Shown here piece by piece: positions 1 to 40,843 of a stretch of 40,843 nt of DNA; the stretch's first letter is position 1; each line of letters begins with the position of its first letter. Made by a program: the position numbers and the translations under genes. A model generated the notes under the pieces. The model had not been told where the DNA came from and made no database searches. It saw only the letters and a program-made list of their open reading frames with translations. Source of the stretch: Oscillospiraceae bacterium (GTDB lineage Bacteria; Bacillota; Clostridia; Oscillospirales; Oscillospiraceae); contig JAFTTQ010000144.1 in NCBI GenBank assembly GCA_017466665.1, positions 1 through 40,843 of the forward strand, written 5' to 3'.

Positions 1-350
1 CTGTCAATGAAGCTCCTGTGGGCTTTTGGACGGATATTGTATCCCAGGCAAAAAAGGAGCTGAAACCGCCTGTTTCCGGGTTCTTTACCACGACACCCAA
101 TGCCCCGGTGCAGGGTGTTATGCGGGATGGCAAGCTGATTCTTCTTTGCGAAAACCAGTTTATTGTGGATATCATCAATAAACCCGAGGTGTTAGAGCTG
201 TTCTCCAGAAAGGCCTCTGCCGCTTTAGGTCAGCCTGTCCGTGCCGTGGCAATGGATAGAAACGCAAGGCAAAATAATTCCAAGCACCTGGACGAGCTGC
301 TGTCCTTTGGCAGAGCCAATTCCGGTATTATCAATATTAAAGAATCATAG
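1..350 (+). CDS. dnaX: DNA polymerase III subunit gamma/tau, C-terminal part
   Basis: The frame is open from base 3, so the gene begins before the window; about 115 codons are visible, ending in TAG at 348-350. The visible part (FWTDIVSQAKKELKPPVSG, then a compact alpha/beta stretch with GKLILLCENQFIVDII) matches the C-terminal domain of clamp-loader gamma/tau, which bridges the clamp loader and polymerase alpha. The N-terminal AAA+ part is outside the window. The identification leans strongly on the order dnaX-ybaB-recR, which is widely conserved in Firmicutes; ybaB follows after 15 bp with an AGGAG site between. The internal GTG at 18 is not a real start. Confidence 0.88.
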   Translation, partial: VNEAPVGFWTDIVSQAKKELKPPVSGFFTTTPNAPVQGVMRDGKLILLCENQFIVDIINKPEVLELFSRKASAALGQPVRAVAMDRNARQNNSKHLDELLSFGRANSGIINIKES

Positions 351-365
351 TTAGGAGAGATTTTT

Positions 366-710
366 ATGGCAAAAGGTGGATTCCGGGGTATGCCCGGTGG
401 AATGAATCAGGCTGCAATGATGAAGCAGGCGCAGAAAATGCAGCAGGAGATGCTTCGTATGCAGGAGGAAATGGAGAATAAGACCTATTCTGCTACCGCA
501 GGCGGCGGAATGGTGACCGCCGTGGTTACCGGCAAGCGGGAGCTGCAGGAGCTGACCATCAATCCCGAAGCAGTAGATCCCGATGATGTGGAAATGCTGC
601 AGGATATGGTGATCGCCGCTGTTAATGAAGCAATGCGTGCCGCCGAGACCGATTCTGCAAACAATATGTCCCGCTTAACAGGCGGTCTGAACCTGGGCGG
701 CCTGTTCTAA
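366..710 (+). CDS. ybaB: YbaB/EbfC family nucleoid-associated protein
   Basis: A 114-aa protein of normal family length. A glycine/methionine-rich N-terminus (MPGGMNQAAMMKQAQKMQQE) leads into a helix, followed by the strand region SATAGGGMVTAVVTGKRELQ and the helix MLQDMVIAAVNEAM, the usual YbaB fold. Family members are dimeric DNA-binding proteins that coat the nucleoid and are often linked to recombinational repair with RecR. The gene sits between dnaX and recR with short gaps (15 and 10 bp), so all three are probably one transcript. AGGAG at 354-358 places the ATG at 366. Confidence 0.95.
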   Translation: MAKGGFRGMPGGMNQAAMMKQAQKMQQEMLRMQEEMENKTYSATAGGGMVTAVVTGKRELQELTINPEAVDPDDVEMLQDMVIAAVNEAMRAAETDSANNMSRLTGGLNLGGLF

Positions 711-720
711 GGAGGAAACT

Positions 721-1320
721 ATGCAGTATTTTCCCGCTGCGTTGCAGGATCTGGCGGATCAGTTTGCCCGGCTTCCCGGTATCGGCGGGAAAACAGCCCA
801 GCGTCTTGCTTTTTATGTTTTGGGGCTGCCTGCACAGGAAGCTCAGGCATTTGCTGATGCCATTGTGGAAGCAAAGAAAACGGTGCATACCTGTCCTGTC
901 TGTCAAAATCTGACTGACCGGCAGATCTGCCCTATCTGTGATGATGACCTTCGGGATCATAGTGTGATCTGCGTGGTGGCAGAGCCGAAGGATGTGATCG
1001 CAATGGAGCGGAGCCGTGAATTTAAAGGATTGTATCACGTGCTTCACGGCGTGATCTCACCGCTGAATCATATTACACAGGATGATATCCGCATCAAAGA
1101 GCTTTTGCAGCGTGTGGGCGAAGGTGAAGTGCAGGAGATCATTATGGCCACCAACCCGGATACCGAGGGTGAGGCTACTGCTATGTATATTTCCCGTCTG
1201 CTACGTCCTATGGAAGTGAAGGTGACCCGGCTTGCTTATGGCGTGCCGGTGGGCAGTCAGTTAGAGTATGCCGACGAGGTGACTCTGTCCCGTGCTTTGG
1301 AAGGCCGCCAGGAGATGTAA
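721..1320 (+). CDS. recR: Recombination mediator protein RecR
   Basis: A 199-aa protein with the full RecR layout. A helix-hairpin-helix (LPGIGGKTAQRLAFYVL, about residues 18-34) is followed by a four-cysteine zinc finger (CPVC...CPIC, about residues 58-73). A Toprim domain (VVAEPKDVIAMERSREF onward) comes next, with a C-terminal Walker-B-like segment (IIMATNPDTEGEATAMYI). RecR works with RecO/RecF to load RecA at single-stranded gaps. AAGGAGG at 710-716 lies just before the ATG, and the gene is the last member of the dnaX-ybaB-recR operon. Confidence 0.97.
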   Translation: MQYFPAALQDLADQFARLPGIGGKTAQRLAFYVLGLPAQEAQAFADAIVEAKKTVHTCPVCQNLTDRQICPICDDDLRDHSVICVVAEPKDVIAMERSREFKGLYHVLHGVISPLNHITQDDIRIKELLQRVGEGEVQEIIMATNPDTEGEATAMYISRLLRPMEVKVTRLAYGVPVGSQLEYADEVTLSRALEGRQEM

Positions 1321-1364
1321 TTAGAAATTCATTCTCACTCCTTTGAAAGGTTGTTATAAGCATT

Positions 1365-1547
1365 ATGGAGGATTTTTTCTCAATATTACTTGAGCGTATT
1401 ATTGATATTTTTACGATGAAATTTGAATTTATTAAAAATCCAGTCGTGAAAATCATTGTACAAGTAGCCATAATGCTTGTAATTTGTGCATTGTTTATTG
1501 GATTTTTTCTTTTGTTTTGTGATATGATTCGTGGTGTATTAAATTAA
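1365..1547 (+). CDS. Small hypothetical membrane protein (60 aa)
   Basis: A 60-aa ORF with a charged, amphipathic N-terminal half (MEDFFSILLERIIDIF) and one clear membrane segment at about residues 28-51 (VKIIVQVAIMLVICALFIGF). I do not recognise a family. It is markedly more AT-rich than recR upstream, and its Shine-Dalgarno is poor: AAAGG at 1345-1349 lies too far from the ATG at 1365. It ends about 50 bp before a strong terminator, so it could be read through from the dnaX operon. It may be a true small membrane protein or a chance ORF. Confidence 0.45.
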   Translation: MEDFFSILLERIIDIFTMKFEFIKNPVVKIIVQVAIMLVICALFIGFFLLFCDMIRGVLN

Positions 1548-1597
1548 CTTTTTAATTTAGCTTCCTGTCATTTAACTTACTATATGACAAAATATAA

Positions 1598-1629
1598 CAT
1601 CCCCCCGCTGAAATTCAGCAGGGGGATGA
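1598..1629. terminator. Bidirectional terminator after recR region
   Basis: The hairpin CATCCCCC..GCTGAA..TTCAGC..GGGGGATG lies between genes that converge on it: the recR region on + and the 109-aa gene on -. The stem is GC-rich, with AT-rich flanks on both sides. Confidence 0.75.
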
Positions 1630-1631
1630 TG

Positions 1632-1961
1632 TTATTCAGCCGGATTTTCCATATAGCTGACAAAGCCTAAGGTCATATAGTCTAAATAAACGTGTTTATC
1701 GGGTGTCTTGCCCATAGTGACACGGCGGCAATAAACCTGCCAGACAGGGGAGCCTTCAAGCTGAGATTTTTTGATCTCAAAAACGTGGTTCCAGCTTTTT
1801 CCCTCCATATAATGCTCCTCCCGCAGAAAACGGATCAGCTCCAAGCCCCGGAAATGGAAGGTAGGGAATGCGTTCTGGATGCAGGTTTCAAACAGGACAT
1901 TGGCATCCCGCACACTACCCATATCGAACACATTGCGGATCATTGCACCGTAGTCTTCCAT
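1632..1961 (-). CDS. Hypothetical protein (109 aa)
   Basis: A 109-aa soluble protein with no signal peptide or membrane segment. I do not recognise a family. It has several aromatic and histidine residues (HFRGLELIRFLREEHYMEG, then SWNHVFEIKKSQLEG), suggesting a compact alpha+beta domain. The start at 1961 is supported by GGAGG 8 bases upstream on the minus strand. It follows the thioesterase gene by only 12 bp, so the two are very likely co-transcribed from the minus-strand promoter near 2386-2414 and may act on the same acyl-CoA-type substrate. That functional link is inference only. Confidence 0.8.
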   Translation of the reverse strand: MEDYGAMIRNVFDMGSVRDANVLFETCIQNAFPTFHFRGLELIRFLREEHYMEGKSWNHVFEIKKSQLEGSPVWQVYCRRVTMGKTPDKHVYLDYMTLGFVSYMENPAE

Positions 1962-1973
1962 TATAATACCTCC

Positions 1974-2360
1974 TTATAATTTGGCGTATGCCTTATCTAA
2001 AAACCTTTGTGTACTGACGATCACACGCTTGTGTACGCCCTCGCCGATTTTTCCGGCTTCATCATAGGCGGTGACCTGAAAAGTCACGGTACTGCCTTCC
2101 ACAGCGGTAACCTCTGCCTCTGCCCATACCTCCAACCCCACAGGGGTAGCGGAAATATGGCTGATTTCCAAAGATGTGCCCACAGAGGTCTTGTCCTCCG
2201 GGAGCTGTTCTGCGATGGCATCACAGGCAGCACCCTCCATCAGCGCCACCATGCATGGAGTGGCGTAAACCAAAAGACTTCCGGAACCGACCTCCATTGC
2301 GGTATCCTCCCGCTCAGCCATGGTTCTGGCTTCACCTTTTAAACCGATTGTAATATCCAT
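1974..2360 (-). CDS. FlK-like hotdog-fold thioesterase
   Basis: A 128-aa single-domain protein matching the FlK (fluoroacetyl-CoA thioesterase)-like hotdog family. It opens with a short strand, then the segment GSGSLLVYATPCMVALMEGA ending in the hotdog helix, followed by TSVGTSLEISHISATPVG and VTFQVTAYDEAGKIGEG. These are the conserved positions of the family (a Thr/Glu/His-type site; E62-like and H69-like residues lie in SLEISH). Homologues hydrolyse small acyl-CoA thioesters; most are uncharacterised and the fluoroacetate specificity should not be assumed. AAAGGACGG precedes the ATG at 2360. First gene of a two-gene operon. Confidence 0.88.
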   Translation of the reverse strand: MDITIGLKGEARTMAEREDTAMEVGSGSLLVYATPCMVALMEGAACDAIAEQLPEDKTSVGTSLEISHISATPVGLEVWAEAEVTAVEGSTVTFQVTAYDEAGKIGEGVHKRVIVSTQRFLDKAYAKL

Positions 2361-2385
2361 TTTAATCGCCGTCCTTTCTAAAATA

Positions 2386-2414
2386 AATATAATTCAAAAA
2401 GTACAGTCAGTCAA
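2386..2414 (-). promoter_or_regulatory. Promoter for the thioesterase operon (minus strand)
   Basis: Read on the minus strand, TTGACT (2414-2409) and TATATT (2391-2386) are separated by 17 bases, about 25 bp before the thioesterase start. It is back to back with the pncB promoter at 2425-2453. Confidence 0.6.
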
Positions 2415-2424
2415 TAAAAAAAGA

Positions 2425-2453
2425 TTGATATTTTGTAATCAGTACATTATAAT
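2425..2453 (+). promoter_or_regulatory. Promoter for pncB
   Basis: TTGATA (2425-2430), a 17-base spacer and a perfect TATAAT (2448-2453) form a near-consensus housekeeping promoter. It lies about 30 bp before the pncB start and is divergent from the thioesterase promoter. No NrtR- or NiaR-like operator was recognised. Confidence 0.75.
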
Positions 2454-2483
2454 TTATTTATCAAAAATAAAGAGGTGTTTCCT

Positions 2484-3941
2484 GTGAAGGTATACGACAA
2501 GATCAATTTAACCATGCTCTGTGACTTTTATGAGCTGACAATGGGCAACGGCTATTTTGAAAAAGGGTATAAAGACCGCATTTGCTATTTTGATGTGTTT
2601 TTCCGGCAATGCCCGGATGGCGGCGGATTTGCTATTGCGGCAGGCTTGGAGCAGATCATCGAATATATTCAGGAGCTGCGCTTTGAGCCGGAGGACATCG
2701 AATACTTAAGAAACAGAAAGATATTCTCCGAGGATTTTTTGACCTATTTGGCAAACTTTAAATTTACCGGCGATATCTGGGCAGTTCCTGAGGGCACACC
2801 CATTTTCCCAAAGGAACCGATTATGACCATTCGAGCCCCGGCAATCGAGGCACAGCTCATTGAAACCTTTATTTTGCTTTCCATCAACCATCAGAGCCTG
2901 ATCGCGACGAAGGCAAACCGTGTGGTTCGGGCGGCACAGGGCAGAACTGTTTTGGAATTTGGTTCCCGCCGGGCACAAGGTGCGGATGCGGCTATTTTGG
3001 GCGCAAGAGCAGCTTACATCGGCGGCTGTAACGGCACTGCCTGCACCATCTCCGATCAGCTTTTCGGTGTCCACGCAGGCGGCACCATGGCACATGCCTG
3101 GGTGCAGATGTTTGATACGGAATATGAGGCATTTAAGGCTTATTGCGAAATGTATCCCAACAATGCCACATTGCTGGTGGATACTTACAATACTTTAAAA
3201 TCCGGCGTGCCCAATGCGATTCGTGCCTTCAATGAGGTGTTAAAGCCTCTTGGCATTACAAAGTGTGGCATTCGCCTGGATTCCGGCGATATGGCATATC
3301 TTTCCCAGCAGGCAAGAAAGATGCTGGATGAGGCTGGCTGGACAGAATGTCAGATCTCTGTGTCCAACTCTCTGGACGAGCATATTATTCAGGATCTGCT
3401 CCGTCAGGGTGCAAGGATCGATATGTTTGGCGTTGGTGAGCGGCTCATTACCGCAAAGAGTGAGCCTGTATTTGGCGGCGTGTATAAGCTGGCAGCCGTT
3501 GAGCTGGAGGATGGCACGGTTCAGCCCAAGATCAAGATCTCTGAAAATGTCGGTAAGATCACCAACCCCCATTTTAAAAAGCTGTACCGTTTCTTTGGCA
3601 ATGATACAGGCAAGGCCATTGCGGACTATCTTTGCGTCTATGATGAAACCGTGGACGACAGCGGCGAAATGGAGATTTTTGATCCCGAGGCAACCTGGAA
3701 GACCAAGACGGTTTATAACTTTACTGCCAAGGAATTGCAGGTGCCCATTTTCAAAAACGGTGAACTGGTCTATCAGTGCCCCAGTCTGCATGAGGTTCGG
3801 GAGTACTGCCTGATGCAGGTGGATTCTCTGTGGGATGAGGTCAAGCGCTTTGACAATCCCCACAATTACTATGTTGACCTTTCCCAAAAGCTTTGGGACA
3901 TTAAGTACGGCCTGTTGAAGCTGGGCGGCAAGAAGAAATGA
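2484..3941 (+). CDS. pncB: Nicotinate phosphoribosyltransferase
   Basis: A 485-aa enzyme of the long Firmicute NAPRTase type. It converts nicotinate and PRPP to nicotinate mononucleotide, the first step of NAD salvage. Family landmarks are the N-terminal LTMLCDFYELTMGNGYF, the phosphoribosyl-binding region FGSRRAQGADAAILGARAAY with GGCNGTACT, the mid-domain LLVDTYNTLKSGVPNAI and IRLDSGDMAYLS, and the C-terminal FGVGERLITAKSEPVFGGVY. I prefer the GTG at 2484, because the upstream in-frame GTG at 2475 overlaps the Shine-Dalgarno AAAGAGG (2469-2475). Its stop overlaps the next gene by 4 bp (ATGA). Confidence 0.96.
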   Translation: MKVYDKINLTMLCDFYELTMGNGYFEKGYKDRICYFDVFFRQCPDGGGFAIAAGLEQIIEYIQELRFEPEDIEYLRNRKIFSEDFLTYLANFKFTGDIWAVPEGTPIFPKEPIMTIRAPAIEAQLIETFILLSINHQSLIATKANRVVRAAQGRTVLEFGSRRAQGADAAILGARAAYIGGCNGTACTISDQLFGVHAGGTMAHAWVQMFDTEYEAFKAYCEMYPNNATLLVDTYNTLKSGVPNAIRAFNEVLKPLGITKCGIRLDSGDMAYLSQQARKMLDEAGWTECQISVSNSLDEHIIQDLLRQGARIDMFGVGERLITAKSEPVFGGVYKLAAVELEDGTVQPKIKISENVGKITNPHFKKLYRFFGNDTGKAIADYLCVYDETVDDSGEMEIFDPEATWKTKTVYNFTAKELQVPIFKNGELVYQCPSLHEVREYCLMQVDSLWDEVKRFDNPHNYYVDLSQKLWDIKYGLLKLGGKKK

Positions 3942-4435
3942 GAAAAGCCTACCCTGTGGCGCTGGGCGGTGTGTTAGCGGCACTGGCTATCGTCATTATG
4001 ACCCTTGGCGGGCTAATTCCGGTTGCCACCTATGTCTGTCCGATGCTCTGCGCGCTTTTACTTTTTGCGGTTAAGCTTTTTTGCGGGGATCGGATCGGAT
4101 GGGCGTGGTATGGGGCAGTAGCGGTGCTGAGCCTGCTGCTGGCACCGGATAAGGAGGCAGCGGCGGTGTTTGTTGCCCTGGGCTATTATCCCATCCTTCA
4201 GCCAAAGCTTGAAAAAATGCCGGTGCAGTGGCTATGGAAGGGCTTGCTGTTTAATGCCGCATCGGTTGCTCTGTATGCTGTGCTGCTATATGTTTTTGGG
4301 ATGGAACAGCTTGTGGCGGAATTTCAGGAATTGGGAATGATTGGCCTTGTTGTTACCCTCGTCCTCGGAAATCTATGCTTCTTTTTACTCGATAGAGTGC
4401 TGCATATGCTGCGGAGAAGATTTCATAAAAAATAA
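3938..4435 (+). CDS. Small integral membrane protein, possibly an ECF-type S component
   Basis: A 165-aa, strongly hydrophobic protein with five or six predicted membrane helices (about residues 8-28, 31-49, 56-68, 100-122 and 135-153) and a basic C-terminus (HMLRRRFHKK). Size, topology and the N-terminal pattern KAYPVALGGVLAALAIVIM resemble substrate-binding (S) components of ECF vitamin transporters, although I cannot name the subfamily. Its ATG overlaps the pncB stop (ATGA), so translation is coupled. A role in uptake of the pncB substrate (niacin) is attractive but inferred only from the overlap. Confidence 0.82.
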   Translation: MRKAYPVALGGVLAALAIVIMTLGGLIPVATYVCPMLCALLLFAVKLFCGDRIGWAWYGAVAVLSLLLAPDKEAAAVFVALGYYPILQPKLEKMPVQWLWKGLLFNAASVALYAVLLYVFGMEQLVAEFQELGMIGLVVTLVLGNLCFFLLDRVLHMLRRRFHKK

Positions 4436-4474
4436 AATGACAGCCACGGAAATTTCCGTGGCTGTTATTTTATA
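4436..4474. terminator. Bidirectional terminator between pncB operon and minus-strand lyase gene
   Basis: A perfect stem, ACAGCCACGGAAA/TTTCCGTGGCTGT, is followed by TATTTTAT on the plus strand and by a T-containing stretch on the minus strand. It lies between converging genes. Confidence 0.85.
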
Positions 4475-5753
4475 GATCGATAAGGCCTGCGTTGACCATT
4501 TGCTGTAAGCTCATTAAAATGCCGGTTTTTGCGTGATCCCAGGTTAGACCACCTTGGAAATATACTGCATAAGGCGGACGAATGGGGCCATCGGCGGAAA
4601 GCTCGATGGAAGATCCCTGGACAAAGGCACCGGCTGCCATAATGACCTTGTCATTGTAGCCTGGCATTTCCCAGGGCAGGGGGGTGGCAAAGGAATCCAC
4701 CGGCGCAGCCGCCTGGATGCCCTTACAGAATGCGATCATTCCTTCCTCACTGCCCAGCTCCACCGCCTGAATAATGTCGTGCCGGCTCTCCTGTGCATTT
4801 GGAACACAGCGGAAACCTAAAGGCTCGTAGAGATTTGCCGCAAAAATTGCACCCTTTTCCGCACCGGCAACCACTGTCGGTGCCAGGAAAAAGCCCTGAT
4901 ACAGCGCAGGCATTAAGCCCAAATTCGCGCCGACCTCCTGACCCAAACCGGGTGCAGAGAGCCGATATGCACATCGGCTGACGCATTCGGCTGTTCCGCA
5001 TATGTAGCCGCCAATGGGAGCCAATCCGCCGCCGGGGTTTTTGATCAATGAGCCGACCACCATATCCGCACCCACATCCGACGGTTCTATGGTCTCCACA
5101 AATTCGCCGTAGCAGTTATCTACCATAATCAGCACATCAGGTTTGGCGGATTTGCAGAAGGCGATTAGCTCACCGATCTGCTTTACGGAAAAAGTGGGAC
5201 GTGTTGCATAGCCCTTGGAGCGCTGAATGGTGATGAGGTTTGTTTTTTCATTTATGGCGTTTCGGATGCCGTCGTAATCAAAGCTGCCGTCTGCCAGCAG
5301 ATCTACCTGCCGATAGCTGACACCGTATTCTGCCAGGGAGCAGGGGCTGGGACGAATGCCAATGACCTCTTGTAAGGTGTCATAAGGCAGACCAACAGGG
5401 GAGAGCAGCTCATCACCGGGCAGCAGATTAGCGGAAAGTGCCACAGTCAGCGCATGGGTTCCACAGGTGATCTGGGGACGTACCAGGGCTGCCTCAGTAT
5501 GAAACACGTCAGCATACACTCTCTCTAAATTATCTCTGCCGACATCGTCATAGCCGTAGCCGGTGGTGGCGGCAAAGCAGGCGGCGGAAACACGGTTTTT
5601 CTGCATAGCGGAAAGCACCTTTGCCTGGTTATATTCCGCAATTTTATCCACCTGCGCAAAACGGTCTGCCAGCTTTTTTAATGCTGCTTCGCCATATTCG
5701 TATACCTTTTGGGAAATTCCCATTTGTTCGTATAAATTGATTAGTTCCTGCAT
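4470..5753 (-). CDS. Methionine gamma-lyase family PLP protein (YnbB/aluminium-resistance type)
   Basis: A 427-aa protein of the Cys/Met-metabolism PLP-enzyme superfamily, in the clade often annotated 'methionine gamma-lyase family' or 'aluminium resistance protein'. Visible landmarks are the N-terminal AACFAATTGYGYDDVGRD, the cofactor-domain motif CGTHALTVALSANLLPGDEL, DVLIMVDNCYGEFVE, and the PLP-lysine region DMVVGSLIKNPGGGLAP, where the lysine in SLIKNPGG is the likely Schiff-base residue. The real substrate of this clade is not established. GGAGAG lies 7 bases before the ATG. The gene follows the metallopeptidase gene by 15 bp on the same strand, so they probably share a transcript. Confidence 0.92.
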   Translation of the reverse strand: MQELINLYEQMGISQKVYEYGEAALKKLADRFAQVDKIAEYNQAKVLSAMQKNRVSAACFAATTGYGYDDVGRDNLERVYADVFHTEAALVRPQITCGTHALTVALSANLLPGDELLSPVGLPYDTLQEVIGIRPSPCSLAEYGVSYRQVDLLADGSFDYDGIRNAINEKTNLITIQRSKGYATRPTFSVKQIGELIAFCKSAKPDVLIMVDNCYGEFVETIEPSDVGADMVVGSLIKNPGGGLAPIGGYICGTAECVSRCAYRLSAPGLGQEVGANLGLMPALYQGFFLAPTVVAGAEKGAIFAANLYEPLGFRCVPNAQESRHDIIQAVELGSEEGMIAFCKGIQAAAPVDSFATPLPWEMPGYNDKVIMAAGAFVQGSSIELSADGPIRPPYAVYFQGGLTWDHAKTGILMSLQQMVNAGLIDL

Positions 5754-5768
5754 AGTTTTCTCTCCGTT

Positions 5769-6470
5769 TTAGTCATCTCTGCGCCGCCCGAAAATCAAAA
5801 TAAGACGCAGTAATTGGGCAAGGGCAACCGCTGTTGCCGCGACATAGGTCATCGCAGCGGCGGAAAGGGTTTTTCTGGCACCCTTGATCTCCTCGTCGGT
5901 TAAAAGCTCCTGCTGATCGATGGCCCGAATGGCTCTGCGGCTGGCGTTAAATTCCACCGGCAGCGTCACAAGCTGAAACACAAAGGACAAGCCAAAGCAG
6001 GCGATGCCGATATAAACAAAGGTATAGGACAATTCTCCAAGAAAGCCAAAAAGAATACCCATAAGGATCAGGGGCATAGCCAGCTTCGAGCCGATATTGG
6101 TGATGGGGATGATAGCGGCTCTGAGCTTAATGGGGGCATAGTTTTTCGCGTATTGCACCGCGTGTCCGGCTTCGTGACAGGCAACGCCGATGGCAGCGGT
6201 GGAGGGGTTATTATATACATTGTCAGATAGTCGGATCACGTTGCTTTTTGGATCATAGTGATCCGTCAGGTTACCGCTGACATGCTCGATCCGCACACCC
6301 CGAACGCCGTTTGCGTCCAATACACGCTGTGCTGCTTGGGCACCGGTAAGACGCCTGCGGCTGATCTGCTTGGAATACTTGTTAAAGGTATTGTTTACAC
6401 CTGCGCTTGCAAGCATTGCCAGGATTATACAGGGCAGAACAAGATAGATATACGTCCAGTCAAAAAACAT
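5769..6470 (-). CDS. YugP-like zinc metallopeptidase, membrane-bound
   Basis: A 233-aa membrane protein with a zinc-protease motif HEAGH in VACHEAGHAVQYAKNY (about residue 102), matching the YugP/neutral zinc metallopeptidase family. Hydrophobic segments lie at the N-terminus (YIYLVLPCIILAMLA), around residues 122-170, and at the C-terminus (AAMTYVAATAVALAQLLRLI), as is usual for the family, which has an uncharacterised role in the envelope. I place the start at the ATG at 6470, because GGAGG sits inside the longer frame, 6 bases upstream. The downstream lyase gene is in the same operon. Confidence 0.92.
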   Translation of the reverse strand: MFFDWTYIYLVLPCIILAMLASAGVNNTFNKYSKQISRRRLTGAQAAQRVLDANGVRGVRIEHVSGNLTDHYDPKSNVIRLSDNVYNNPSTAAIGVACHEAGHAVQYAKNYAPIKLRAAIIPITNIGSKLAMPLILMGILFGFLGELSYTFVYIGIACFGLSFVFQLVTLPVEFNASRRAIRAIDQQELLTDEEIKGARKTLSAAAMTYVAATAVALAQLLRLILIFGRRRDD

Positions 6471-6499
6471 TTTATTCCTCCGCACAATACTTTTTTTCT

Positions 6500-6527
6500 A
6501 TTATACCCCGAAATAGTAAAAAAGCAA
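6500..6527 (-). promoter_or_regulatory. Promoter for metallopeptidase-lyase operon (minus strand)
   Basis: On the minus strand TTGCTT (6527-6522) and TATAAT (6505-6500) are separated by 16 bases, 30 bp before the metallopeptidase ATG. The -10 is perfect and the -35 is moderate. Confidence 0.55.
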
Positions 6528-6547
6528 GCTGTCACAGCCTTCCATTC

Positions 6548-6576
6548 TTTACATTTTTGTAAAAGCTGTGTATAAT
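6548..6576 (+). promoter_or_regulatory. Promoter for the PAP2 gene
   Basis: TTTACA (6548-6553), a 17-base spacer and TATAAT (6571-6576) lie 25 bp before the ATG at 6602. The intact promoter and AGGAGG site (6590-6595) suggest the interrupted gene downstream was functional until recently. Confidence 0.7.
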
Positions 6577-6601
6577 GTAAAAATGAAAAGGAGGATTTCG
6601 T

Positions 6602-7519
6602 ATGGACTTTTTGCGTATGCTTGAAAATATTCGTATCCCGGTGCTGAATGAATTTATGCTTGCCATTACATATCTTGGCGATGAGATCGCTTTTTTGGTG
6701 GTTGCGCTGATTATGTTCTGGTGCGTGGATAAGCGAAAGGGCTAGTATATTCTCTCTGTGGGCTTTTTGGGAACGATTGCCAATCAGTTTATGAAGCTTT
6801 GGTTTCGCATTCCCCGTCCTTGGTATTTGGACGAGAATTTTACCATTTTAGAGCAGGCGAGGGAAGGCGCTGGCGGTTACAGCTTTCCCAGCGGACATTC
6901 CCAAAGCTCAGTAGGCACCTTTGGCGGCATTGCGGCGGTTACCAAGAATAAGGTAATCAAGGCGCTGTGTATTGCAGTCTGCATCCTTGTTCCTTTTTCC
7001 CGTATGTACATCGGTGTCCATACTCCTGCGGATGTGCTTGCGGGGTCTGCTATGGCAGTGGCTCTGATCTTCATTATGCACCCGCTGATTTTCGGAAAAG
7101 ACGGAAAATATATTCCGGCGGTGCTTGCGGTAATGTCCGCAGCGGCAATCGCCTACCTGTGCTATGTGGAATTTTATCCCTTCCCGGCGGATATACAAAT
7201 GGAAAATTTAGAATCCGGCACCAAAAACGCCTATACTTTGCTTGGTGCACTGCTTGGCTTTTTGGTGGTTTATGCTGTGGACGAGAAATGGCTGAAATTT
7301 CCGGTAAAAGCCGTTTGGTGGGCGCAGATCATCAAAACTGTTTTGGGTCTTGTAATCGTTCTTGCCATCAAGGAAGGGCTTAGTCAGCCTCTGGCAAACC
7401 TGCTGGGGCAGTACCCCGGCAGACTGCTGCGGTATTTCATTATCGTGATTGTTGCAGGCTGTGTATGGCCTTTGACCTTCCGTTGGTTTTCATCATTGGG
7501 TCGAAAAGAAAAAACATAA
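6602..7519 (+). pseudogene. PAP2-family membrane phosphatase, interrupted by an in-frame TAG
   Basis: Read through one TAG at 6743-6745 (codon 48), this is a 305-codon PAP2 (type 2 phosphatidic acid phosphatase) protein with all three catalytic motifs: KLWFRIPRP (KxxxxxxRP), PSGHSQSS (PSGH) and SRMYIGVHTPADVLAG (SRxxxxxHxxxD). About eight membrane helices are predicted. The N-terminal 47 codons (MDFLRMLENIRIPVLNEFML to WCVDKRKG) fit the family and are in frame with the rest; homologues have an aromatic or other sense codon where TAG occurs. A shortened protein could start at the GTG at 6758 but would lose the first helices and has no clear Shine-Dalgarno. A one-base nonsense mutation or a sequencing error is likely. 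Confidence 0.8.
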
Positions 7520-7541
7520 TTAAAGATATGGAGAACAATTT

Positions 7542-7979
7542 ATGCTTCCTATTAAGGTTAAGAAATTAAAACCGAATGCCATTTTGCCTACTTATGGGTC
7601 AGTGGAAGCCGCAGGCGCCGATTTGTATGCCTGTTTGGATGCGCCGGTGACAGTAGAACCCGGAGAGACGGTTTTTGTTCCTACGGGACTGGCTATGGAG
7701 ATTCCTGTGGGCTGTGCCGGCCTGATCTATGCCCGCAGCGGTCTTGCCTGTAAGCAGGGGTTGGCACCTGCCAATAAGGTGGGTGTTGTGGATTCTGACT
7801 ACCGGGGTGAGTTTATTGTTGTGCTGCATAACCACGGCAAGGAACCTCGCACCGTTTCCGGCGGTGACCGCATTGCCCAGCTTGTGATTACGCCGGTATT
7901 GACCCCCGGATTTTACGAGGTGCAGGAGCTTTCTGATACTCAGCGTGCCAACGCTGGCTTCGGCTCCACAGGAAAGTAA
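7542..7979 (+). CDS. dut: dUTP diphosphatase
   Basis: A 145-aa trimeric-type dUTPase that hydrolyses dUTP to dUMP and pyrophosphate, keeping uracil out of DNA and supplying dTMP synthesis. All five motifs are visible: AGADLYA (1), YARSGLA (2), GVVDSDYRGE (3, with the catalytic Asp), GDRIAQLV (4) and the C-terminal FGSTGK arm (5). Length is typical. It starts 22 bp after the PAP2 gene, with GGAG at 7530-7533, so it may depend on the same promoter. A strong terminator follows directly. Confidence 0.97.
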   Translation: MLPIKVKKLKPNAILPTYGSVEAAGADLYACLDAPVTVEPGETVFVPTGLAMEIPVGCAGLIYARSGLACKQGLAPANKVGVVDSDYRGEFIVVLHNHGKEPRTVSGGDRIAQLVITPVLTPGFYEVQELSDTQRANAGFGSTGK

Positions 7980-7982
7980 TGG

Positions 7983-8015
7983 AAAAGCCGCAGGTTGCAG
8001 CCTGCGGCTTTTTTA
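7983..8015. terminator. Terminator between dut and glnN
   Basis: AAAGCCGCAGG, a short loop and CCTGCGGCTTTTTT form a strong plus-strand rho-independent terminator for dut. The A-rich left flank lets it serve the converging glnN gene as well. Confidence 0.9.
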
Positions 8016-10091
8016 TCAATAAAATAGTAGATCCGAGTAGGTCGGGTAGGGCCAATAGGATTTTGCAGTCAGCTTTTCCAAAAGGTCGGCATCGGCACGG
8101 ATGCTGCCCATTTGTGAAACAATGATATTTTGACAGTACCGTACACTCTCTTCCAGATCTTCTGGAATGCTTGCCAGGTTATCCTGAAGTGCCACGCATT
8201 TTGTATACAGGTTATCGGTGGTTTCGGAAAGGGTTTGGATCAGTGAAATCTCCGCGCTTGCCTTCGCGTTAAAGGCTGCCTTCACACTTGCGGTTTCGCA
8301 TAGAGATTTTGTGTATGCCAGTGCAGCAGGAAGGATCTGATGCAGTGCCATATCCACAGCAGTCTTGGCCTCGATAGAAATGGTTTTTCTGTAAGAGTCC
8401 ATATAGATCTCATAACGGGCGTGGAATTCTTCCTTAGTGAAGATGTTCCTTTTTGTTACAAGGTGGATGTTTTCCTTTTTTAGATAGGCACTTAGGGCAT
8501 CGGCAGTGGTTGCCAGGTTGCTAAGGCCCCGGATTTTTGCTTCTTTTGCCCAGGTATCTGAATATCCGTTGCCGTTAAAGAGGATCCTGTGATGATTCTT
8601 AAAGGCTTTGTAAACAAGATTCTGCAGGGCTGCGTCAAAATCCGCTGCCTGTTCCAATTCGTCAGCAAAGATCCACAGCTCCTCGGCCATAATGGTATTG
8701 AGGATAATGTTTGGTTCAGCGATGGATTGGGACGCGCCAACCATTCTGAACTCAAATTTGTTGCCGGTAAAGGCAAGGGGAGAGGTGCGGTTCCTGTCGG
8801 TAGTATCCCGGGGAATTTCCGGCAGTATATCCACGCCGATGCGCAAAACGGATTTTTTGGCTTCGGTGTAATCTGTACCCTCGATAATGGACTTCACGAT
8901 GGCATCCAGTTCATCCCCAAGGAAAATGGAAATAATGGCAGGGGGGGCTTCACAGGCACCCAACCGGTGATCGTTGCCCGCACCGGCAACGGATGCACGA
9001 AGAAGCTCTTGATATTTGTCGATGCCACTGATGAATGCGGCAAGGAATACCAAAAACTGAGCGTTTTGGCTGGGTGTGTTGCCGGGGCTGAACAGGTTTC
9101 TGCCTGTATCTGTTGCCAGTGACCAGTTGTTGTGCTTACCGGAGCCGTTGACACCGTAGAAGGGCTTTTCGTGAAGCAGGCAAACAAGGTCGTGCTTGGC
9201 GGCCACCTTTTTCATAATCTGCATCATAAGCTGATTGTCGTCACAAGCGCTGTTGACATCGGTGTAAATCGGTGCCAGCTCATGCTGGCAGGGAGCGGCT
9301 TCATTATGCTTGGTTTTGGAAAGAATACCGAGCCGCCATAGCTTATCGTCCAGATCCTGCATAAACTGGGATACCCGGTTTCGGATGGAGCCGTAATAGT
9401 GGTCGTCCAGCTCCTGACCCTTGGGAGGAACAGCGCCAAAGAGGGTTCTGCCTGTCAGACGGAGATCTTCTCTCTGGGCATACATTGTTTTAGGCAGCAG
9501 GAAATATTCCTGCTCCGCGCCTACACAGGGAATGACCTTTTGGGTCTTATCATCACCAAACAGACGCAAAATGCGTACTGCTTCCCGGGAAACCTCACGG
9601 ATAGAGCGCAGCAGAGGTGTCTTCTTATCCAATGCCGCACCGTTATAGGAGAAAAAGCAGGTTGGAATGTAAAGACTGCCATCCCGCACAAAGGCATAGG
9701 CAGTGGGATCCCAGGCGGTATAGCCCCGTGCTTCAAAGGTGGCTCTTAGACCGCCGTTAGGGAAGGATGAAGCATCTGGCTCACCGCTGACAAGGGATTT
9801 GCCGGAAAAGGAAAGGATCACCTTTCCGTTTTCAGTTGGTTCGATAAATGCCTCGTGCTTTCCGGCGGTGATGCCGGTCATAGGCTGGAACCAGTGGGTA
9901 TAATGGGTTGCGCCCTTTTCGACAGCCCAGTTTTTCATTGCCTCAGCGATTTCGTTGGCCGTGGAAAGCTCCAAGGGTGTGCCGGACTGTATACAAGACC
10001 GCCATTTATTATAAACGTCGGCACTAAGCCGCTGTTTCATCTGATCCTCTGTAAATACGTCTATACCAAATATATCGGGAATGTGTTCCAT
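8016..10091 (-). CDS. glnN: Glutamine synthetase, type III
   Basis: A 691-aa protein of type III glutamine synthetase size (about 700 aa, far longer than GlnA), found in Bacteroidetes, cyanobacteria and Clostridia. It makes glutamine from glutamate, ammonia and ATP. Landmarks are the N-terminal GSIII domain (MEHIPDIFGIDVFTEDQMKQ), the metal-binding GAEQEYFLLP, HELAPIY, the ATP-site NGSGKHNNWSL, RLGACEAPPAIISIFLG and NRTSPLAFTGNKFEFR, with an alpha-helical C-terminal tail. AAAGGA lies 9 bases before the ATG. It is monocistronic, with a terminator at its 3' end. Confidence 0.97.
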   Translation of the reverse strand: MEHIPDIFGIDVFTEDQMKQRLSADVYNKWRSCIQSGTPLELSTANEIAEAMKNWAVEKGATHYTHWFQPMTGITAGKHEAFIEPTENGKVILSFSGKSLVSGEPDASSFPNGGLRATFEARGYTAWDPTAYAFVRDGSLYIPTCFFSYNGAALDKKTPLLRSIREVSREAVRILRLFGDDKTQKVIPCVGAEQEYFLLPKTMYAQREDLRLTGRTLFGAVPPKGQELDDHYYGSIRNRVSQFMQDLDDKLWRLGILSKTKHNEAAPCQHELAPIYTDVNSACDDNQLMMQIMKKVAAKHDLVCLLHEKPFYGVNGSGKHNNWSLATDTGRNLFSPGNTPSQNAQFLVFLAAFISGIDKYQELLRASVAGAGNDHRLGACEAPPAIISIFLGDELDAIVKSIIEGTDYTEAKKSVLRIGVDILPEIPRDTTDRNRTSPLAFTGNKFEFRMVGASQSIAEPNIILNTIMAEELWIFADELEQAADFDAALQNLVYKAFKNHHRILFNGNGYSDTWAKEAKIRGLSNLATTADALSAYLKKENIHLVTKRNIFTKEEFHARYEIYMDSYRKTISIEAKTAVDMALHQILPAALAYTKSLCETASVKAAFNAKASAEISLIQTLSETTDNLYTKCVALQDNLASIPEDLEESVRYCQNIIVSQMGSIRADADLLEKLTAKSYWPYPTYSDLLFY

Positions 10092-10263
10092 GGTGACCGA
10101 TCCTTTCCCATAAATTCATACATATCATAATCAATTTTGAAAAAAATTTCCACAAAAATATGATGCTTCCCAGTGTTTACAAATGTTTTTTGTAGAAATA
10201 CACAAAAACAGGATGGCTATAAGCACAATTACGCATTATTTCGCAGAATATGCAAGATTGGAA

Positions 10264-10291
10264 TTGAAAAATTGCAAAAATTGCATATAAT
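10264..10291 (+). promoter_or_regulatory. Promoter for the aminotransferase gene
   Basis: TTGAAA (10264-10269), a 16-base spacer and TATAAT (10286-10291) lie 40 bp before the ATG at 10331. The rest of the 240-bp gap between the divergent glnN and aminotransferase genes is AT-rich; I saw no clear riboswitch or gene in it. Confidence 0.65.
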
Positions 10292-10330
10292 AGTTTATAT
10301 AGCTATGTATGGTGGAAAGGATAGTATATT

Positions 10331-11608
10331 ATGCTTGCATACGCATCTATGGATAAATCTGCCCTTGAGCAGGAATTTCAGAAGGAAAAAGCCCACTATG
10401 ATTTTTGCAAGAGTCAGAACCTTGCCTTGAATATGGCACGCGGCAAGCCTTCAAAGCAGCAGCTTGACGGTGTCAGCGATCTGCTTCAGGCGGTTGTGAA
10501 TGCTGAGGATTGCATTGTTGACGGCGTGGATACCCGTAATTACGGTGAGCTGGTAGGCATTCGCTGTGCCCGGGAGTATTGGGCAGATGTTCTGGGCTGT
10601 AAGCTGGAGCAGACCTTTGTGGGCAGTGTTTCCAGTCTGAATCTGATGTTTGATGTGATCTCCCGTGCCTATACCCACGGCTTGCTGCACAGTCCCAAAC
10701 CCTGGTGCAAGGAGGAAAAGATCAAATTTCTTTGCCCCAGCCCCGGATATGACCGTCATTTCCGTGTGACAGAGTTTTTCGGCGCTGAGCTGATCACCGT
10801 GGATATGACATTGGATGGCCCCAATATGGATCAGGTGGAGGAATATGTTAAGGATCCTCAGGTCAAGGGTATTTGGTGTGTTCCCAAATATTCCAACCCC
10901 GACGGCATTATTTATTCCGATGAGACGCTGGAACGCTTTGCCAATTTAAAGCCTGCCGCGCCGGACTTTGCCATTATGTGGGATAACGCATACTGCGTCC
11001 ATGAGTTCCGGGGGGAGTATGTTGATTTCCCGGATATTATCCAGATGTGTGAAAAAGCGGGCAATCCGGATATGGTATTTGAATTTGCCTCTACATCCAA
11101 GATCACCTTTGCGGGCAGCGGTGTGGCGGTAATGGCCGCATCCAAGGCAAATATCGATCACTTTACCAAGCTATTTAGTGTGCAGATGATCTCCAACGAT
11201 AAGATCAATCAGTTACGCCACGTCCGCTATTTGAAGGATAAAGCTCATACCTTAGAGATTATGCAGCGTCATGCTAAAATTATGGCACCGAAATTCCGTG
11301 TGGTTTCGGAAGCACTGCACCGCTTGATCTTACCCTGTGGATTTGCCCATTGGAATGAGCCTAAGGGCGGCTATTTTGTCAGCCTTCACACTATGCCAGG
11401 AACGGCGAAAAGGGCTTTAGAGCTGTGCAAGGCAGCCGGCGTGGAAATGACTCCTGCCGGTGCGACCTATCCCTATGGTATCGATCCCAAGGATGCCAAT
11501 ATCCGAATTGCCCCCAGCCTTCCTCCCGTAGAGGAGCTTGAGAAGGCAATGGATGTATTTTGCACCTGCCTGAAGCTTGCGGCTTTGGAAAAACTTTTGA
11601 TGAACTAA
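10331..11608 (+). CDS. Aspartate aminotransferase-type PLP enzyme (class I/II, AspT-like)
   Basis: A 425-aa fold-type I PLP enzyme of the aspartate aminotransferase subgroup related to Corynebacterium AspT (Pfam Asp_aminotransf), distinct from classical AspC. Visible features are the N-terminal substrate loop LNMARGKPSKQQL, the motif YGELVGIRCAREYWADVL, the cofactor segment CVPKYSNPDGIIYSDETLER with MWDNAYCVHEF, and the PLP lysine in FASTSKITFAGSG. It probably moves amino groups between aspartate or another amino acid and 2-oxoglutarate; specificity cannot be read from the sequence. GGAAAGGATAG lies about 9 bases before the ATG. The LUD gene follows 56 bp downstream. Confidence 0.92.
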   Translation: MLAYASMDKSALEQEFQKEKAHYDFCKSQNLALNMARGKPSKQQLDGVSDLLQAVVNAEDCIVDGVDTRNYGELVGIRCAREYWADVLGCKLEQTFVGSVSSLNLMFDVISRAYTHGLLHSPKPWCKEEKIKFLCPSPGYDRHFRVTEFFGAELITVDMTLDGPNMDQVEEYVKDPQVKGIWCVPKYSNPDGIIYSDETLERFANLKPAAPDFAIMWDNAYCVHEFRGEYVDFPDIIQMCEKAGNPDMVFEFASTSKITFAGSGVAVMAASKANIDHFTKLFSVQMISNDKINQLRHVRYLKDKAHTLEIMQRHAKIMAPKFRVVSEALHRLILPCGFAHWNEPKGGYFVSLHTMPGTAKRALELCKAAGVEMTPAGATYPYGIDPKDANIRIAPSLPPVEELEKAMDVFCTCLKLAALEKLLMN

Positions 11609-11614
11609 GCACAA

Positions 11615-11634
11615 GGTGGGGGCTTGCCCCCGCC
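11615..11634 (+). repeat. Short GC-rich hairpin between aminotransferase and LUD genes
   Basis: GGTGGGGGC and GCCCCCGCC pair across a TT loop. There is no T-run, so it is unlikely to be a terminator. It may be a small palindromic repeat or an mRNA-stability hairpin. Confidence 0.5.
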
Positions 11635-11664
11635 GTATGATTACCGTCATAAGGTGGTTACATT

Positions 11665-12303
11665 ATGAACGATCCGAAAAAGCTGTATTATGAAAAGCGT
11701 GCCGCGATCCTTGTGAGAAATCTGAAAAGCAGGCATTTTGACGCTTATTACTGTGATAATAAGGAATTGGCGCTCCGTAAGGCGCTGGAGCTGATTCCCG
11801 AAGGATCGACTGTGGGCTGGGGCGGTACCATGTCTGCCCAGCAGATCGGTTTGATTGATGCCGTGAAGCAAGGCGGATTTCGGTGTTTTGACCGCTCGGC
11901 AGCGGAAAGCCCGGAAGAAAAGCTTGAAATCGAGAAAAATTGCCTGTTCAGTGATGTTTTTCTGACAGGTGCCAATGCCTTGAGCTTAGATGGGCAAATG
12001 GTCAATATTGACGGCTATGGCAACCGTGTGGCGGCGATCATTTATGGGCCGGGAGCTGTGGTTGTGATCGCCGGTATGAATAAGGTTTGTGAAAATCTGG
12101 AGGATGCTGTTTCCCGGGCAAGAACGGTGGCAGCACCGGCAAATCAGCAGCGGTTCCAGAGAAATACACCTTGTACTGTAACAGGCGCCTGCGGTGACTG
12201 CAAAAGTGAGGACTGTATTTGCAATCAGATCGTGATTACCCGTCATTGCCGCCCAGCCGGCAGGATCAAGTTCGTTCTCGTGGGTGAGGATTTAGGATTA
12301 TAA
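11665..12303 (+). CDS. LUD-domain protein (LutC/DUF162-like)
   Basis: A 212-aa single-domain LUD (lactate-utilisation domain) protein. It shows the conserved start NDPKKLYYEKRAAILVRNLK, the glycine loop STVGWGGTMSAQQIGL, DVFLTGANALSLDGQMVNID and the C-terminal cysteine cluster CTVTGACGDCKSEDCICNQI. Stand-alone proteins of this kind are common in Clostridia; they are paralogues of LutB/LutC but do not imply a complete lactate oxidase, and no lutA or lutB lies here. AAGGTGG (11651-11657) lies 7 bases before the ATG. It probably forms an operon with the aminotransferase. Confidence 0.92.
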   Translation: MNDPKKLYYEKRAAILVRNLKSRHFDAYYCDNKELALRKALELIPEGSTVGWGGTMSAQQIGLIDAVKQGGFRCFDRSAAESPEEKLEIEKNCLFSDVFLTGANALSLDGQMVNIDGYGNRVAAIIYGPGAVVVIAGMNKVCENLEDAVSRARTVAAPANQQRFQRNTPCTVTGACGDCKSEDCICNQIVITRHCRPAGRIKFVLVGEDLGL

Positions 12304-12323
12304 TTGTTGCATAGCGTATAACC

Positions 12324-12397
12324 CGTAGGGGCCGATGCCCACATCGGCCCTAACAAAAACGCTTCCAATAGGGCCGATGTGGGCATCGGCCCCTACG
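12324..12397. repeat. Perfect 29-bp inverted repeat (palindromic intergenic element)
   Basis: Two perfect 29-base arms (12324-12352 and 12369-12397) flank a 16-base loop. Each arm contains its own inner palindrome (GGCCGATG...CATCGGCC). Such GGGCCGATGTGGGC-type elements are scattered between genes in several gut Clostridia. It sits between convergent genes and has no coding potential. Confidence 0.8.
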
Positions 12398-12443
12398 AAC
12401 ATATTGTGATCGGTTGGTATGATATAGTTCAATTTATCATATT

Positions 12444-12482
12444 AAAAGACGGTGTTATCTCGGTATGAGATAACACCGCTTG
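12444..12482. terminator. Terminator after the D-lactate dehydrogenase gene
   Basis: CGGTGTTATCTC, a 5-base loop and GAGATAACACCG (12450-12478) form a long stem. On the minus strand it is followed by TCTTTTAAT, fitting termination of the dehydrogenase gene; it also blocks plus-strand transcripts. Confidence 0.75.
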
Positions 12483-12486
12483 TTAT

Positions 12487-13521
12487 TTAGAAGCACTTCT
12501 TATGCCGTTCCTTACGGCAGCTTTCTTTACGGCTGCAATGATAGCATACCTCTGTATCCGGGCTTAATTCCCCGGCAAAGAACTTTTGAATGTTTGTGAC
12601 AGTAGTGTTTGCGATATTGTCCAGGGCTTCTTTTGTCAGGTACGCCTGATGGGAGGTGACGATCACATTGGGCATAGCGATCAGACGGATCAGGGTATCG
12701 TCCTGGATCACGTGACCGGAAAAGTCCTCGTAGAACAGGTCGCCCTCTTCCTCATAAACATCCAGTCCGGCACCGTAGACCTGACCGGTTTTGATGCCGT
12801 TGATCAGAGCCTCTGTATCGATCAAACCACCCCGGGAGGTGTTGATGATGATTGCCCCCGGCTTCATTTGCCGGATGCTGTCTGCGTTGATCAGATGGTG
12901 GGTATCCTCGGTCAAGGGGCAATGCAGCGAAATCACATCGGCTTTTGCCAAAAGCTCAGGCAGCTCCACATAGGTGAGTCCCAAATTGGGGTTCGGGAAC
13001 TTATCATAGGCAAGAATATTCATACCGAAGCCCTTGCAAATATCAGAGAAGATCTTACCGATTTTGCCTGTGCCGATGACACCGACGGTCTTGCCGTACA
13101 GATCAAAGCCGGTGAGTCCTGAAAGACTGAAATTAAAATCTCTGGTTCGGGTATATGCCCGGGGAATGTGCCGGTTCAGGCTCAGCAGCAGTGCCATGGC
13201 GTGCTCCGCAACAGCGTAAGGGGAGTAGGCAGGTACACGGAAAACGTGAATTTTGCCAAAGCAGGCGCGGGTATCCACATTATTAAAGCCGGCGCACCGC
13301 AGCGCGATCATTTTCACACCCTGTTCATAAAGCTTATCCACAACAGCTTTATTAACAATATCGTTGACAAATACACAAACACAGTCGTAACCCTTTGCCA
13401 AAGATACGGTGTCTTCATTCAAATGGGTTTCAAAATATTTGATGGTAATGTCTGTTCCTTCAATATAGCGGTCAAATCCGATTCTATCATAAGGCTTGGC
13501 ATCAAAAAATGCTACTTTCAT
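12487..13521 (-). CDS. D-lactate dehydrogenase-like 2-hydroxyacid dehydrogenase with Cys-rich tail
   Basis: A 344-aa NAD-dependent D-2-hydroxyacid dehydrogenase of the D-LDH subgroup. It has the Rossmann motif VGVIGTGKIGKIF (about residues 146-158), catalytic Arg230 in NTSRGGLID, the Glu of GLDVYEEEGDLF (about 257-259) and His291 in TSHQAYLT. YEEEGDLFYEDFSG is typical of fermentative D-LDH, so pyruvate reduction to D-lactate is likely. Four cysteines (326, 329, 335, 343) crowd the last 20 residues and look like a possible metal or redox site. I use the ATG at 13521, 8 bases after AAAGGAG; a GTG/ATG pair just upstream overlaps that site. Confidence 0.92.
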   Translation of the reverse strand: MKVAFFDAKPYDRIGFDRYIEGTDITIKYFETHLNEDTVSLAKGYDCVCVFVNDIVNKAVVDKLYEQGVKMIALRCAGFNNVDTRACFGKIHVFRVPAYSPYAVAEHAMALLLSLNRHIPRAYTRTRDFNFSLSGLTGFDLYGKTVGVIGTGKIGKIFSDICKGFGMNILAYDKFPNPNLGLTYVELPELLAKADVISLHCPLTEDTHHLINADSIRQMKPGAIIINTSRGGLIDTEALINGIKTGQVYGAGLDVYEEEGDLFYEDFSGHVIQDDTLIRLIAMPNVIVTSHQAYLTKEALDNIANTTVTNIQKFFAGELSPDTEVCYHCSRKESCRKERHKKCF

Positions 13522-13642
13522 ATACATCACTCCTTTTTGATTTCGGTATGATTATATCGAATAATAGATAATAATGCAATACATATTACCCACAATAATA
13601 CCGATAAAAACATATCGATATTTGTGCAAATGGATAATTTTA

Positions 13643-13671
13643 TTGTAAAATAACGACTTGTGTGTTATAAT
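13643..13671 (+). promoter_or_regulatory. Promoter for the gtrA-like gene
   Basis: TTGTAA (13643-13648), a 17-base spacer and TATAAT (13666-13671) lie about 25 bp before the predicted start. Confidence 0.65.
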
Positions 13672-13697
13672 TTTCTAAAATGGAGGTGTGGTTTGCC

Positions 13698-14108
13698 TTG
13701 AAAAATTTGATCTTGTTATTAAAAAAACATCGTGAAATTATCATGTATTTGATATTTGGCGTTTTGACCACAGCGGTGAACTGGGCGGTGTTTTATCCGC
13801 TGCATAACGTCTACGATTTTTCGGCAGCATTGTCAAAGACCGTTGCCTGGGTCATAGCGGTTCTGTTTGCCTTTTTTACAAATAAACCTTTTGTTTTTCA
13901 AAGCCTCGATTGGTCACCGAAAACAGCATTGCCCGAATTTCTAAAATTTGCACGCGGACGAATTGGCTCTGGGCTGTTTGAAGTTTTGGTTATGCGTGTC
14001 ACGGTTGATCTGCTGTGCTGGAACGGCAATATTATGAATATTATTGTTTCAGTATTCGTAGTGATTATGAATTATATCATCAGCAAATTCATATTTAAAA
14101 GGAATTGA
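13698..14108 (+). CDS. GtrA-like membrane protein
   Basis: A 136-aa protein with the four-helix GtrA/DPMS pattern: helices at about residues 15-33 (IIMYLIFGVLTTAVNWAVF), 42-62, 78-98 and 108-130. It has the family's TNKPFVF motif after helix 2. GtrA-like proteins are thought to help flip or present polyprenyl-linked sugars for cell-surface glycan decoration. I favour the TTG at 13698 because GGAGG at 13682-13686 is placed for it; the ATG at 13680 overlaps that site. It is monocistronic, with a hairpin terminator following. Confidence 0.88.
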   Translation: MKNLILLLKKHREIIMYLIFGVLTTAVNWAVFYPLHNVYDFSAALSKTVAWVIAVLFAFFTNKPFVFQSLDWSPKTALPEFLKFARGRIGSGLFEVLVMRVTVDLLCWNGNIMNIIVSVFVVIMNYIISKFIFKRN

Positions 14109-14116
14109 TCTTATGT

Positions 14117-14150
14117 CCGACGGGATTTTATTTCGTCGGGCATTTTTTGC
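14117..14150 (+). terminator. Terminator after the gtrA-like gene
   Basis: CCGACG, a loop and CGTCGG are followed by GCATTTTTTG. It separates this gene from the RNA gene downstream. Confidence 0.75.
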
Positions 14151-14170
14151 ATATATTCAAAATTATCCTC

Positions 14171-14199
14171 TTGAATATTCATATATTCTGTGTTATTAT
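14171..14199 (+). promoter_or_regulatory. Promoter of the OLE-like RNA
   Basis: TTGAAT (14171-14176), a 17-base spacer and TATTAT (14194-14199) predict a transcript start near 14206, matching the 5' side of the closing helix of the RNA. Confidence 0.65.
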
Positions 14200-14205
14200 T
14201 CATAC

Positions 14206-14820
14206 TGACGGTGCAGTATCCTAGTCAGAATGACCGGTTCCCAGGTAGGGCCTAAAAATCCTATGAAGGGCATATCGATGAAGTCCGTGGTGCCTGCTTT
14301 TTACGCCCAGTTTAGGGTGGGTGCTGGGGGTTAAGGATCCCGGGCGCACTCCAATGGCATGGAGTATACGACCCGGTTTCCGTGGAGACCTGGTGTTGTG
14401 CGACGGTGGTAAGTTCCCGATTGCTCGGGGCCCACTCGCGTACGAGCCTGGTAAGAACCTGCAAGGTGGTGCGCAGAATCGCGTTGCTACGTGCAGTGTA
14501 GCCTGCCTTGAGTGAACATGTGGGGAAAGGGGAACATACAGAATAAAGCAGTGTATAGGCTTTTTCTGTTATCGCTCCTGGAAACCATGCTTGCAAAAGA
14601 GGCTAAGAACCGGAACGTTTTGCAGTGGAAAACACCTAGGCTGTCGTAACTGGGCAGACAGGGGATTACAGTACGGACTAAGTGGCAATCGGGTACCCAT
14701 TTTTTTGGCAACACTTGGGCAAGTGGATCAAATGGAAACGGCCTGTACGGCAACGGCAGGTTCTGCTTGGGGAAAACCAACCCGACCTAAGCCGTAAGAT
14801 TTATCCTGTCTGCTACCGTT
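14206..14820 (+). ncRNA. ole: OLE RNA (ornate, large, extremophilic) candidate
   Basis: About 615 bases without a credible gene and far more GC-rich than nearby intergenic DNA. The two ends pair: ACGGTGCAG (14208-14216) with CTGC-T-ACCGT (14810-14819), giving a closed RNA of the known OLE size (about 610 nt). Many local stems are visible, for example AATGGCATGGAGT and the GGGGCCCACTC region. Its own promoter lies upstream, and a four-helix OapA-like protein followed by dxs, tlyA, nadK, argR and recN lies downstream; this is the established neighbourhood of OLE RNA, a large membrane-associated RNA studied mainly in Bacillus halodurans. Identification rests on size, closed ends and context; I could not run a covariance search. 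ORFs inside it on both strands are chance. Confidence 0.85.
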
Positions 14821-14849
14821 TTAAAATACTTAAAAGGAGATAGACAAAC

Positions 14850-15437
14850 GTGTCTAAGTCCGACCCAGCTTCATCCAAAAAAGAGCGAAATAAAACGATC
14901 CGTTGGGTCGTAACCATTTTTATTGTTACCATATTTATCTCGGGATTTATTTCCTTTGCCTCCACTGAAATTATGGAAGCCAGCTCTGTACTTGTGGCTT
15001 TTATTATATTATTTGTCATTATTTTCATTGGTATTATTTTTGATGTGATCGGTGTGGCGGTTACATCTGCCGATGAAAAGCCCTTTCATTCTATGGCTGC
15101 CCGGAAGGTTCCCGGCGGTCACGAAGCCATTTCATTGCTGCGGAATGCTGAGCGTGTCAGCTCCATCTGCAATGATGTGATTGGCGATATCTGCGGTGTT
15201 GTGTCCGGTTCTGCGTCTGCCTCCATTGCAGCCCAGATCATCGTGAATTTTTCAGGCAGCACCGGCGAGATCATTATGCTTTTAATGTCGGCAATGGTTG
15301 CCGGCTTGACGGTGGGCGGCAAAGCAATCGGTAAGACCTTTGCCATCGGTTCCTGCACCAAGATCGTTTCAGGTGTTGGCAAGGTGATTTGGTTTTTCCA
15401 CAATATCCCGTCATTCCTTAAGAAAAGAAATAGTTAG
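14850..15437 (+). CDS. oapA: OLE-associated protein OapA-like membrane protein
   Basis: A 195-aa membrane protein with helices at about residues 19-37, 45-71, 117-135 and 137-156. It has a basic N-terminus (SKKERNKTIR), a basic C-terminus (FLKKRNS) and a charged central loop containing SADEKPFHSMAARKVPG and RNAERVSSICNDVIGDICGV. Size, topology and position (directly after the structured RNA and before dxs) match OapA, which binds OLE RNA and anchors it to the membrane. The GTG at 14850 follows AAGGAG (14833-14838) by about 11 bases. It stops with TAG, 11 bp before dxs. Confidence 0.82.
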   Translation: MSKSDPASSKKERNKTIRWVVTIFIVTIFISGFISFASTEIMEASSVLVAFIILFVIIFIGIIFDVIGVAVTSADEKPFHSMAARKVPGGHEAISLLRNAERVSSICNDVIGDICGVVSGSASASIAAQIIVNFSGSTGEIIMLLMSAMVAGLTVGGKAIGKTFAIGSCTKIVSGVGKVIWFFHNIPSFLKKRNS

Positions 15438-15448
15438 GTTGTGTTGGT

Positions 15449-17311
15449 GTGGCTATATTAGAGAAGATCCACAGCCACCAGGATTTGGTGCAACTGAATA
15501 TAGAAGAACGCGCTGTGCTGTGTCGGGAGATCCGGGATTTTTTGGTATCCCGGGTATCTCGCACCGGCGGCCATCTTGCATCCAATTTAGGCGTTGTCGA
15601 ATTATCGGTCGCAATAGAAACCGTTTTTGACACAGGAATAGACCGTCTGGTTTTTGATGTGGGGCATCAGTCTTATGTCCATAAGCTGCTCACTGACCGC
15701 CAGGCGGATTTTGATGCCTTGCGGCAGTTTGGCGGAATGGCTGGCTTTCCAAAGCCCAGCGAAAGTGACACGGATTCCTTTGTAGCCGGTCACGCGTCCA
15801 GTTCCGTGTCTATTGCCTTGGGAATGGCACGGGCAAGAACAGCGCAAAAGCAGGATTACCACGTCATTGCCCTGCTGGGTGACGGCGCCGCCACCGGCGG
15901 TATGGCGTATGAGGGTCTCAACGATGCCTCTGTCAGCGAGGAGCCTATGATCGTGATTCTCAATGATAATGCCATGTCCATTGACAGGAATGTGGGCGGT
16001 ATGGCATATCATTTGCGCAATTTGAGAGCCAAGCCCAAATATTTGGGCATGAAAGCACGCTATAAAAGAATGCTTGACCGTATTCCCGGCGGTAATTTCC
16101 TGTATAGGGCATCCAAATCTACCAAAAACTGGGTGCGCCGTATGCTGATCCCGTCCACCATTTTTGAAAGTATGGGCTTTACCTATTTGGGCCCGGTGGA
16201 CGGTCATGATACTGAGCTTTTGATCGAGCTTTTGCAAAATGCCAAAGCTTTGAAAGAACCTGTGGTTCTTCACGTTTTGACCCACAAGGGTCACGGCTAT
16301 AAGCCTGCCGAGGAGAATCCCAGAAAGTTCCACGGCGTTGGAAAATTTGATCCCCAAAGCGGTAAAACAGCCGCTTCCGATCAGGTCACATTTTCTGAAA
16401 CCTTTGGAAAAACCATATGTGAGCTTGCGGAAAAAAATCAGAAGCTGTGCGCGATCACCGCGGCTATGCCTGGGGGAACCGGCCTTTTGGATTTTATGAA
16501 AGCGTATCCCAAGCGTCTTTATGACGTGGGCATTGCTGAGGAGCATGCGGTGTCTATGGCTGGCGGTCTTGCCAAGCAGGGAATGATTCCTGTGGTTGCC
16601 TTGTATTCTACCTTCCTCCAGCGAAGCTATGATATGGTCTTGCAGGATGTTTGTATGCTTGGCCTGCACACGGTTTTTGCTGTTGACCGGGCAGGACTGG
16701 TAGGGGAGGATGGGGAAACTCATCACGGTATTTTTGATGTAGGTTTTTTGCGGCAAGCACCCGGTCTTAAGATTTTATGCCCCGGTAGCTGCCTGGAGTT
16801 ATCCCATATGCTTTCCTGGGCGGTCTGTCAGCAAAATGGTCCGGTGGCAATCCGCTATCCCCGCGGCGGTGACCGGGATTATAGCGGCTCTGCGTGGCAA
16901 GAGGATCAGCGAGTATGCTGCCACCGTACCGGTCGGGATGTTACCATCATTACCTACGGCACTTTGCTTCAAAATGCTATGGAAGGGGCAGACCTGCTGT
17001 CCCAAAATGGGATCGAAGCCACAGTGCTCCGTCTGCTTGCTGTTGAGCCGCTGCCAATAGATGAATTGATCCCCCTGCTTTCTGAAAACAGGTATTATGT
17101 GATTATGGAAGAGGTGGCAGGCAATAGTGGCATCGGTGAAAGTCTTGCCTGTGCATTGTATGAAAGAATTCCCGGCTGCCGTGTTGACCGTTTTGATTTC
17201 GGTCACCAGTATATTACCCACGGCAGTATTCAAACACTGTATTCCTATTATCATTTAGATGGCAGATCTGTTGCGGATCGTATTATGGAGGTGCATTCCT
17301 GTGAAAATTAA
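15449..17311 (+). CDS. dxs: 1-deoxy-D-xylulose-5-phosphate synthase
   Basis: A 620-aa thiamine diphosphate enzyme condensing pyruvate and glyceraldehyde 3-phosphate to DXP, the entry step of the MEP isoprenoid pathway. The TPP/metal motif LGDGAATGGMAYEGLND...ILNDNAMSID is intact, and the N-terminal FDVGHQSYVHKLLTDR carries the conserved His. GHASSSVSIALGMARAR and the transketolase glutamate/His motif GIAEEHAVSMAGGLA are also present, with the C-terminal transketolase domain complete. It starts with GTG at 15449 with only a weak Shine-Dalgarno, so its translation may depend on oapA. It overlaps tlyA by 11 bp. Confidence 0.97.
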   Translation: MAILEKIHSHQDLVQLNIEERAVLCREIRDFLVSRVSRTGGHLASNLGVVELSVAIETVFDTGIDRLVFDVGHQSYVHKLLTDRQADFDALRQFGGMAGFPKPSESDTDSFVAGHASSSVSIALGMARARTAQKQDYHVIALLGDGAATGGMAYEGLNDASVSEEPMIVILNDNAMSIDRNVGGMAYHLRNLRAKPKYLGMKARYKRMLDRIPGGNFLYRASKSTKNWVRRMLIPSTIFESMGFTYLGPVDGHDTELLIELLQNAKALKEPVVLHVLTHKGHGYKPAEENPRKFHGVGKFDPQSGKTAASDQVTFSETFGKTICELAEKNQKLCAITAAMPGGTGLLDFMKAYPKRLYDVGIAEEHAVSMAGGLAKQGMIPVVALYSTFLQRSYDMVLQDVCMLGLHTVFAVDRAGLVGEDGETHHGIFDVGFLRQAPGLKILCPGSCLELSHMLSWAVCQQNGPVAIRYPRGGDRDYSGSAWQEDQRVCCHRTGRDVTIITYGTLLQNAMEGADLLSQNGIEATVLRLLAVEPLPIDELIPLLSENRYYVIMEEVAGNSGIGESLACALYERIPGCRVDRFDFGHQYITHGSIQTLYSYYHLDGRSVADRIMEVHSCEN

Positions 17312-18107
17312 AAAGCGTTTGGATGTACTTCTTGTGGAACAGGGATATGCGGAAACCAGAACCAAGGCACAGGCCATTATTATGAGCGGTATGGTCTATG
17401 TGGAAGGGCAGAAAGCGGATAAGCCTGGTGTTTCCTATGAAGAGCACGTTGCTATTGAGGTTCGTGGAGCGGCCTGTCCCTATGTGAGCCGTGGCGGTTT
17501 GAAGCTGGAAAAGGCACTGCGTGACTTTGGTGTGGATCCTACCGGCTATGTGTGCAGTGATTCCGGTGCCTCCACCGGCGGTTTTACAGACTGCCTGCTT
17601 CAGCAGGGTGCGAAAAAGGTATTTGCCATTGATGTAGGCTACGGTCAGTTGGATTGGAAGATCCGCTCTGACCCCCGTGTGGTGGTTATGGAGCGCACAA
17701 ATGTGCGGTATGTGACCCCGGAGCAGCTTGGCGAGCCATTGGATCTTTCTGTGATCGATGTCAGCTTTATTTCGCTGCGTATTGTGCTTCCTGTGATTAA
17801 AACCTTTTTAAAGCCCGGTCAGGGACAGGTTTTGTGCCTGATTAAGCCCCAGTTTGAAGCAGGGAAGGAAAAAGTTGGCAAAAAAGGTGTTGTCCGGGAG
17901 CCTGCTGTTCATCAGGAAGTTTTGGACGATTTTGTGGCTCTGACCAAAGAAACTGGATTTACCATTTTGGGACTTACCTTTTCTCCTGTTAAAGGCCCTG
18001 TGGGTAATATCGAATTTTTGGCACATTTGACATTGGCGGGCAAGCCCGGTATTGAGCCGGATACGGCACAGGTTGTACTTGCTGCCCATAATACACTCAA
18101 GGGGTGA
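17301..18107 (+). CDS. tlyA: TlyA/YqxC-family rRNA 2'-O-methyltransferase
   Basis: A 268-aa protein with an N-terminal S4 RNA-binding domain (RLDVLLVEQGYAETRTKAQA, about residues 5-60) and a C-terminal FtsJ-like methyltransferase domain. The SAM motif DSGASTGGFTDCLLQ lies near residue 87, followed by VFAIDVGYGQLDWK and the IDVSFISLRIVLP segment. Family members methylate ribose in ribosomal RNA and sensitise cells to capreomycin-type drugs in some species. The GTG at 17301 has GGAGGTG (17287-17293) at good spacing and lies inside the end of dxs. Confidence 0.94.
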   Translation: MKIKKRLDVLLVEQGYAETRTKAQAIIMSGMVYVEGQKADKPGVSYEEHVAIEVRGAACPYVSRGGLKLEKALRDFGVDPTGYVCSDSGASTGGFTDCLLQQGAKKVFAIDVGYGQLDWKIRSDPRVVVMERTNVRYVTPEQLGEPLDLSVIDVSFISLRIVLPVIKTFLKPGQGQVLCLIKPQFEAGKEKVGKKGVVREPAVHQEVLDDFVALTKETGFTILGLTFSPVKGPVGNIEFLAHLTLAGKPGIEPDTAQVVLAAHNTLKG

Positions 18108-18108
18108 T

Positions 18109-18972
18109 ATGATGAAAAAAGTGATTTTGACACCCAACCCCTATCGGGACAGAAATTTTCAAACTGTCCGTGAAGCAATGAAAATTTTGCATCAATCCGG
18201 CGTGGAAGTGAAGATCTGCCTACCCTTTGAGGTGGACAGGTCTTATGACCTGCCCCGGGATCTGCGGTTTTCCCGGTTAGACCGGGAGCTGCCCACGGCC
18301 TCTATGGTCATCTGCTTTGGCGGTGACGGCACGATTTTGCATATGGCAAAGGCAGCTACCCGTTCCGGCGTGCCTGTTCTTGGTGTAAATATCGGAACCA
18401 TGGGCTTTATGGCGGAATTGGAAGCATCTGAATTGCAGGAGCTGAGCCGGATTGCCACCGGGGATTACCGTATTGATGAGCGGATGATGCTGGATGTTAC
18501 CGTCCACCGTGACCGGGACATTATTTTCCACGATATTTGCCTGAATGATGCTGCAATTACTAAAGGCGCTGTTGCCCGGATCGTTCATTTGAAGGTGGAT
18601 TGTGATGGGATCCAGGCATTGGAATGCGGTGGCGACGGCGTGATCGTGGCAACCCCCACAGGCTCTACCGCTTACAGCCTGTCTGCAGGTGGGCCTATCG
18701 TAGAGCCGGAGGCCAACAGTATTTTAGTTACGCCGGTTTGTGCCCACGATGTGGCAAGCCGCTGTATTGTCGTTTCGGAAAAGCGTGTTGTCACAGTGGG
18801 CTTGACCCATAATGCCCGCCGGAATGCCTTTTTGTCTGTTGACGGCGGCAAGGCGACTAAGATTAATATGGGCGATGTGATCACCATTCGTAGATCCAAT
18901 TTGTCCACAAAGCTTGTGCGGCTGAAGTCCAGAAGCTTTTTTGATGTTGTGAATATGAAATTTAAAGCTTAA
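18109..18972 (+). CDS. nadK: NAD kinase
   Basis: A 287-aa enzyme phosphorylating NAD to NADP. It has the nucleotide motif CFGGDGTILHMAKAA, then GVNIGTMGFMAELEAS, LNDAAITKGAVARIV and the conserved GDGVIVATPTGSTAYSLSAGGPIV loop. The start is the ATGATG at 18109, just behind AAGGGGTG, which also contains the tlyA stop (2 bp gap). Part of the dxs-tlyA-nadK-argR-recN run. Confidence 0.96.
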   Translation: MMKKVILTPNPYRDRNFQTVREAMKILHQSGVEVKICLPFEVDRSYDLPRDLRFSRLDRELPTASMVICFGGDGTILHMAKAATRSGVPVLGVNIGTMGFMAELEASELQELSRIATGDYRIDERMMLDVTVHRDRDIIFHDICLNDAAITKGAVARIVHLKVDCDGIQALECGGDGVIVATPTGSTAYSLSAGGPIVEPEANSILVTPVCAHDVASRCIVVSEKRVVTVGLTHNARRNAFLSVDGGKATKINMGDVITIRRSNLSTKLVRLKSRSFFDVVNMKFKA

Positions 18973-18984
18973 TGAGGTGAAGAT

Positions 18985-19440
18985 ATGAAAAGTCAAAGAC
19001 AGGCTAAAATTCTGGAAATTATTTCTACTCAGAATGTAGAAACCCAGGAGCAGCTTCTGGATGCACTGCAAAAAGAGGGCTTCCGCGGCACACAGGCTAC
19101 CATTTCCCGGGATATCAAGGAGCTTCGTATTGTGAAGGAACTGACCAATATGGGCACTTACCGCTATTCTGCCGCTGTCAGTGAGATCGACAGCAGCTTT
19201 AGCAACCGGCTCAATGCCATTTTCAAGGAATGCGTTGTGAATTTCGATTATGCTCAAAATATCATTGTGATCCGCACGTTGCCCGGCTTGGCCTCTGCCG
19301 CTGGTTCTGCCATTGATGCTATGAATATGAGCTCCATCGTCGGCACATTGGCAGGCGATGATACAGTTATGGTGGTTATGCGGGATAACCACGCTGCAGC
19401 GCTGTTCTGCGGCGAGATCAAGAGCCTGATCAATCGGTAA
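18985..19440 (+). CDS. argR: Arginine repressor
   Basis: A 151-aa ArgR. The N-terminal winged helix-turn-helix (KILEIISTQNVETQEQLLDA, then GTQATISRDIKELRIVKEL) binds ARG boxes. The C-terminal hexamerisation/arginine-binding domain carries the signature GTLAGDDTVMVVMRD. The conserved place of argR between nadK and recN is seen across Firmicutes and does not mean it regulates its neighbours. AATGAGGTG precedes the ATG. Confidence 0.96.
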   Translation: MKSQRQAKILEIISTQNVETQEQLLDALQKEGFRGTQATISRDIKELRIVKELTNMGTYRYSAAVSEIDSSFSNRLNAIFKECVVNFDYAQNIIVIRTLPGLASAAGSAIDAMNMSSIVGTLAGDDTVMVVMRDNHAAALFCGEIKSLINR

Positions 19441-19458
19441 TTTGGGAGGGATGATATC

Positions 19459-21114
19459 GTGCTCAGTCTTCTGCATATTGAGAATATTGCGGTCATTGAA
19501 TGTGCCGATATATCTTTTCATAAAGGTTTTAATATTTTGACCGGTGAGACCGGTGCAGGTAAGTCTATCGTGATCGATGGCATCAGTGCGATTTTGGGTG
19601 AGCGGGCTTACCGGGATATGATCCGCACAGGAACGGATAAGGCAACTGTAAGGGCAGTATTTACCGATGTACCCGAGCTTGCGTGGTTTGAAGAAAACGG
19701 CGTGGAATATGACCCGGAAACGGTGATCCTTCGGCAGGTTTATTTGGATGGCAAGAATATCTGCCGTGTCAATGGTACGCTTGTCAATGTTTCGGCTTTG
19801 CGTAAGCTTGGATTGCAGCTTATCAATATCCATGGACAGCACGATTCGGCGTCGCTGTTTGACGAAGCAAATCACCTCCAATTCCTGGATGATTATGCTT
19901 CCAATCAGCAGCTTAGAAGCACATACGCTGAAAAGTATGATGCGTTAAGCGCATTGCGGCTGGAAATTGACCGTATGACCATGGATGAAGGGGAAAAGCT
20001 GCGCCGTATGGAGACCCTTCGCTATCAGATTGAGGAAATCTCTAAGGCACAGTTACAGCCCGGTGAGGACGAGCAGCTGGAGCAGCGCCGTAAGCTGCTG
20101 CAAAATGCAGAAAAAATCAGCGACGGCATCAATACGGCGGTGGAGTGCCTTTATGGCGGTGATGATTCTGACGGTGCGGCATCCTTACTGCAGCAGGCTG
20201 AGCGCGAATTGGCAAGACTGTCCCGGTATACAGAAGCCTTTTCCTCTATCCACGAAAAGGTTACAGATCTTATGTATCAGGTTCAGGATGCTGCCGAGGA
20301 GGTTCGGGACGCAAGGGACGAGCTTTCTTATTCTGCCGATGAACTGGAGAATATTGAAAGCCGGCTGGATGTGATCCACCGCCTTCGCAGAAAGTACGGC
20401 GCAACCTGTGAGGATATTTTGCAGTATTTGGAAAATGCTAAGCAGGAATTGGACGAGATCGAATTTGCCGACGATCATATTGAACGTCTTAAGGTCAAAT
20501 GTGAAAAAGCAAAAAAGGAAGCCATGGAAGCGGCGGAAGCTCTGCGGAAAAATAGAAAAAGTGCTGCAATGGCCCTGTCGGCAAAAATCCTTTCGGAGCT
20601 TTCTCAGCTTGATATGCCGAAGGTACAATTTCAGTGCTGCTTTACTGAAATAGAGCTTTCTCCCAACGGCGCGGATCAGGTGGCGTTTTATATGTCAGCC
20701 AATGCCGGTGAAGCCTTAAAGCCTTTGAGTAAGGTGGCATCCGGCGGTGAGCTTGCCCGTATTATGCTGGCTATGAAAAATGTGCTGGCGGAGCAGGATC
20801 GGGTGCAGACTCTGATCTTTGATGAGGTGGATACCGGTGTTTCCGGGCGGGCGGCACAAAAGGTGGCGGAAAAGCTTCGCAGTGTTGCAAAATCAAAGCA
20901 GGTGCTTTGCGTAACCCATCTTCCTCAGCTTGCGGCGATGGGAGATACCCATTTGCTGATCGCCAAGGAGGAGCGGGGCGGACGTACCTATACCACGGTA
21001 ACACCCTTGGATATGGACGGACGAAAGCGGGAGCTTGCCCGGATCATCGGCGGTGCTGCAATTACGGAAACCACATTAAAAAGCGCGGAAGAAATGCTCC
21101 TTTGCAACACTTGA
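19459..21114 (+). CDS. recN: DNA repair protein RecN
   Basis: A 551-aa SMC-like ATPase recruited to double-strand breaks. Walker A is in ILTGETGAGKSIVIDGI, the ABC signature in VASGGELARIMLAMK and Walker B in LIFDEVDTGVSGRAA. Long coiled coils lie in between (about residues 150-370). The GTG at 19459 follows GGGAGGGATG. Its stop codon (21112-21114) overlaps the -35 element of the promoter for the T-box operon. Confidence 0.96.
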   Translation: MLSLLHIENIAVIECADISFHKGFNILTGETGAGKSIVIDGISAILGERAYRDMIRTGTDKATVRAVFTDVPELAWFEENGVEYDPETVILRQVYLDGKNICRVNGTLVNVSALRKLGLQLINIHGQHDSASLFDEANHLQFLDDYASNQQLRSTYAEKYDALSALRLEIDRMTMDEGEKLRRMETLRYQIEEISKAQLQPGEDEQLEQRRKLLQNAEKISDGINTAVECLYGGDDSDGAASLLQQAERELARLSRYTEAFSSIHEKVTDLMYQVQDAAEEVRDARDELSYSADELENIESRLDVIHRLRRKYGATCEDILQYLENAKQELDEIEFADDHIERLKVKCEKAKKEAMEAAEALRKNRKSAAMALSAKILSELSQLDMPKVQFQCCFTEIELSPNGADQVAFYMSANAGEALKPLSKVASGGELARIMLAMKNVLAEQDRVQTLIFDEVDTGVSGRAAQKVAEKLRSVAKSKQVLCVTHLPQLAAMGDTHLLIAKEERGGRTYTTVTPLDMDGRKRELARIIGGAAITETTLKSAEEMLLCNT

Positions 21115-21139
21115 CAAAACCTTGTTCATTTGTTAGGAT
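21111..21139 (+). promoter_or_regulatory. Promoter of the tyrosine T-box operon
   Basis: A perfect TTGACA (21111-21116), a 17-base spacer and TAGGAT (21134-21139). The -35 lies over the recN stop codon, leaving little room for a recN terminator; none is seen. Confidence 0.7.
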
Positions 21140-21145
21140 ATTTTC

Positions 21146-21406
21146 GATATGTAACACCTTGATGGGAAAAAGTATGCAGGTATTCTTTTTTCAGAGAGCC
21201 TTCGGCTGGTGGGAGAAGGTAGGGAAGTCTGCAAAAATACATCCCGGAGTGGCTTGCCTGAAAATACAGTAGGGCAGGACGGGTGCGCCCGATAACGCGC
21301 GGCGTTTTGTAACGCACTGAGGGAAATGCCGCGAGGTATTTCCAAATTTGAGGTGGTACCGCGTAATTTTTACGCCCTCTGTCTTTACAGGCAGAGGGCG
21401 TTTTTT
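21146..21406 (+). promoter_or_regulatory. T-box leader, tyrosine specificity
   Basis: Stem I landmarks AGAGAGCCTTCGGCTGGTG (21193-21211) and GGAGTGG after the specifier loop are present. The specifier region AAAATACATC places UAC (21238-21240) as the codon, meaning tyrosine. The antiterminator T-box core TGGTACCGCG lies at 21354-21363; its UGGU fits the A73 discriminator of tRNA-Tyr. The terminator CGCCCTCTG...CAGAGGGCG with TTTTTT lies at 21373-21406. Uncharged tRNA-Tyr should stabilise the antiterminator and switch on the M28 peptidase and tyrS genes. Confidence 0.95.
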
Positions 21407-21418
21407 AGGAGTCAGTTT

Positions 21419-22351
21419 ATGATCAAAAAACCTATGGACATTCTTACTCTGTATCCCGTTCGGAAAAGCAGAAGGCAAAAAAAGGCTTTTCGGGAGGATG
21501 TTTGCGCCTATGCCCAATCCCTTGGCTATGAATGCCGGATCGAAAAGGGCAGTCTGGGCAGCCGGAATATCGTGATCGGTAATCCGGAAACAGCGGAGCA
21601 TCTGATCACGGCCCACTATGATACCTGCGCCAATATGCTGCTGCCCAATTTGATCACGCCCTGTAATTTTCTGCTCTTTCTTCTGTATCAGCTCCTGCTT
21701 ACGGCGGTTATGCTTGTGCCGGCTGTTTTGATTGGAATGTTGGTCGGCATCATCGTGCGGCAGCCTCAGGTGGGGGAATTTACCTTCCTTGTGACTTTGT
21801 TTGCGGTGCTTCTTCTAATGATGTACGGCCCAGCTAACAGGCACAATGCCAACGATAATACCTCAGGTGTTGTTGCCGCTTTGGAGATTGCCGGATCGTT
21901 TCCAAAAGACCAGCGGGATAAGGTGTGTTTTGTATTGTTTGATTTGGAGGAGGCGGGCTTGATCGGTTCCTCGTCTTACCGCAGTAGCCATAAAAAAGAT
22001 AGTCAGAATCAGCTTGTTTGGAATCTGGATTGCATCGGTGAAGGTGATGATGTTGTGTTCTTTCCTTCTAAAAAAGTTAGAAAGAATGAACGCAAAATGG
22101 AAACTTTGCAAAGGTGCGTTACCAAGCTTGCCACAAAGCGTATTTCTATCCGGCAGAAGGGGTTTTCCTTCTATCCCTCTGACCAGGCGAATTTCCCCTA
22201 TGGTGTTGGCATTGCCGCGCTGAAAAGAAGTAAATTTGGACTGTATCTTGACAGAATACACACCAACAAGGATACAGTTTTAGATGAAACCAATGTAAAT
22301 ATTCTCCGGGCGGCGATCATATCCGCGATCACCTGTGACGGAGTGCAATAA
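21419..22351 (+). CDS. M28-family metallopeptidase with internal membrane segments
   Basis: A 310-aa protein with the M28 (aminopeptidase-like) zinc-site series: His66 in TAHYDTCAN, Asp146 in NANDNTSGVVAALE, the Glu pair in FDLEEAGLIG (about 177-178), an Asp in WNLDCIGEGDD, and a His in DRIHTNKDT. A hydrophobic insert at about residues 83-136 (FLLFLLYQLLLTAVMLVPAV onward) carries two or three membrane helices between the first and second metal ligands. The ATG at 21419 has AGGAG directly after the T-box terminator. It is co-regulated with tyrS, suggesting it releases amino acids, perhaps tyrosine-containing, from peptides; that is inference. Confidence 0.88.
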   Translation: MIKKPMDILTLYPVRKSRRQKKAFREDVCAYAQSLGYECRIEKGSLGSRNIVIGNPETAEHLITAHYDTCANMLLPNLITPCNFLLFLLYQLLLTAVMLVPAVLIGMLVGIIVRQPQVGEFTFLVTLFAVLLLMMYGPANRHNANDNTSGVVAALEIAGSFPKDQRDKVCFVLFDLEEAGLIGSSSYRSSHKKDSQNQLVWNLDCIGEGDDVVFFPSKKVRKNERKMETLQRCVTKLATKRISIRQKGFSFYPSDQANFPYGVGIAALKRSKFGLYLDRIHTNKDTVLDETNVNILRAAIISAITCDGVQ

Positions 22352-22366
22352 GAAAGGAATAACATT

Positions 22367-23590
22367 ATGAAGCTTTATGATGAACTGGTTGCCCGTGGAC
22401 TGATTGCCCAGGTGACCAATGAAGACGAGATCCGTGAGATGATCGACACCGGCAAAGCCACCTTCTATATCGGCTTTGACCCTACCGCCGATTCTCTCCA
22501 TGTTGGTCACTTTATGGCGCTTTGCCTGATGAAGCGCCTGCAAATGGCAGGCAATAAGCCCATTGCCCTGATCGGCGGCGGCACAGCAATGATCGGTGAC
22601 CCCTCCGGCAGAACGGATATGCGCTCTATGATGACCAAAGAAACCATTGACCACAACTGCGCCTGCTTTAAAAAGCAGATGGAACGTTTTATTGAGTTTG
22701 GCGAGGGCAAGGCTCAGATGGTCAATAATGCCGACTGGCTGCTGGATCTTAACTATGTGGATGTGCTCCGTGAGGTAGGCGCCTGCTTCTCTGTGAACAA
22801 TATGCTCCGTGCTGAGTGCTATAAGCAGAGAATGGAAAAGGGTCTATCCTTCCTGGAATTTAACTATATGATTATGCAGTCCTACGACTTCTACTACCTG
22901 TACCAGAACTACGGCTGTAATATGCAGTTCGGCGGTAACGACCAGTGGAGCAATATGCTTGGGGGCACCGAACTGATCCGCCGGAAGCTGGGTAAGGATG
23001 CCCATGCTATGACCATTACCTTGCTTCTTAACTCCGAGGGCAAGAAAATGGGTAAGACTGCCAAGGGCGCTGTGTGGCTGGATCCCAATAAGACCAGTCC
23101 CTTTGAGTTTTACCAGTACTGGCGCAATGTGGAGGACAGCGATGTTCTCAAGTGCATCCGTATGCTGACCTTCCTGCCCCTGGAGAGAATCAACGAGATG
23201 GATACCTGGGAAGGCTCCCAGCTTAATACTGCCAAAGAGATTTTGGCGTATGAGCTGACCAAGCTGGTGCACGGCGAGGAAGAGGCTGATAAAGCACAGG
23301 CTGCTGCCAAGGCATTGTTTGTTGGCGGCGGGGATGATGCCAATATGCCCACAACAGAATTGACCGCTGACCAGCTTGCCGACGGCAAGATCGGCATTTT
23401 GAACCTGATGGTTGCCTGCAAGCTTGCCGGCTCCAACGGCGAGGCAAGACGGCTGGTACAGCAGGGCGGTGTCTTTGTCAACGATGAAAAGGTGCCGGAT
23501 CATACCTTTGCGGTTACGGAGGATATGCTGAAAGAGGGCGTAAAGATCCGTAAGGGCAAAAAGGTATTCCACAAGGCTGTTTTGGCGTAA
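22367..23590 (+). CDS. tyrS: Tyrosyl-tRNA synthetase
   Basis: A 407-aa class Ic synthetase charging tRNA-Tyr. The HIGH-type motif is HVGH (residues 45-48), the tyrosine/tRNA site region is YDFYYLYQNYGCNMQFGGND, and the KMSKS-type loop reads KKMGKT. A C-terminal S4 domain (ACKLAGSNGEARRLVQQGGV) completes it. The KMGKT form is typical of the Firmicute TyrS group. It is the second gene of the T-box operon, 15 bp after the peptidase, with AAAGGA upstream of the ATG. Confidence 0.97.
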   Translation: MKLYDELVARGLIAQVTNEDEIREMIDTGKATFYIGFDPTADSLHVGHFMALCLMKRLQMAGNKPIALIGGGTAMIGDPSGRTDMRSMMTKETIDHNCACFKKQMERFIEFGEGKAQMVNNADWLLDLNYVDVLREVGACFSVNNMLRAECYKQRMEKGLSFLEFNYMIMQSYDFYYLYQNYGCNMQFGGNDQWSNMLGGTELIRRKLGKDAHAMTITLLLNSEGKKMGKTAKGAVWLDPNKTSPFEFYQYWRNVEDSDVLKCIRMLTFLPLERINEMDTWEGSQLNTAKEILAYELTKLVHGEEEADKAQAAAKALFVGGGDDANMPTTELTADQLADGKIGILNLMVACKLAGSNGEARRLVQQGGVFVNDEKVPDHTFAVTEDMLKEGVKIRKGKKVFHKAVLA

Positions 23591-23601
23591 TATATTTTAA
23601 T

Positions 23602-23716
23602 ACCCTCTCAGTCACGGCTAATGCCGTGCCAGCTCCCCCAAAGGGGGAGCGTGTGCGCTTGGCACACCCTCTCCCTATGGGAGAGGTGGCAGCCCGTAAG
23701 GGCTGACGGAGAGGGT
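23602..23716. repeat. MITE-like palindromic element downstream of tyrS
   Basis: About 115 bp with imperfect terminal inverted repeats: ACCCTCTCaGTCA on the left and TGACgGAGAGGGT on the right. Inside are three GC-rich hairpins (AGCTCCCCC/GGGGGAGC, CGTGTGCG...GGCACACC, and CTCTCCC/GGGAGAG). It has no coding capacity. It resembles small intergenic repeats seen in many copies in Faecalibacterium-type genomes. It lies between the converging tyrS and lipoprotein genes and may double as a terminator. Confidence 0.75.
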
Positions 23717-23767
23717 TATTTTGCACAAGATAACCCAAGCTGGTGGTTATGATTATGCACTCTGCAG

Positions 23768-25135
23768 TTACGGGAGATATTCTACAAAACGTTTTATTAT
23801 GCCTGATTTGGTTAATTCTGTTAATCCCTTTTGCTGCTCCATAATTCGCTCGGTATCTTCTGAAGAAAATTGGATTTTTTCATAAGTATATCTGTAATGA
23901 TTCTCTTGGGTTCCAGATGCATCAATATAAACACTTTCTATCAAGTTCCCGTTATTATCGTAGTCATATTTAACCCGGTATTGTTCTATATCATTCCCAT
24001 TGTAAGAAACGTTCTCTAATAGTTTTCCGTCTGAATCATAATGATAGGAATCACGCGTTGTGCGGATATCATCTTCATTGTAGAAAATATATTCAATTAG
24101 ATTACCACGGTTGTCATATTTTTGTGTATAACGTTTATAGGAATCTTTATATTCTATTAATCTACCTTCAGTGTCATATGTATAAGCTTCAATTACTGTT
24201 TCTTTTCCATTTGCGTTATAGAATTTTTCTGACAAAAGGCGATTGCCATCATCATATTCCCAGATTGTTTTTTCTATTCCTTCTGATTTACTTATGGAAT
24301 GTTCTATCATATTTCCATAAGTGTCATATGCATATGAATGGAAGTAATACTCCCGTCCATTAACTGTACTATCATCTTTTGTAATCACTCGGTGATTGCT
24401 GTCGTATGTAAATGTTTGGATAGAATACTTTTGTCCGTTATTGTAAATCTCACTTTTTATTAGATCTCCATTTTCGTCATAGTAATATGATTCCGAGTAC
24501 CCCTTTTTTTCTCCGTTAGGTTTGTATTCTGTTTTTTCTGTATTCTGTCCTAACTCGTTGTAAGAAAAAGAAAAATAACGGTATAGTTCGCCATCGTGAT
24601 AGTATTCTGTTTTCAATAGGTTTTCATCTTTGTCATAATATTGAAATTCCTTTGGTGAACCTAAAGTGTATTCTTCGCTTAGGATAATACTTCCATCGGT
24701 ATCATAGGTTTCATATTTTAGTTTTAAATTGTCCCAAGTATCTAAATATGATATACAATTACCGTCTTTATCGTAAGAAAAAGACTCTATTCTTATTTCA
24801 GATGTACCGCTAATCATATAGCTAGTATCTGTACGTTCAATAAGGTGGTTGCTGTCATCGTATTGATAAGTAAAGCGACCTGTTGCTTCACTGCCATCAA
24901 CATATGTAATCATGTCACCAATATAATTATAGTTATCATCATATAGACAAGTGTATTTTACTTTGCCATTTGGGGTGGTTTTTTCGCAATGCCGAAGAAT
25001 ATAAGATCCATCATTGTTTTCTTCGGAAATCGGTTCGTCAAGGTCTGTGCTGTATGAATAGCTGTTTCCACAAGCACACAAGCAAGTGGACAGCAGGCAT
25101 AATAATGCCAATAGTAATGCAATCTTTCTTTTCAT
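23768..25135 (-). CDS. Lipoprotein with YD-type repeats
   Basis: A 455-aa predicted lipoprotein. The signal peptide MKRKIALLLALLCLLSTCLC ends in a lipobox-like CLCAC, giving a lipidated Cys near residue 22. The rest is about 17 imperfect 20-23-aa repeats of the YD/RHS style (YDxxGNLIExxxYN..G), such as YDTEGRLIEYKDS, YDNRGNLIEYIFY and YDSDGKLLENVSY, ending in an alpha-helical tail. Such repeats form beta-sheet wraps and often bind surface ligands; function is unknown. It is much more AT-rich than its neighbours, suggesting transfer. The start at 25135 is set by AGGAGGAG 6 bases upstream; the longer frame has no such site. Its leader is unusual. Confidence 0.85.
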   Translation of the reverse strand: MKRKIALLLALLCLLSTCLCACGNSYSYSTDLDEPISEENNDGSYILRHCEKTTPNGKVKYTCLYDDNYNYIGDMITYVDGSEATGRFTYQYDDSNHLIERTDTSYMISGTSEIRIESFSYDKDGNCISYLDTWDNLKLKYETYDTDGSIILSEEYTLGSPKEFQYYDKDENLLKTEYYHDGELYRYFSFSYNELGQNTEKTEYKPNGEKKGYSESYYYDENGDLIKSEIYNNGQKYSIQTFTYDSNHRVITKDDSTVNGREYYFHSYAYDTYGNMIEHSISKSEGIEKTIWEYDDGNRLLSEKFYNANGKETVIEAYTYDTEGRLIEYKDSYKRYTQKYDNRGNLIEYIFYNEDDIRTTRDSYHYDSDGKLLENVSYNGNDIEQYRVKYDYDNNGNLIESVYIDASGTQENHYRYTYEKIQFSSEDTERIMEQQKGLTELTKSGIIKRFVEYLP

Positions 25136-25151
25136 TTTTCTCCTCCTGATA

Positions 25152-25184
25152 AATAAAAAAGTGCGTGGCCAAGGCCACGCACTA
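25152..25184 (-). terminator. Leader terminator immediately before the YD-repeat lipoprotein
   Basis: On the minus strand AGTGCGTGGCC, a TT loop, GGCCACGCACT and then TTTTTTATTT form a strong intrinsic terminator. Only about 4 bases separate its T-run from the AGGAGGAG of the lipoprotein gene, so any transcript reaching the gene must read through it. Confidence 0.8.
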
Positions 25185-25208
25185 AAAAACGCAGCCTTGA
25201 CTCCTGTT

Positions 25209-25302
25209 GCCACACAGTTCATACCTAACCAGGATATGACGAATCAAGCATACATTTTTTACAAAAAGTATGCCTGGTTAGGTAAATATTAAACTGTGTG
25301 GC
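25209..25302 (-). promoter_or_regulatory. Structured leader RNA of the lipoprotein gene
   Basis: A long, interrupted hairpin: CCACACAGTT with AACTGTGTGG (outer), ACCTAACCAGG with CCTGGTTAGGT (middle) and GCATAC with GTATGC (inner). A minus-strand promoter is possible just upstream: TTGATT at 25337-25332 with TAATAT at 25314-25309 (17-base spacer). It fits no riboswitch class I know. Confidence 0.5.
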
Positions 25303-25364
25303 GTTGGTATATTATCACATAAAAATTAAAAAATCAAGAGCCCTGAATATCGCATAATTAAATT

Positions 25365-25390
25365 ACCGGCAGGCAAGTGCCCACCGGTGG
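25365..25390 (-). terminator. Possible weak terminator after dapA
   Basis: ACCGGTGGGC and a matching GCCTGCCGGT arm pair imperfectly, followed on the minus strand by AATTTAATT. There is no clean T-run, so termination would be weak. Confidence 0.35.
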
Positions 25391-25394
25391 CAAA

Positions 25395-26270
25395 TTATAT
25401 ATTTGAAAAATATGCCCTAAGTTTATTATGATTTTCTGCACTTAAGGCTGTCAGGGGCAAGCGGCAGCCGCCACAGTCATAGCCGATGCAGGCCATGGCC
25501 GCTTTGACCGGGATGGGATTGACCTCACAGAACATCAGCTCCATCAAGGGCTGCAAGGCAATTTGAATTTCACCGGCAGATTCAAAATCACCGTTGATCG
25601 CCGCCTGTGTCATGCTGAGCATTTCCTCCGGGCATACATTGGAGGATACGGAGATCACACCCTGACCGCCTAATGCCATAATGGGAACAGTATATTCGTC
25701 ATTACCTGACCAAATACAAAAATCGGGCGAACAGGCATTTTTGATCTTTGCGATCTTGGTAATATCCGTGCTTGCTTCTTTAACACCAACGATGTTGGGT
25801 ACCCGGCTGAGCCGCTTATAAACGGAAACGGGAATATCCACGCCGGTTCGGGAAGGAACAGTATATAAGATGATCGGAATGGATACGCTGTGTGCTATGG
25901 ACAAAAAATGAGCAAATAATCCGTCTGGTGTTGCCTTGTTATAATAAGGGGAAACTAATAAAAGCGCATCCGCTCCTGCCTCCTCGGCGGCTTGACTCAA
26001 TTCTATGGCGTGGGCGGTGGAATTTGAGCCGGTGCCCGCAATAATGGTGCATTCATCCTTTGCGTAGTCCTTGCACTGCCGGAATAATTCAATTTTTTCC
26101 CGGTCAGACAGGGTAGGGGATTCGCCGGTGGTGCCCGCAAGTACCACAGCCTTGATCCCCGCATCCATTTGTCTTCTAAGTAATAGTTTCGCCATGGGGT
26201 AATTGATCTTTCCATCTAAAAACGGTGTTACAAGGGCGGTGCAAACGCCGGTAAATATTGCTTTTTTCAT
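25395..26270 (-). CDS. dapA: 4-hydroxy-tetrahydrodipicolinate synthase
   Basis: A 291-aa DHDPS-family TIM barrel condensing pyruvate with aspartate semialdehyde at the start of the lysine/diaminopimelate branch. It has the substrate loop VLAGTTGESPTLSDREK, YYNKATPDGLFAHF, the catalytic-tyrosine motif LYTVPSRTGVDIP and the Schiff-base lysine in VGVKEASTD. GGAGG lies 9 bases before the ATG at 26270; the longer reading to 26291 is not needed. No other dap genes lie nearby. Related aldolases (NAL, KDG) share the fold, but the TTGES and VPSRTG motifs favour DapA. Confidence 0.94.
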   Translation of the reverse strand: MKKAIFTGVCTALVTPFLDGKINYPMAKLLLRRQMDAGIKAVVLAGTTGESPTLSDREKIELFRQCKDYAKDECTIIAGTGSNSTAHAIELSQAAEEAGADALLLVSPYYNKATPDGLFAHFLSIAHSVSIPIILYTVPSRTGVDIPVSVYKRLSRVPNIVGVKEASTDITKIAKIKNACSPDFCIWSGNDEYTVPIMALGGQGVISVSSNVCPEEMLSMTQAAINGDFESAGEIQIALQPLMELMFCEVNPIPVKAAMACIGYDCGGCRLPLTALSAENHNKLRAYFSNI

Positions 26271-26319
26271 ATTCGGATACCTCCAAATCAATCTATGCCG
26301 CCATCCTCATTTTTGCGTG

Positions 26320-26348
26320 TTGCAAAAATGAAAAAAATAGACTATACT
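26320..26348 (+). promoter_or_regulatory. Promoter of the queA-tgt operon
   Basis: TTGCAA (26320-26325), a 17-base spacer and TATACT (26343-26348) lie about 30 bp before the queA start. Confidence 0.6.
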
Positions 26349-26379
26349 ATGTAGGAAATCAGCATGGAGGACGAATTTT

Positions 26380-27402
26380 TTGAAGACGCAGGAATTTTTT
26401 TATCATCTGCCGGAGGAACTGATTGCCCAAACCCCTTTGAAGGAGCGGGATACATCACGGCTGATGGTGCTTGACCGAAAGACCGGGCAGGTGACCCATA
26501 AGCATTTTTACGATATTATAGATTATTTAAACCCCGGTGACTGCCTTGTGCTGAACGATTCCCGGGTTCTCCCTGCAAGATTGTTGGGAAACCGTCCTAC
26601 CGGCGGCGCAGTGGAATTGCTGCTTTTGCGGGATCTTGGGGACGGTCAGTGGGAATGCCTTGCCAAGCCGGGCAGAAAATGTACCCAGGGCCAGGAAGTG
26701 ATCTTTGGTGATGGGGAATTGACTGCAACTGTCACCTCGGTGCAGGATGATGGCAACCGAATCGTACAATTCCATTACGAGGGTATCTTTTTAGAGGTTT
26801 TGGAACGGCTTGGAAAAATGCCGCTGCCGCCTTACATCAAAGCGGAATTGCAGGATCAGGAACGGTATCAGACAGTGTATTCCAGGGAGGTTGGCTCTGC
26901 TGCTGCCCCCACTGCCGGATTGCATTTTACAGAGCAGTTGCTGCAAAAGCTCCGGGATAAAGGCGTAAAAACCGCTTTTGTAACATTACACGTTGGATTA
27001 GGTACATTCCGTCCTGTAAAAGCAGAGAACATTTTAGATCATCATATGCATTCGGAGCTTTGTATGATTAGCCAAGAGACTGCGGATGTTTTAAATGCAA
27101 CCAAGCAGGATGGCGGACGCATAATTTGTGTTGGAACCACCTCCTGCCGTACACTGGAATCTCTTGTCAATGAGGATGGCAGTTTTGAGGCAAAGTCTAA
27201 ATGGACGGATATTTTTATCTATCCCGGCTATCAGTTCAAGGCAATGGAGGGTCTGATCACCAATTTCCATCTGCCGGAGAGTACCCTTGTGATGCTTGTT
27301 TCTGCCTTTGCCGGTCGGGAAAATGTGCTGGCTGCCTATGAGGAAGCAGTGAAGGAACGCTACCGTTTTTTCTCATTTGGAGATGCAATGACGATTTTGT
27401 GA
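26380..27402 (+). CDS. queA: S-adenosylmethionine:tRNA ribosyltransferase-isomerase
   Basis: A 340-aa enzyme of queuosine biosynthesis; it transfers and rearranges the ribosyl group of SAM onto preQ1-modified tRNA to form epoxyqueuosine. Conserved segments are the N-terminal [64 protein letters not shown] [18 protein letters not shown] and the C-terminal [19 protein letters not shown]. It starts with TTG at 26380, 9 bases after GGAGG (26366-26370). tgt follows after 7 bp. Confidence 0.96.
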
Positions 27403-27409
27403 GGTTATT

Positions 27410-28540
27410 ATGTTTGAATTATTAAAAACAGAAGGCTCTGCCCGCCGGGGTGAATTTACCTGCGCCCACGGTACAGTGCAGACCCCTGTATTTATGAATG
27501 TGGGCACCCAGGGGGCTATTAAAGGCGCACTCAGTGCCAAGGATCTGAAGGACATTGGCTGTCAGGTGGAGCTTTCCAATACCTACCATCTCCATCTGCG
27601 CCCCGGTGATCAGCTTGTTAAGGAATGCGGCGGCTTGCATAAATTTATGACTTGGGATGGCCCCATTCTGACGGATTCCGGTGGCTTTCAGGTGTTTTCT
27701 CTTGCATCCCTTCGGAAGATCAAAGAGGAGGGTGTAACCTTTGCCTCCCATATTGACGGTCATAAGATTTTTATGGGTCCGGAGGAAAGTATGCAGATCC
27801 AGTCCAATTTAGGCTCGGACATCTGTATGGCGTTTGATGAGTGTATTGAAAACCCCGCACCCCGGGATTATGTTCAGCAAAGCGTTGACCGTACCTACCG
27901 CTGGCTTGTACGCTGTAAGGCAGAAAATGCCCGCCTGAATGATCTTCCCGATACCATCAATCCCCAGCAGATGCTGTGGGGAATCAATCAGGGTGGCACT
28001 TACGCCGATATTCGCATAGACCATATGAAACGGATCGCTGATCTGGATCTTCCCGGCTATGCCATCGGAGGGCTTGCCGTAGGCGAAACAGCTGAGGAAA
28101 TGTATGATATTATTGAGGCTGTGGAGCCCCATATGCCTAAGGACAAAACCCGGTATTTGATGGGTGTGGGCACGCCATCCAACATCATTGAAGCGGTAGC
28201 CCGCGGCGTGGACTTCTTTGACTGTGTGATGCCAGCCCGGAATGCCCGCCATGCAAGGCTGTTTACCTGGGAAGGTGCTATCAACCTGAAAAACGCCAAG
28301 TATGCCAAGGATCTGCAGCCTATTGATCCGCAGTGTGACTGTCCTGTTTGCCGGCGTTACAGCAGAGCCTATATCCGTCATTTATTTGTGGCAGAGGAAA
28401 TGTTGGCTATGCGGCTTTGCGTGATGCATAACCTGTATTTCTATAACAAATTGATGGAAAAAATTAGAAATGCATTGGATGAAGGTACTTTCGGGGCGTT
28501 TAAATGTGAATATTCTGAAAAATTAAGCCGCAGAATTTAA
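27410..28540 (+). CDS. tgt: tRNA-guanine transglycosylase
   Basis: A 376-aa bacterial TGT exchanging guanine 34 for preQ1 in GUN-anticodon tRNAs. It shows the nucleophile/base-binding DSGGFQVFSLASLRKI, DICMAFDECIENPAP, GGLAVGETAEEMYDII, VDFFDCVMPARNARHARLFT and the zinc site CDCPVC..(x)n..H. It works directly before QueA in the queuosine pathway. It starts 7 bp after queA, with the GAGG partly inside the queA stop. Confidence 0.97.
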   Translation: MFELLKTEGSARRGEFTCAHGTVQTPVFMNVGTQGAIKGALSAKDLKDIGCQVELSNTYHLHLRPGDQLVKECGGLHKFMTWDGPILTDSGGFQVFSLASLRKIKEEGVTFASHIDGHKIFMGPEESMQIQSNLGSDICMAFDECIENPAPRDYVQQSVDRTYRWLVRCKAENARLNDLPDTINPQQMLWGINQGGTYADIRIDHMKRIADLDLPGYAIGGLAVGETAEEMYDIIEAVEPHMPKDKTRYLMGVGTPSNIIEAVARGVDFFDCVMPARNARHARLFTWEGAINLKNAKYAKDLQPIDPQCDCPVCRRYSRAYIRHLFVAEEMLAMRLCVMHNLYFYNKLMEKIRNALDEGTFGAFKCEYSEKLSRRI

Positions 28541-28547
28541 AAATGCC

Positions 28548-28575
28548 TTGCATTTTAATAGATGAATGATATAAT
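28548..28575 (+). promoter_or_regulatory. Possible promoter before yajC
   Basis: TTGCAT (28548-28553), a 16-base spacer and TATAAT (28570-28575). yajC may thus be transcribed both from here and from the queA promoter. Confidence 0.55.
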
Positions 28576-28612
28576 AAATTGGAAATTTTAAACAAAAGGA
28601 GAACACTAATTT

Positions 28613-28954
28613 ATGGAAATGATCATTATGCTGGTTGCGATGATCGCAATCTTCTATTTCCTGATGATCCGCCCTGAAAACAAGCGGAAGAAGGAAGCCG
28701 AGGAGATGCGCAACAGCTTGTCCAACGGCGATTCTATCACCACCATCGGTGGTATCGTCGGTACGGTTGTGGATGTGAAGGAAGACAAGTTTGTGATCGA
28801 GACCAGTGCTGACCGTGTGCGCATCGAGTTCTGCAAGTGGGCACTTTCCACCAATGAAACTGCTTCTGAGCGGGCAAAGGCACAGCAGGAGAAGATCGCT
28901 GCTGAAAAGGCAAAGGCAAAGGCTGCCAAGAAGGCTGCTAAGGGCAAAGAGTAA
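28613..28954 (+). CDS. yajC: Preprotein translocase subunit YajC
   Basis: A 113-aa single-span membrane protein. The N-terminal helix (MIIMLVAMIAIFYFLMI) is followed by the family motif RPENKRKKEAEEMRNSLSNG and DSITTIGGIVGTVVDVKEDK. A Lys/Ala/Glu-rich C-terminal tail (from about residue 88) completes it. YajC joins SecDF and YidC in protein export. The common order tgt-yajC-secD ends early here: a terminator and uvrA follow, with no secD. Confidence 0.95.
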   Translation: MEMIIMLVAMIAIFYFLMIRPENKRKKEAEEMRNSLSNGDSITTIGGIVGTVVDVKEDKFVIETSADRVRIEFCKWALSTNETASERAKAQQEKIAAEKAKAKAAKKAAKGKE

Positions 28955-28982
28955 TATTTATTGTTACAGCCGTAAATGAGTT

Positions 28983-29019
28983 TTGGGTGTCTCGTTTTTA
29001 GCGAGGCACCCATTTTTGC
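28983..29019 (+). terminator. Terminator after yajC
   Basis: GGGTGTCTCG, a short T-rich loop and CGAGGCACCC are followed by ATTTTTGC. Confidence 0.85.
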
Positions 29020-29062
29020 ATATAACGGTATTATAATAACAAAATTATGTTTGCTTTTCCCC

Positions 29063-29091
29063 TTGTGAAATGATATCCAATGTGGTATAAT
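29063..29091 (+). promoter_or_regulatory. Promoter of uvrA
   Basis: TTGTGA (29063-29068), a 17-base spacer and TATAAT (29086-29091), about 30 bp before the start. I found no clear LexA operator (GAAC-N4-GTTC type). Confidence 0.6.
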
Positions 29092-29122
29092 ATATTGACA
29101 AATTTTGATACAGGAGCAGCTT

Positions 29123-31945
29123 ATGAACGATACGATACGGATTCAGGGCGCAAGAGAGAATAACCTGAAAAATATAGATTTGACCATCCCAAGGGATAAG
29201 CTGATCGTTTTTACTGGGTTATCCGGCTCAGGAAAATCCAGCCTTGCTTTTGATACCATCTATGCGGAAGGTCAGCGCCGTTATGTGGAGAGTTTAAGCT
29301 CATATGCACGGCAGTTTTTAGGGCAAATGGACAAGCCGGATGTGGATGCCATTGACGGTCTGTCTCCCGCTATATCCATTGATCAGAAAACCACTTCTAA
29401 AAACCCCCGGTCCACTGTTGGTACAGTTACGGAAATCTATGATTACCTCCGCCTTTTGTGGGCAAGAGTGGGCATTCCCCATTGTCCTCAGTGCGGCAGG
29501 GAGATCAGCCGGCAGACGGTAGATCAGATCGTTGACAGGGTAGAAGCCCTGGGCGAGGGGACACGCTTTATCGTGCTTTCCCCTGTGGTGCGGGGGAAAA
29601 AGGGTGAGCATCAAAAGGTATTTGAGGATGCCCGAAAATCCGGCTTTGCCAGAGTCCGCGTTGATGGAATTTTATATGATCTCAATGAGGCCATTCCCCT
29701 CGATAAAAACAAAAAACACACCATTGAACTGGTGGTTGACCGTTTGGTGATTCGGGAAAATCAGCGCAGAAGATTGACCGATTCCATTGAAACTGCCTGC
29801 TCTCATTCCGGCGGCCTTGTTATTATCGAATTGCCGGACAGCAAGGAGGAATTGAGCTTTTCTCAGAATTATGCCTGTGAGGATTGCGGTATCAGCCTGA
29901 CGGAATTAGAGCCGAGAATGTTCTCCTTTAACAATCCGGCAGGTGCATGCTCTACCTGTACTGGATTGGGCTTTCAGCTTGTGCCGGATGTGGATCTGGT
30001 CATTCCGGACAAATCCAAATCCATCTTTGACGGTGCCATTCAGGTGTCGGGGTGGAGCAGTGCGAAAACCGATTCCATCTTTCGGATGTATTTTGAAGCA
30101 TTGGCACAGAAGTATCACTTTTCCCTGACTGACCCGGTCAGTACGCTTTCCGAGGAAGCCTTGGATGTGATCCTTTATGGTACAAAAGGGGATAAGCTGA
30201 GAATGACCTATAATCGGGGCAACGGTATGGGCGTTCTGGAGCAGCCCTTTGAGGGAATTATGAACAACATCAGCCGTCGATTCCGGGAAACCCAGTCCGA
30301 TGCAGCCCGAAAAGAGCTGGAGGAATGTATGGCGTCGGCACCCTGTACCCAGTGCCATGGAGACCGTCTTTCCGCTATTGCCCGGGCTGTGACTGTGGGC
30401 GGCATTGGAATTTTGGATTTCTGCCGTATGAGCATCCGTCAGGAACTGGAGTTTATGGAAAACCTCCACCTGACAGGGAATATGGCCATTGTTGCGGAGC
30501 AGATCGTCCGTGAGATCAAGTCCAGATTACAGTTTTTGATGGATGTGGGTCTACAATACCTGACCCTCTCCCGGGCGGCTGCCACACTTTCCGGCGGTGA
30601 GAGCCAGAGAATCCGGCTGGCAACGCAGATCGGTTCCTCCCTGATGGGTGTGCTGTATATTTTGGATGAGCCTTCTATTGGTTTGCATCAGCGGGATAAT
30701 GACAAGCTGCTCCAGACCCTCCAAAAGCTGAGGGATATTGGAAATACCCTGATTGTTGTTGAGCACGACGAGGACACCATGAGAGCGGCGGATTTTATTG
30801 TTGATGTTGGCCCTGGCGCAGGCAGTCACGGCGGACAGATCGTTGCTACGGGCTCCATAGAGGATATTATAAAAGAGCCACAGTCCATCACCGGACAATA
30901 TCTGTCGGGATTTAAAAAAATTCCTGTTCCCAGCCGCCGCAGAACAGGCAACGGAAATTGTTTGACCGTAAAGGGTGCGTCAGAAAATAATTTGAAGGAT
31001 GTTGACGTATCTGTTCCCTTAGGCACTTTGACCTGTGTGACAGGCGTTTCCGGCTCCGGCAAGTCCAGCCTTGTGGGGGAGGTTCTGAACAAGACCCTTC
31101 TTGCAAAGCTGAATCACGCCAGAACTCGCCCCGGTGCCTGCAAGTGCATCGAGGGTATGGAATATCTTGATAAGGTGATCGACATTGATCAAAGTCCTAT
31201 CGGACGCACGCCCCGCTCCAATCCCGCTACCTATACCGGGCTGTTTAATGATATTCGGGATCTGTTTGCCTCCACTGGCGATGCCAAAATGCGAGGCTAT
31301 GGCCCTGGAAGATTCTCCTTCAACGTGAAGGGTGGACGGTGTGAAGCCTGCAGCGGTGACGGACTTGTGAAGATCGAGATGCACTTCCTTGCGGATGTGT
31401 ATGTTCCCTGTGAGGTATGCCGGGGGCAGCGGTATAACCGGGAGACCCTGGAGGTTCTTTATAAGGGTAAAAACATTGCGCAGGTACTGGATATGACTGC
31501 GGAGGAAGCGGTGGATTTCTTTGAAAATCTTCCCAAGATCCGCCATAAGGTCAAAACCCTTGTAGATGTTGGCTTAGGCTATGTGAAGCTGGGGCAGTCC
31601 AGCACCACCCTTTCCGGCGGTGAAGCCCAGCGGGTCAAGCTTGCCACAGAGCTTGCAAGGGCCTCTACGGGCAAGACGATCTATATTTTGGATGAACCTA
31701 CCACCGGCCTGCACGCGGCGGATGTGCATAAGCTGATTGAGGTGCTGCAGCAGCTCGTGGATGCGGGAAATACCGTTCTGGTGATTGAGCATAACCTGGA
31801 TGTGATCAAGACGGCTGATTATATCATTGATCTTGGCCCCGAGGGGGGCGATGAGGGCGGTTATGTGGTGGCAAGCGGAACGCCGGAGCAGGTTGTTCAG
31901 ATTCCGCAGAGCTACACCGGCCAGTATTTGAAGTCCTATTTATAA
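29123..31945 (+). CDS. uvrA: Excinuclease ABC subunit UvrA
   Basis: A 940-aa, full-length UvrA, the damage-recognition ATPase of nucleotide excision repair. It has two ABC units: Walker A in [17 protein letters not shown] near residue 32 and in [16 protein letters not shown] near residue 636, each with its LSGGE signature and ILDEPS/ILDEPT Walker B. Zinc sites are seen as CPQCGRE, CEDCG...CSTCTGLG and CEACSGDG...CEVCRGQ. The ATG at 29123 is chosen because AGGAG lies 6 bases upstream inside the longer frame. uvrB and uvrC are not adjacent. Confidence 0.97.
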
Positions 31946-31976
31946 AAAAGTACCGGGTGCAAAACACCCGGTACAT
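31945..31976. terminator. Bidirectional terminator after uvrA
   Basis: GTACCGGGTG, a CAAAA loop and CACCCGGTAC. On the minus strand it is followed by TTTTTTATA, so it also ends the converging kinase gene. Confidence 0.85.
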
Positions 31977-31977
31977 A

Positions 31978-33015
31978 TCAATCCATATAAAGCTGATAGG
32001 AAAGAATATCGGAAAGCTCAATCAGCGCTTGATCCCGCCCGCCGTACAGGTCGGGAATGAGGATCGGTGAGCGAACATTGGTTTGCTTGCTTTTTTGAAC
32101 AGCAATGGTCATAGTGATCTTCAATCCCTGATCTTCCGTCTGCTCTGCAAGCACAGTGCCACCGTGGTTGACCGCGGCAGCGTGTACCAATGTCATTCCA
32201 AGACCTAAGCCAAACCGGGGATCCTCTAACCCCGGCTGACGGGTATAGCGATGAAAAACATTGGCTGCCGATGCTTTTGTGTTGCCATTGGTGATCGAAA
32301 AGTACAGGCGATTGCCTGTTTGCTTCAAAGATGCCTGGATCAAACCGCCCTGCTGTGTGAATTTTGCGTCATTGGAGATCAGGTTATAGATAGCGCGCTT
32401 TAGCATCTCTGGCTCTGCCAGGCTGTAAACCGGCTGTGACGGAAGCTGGTATTCCAACATAAAGCCATTTTGAGAAAGTAGTGCTTTGGCCTTGCATAGA
32501 ACCTCCTCAAATATTGCACACAGCTCATAGGTGAGCATTCGGGGCTTTTGATTGATCATTTGTCCTGCGTCAGACATATTGCCGAGCATACGCTGTAATT
32601 TATTTAAGTTTTGATTGATTTTTGCCTTCTGCCCATCGGATATATTGGTAAGCTGTTCTAAAAGAAGAGATATTTCCGATACAGGCACAGATAATTGCTG
32701 TGCGGCGAGGGCTAACACCTGCAGTTCAGGACTGAAAGTATTATCCTCCATGATAAAGAGCTGCTGACCGTTTAGCTGTGTGACGGTGCAGGAATGGGTC
32801 ACACCGCAAAGCTTGATGTTTAGATAAATACTGCCATTTTCAAGTTTTCCGTATTCCTCCTGACCACTGGCGAGAATGGATGCGACAGGGGTTCCGGCTT
32901 CTGCCATATATTGAGCTGCTCTGCGATTGACAGCGGTGATCACCCCATCGTGTACTAAGAAAGCAGGTGTGTTCATCTGCTCAATCAAAACATTATAATC
33001 CTGTGTTTGCTCCAT
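31978..33015 (-). CDS. Degenerate sensor histidine kinase-like protein
   Basis: A 345-aa soluble protein. An N-terminal PAS-like domain (about residues 5-110) is followed by a helical DHp-like segment and a C-terminal HATPase. The expected phospho-acceptor region reads LALAAQQLSVPVSEISLLLE, with Gln where histidine kinases have His. In the ATPase the N-box (NLISNDAKF) and the G2 loop (RFGLGLGMTLVHAAA) are present, but the G1 DxGxG position reads ITNGNTKA. No response regulator is adjacent. It is likely a non-phosphorylating sensor or scaffold. The ATG at 33015 has GGAGGTGA 5 bases upstream. Confidence 0.78.
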   Translation of the reverse strand: MEQTQDYNVLIEQMNTPAFLVHDGVITAVNRRAAQYMAEAGTPVASILASGQEEYGKLENGSIYLNIKLCGVTHSCTVTQLNGQQLFIMEDNTFSPELQVLALAAQQLSVPVSEISLLLEQLTNISDGQKAKINQNLNKLQRMLGNMSDAGQMINQKPRMLTYELCAIFEEVLCKAKALLSQNGFMLEYQLPSQPVYSLAEPEMLKRAIYNLISNDAKFTQQGGLIQASLKQTGNRLYFSITNGNTKASAANVFHRYTRQPGLEDPRFGLGLGMTLVHAAAVNHGGTVLAEQTEDQGLKITMTIAVQKSKQTNVRSPILIPDLYGGRDQALIELSDILSYQLYMD

Positions 33016-33150
33016 TTGCTCACCTCCAGACATAGGTTATCCTTTTATTGAAAAAGTAGCAAATAACTTTTTGATCGTATTCGACACTTTTCGACACTTC
33101 CATTGTAACTGTTTTTTGAAAAATAGCAAGTAAAATAATGAGGTTTGAAA

Positions 33151-33849
33151 ATGGAAAATTATCTTGAGCATCGCAAACGGGTAAAGGACAGATTCCGCAA
33201 GGAAGGTCTTGAGAATTTTGACGAGCGTTACGCTTTGGAGCTTATGCTGTTTTACTGTGTCCCGAGAAAGGACACCAGAGAGCTTGCAATTCGCTTGCTG
33301 GAGCATTTTGGCTCCATTGTTCAGGTGCTCGATGCCACTTCAGAAGAACTGGAACGGGTACCGGGGGTAGGGGAAGGAATCTCCACATTTATTTCCTTTC
33401 GCAGAGAACTGGAGCGGTATTACCGTATCAAACGGGATGAACAGCCGCTTACGCCTATGGTCACACCGGAGGATTTTGGAAAAAGCCTGCGGGCAAAATT
33501 TATCCATCAGCGTAATGAGGTTGTCTATGTGTTATGCTTAGACGCGAAATGTAAGCTTTTAGGCTGCCTGTTCGTGGGAGAGGGAAGTGTAAACTCTGCC
33601 AATATCCCCATTCGCAGGATCGTGGAGATATGCCTGAACGCAAATGCTACCTCTGTTGTACTTTCTCATAATCACCCCGGTGGCTTGGCGTTCCCATCCG
33701 GTGACGATATTCAGACGACATACCATTTGGCAAGGGCACTCAGCACGGTGGATATTCATTTGCTGGATCATCTGATCTTCACCGACGGTGATTATATTTC
33801 CATGGCACAATCCGGCTACTATAAAGGCGTTGAAGCAGCATGGCAGTAA
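33151..33849 (+). CDS. radC: RadC-family JAB/MPN domain protein
   Basis: A 232-aa RadC. The N-terminal helix-hairpin-helix domain (RVKDRFRKEGLENFDERYAL, then VPGVGEGISTFISFRREL) is followed by a JAMM metalloprotease-like domain with LSHNHPGGLAFPSGDDI (HxHxxxxxxxxD). Despite the name, a DNA-repair role is doubtful; the biochemical function is unknown. I use the ATG at 33151, 7 bases after TGAGG; the in-frame TTG at 33145 is too close. It is divergent from the kinase gene. Confidence 0.94.
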   Translation: MENYLEHRKRVKDRFRKEGLENFDERYALELMLFYCVPRKDTRELAIRLLEHFGSIVQVLDATSEELERVPGVGEGISTFISFRRELERYYRIKRDEQPLTPMVTPEDFGKSLRAKFIHQRNEVVYVLCLDAKCKLLGCLFVGEGSVNSANIPIRRIVEICLNANATSVVLSHNHPGGLAFPSGDDIQTTYHLARALSTVDIHLLDHLIFTDGDYISMAQSGYYKGVEAAWQ

Positions 33850-33863
33850 AGAGGGGATAGATC

Positions 33864-34493
33864 GTGAACAGGCGTTGTGTGATCGTAGGCGGTGCCGCGA
33901 TCGAAGATTATAAGACAATTCAAAAGCATTTATTCGACAGCGATTTTTATATTTTTTGCGACAGCGGACTTTCCCATATTTCAGCTCTTGGTGTTAAGCC
34001 TGATTTGATCGTTGGAGATTTTGATTCTCATTCGAATCCGCATTTGAATGTGGAGACCATTGTGCTGCCCTGTGAAAAGGATGATACAGATACGTTTTAC
34101 GCGGTGAAAGAGGCAATCAAACGTGGTTTTTCGGAGTTTTTACTAATTGGTGTTGTGGGAAAAAGATTCGATCATTCCCTGGGAAATGTTTCGATTTTAT
34201 ATTATCTGGATTCATTAGGGATGCAGGGAATAATCCTTGACGATTACTCTCATATGCAGATCGTATCCTGTGAGCCTGTATATGTCGAGGATTCCTATGC
34301 TTTCTTCTCTCTTTTGAATATTTCCGGCAAAGCAGAGGGGATCACCATTGAAAATGCGAAATATCCCCTGGAGAATGCCAAAATAACCTGTGAATACCAA
34401 TACGGAGTCAGCAATGAAGTACTGCCGGGGAAAACATCGAAAATTACAGTAAAAAATGGAAAACTACTGCTTATTAAGGTGTTAAAAGATTGA
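33864..34493 (+). CDS. thiN: Thiamine pyrophosphokinase
   Basis: A 209-aa thiamine diphosphokinase converting thiamine plus ATP to the cofactor used by Dxs in this window, among others. Family motifs are FCDSGLSHISALGVKPDLIV, GDFDSHSN, CEKDDTDTFYAVKEAIKRG (with the DxTD-like catalytic acids) and LIGVVGKRFDHSLGNVSIL. It starts with GTG at 33864 after GAGGGGAT and follows radC by 14 bp, so the two are probably one operon. The usual rsgA-rpe neighbours are absent. Confidence 0.93.
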   Translation: MNRRCVIVGGAAIEDYKTIQKHLFDSDFYIFCDSGLSHISALGVKPDLIVGDFDSHSNPHLNVETIVLPCEKDDTDTFYAVKEAIKRGFSEFLLIGVVGKRFDHSLGNVSILYYLDSLGMQGIILDDYSHMQIVSCEPVYVEDSYAFFSLLNISGKAEGITIENAKYPLENAKITCEYQYGVSNEVLPGKTSKITVKNGKLLLIKVLKD

Positions 34494-34679
34494 CACTGCA
34501 CAATACTAATCGGTAAGATGATGGCGTTGGAGCATTTTGAACTGAAAGCTGACAGATGTTGTAAATGATTCATCGTATGTGATCCCTTGCTAATTTGATC
34601 CTGTATATAGTTATTATAATACGATGAAATTGTTTTATACTTGAATGGAATTGTTCTTATACTAATCATTTTTTCTCCT

Positions 34680-34706
34680 AAAAAAGGCGGGGTTTACACC
34701 CCGCCA
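34680..34706 (-). terminator. Terminator after the small lipoprotein gene
   Basis: GGCGGGGT, a short loop and ACCCCGCC; on the minus strand it is followed by TTTTTTAGG. The 34494-34679 stretch beside it is AT-rich and I see no gene in it. Confidence 0.85.
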
Positions 34707-34729
34707 GCATATAATATTTCATTAAATCC

Positions 34730-35221
34730 TCAGCCCACGATAAATTTTATCGCATACCACGGATTATACGGGGTACTACCTGCAGAATCTATCGTCGCCT
34801 TGACATATCCCTGATAACTGCCGATATCTTCTTCTAAAAAATAAATCTGCAAAACCATATCCTCGTCTTTTAACGGAACTTCAAAAACACCGATGGGGAA
34901 CACCGTAGGAAGCCAAGTCTCATCATATACCACATCGTTGGAAATAATCCGATCAAAATTTGTAGAATATGCAGAATAAATATAGATATCAGCATCTTCA
35001 GTAAGTGCCTTTTTAGAAACTTGAACGGTAAAAAACTCATCAGTGAATTCAAGAATAGTGAACTCATATTCCACCTTGTCTGAATGTGATACGGTAAAGG
35101 TCTCCCCGACTTGATAGTATCCATCGAACTCGTCGGCACTGTTAGAGTTTGAGCATCCCGCCAAGGCGATAAGTAGTGAAAGCAGACACAGGCAAATGAA
35201 AGTACATTTGAATTGCTTCAT
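34730..35221 (-). CDS. Small secreted lipoprotein of unknown function
   Basis: A 163-aa predicted lipoprotein: MKQFKCTFICLCLLSLLIAL, then a lipobox AGC giving a lipidated Cys near residue 23. A short Ser/Asn linker precedes one beta-rich domain (YYQVGETFTVSHSDKVEYEF onward) that loosely resembles DUF4352-like Ig folds; I am not sure of that. The start at 35221 is fixed by AGGAGG 8 bases upstream; an ATG at 35227 overlaps the site. AT-rich and isolated, at the edge of an accessory region. Confidence 0.8.
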   Translation of the reverse strand: MKQFKCTFICLCLLSLLIALAGCSNSNSADEFDGYYQVGETFTVSHSDKVEYEFTILEFTDEFFTVQVSKKALTEDADIYIYSAYSTNFDRIISNDVVYDETWLPTVFPIGVFEVPLKDEDMVLQIYFLEEDIGSYQGYVKATIDSAGSTPYNPWYAIKFIVG

Positions 35222-35329
35222 ATTCATCCCTCCTATGCCTATTGTACCATAATAGTCAAGTGTTTTGTAGGGTCTTAGGTGGTCAGCACCCCCAAAAATG
35301 GCCCAGTGCATCCCGATTGTAATATTTGA

Positions 35330-35524
35330 TTTTCCTATGGAAGACCGAGAAGTTCGACCTACGCTTCAGCACTGTACAAGAAAATTCTTAGGGAAAACGG
35401 TTTGCTTGACATTGGTTTCCATGATTTGAGACCTACATACGCCACATTATTTCTTAGTGAGAACATAGATTTGAAGGCTCTATCTAATTCGCTTGGCCAT
35501 GCTAAGAATTTTGGAAATCGGTAG
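35330..35524 (+). pseudogene. Tyrosine recombinase (integrase) C-terminal remnant
   Basis: About 64 codons, open from just after a TGA at 35327 to TAG at 35522-35524, read FHDLRPTYATLFLSENIDLK and then ALSNSLGHAKNF. This is the catalytic box II region (HxxR) and the LGHA motif of phage/ICE tyrosine integrases; the usual second His of HDLRHTYAT is Pro here. The N-terminal domain, box I Arg and the catalytic Tyr are missing, and no start codon or Shine-Dalgarno is seen. It is a decayed fragment marking a past insertion next to the cobalamin locus. Confidence 0.75.
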
Positions 35525-35789
35525 CTATGGTAATAAGCAGGCAATCCAAGAATCCAAAAAAGCACACAATGCAGCGATCCTGCGCTTTACGGAAACCCTG
35601 CGCCCATCCGGACAAGAAGATCAGTTGTATGTCTGCATACGGCATCAATGTGGCGAATCTGGCTGAGAAATGCGGAATGGAATTTTGCACGGGTGCCGAA
35701 AAAACTGTTTTTATTTGGTATGTTTGTTTTTATGTAAAAATCCACTAAAATCGGAAGCAGGAACTTATGAGTTTCGTACTTTTCTGCGG
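35525..35789. other. Non-coding stretch between integrase remnant and riboswitch
   Basis: About 265 bases with short, out-of-frame fragments (for example the frame SKKAHNAAILRFTETLRPSG at 35553-35612) that could be further decay of the integrated element. No gene, promoter or strong hairpin is supported here. Confidence 0.5.
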
Positions 35790-35817
35790 TTGACTTTTAG
35801 TATATTTGTGATATAAT
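35790..35817 (+). promoter_or_regulatory. Promoter of the cobalamin-riboswitch operon
   Basis: TTGACT (35790-35795), a 16-base spacer and a perfect TATAAT (35812-35817). The predicted start near 35824 lies just before the riboswitch. Confidence 0.8.
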
Positions 35818-35829
35818 TGTGGCAACGAA

Positions 35830-36126
35830 AATTAAATATTTGTTCCGTGGCCGGGGTGATCGCAAGACGACTTCTCGGCTGAACAAGATAATGGGGTGCA
35901 AATCCCCGCGCTGCCGGCGCTGTAAGTGTCGAGATAGCCTGCCGTTGACGAAAGTCAGTCATTGGATTTTTTCTGAGAAGGCAGACAGGTTATCGTTTGA
36001 GACACAAGTCAGAAGACCTACGGAACTATATTTTCCTCTTTGCACCCGTGCGATGGGCAAAGGGCGCTTGTGTTACGCAGAAAAACGGCTGCGGCAGTAT
36101 TGAATTACTGCCGCAGTTTTTATTTT
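35830..36126 (+). promoter_or_regulatory. Cobalamin (B12) riboswitch with intrinsic terminator
   Basis: The core reads GGGGTGCAAATCCCCGC (35894-35909), then GCTGCCGGCGCTGTAAG, matching the conserved GGGTGaaAATCCC...CCCGCCACTGTAA stretch of the cobalamin family. The B12-box-like AGTCAGAAGACCTAC lies at 36007-36021. The expression platform is a strong terminator, CTGCGGCAGTA, loop, TACTGCCGCAG, TTTTTATTTTT (about 36091-36126). Binding of cobalamin should favour termination, so downstream genes are expected to be on when B12 is scarce. Confidence 0.93.
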
Positions 36127-36140
36127 TGGGAGTGCAGTTT

Positions 36141-36326
36141 GTGAGACCGTCAAGACAGAATATGTTTCAGGCAGTAATCAACCGTATGGTTCACGAGGCA
36201 TTAATGCAAAAGCATGAAGCCTTTGTACTGGATCATCAGTATGATACGGATGAGCAGTTTTACAATACTCCCTCTAAATTGAATCAAACGGACGAGAAAG
36301 AAAACAACATTTGCGTAATAGAATAA
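36141..36326 (+). CDS. Small hypothetical protein (61 aa), first ORF after the B12 riboswitch
   Basis: A 61-aa ORF starting at GTG 36141 with GGGAG (36128-36132) about 8 bases upstream, directly after the riboswitch terminator. It reads MRPSRQNMFQAVINRMVHEA and then a polar, acidic tail rich in His, Asp and Asn (EAFVLDHQYDTDEQFY). There is no signal peptide or membrane segment. I recognise no family. It may be a true small protein, a leader peptide or a chance ORF; its place makes it the first gene controlled by the riboswitch. Confidence 0.5.
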   Translation: MRPSRQNMFQAVINRMVHEALMQKHEAFVLDHQYDTDEQFYNTPSKLNQTDEKENNICVIE

Positions 36327-36331
36327 AACAC

Positions 36332-36426
36332 TGCGGCTGATTGCCCTCGTGCCGCAGATAGCAGGCATTGGATTCCCCCAAGCCGTAGATTGGGGCACCG
36401 GTCAGAAAGACAGCCGGTGCCCCAAA
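36332..36426 (+). repeat. Two hairpins between the 61-aa ORF and the DUF4430 gene
   Basis: CTGCGGC/GCCGCAG (36332-36358) and the strong GGGGCACCGG/CCGGTGCCCC stem (about 36393-36424). Neither is followed by a T-run, so they are probably not terminators. The second ends about 15 bases before the Shine-Dalgarno of the next gene and could affect mRNA processing or translation. Confidence 0.6.
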
Positions 36427-36451
36427 ACCAACAATGATGTGGAGAATGAAT

Positions 36452-38254
36452 GTGAAAAAGACACAGCTGATTTACAAGTCCATCGCAGCATTGCTGTTTA
36501 TAGCATTGGTGATTGGGATGGTTAGCTTGTGCAGCGGTTTGCGTCATAAGCCGCCGCAAGGATTAGATGCTGAAATACAGGAAATCAATCCAGAGGCAGA
36601 TTTGCCGGTACCCAATGGATCAAGCGAGAATGCAAAGCAACCGGAACTTTTGGAAACAGAACCGCCTGAAACAGACCCACCGGAAACAGAACCGTCCGAA
36701 ATGGAGCCTAATACAACTGATCCGGAAGAAACCCTGCCGGAGGATACAACCGAGCCGGATTCTTCTTCGGGCAATAATGATACTGAAGAAGGCGGAGAAG
36801 GCGTGCTGCCGGGGGATGGGCCGGAGGATGACAGCGAACTTGAATTTATAACAAGCTTGAAAAGCAAGTATACATACGACCAGCTTGAACATGATACTGT
36901 TTTCTTTACTGCTCATTTGAACAATGGCGGGGATTTAACTTTGCGTGTAAAGCTGTATAACAGTCAAACACCTCAAAACGGACAGACTTTGACCGGTGAC
37001 GGTAACAATTATCAGGCTGTATTGTGCCGCAATGAAACAAATTTTTTCACCTTTTATGCAAAGGATGGCGGTGTAACGGTAGATGAAATCACGATCCCTG
37101 TTCAATATGTGGCACGGTTAGCGGATGAAGATAATCCCACAATCGGCGAAAATCCGCCTGTCATTGTTACCAATTTGCAGGGCGTGGAAAAGTTGAGCAA
37201 CCGAAACTTTACTCTGACGGTACAGGCAACGGCATATACAGGCAGCACGCTGTATTCCAGCAATATTGAGGTTATGCTGGATGGAGAACGCATCACCGGA
37301 CCTACCGGTGGCCCCGTCTATGAATATCAGCTGTATTTCAAAGACCCGGAGGTTGGCGATATTGTCCATCATACGGTAACCGTCTGTGCATGGGACAATA
37401 AAGGAAACTCGACGTTTGTAGCCTATAACTTTGACTATCAATTTGTGGATACCGGCGGTGAGATCGGCACGGCCTATATCATTTTGGATATGACCACGGT
37501 TGGCCTTGGTATTGTGGATGAACCTTATACTTACCGAATCAAGCAGAATATGCCGGCCTCCTATGCGGTTATGGAAATGCTGACGGAGTACGGCTATGAA
37601 TTCACCTATGCTGGCACGCCGGATGTAGGCTTCTATCTGCGCCGGATCCACAGCGGCGGTATGATGGATTATTCGGATATCCCGGATAATCTATGGAACA
37701 AGGTGCTGCAGGATCAACTGAGCTTGACCGGGCAGTATGATCACGACAGTCTTGGCGAATTTGACTTTACCCAGGGCTCCGGTTGGATGTACTCCGTCGG
37801 CGGAACGGTTTATGCAGGTAAGGGTCTATCAACCTACTTCCTGAATAACGGTGATACGCTGTATTTGCGATTCACCTTGGCATACGGAAAGGATATCGGT
37901 GGATACTCCTCCACGGGAGGAGCTTTCGGCGTGCTTCCCACCTATTGCGGCAAGTGGATCAATGACACGTATATTGATATGCATCAGTGGGGGGAAGCCA
38001 CAGTTACCATAGAGCCGACCTGTACGCAGGATGGTGAAATGAGCTGCGTATGCTCGGTCTGCGGAGATATGAAGGATACTGTTTCTATTCCGGCTTTGGG
38101 GCATAGTTACTATGAAGTCAGCCGAACCGAGCCTGCCAATGGAAACGACGGTTTTGTGCTTTACGAATGTGAGCACTGCAAGGAAGAAAAGAAGGAGACA
38201 ATCCTATGGAAGGAAGAAACCACCATACCGCCAGAACCTACACAAACCGGGTAG
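36452..38254 (+). CDS. Surface protein with DUF4430 (transcobalamin beta-domain-like) module
   Basis: A 600-aa exported protein. An N-terminal signal/anchor helix lies at about residues 8-28, then a Pro/Glu/Thr-rich stalk (about 40-105, with ETEPPETDPPETEPSE repeats). Two Ig-like beta domains (about 130-330) precede a DUF4430 domain (about 340-485) holding MPASYAVMEMLTEYGYEFTY, GSGWMYSVGGTVYAGKGLST and NNGDTLYLRFTLAYGKDIGG. DUF4430 is the fold of the small C-terminal domain of vertebrate transcobalamin/intrinsic factor. A CxxC-containing C-terminal repeat follows (CVCSVCGDMKDTVSIPALGH, about 530-576). I use the GTG at 36452, 7 bases after TGGAG. It sits under the B12 riboswitch and overlaps the next gene by 49 bp. 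Confidence 0.85.
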   Translation: MKKTQLIYKSIAALLFIALVIGMVSLCSGLRHKPPQGLDAEIQEINPEADLPVPNGSSENAKQPELLETEPPETDPPETEPSEMEPNTTDPEETLPEDTTEPDSSSGNNDTEEGGEGVLPGDGPEDDSELEFITSLKSKYTYDQLEHDTVFFTAHLNNGGDLTLRVKLYNSQTPQNGQTLTGDGNNYQAVLCRNETNFFTFYAKDGGVTVDEITIPVQYVARLADEDNPTIGENPPVIVTNLQGVEKLSNRNFTLTVQATAYTGSTLYSSNIEVMLDGERITGPTGGPVYEYQLYFKDPEVGDIVHHTVTVCAWDNKGNSTFVAYNFDYQFVDTGGEIGTAYIILDMTTVGLGIVDEPYTYRIKQNMPASYAVMEMLTEYGYEFTYAGTPDVGFYLRRIHSGGMMDYSDIPDNLWNKVLQDQLSLTGQYDHDSLGEFDFTQGSGWMYSVGGTVYAGKGLSTYFLNNGDTLYLRFTLAYGKDIGGYSSTGGAFGVLPTYCGKWINDTYIDMHQWGEATVTIEPTCTQDGEMSCVCSVCGDMKDTVSIPALGHSYYEVSRTEPANGNDGFVLYECEHCKEEKKETILWKEETTIPPEPTQTG

Positions 38255-39381
38255 CGTCTTTGTTGTTGGCGCTTGTATTGGTTGTAGTGACACCGCTGAC
38301 GGTGTTTGCAAGTTCCCAAGACCCCTTGCAGGCGTTGGCAAAGAAGGTCGGCTGTGCCTATGAGGACATCTTAACATCCGATCTGGTGATCCCCGGCGAA
38401 TCCGTATCCGATTGGATCGCCATAGCTACCGGCTGCTCCGGCAATCCCGTCAAGCGTAACGCCTACCTGAAAGGTCTGGAAGCTTATGTGACGGCGGAAT
38501 ATGAGAAAAACGGTTGCCTTCACAATATTAAGGCGACGGAATATCACCGGATCAGCTTGGCTGTGCTGGCACTGGGCGGTGATCCGACCTGCTTTGGCGT
38601 AGACAGCTCCGGCAATCCCATCAACCTGATTGCGGAAGGAACTTATAATTGGAGCAATTCGGATTCCCTCGGGATGCAGGGCCTCAACGGATGGATTTTT
38701 GCATTGATCACCTTGGATGCTAAGTGTTACGATGTGCCGCCTGATGCTGTTTATACCAGAGAGGACATCGTTGCTGCCATTTTGGACGCACAGACGGAGG
38801 AGGGCGGCTTTGGTCTGTCCGGTGGAGCATCGGATGTAGACATTACTGCCATGACCTTGCAGGCGTTAGCACCTTACTATCATAATGATGTGAATGTACA
38901 AAGCAGTGTAGACAGAGCTCTTGGCTGGCTGTCGGCACAGCAAAGCGACAGCGGTGATTTTACCAGTTGGGGCGAAGGTACAGCGGAAGGAACGGCACAG
39001 ACTGTGATCGCATTGTGCAGCCTTGGAATTGACCCCAGAACAGATGCACGATTCATCAAAAACGGTCACTCAGCCATGGATGGTCTTTTGCAGTATCAGA
39101 CCCAAAGCGGTATGTTCAAACACACCCTTGACGGTGATGAGGATGTTATGGCCACCGAGCAGGCGGCATTGGCGCTGATCGCTGTGCAGCGCCTGGATCA
39201 GGATGGAAACCGCATATATGATTTTACGGAAATTGCGGTTTATGAAGGCGAAGACGATCCGGTATCTGAAAAGAACCCCACAGACACTGGCGTTTGGATC
39301 GCTGTTGCAGCAAGTGCTGTTTTGGTTACAGGCGGCACAGTTGTCGTGTTTATGAAGAGAGGAAAGAAAAAGCATGTATGA
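38206..39381 (+). CDS. Surface protein with prenyltransferase-like alpha/alpha barrel (transcobalamin alpha-domain-like)
   Basis: A 391-aa exported protein. Its signal peptide is SLLLALVLVVVTPLTVFASS (about residues 17-36). A helical-repeat domain (about 40-345) of the terpenoid-cyclase/prenyltransferase toroid type follows, with repeats such as RISLAVLALGGDP, GLNGWIFALITLDAK, EEGGFGLSGGASDVDITAMT and GTAQTVIALCSLGIDP. The large domain of transcobalamin/intrinsic factor has this alpha6/alpha6 barrel. The C-terminus has a sorting-signal-like end: NPTDTG (about 357-362), a 20-residue hydrophobic stretch and KRGKKKHV. AAGGAG lies 8 bases before the ATG. It overlaps the DUF4430 gene by 49 bp and moxR by 8 bp, so translation is tightly linked. 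Confidence 0.88.
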   Translation: MEGRNHHTARTYTNRVASLLLALVLVVVTPLTVFASSQDPLQALAKKVGCAYEDILTSDLVIPGESVSDWIAIATGCSGNPVKRNAYLKGLEAYVTAEYEKNGCLHNIKATEYHRISLAVLALGGDPTCFGVDSSGNPINLIAEGTYNWSNSDSLGMQGLNGWIFALITLDAKCYDVPPDAVYTREDIVAAILDAQTEEGGFGLSGGASDVDITAMTLQALAPYYHNDVNVQSSVDRALGWLSAQQSDSGDFTSWGEGTAEGTAQTVIALCSLGIDPRTDARFIKNGHSAMDGLLQYQTQSGMFKHTLDGDEDVMATEQAALALIAVQRLDQDGNRIYDFTEIAVYEGEDDPVSEKNPTDTGVWIAVAASAVLVTGGTVVVFMKRGKKKHV

Positions 39382-40312
39382 AGTAACGGAAAAAATTATC
39401 CGGGAAGTAAAAAAGGTCATCGTCGGTAAGGACGAGGTAGTAAGCAAGATCTGGACTGCGATCCTTGCCGAGGGACATGTACTGCTGGAGGATGTACCCG
39501 GTGTCGGCAAAACCACGATGGCGTTGTCCTTTGCCAAGGCACTTGGACTGGACGAAAAGCGTGTCCAGTTTACACCGGACACGATGCCCTCTGATATTAT
39601 TGGCTTTTCTGTATTTGATAAAGAGAAGCTTGTCTACCAGCCCGGTGCGGTTATGACGAATCTGTTGCTGGCGGACGAGATCAACCGTACCTCCAGTAAA
39701 ACCCAGTCGGCACTGCTGGAAGCAATGGAAGAAAAGCGGGTCACCGTAGATGGGGTGACCCATCCGCTGCCGGCTCCCTTTGTGGTATTGGCAACTCAAA
39801 ACCCGGTCGGCTCTGCAGGCACCCAAAACCTGCCCAATTCCCAGCTTGACCGCTTTATTATGAAGCTGCAAATGGGTTATCCTGACCTGAAAAGCCAGAT
39901 CGACATCTTAAAAGATCGTGGGCATGGAAATCCCCTGGATCAAGTGGAGCCGATCATGACCCGGGAGGAACTGGTACATACCATTCAAAAGGTAGCGGAT
40001 GCCCACATTGCCGACAGCGTATATGACTATATTGCCAGACTAGCCGAGGCGACTCGGAATCATCGTATGATTCAGCTTGGTGTCAGCCCCCGTGGTGCAC
40101 TGGCTCTTTGCCGGGTGGCGAAGGCCCGCGCCTTTGTGAATAAGCGGGATTTTGTTACCCCGGAGGATGTAAAGGCATCGGCAAAGGATGTGTTTGCCCA
40201 CAGACTGATTTTGTCCTCTAAGGCTAGGCTGAATGATTACAACGCAGAAATGCTGGTGGACGAGATCCTAACAAGCACCGCATTGCCTGCAATTACGGAG
40301 AAGAATCTATGA
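39374..40312 (+). CDS. MoxR-family AAA+ ATPase
   Basis: A 312-aa MoxR-type AAA_3 ATPase. Walker A is in LLEDVPGVGKTTMALSFAKA, Walker B in NLLLADEINRTSSKTQSALL, sensor 1 in VVLATQNPVGSAG, with a C-terminal lid domain (LGVSPRGALALCRVAKARAF). MoxR proteins are thought to act as chaperones that mature or activate partner proteins, usually with DUF58 and von Willebrand or transglutaminase partners. It starts within the end of the alpha-barrel gene and overlaps the DUF58 gene by 4 bp, so it belongs to the same operon as the B12-regulated surface proteins. Confidence 0.95.
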   Translation: MYEVTEKIIREVKKVIVGKDEVVSKIWTAILAEGHVLLEDVPGVGKTTMALSFAKALGLDEKRVQFTPDTMPSDIIGFSVFDKEKLVYQPGAVMTNLLLADEINRTSSKTQSALLEAMEEKRVTVDGVTHPLPAPFVVLATQNPVGSAGTQNLPNSQLDRFIMKLQMGYPDLKSQIDILKDRGHGNPLDQVEPIMTREELVHTIQKVADAHIADSVYDYIARLAEATRNHRMIQLGVSPRGALALCRVAKARAFVNKRDFVTPEDVKASAKDVFAHRLILSSKARLNDYNAEMLVDEILTSTALPAITEKNL

Positions 40313-40843
40313 GCCTTCTGCTATGGCTGCTGTGCCTAGGTGCATTGGCAGCGGCGAATCTTTTGGTACCACACCCTGCGCTGATAGCAGTGATGGTGCT
40401 GTTTGTGGCGGCTCCTGTGGTTTCCTGGCTGATCTTGATGCTGCTTCGTAAGAGGGTACGCATTTGTTTGACAGCACCCGGTGTTGTTGCTAAAAACAAG
40501 ACATTCTTACTTCAAGCCCAGCTCGAAAGCGACACAGCCCTGCCTTTTGGAAAAACGGTTATGTGGCTGCAGCTTACCAATGCGGTTACCGGAGAAACTG
40601 GGCGCAAACGGGTATCCTTCCGCAGAGAGGGCGAGTGGGTGCTGGAAAGCGCCTATTGTGGCTGCATCGAATGTCGGGCGACAAACGCCTGGTGCTACGA
40701 TATTTTCGGTGTTCTGCCGGTTCGGATCGGCTGCAAAGCTAAGAAACGAATCGTGGTTATGCCGGATACCTTCCCAGTTGAAATAGAAACGGTTTTGACT
40801 CGCAGCAATCAGAACGACTGTACAGAGTACGCATCGGATAAAA
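40309..40843 (+). CDS. DUF58 protein, N-terminal part (cut by window end)
   Basis: The frame is open from ATG 40309 to the last base (about 178 codons). Two N-terminal membrane helices (LLLWLLCLGALAAANLLV and LIAVMVLFVAAPVVSWLIL) are followed by a beta-rich domain ending in the family pattern ESAYCGCIECRATNAWCYDIF...VVMPDTF. DUF58 proteins are the usual partners of MoxR ATPases; the characteristic C-terminal VWA-like part lies outside the window. Its ATG overlaps the moxR stop (ATGA). A transglutaminase-like gene often follows in such clusters but cannot be seen here. Confidence 0.9.
   Translation, partial: MSLLLWLLCLGALAAANLLVPHPALIAVMVLFVAAPVVSWLILMLLRKRVRICLTAPGVVAKNKTFLLQAQLESDTALPFGKTVMWLQLTNAVTGETGRKRVSFRREGEWVLESAYCGCIECRATNAWCYDIFGVLPVRIGCKAKKRIVVMPDTFPVEIETVLTRSNQNDCTEYASDK

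What the first reader, a model, noticed from the sequence alone, without database searches (positions are those of the whole stretch)
35790..39381. B12-riboswitch-controlled, two-protein transcobalamin-like surface system
Seen: a promoter, a cobalamin riboswitch with terminator, then two overlapping genes for exported proteins. One carries a DUF4430 domain (fold of the small beta domain of human transcobalamin/intrinsic factor) on a Pro/Thr stalk. The other is an alpha/alpha toroid (fold of the large alpha domain) with a sorting-signal-like C-terminus. Known: vertebrate B12 carriers grip cobalamin between exactly these two domains. Inference: this Gram-positive gut-type bacterium makes a split transcobalamin at its surface, switched on when B12 is scarce, to capture corrinoids from the environment. 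I do not recall an experimentally described system of this split, riboswitch-linked form, but could not search for one.
Basis: partly seen in the sequence, partly recalled or inferred. Interest (0 to 1): 0.93.

Follow-up and report, generated by a model that had tools for sequence, protein, structure and literature searches.

The report
Split bacterial transcobalamin, B12-riboswitch controlled
Behind a stretch that matches the vitamin B12 riboswitch model, this bacterium (probably a gut clostridium) carries two adjacent genes whose products are predicted to have the folds of the two halves of an animal B12 carrier, and they likely catch B12 at the cell surface for a B12 importer; whether they bind B12 has not been tested.

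The parts
35790..35817 (+). sigma-70-type promoter, TTGACT-16-TATAAT
   Evidence: 11 of 12 consensus matches; weak alone
35829..36039 (+). cobalamin riboswitch aptamer RF00174
   Evidence: 51 bits, E 5.7e-10, model 1-189
36087..36128 (+). intrinsic terminator (probable expression platform)
   Evidence: 13-pair stem 36087-36118 plus tail; z -3.97 for 36060-36130
36434..38254 (+). P1: surface protein with N-terminal hydrophobic anchor, Pro/Thr/Glu stalk, Ig-like region, DUF4430 domain and Cys-containing tail; probable start GTG 36452 (600 aa)
   Evidence: anchor, stalk and tail read by eye; the Ig-like reading rests on weak matches
37442..37885 (+). DUF4430 / transcobalamin-beta-like domain of P1
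38206..39381 (+). P2: alpha/alpha toroid with signal peptide and C-terminal hydrophobic anchor
   Evidence: signal peptide and anchor read by eye
39374..40312 (+). MoxR-type AAA+ ATPase, same operon
   Evidence: PF07726 E 1.4e-54; order P1-P2-MoxR kept in many relatives
40309..40842 (+). N-terminal part of a DUF58-type protein, cut by the contig end; probably continues on contig C63
   Evidence: no Pfam match for this fragment; PF01882 on the C63 part

Best explanation
This is likely a B12-starvation operon whose first two genes, behind a cobalamin-riboswitch sequence, encode two proteins that are predicted to have the folds of the beta and alpha domains of animal transcobalamin and that likely capture corrinoids outside the cell for an ECF importer of the CbrT type. 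Inferred working: when adenosylcobalamin is scarce the riboswitch would let transcription pass the terminator. P1 (N-terminal anchor, long stalk, DUF4430 domain) and P2 (C-terminally anchored toroid) would then sit on the outer membrane face, hold a corrinoid between the toroid mouth and the DUF4430 domain, and hand it to the ECF S component, probably through the small DUF4430 protein made with EcfT/EcfA. MoxR, DUF58 and the transglutaminase-like membrane protein would assemble or mature this surface complex. Shown: the riboswitch match, the gene order and its recurrence, the domain folds (as predictions), the similarity of three S components to CbrT, and natural toroid-DUF4430 fusions. Not shown: B12 binding, the P1-P2 contact, the hand-over, and the role of the MoxR module.
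Confidence: 0.7

Rival explanations
1. The surface proteins do serve corrinoid uptake, but P1 and P2 do not form one pocket with each other: P2 pairs with the small DUF4430 protein of the ECF part, and P1 has its own ligand or role (for example tethering).
For: In ECF-type loci the toroid is usually followed directly by the small DUF4430 protein and EcfT, and the two natural fusions L042 and L049 join the toroid to the small type. P1's DUF4430 is divergent.
Against: In MoxR-type loci P1 and P2 stay adjacent even where their order is swapped (L024, L090).
Confidence: 0.3
2. The ligand is not intact B12 but a precursor or relative (cobinamide, other cobamides). This overlaps with the best explanation.
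For: Burroughs et al. word it as B12 or its precursors. Riboswitch control fits any corrinoid source.
Against: The best solved relative of the three S components tested is in 6FNP, a cobalamin importer, but their specificity was not tested.
Confidence: 0.3
3. P2 is a terpene cyclase or prenyltransferase-like enzyme, as public annotation of a relative says ('terpene cyclase/mutase family protein').
Against: The residue aligned with the last Asp of DxDD (alignment) is I/V/L/M in 99 of 103 aligned toroid domains and Asp in 1. The protein looks exported and anchored (by eye). It sits beside DUF4430 and cobalamin riboswitches.
Confidence: 0.05
4. The operon builds an adhesive or sensing surface structure and the riboswitch only couples it to B12 status, as a niche signal, without corrinoid binding.
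For: MoxR-DUF58-transglutaminase next to a multidomain surface protein recalls the bifidobacterial PFNA cluster, linked there to adhesion and cytokine binding (PMC8430577, passages). Giant proteins carry propeller-type, SLH or dockerin domains.
Against: Co-occurrence with CbrT-like S components and EcfT/EcfA and the transcobalamin-like fold.
Confidence: 0.12

Closest known systems
Bacterial transcobalamin-like SLBB (DUF4430) surface proteins with alpha/alpha toroids, Burroughs et al. 2007 (PMC1796856; abstract and passages seen)
   Same: Secreted SLBB domain plus toroid, low-GC Gram-positive bacteria, operons with CbiO/CbiQ-type genes, predicted B12 scavenging; a propeller-fused SLBB protein is also named there.
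   Different: They describe fused toroid+SLBB proteins and second paralogous SLBB proteins. The passages I saw do not describe a separate toroid gene beside a DUF4430 gene; the word riboswitch does not occur in the main text (0 hits). MoxR, DUF58, transglutaminase and dockerin were not among my search terms there.
Animal transcobalamin, intrinsic factor, haptocorrin
   Different: Two separate, apparently membrane-anchored bacterial proteins; joint pocket not shown.
ECF-CbrT cobalamin transporter (PMC5997447; passages seen)
   Same: Three S components from these systems have a 182-aa chain of 6FNP, taken to be CbrT, as best solved relative.
   Different: In L. delbrueckii CbrT occurs in nrdJ-cbrS-cbrT-pduO; no surface capture proteins appear in the passages seen.
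Bacteroides BtuG/BtuH surface B12-binding lipoproteins (PMC6143338, PMC8941943; starts of abstracts in search listings only)
   Same: Surface capture of B12 by gut bacteria ahead of an importer.
   Different: Gram-negative outer-membrane systems (recalled); no fold comparison with P1/P2 was made here.
Bifidobacterium PFNA cluster pkb2-fn3-aaa(MoxR)-duf58-tgm (PMC8430577; passages)
   Same: Surface protein followed by MoxR, DUF58, transglutaminase.
   Different: No kinase gene seen here; riboswitch, DUF4430 and toroid instead.

Membership tests
Cobalamin riboswitch RF00174 | covariance-model match above the gathering score | tested here: met
   51 against 31.5 bits, full length
Cobalamin riboswitch RF00174 | expression platform (terminator) between aptamer and gene | tested here: met
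Cobalamin riboswitch RF00174 | cobalamin binding and gene control | not testable with these tools
   needs in-line probing or a reporter
Transcobalamin-type SLBB / DUF4430 (P1) | profile match PF14478 | tested here: inconclusive
   window 18.2 bits, below 23.8; 29 of 32 alignment members match at E<=0.1, best 3.9e-8
Transcobalamin-type SLBB / DUF4430 (P1) | beta-grasp fold of the transcobalamin beta domain | tested here: met
Transcobalamin-type SLBB / DUF4430 (P1) | beta-hairpin insert after the helix with a conserved aromatic | tested here: met
   strands 53-57 and 65-70 after helix 39-49 of the model; Tyr401 invariant in the 32 and 49 aligned sequences; equivalence to the contact residue is inferred
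Animal transcobalamin / intrinsic factor / haptocorrin | toroid and beta domain in one chain | tested here: not met
   two genes; fusions only in relatives
Animal transcobalamin / intrinsic factor / haptocorrin | Cobalamin_bind profile PF01122 on the toroid | tested here: inconclusive
   window 13 bits, below 25; 9 of 28 alignment members at E<=0.1, best 2e-4
Animal transcobalamin / intrinsic factor / haptocorrin | the two domains face each other around one cobalamin | tested here: inconclusive
   not reproduced in the L049 fusion model, pTM 0.58, rmsd about 21 A; P1 with P2 was not co-folded
Animal transcobalamin / intrinsic factor / haptocorrin | binds cobalamin | not testable with these tools
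   needs purified proteins
ECF B12 transporter (CbrT type) | S component homologous to CbrT with the pair | tested here: met
   L010, same run as P1-P2, E 2.6e-8; in the window's own genome E 4e-11 but on contig C74, C63 ends inside EcfA
Class II terpene cyclase | DxDD motif | tested here: not met
   DVDI in P2; 1 of 103 aligned toroid domains has the last Asp
PFNA cluster | MoxR-DUF58-transglutaminase order | tested here: met
   window plus C63, relatives
PFNA cluster | Pkb2 kinase first gene | tested here: not met
   no gene of that size between riboswitch and P1

The most novel reading that the evidence does not exclude
Gram-positive gut bacteria build a modular extracellular corrinoid-capture machine, a 'corrinosome'. 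It is a split transcobalamin whose halves are separately anchored or, in relatives, carry dockerin tags (DUF4430-dockerin proteins directly behind B12 riboswitches), held together with giant propeller-type proteins by cohesin-dockerin or SLH contacts and matured by a MoxR-DUF58-transglutaminase module. All of it is switched on by B12 shortage and feeds a CbrT-type ECF importer; animal transcobalamin would be a fused, streamlined descendant of such a pair.
Probability: 0.2. Interest if true: 0.85.

Novelty: new variant of a known kind. Interest (0 to 1): 0.64.

Why it matters
If right, gut Firmicutes compete for B12 with surface proteins built from the same two domains as the host's own carriers, which would explain how Gram-positive auxotrophs scavenge corrinoids and give the 2007 idea of a bacterial origin of animal transcobalamin a directly testable, riboswitch-linked system. 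It would also correct public labels such as 'terpene cyclase' on toroids of this kind, and give the MoxR-DUF58-transglutaminase module a concrete client.

Tried and rejected
Terpene cyclase reading of P2: rejected on the missing DxDD, apparent export and context, although the toroid alone aligns best to cyclases. Sortase signal on P2: no LPXTG (by eye); only 1 of 28 alignment members matched PF00746. Sequence searches of the PDB with P1, P2, their profiles and the small DUF4430 protein found no transcobalamin, and with the L049 fusion only a meaningless one at E 0.64; the fold search did. A shared pocket was looked for in the natural fusion L049 and not found. Paper searches listed no experimental description of this system in the held library; subscription papers are not covered and not every listed paper was opened. 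Plasmid collection: 3 records with a match. Relatives: P2 found at E<=1e-30 in 13 of 60 genomes searched, own included, so the operon is patchy.

Rows dropped or limits: 80 of 343 related loci were held. 44 of those 80 were scanned with Rfam; in 8 of the 44 the cluster starts within 300 bases of the contig end and could not show a riboswitch. L090-L092 were scanned later: L090 has a riboswitch (40.1 bits), L092 none, L091 is the same contig as L024 and was not counted twice. The background rate (92 hits in 39 genomes, 83.8 Mb) includes 3 hits below the cut-off and the loci's own riboswitches, and 5 of the 44 scanned loci lie in genomes not among those 39. The P1 profile includes stalk, Ig-like and tail parts and some 'fused' cases are weak matches, so the 74 of 80 is an upper figure. 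The Vescimonas riboswitch-like hit (28.7 bits) is below the cut-off.
Full report
What is there. The window carries, on the + strand, a promoter (35790-35817), a full-length cobalamin riboswitch (35829-36039; RF00174, 51 bits, E 5.7e-10), a terminator (36087-36118), then P1 (36434-38254, probable start GTG 36452) and P2 (38206-39381), overlapping by 49 bases. They are followed without a gap by a MoxR ATPase and the start of a DUF58-type protein, where the contig ends.

The operon goes on. The start of contig C63 of the same genome overlaps the window's last 28 bases with 3 mismatches and continues the DUF58 protein (probably strain variation in a metagenome assembly). Relatives keep the same order. 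C63 then has a transglutaminase-like protein (PF01841 E 1e-20), a second cobalamin riboswitch (62.5 bits), a 1997-aa surface protein with a PQQ/propeller-type and a cadherin-like match, a small DUF4430 protein (PF14478 E 4e-18), an EcfT-like protein (no Pfam match itself; its L010 relative matches CbiQ) and the start of an EcfA-type ATPase. The third cobalamin riboswitch of the genome (C74) directly precedes another small DUF4430 protein and an ECF S component. So 2 of the genome's 3 cobalamin riboswitches stand directly before a DUF4430 gene, and the third before the giant gene that a DUF4430 gene follows.

P2. An alpha/alpha toroid (PF00432 in 28 of 28 alignment members; Cobalamin_bind in 9 of 28, best 2e-4) with a signal peptide and a C-terminal membrane anchor by eye. 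The DxDD motif of class II cyclases is DVDI here; the last position is I/V/L/M in 99 of 103 aligned toroid domains.

Context across genomes. Of 343 relatives of P2 found in GTDB genomes, 80 loci were held. In 74 of 80 a DUF4430-type match is adjacent (71) and/or fused (21); 51 hold an EcfT match, 27 MoxR, 72 one or the other (the P1 profile also covers other parts, so 74 is an upper figure). Two classes appear: P1-P2-MoxR-DUF58-TGase-giant as in the window, and toroid-sDUF4430-EcfT-EcfA, often with an S component. L010 joins both in one run behind one riboswitch. L015 likewise has sDUF4430-EcfT-EcfA before P1, with the riboswitch 11 kb upstream on the same strand; its S component was not identified. 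In 44 loci scanned, 25 have RF00174, always upstream and on the toroid's strand; the genome-wide rate predicts 0.75. No TPP, FMN or other cofactor riboswitch reached its cut-off in these scans. In the P1-P2-MoxR class, 6 of 12 testable scanned loci have it within the locus, and L015 and L035 farther upstream behind same-strand genes; L016, L022, L033, L038 do not show one. The pair stays adjacent where its order is swapped (L024, L090).

Transporter link. Three S components were compared with the PDB: the best match of each is a 182-aa chain of 6FNP (E 4e-11, 2.6e-8, 1.6e-9). 6FNP is ECF-CbrT, shown to import cobalamin (PMC5997447, passages); that this chain is CbrT itself is my reading from its size and match.

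Pocket test. Two relatives fuse toroid and small DUF4430 in one chain (L042, L049). The L049 model (pLDDT 84) makes Foldseek rank transcobalamin, intrinsic factor and haptocorrin as the 15 best hits (E 2e-9 to 5e-7), as both domains match in order, but the domains are not placed as in transcobalamin (rmsd about 21 A, pTM 0.58). Two long helices, by eye transmembrane, separate them. So the shared pocket is neither shown nor excluded.

Known and new. Burroughs et al. 2007 already predicted that bacterial SLBB+toroid surface proteins scavenge B12 and gave rise to animal transcobalamin. What I add: the genetically split pair behind a cobalamin riboswitch, the statistics of that link, the CbrT-type S components, the MoxR-DUF58-transglutaminase module (seen before beside a surface FN3 protein in bifidobacteria), and dockerin domains on giant proteins and on DUF4430 proteins directly behind riboswitches in relatives (L041, L043, L048). 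Vescimonas fastidiosa strain MM35 has the same operon, annotated DUF4430 - terpene cyclase - MoxR - DUF58 - transglutaminase - dockerin, preceded by cohesin and dockerin genes and, about 14 kb upstream of its P1 homologue, a sub-threshold riboswitch match (28.7 bits). A named strain is the most useful place for a test.

Verdict. Observation confirmed; interpretation right in kind, incomplete in extent, and unproven in its central step (joint corrinoid binding).

Noticed in passing
window 14192-14835 +: OLE RNA (RF01071, 418.5 bits), followed by an ORF 14850-15437 with hydrophobic stretches.
   Followed up: no
window 21150-21382 +: T-box leader (RF00230, 132 bits).
   Followed up: no
window 36390-36425: GC-rich inverted repeat (GGGGCACCGG...CCGGTGCCCC) just upstream of P1, after the terminator and without a T tail on the + strand; seen by eye.
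   Followed up: no
window 36161-36326 +: Possible short reading frame between terminator and P1; not examined.
   Followed up: no
L093 4280-23679 (Vescimonas fastidiosa pMM35_02): Cohesin and dockerin genes before the P1-P2 operon, and a dockerin on the giant protein.
   Followed up: partly
L041 8607-9542, L043 597-1562, L048 3232-4080: DUF4430-dockerin proteins as the first reading frame behind a cobalamin riboswitch.
   Followed up: partly
own genome C39, C27, C95, C47: Three dockerin and seven cohesin matches in the window's own genome, not on the window or C63.
   Followed up: no
window end 40816-40843 / C63 start: 28-base overlap with 3 mismatches between contig ends, suggesting strain variation in the assembly.
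   Followed up: partly
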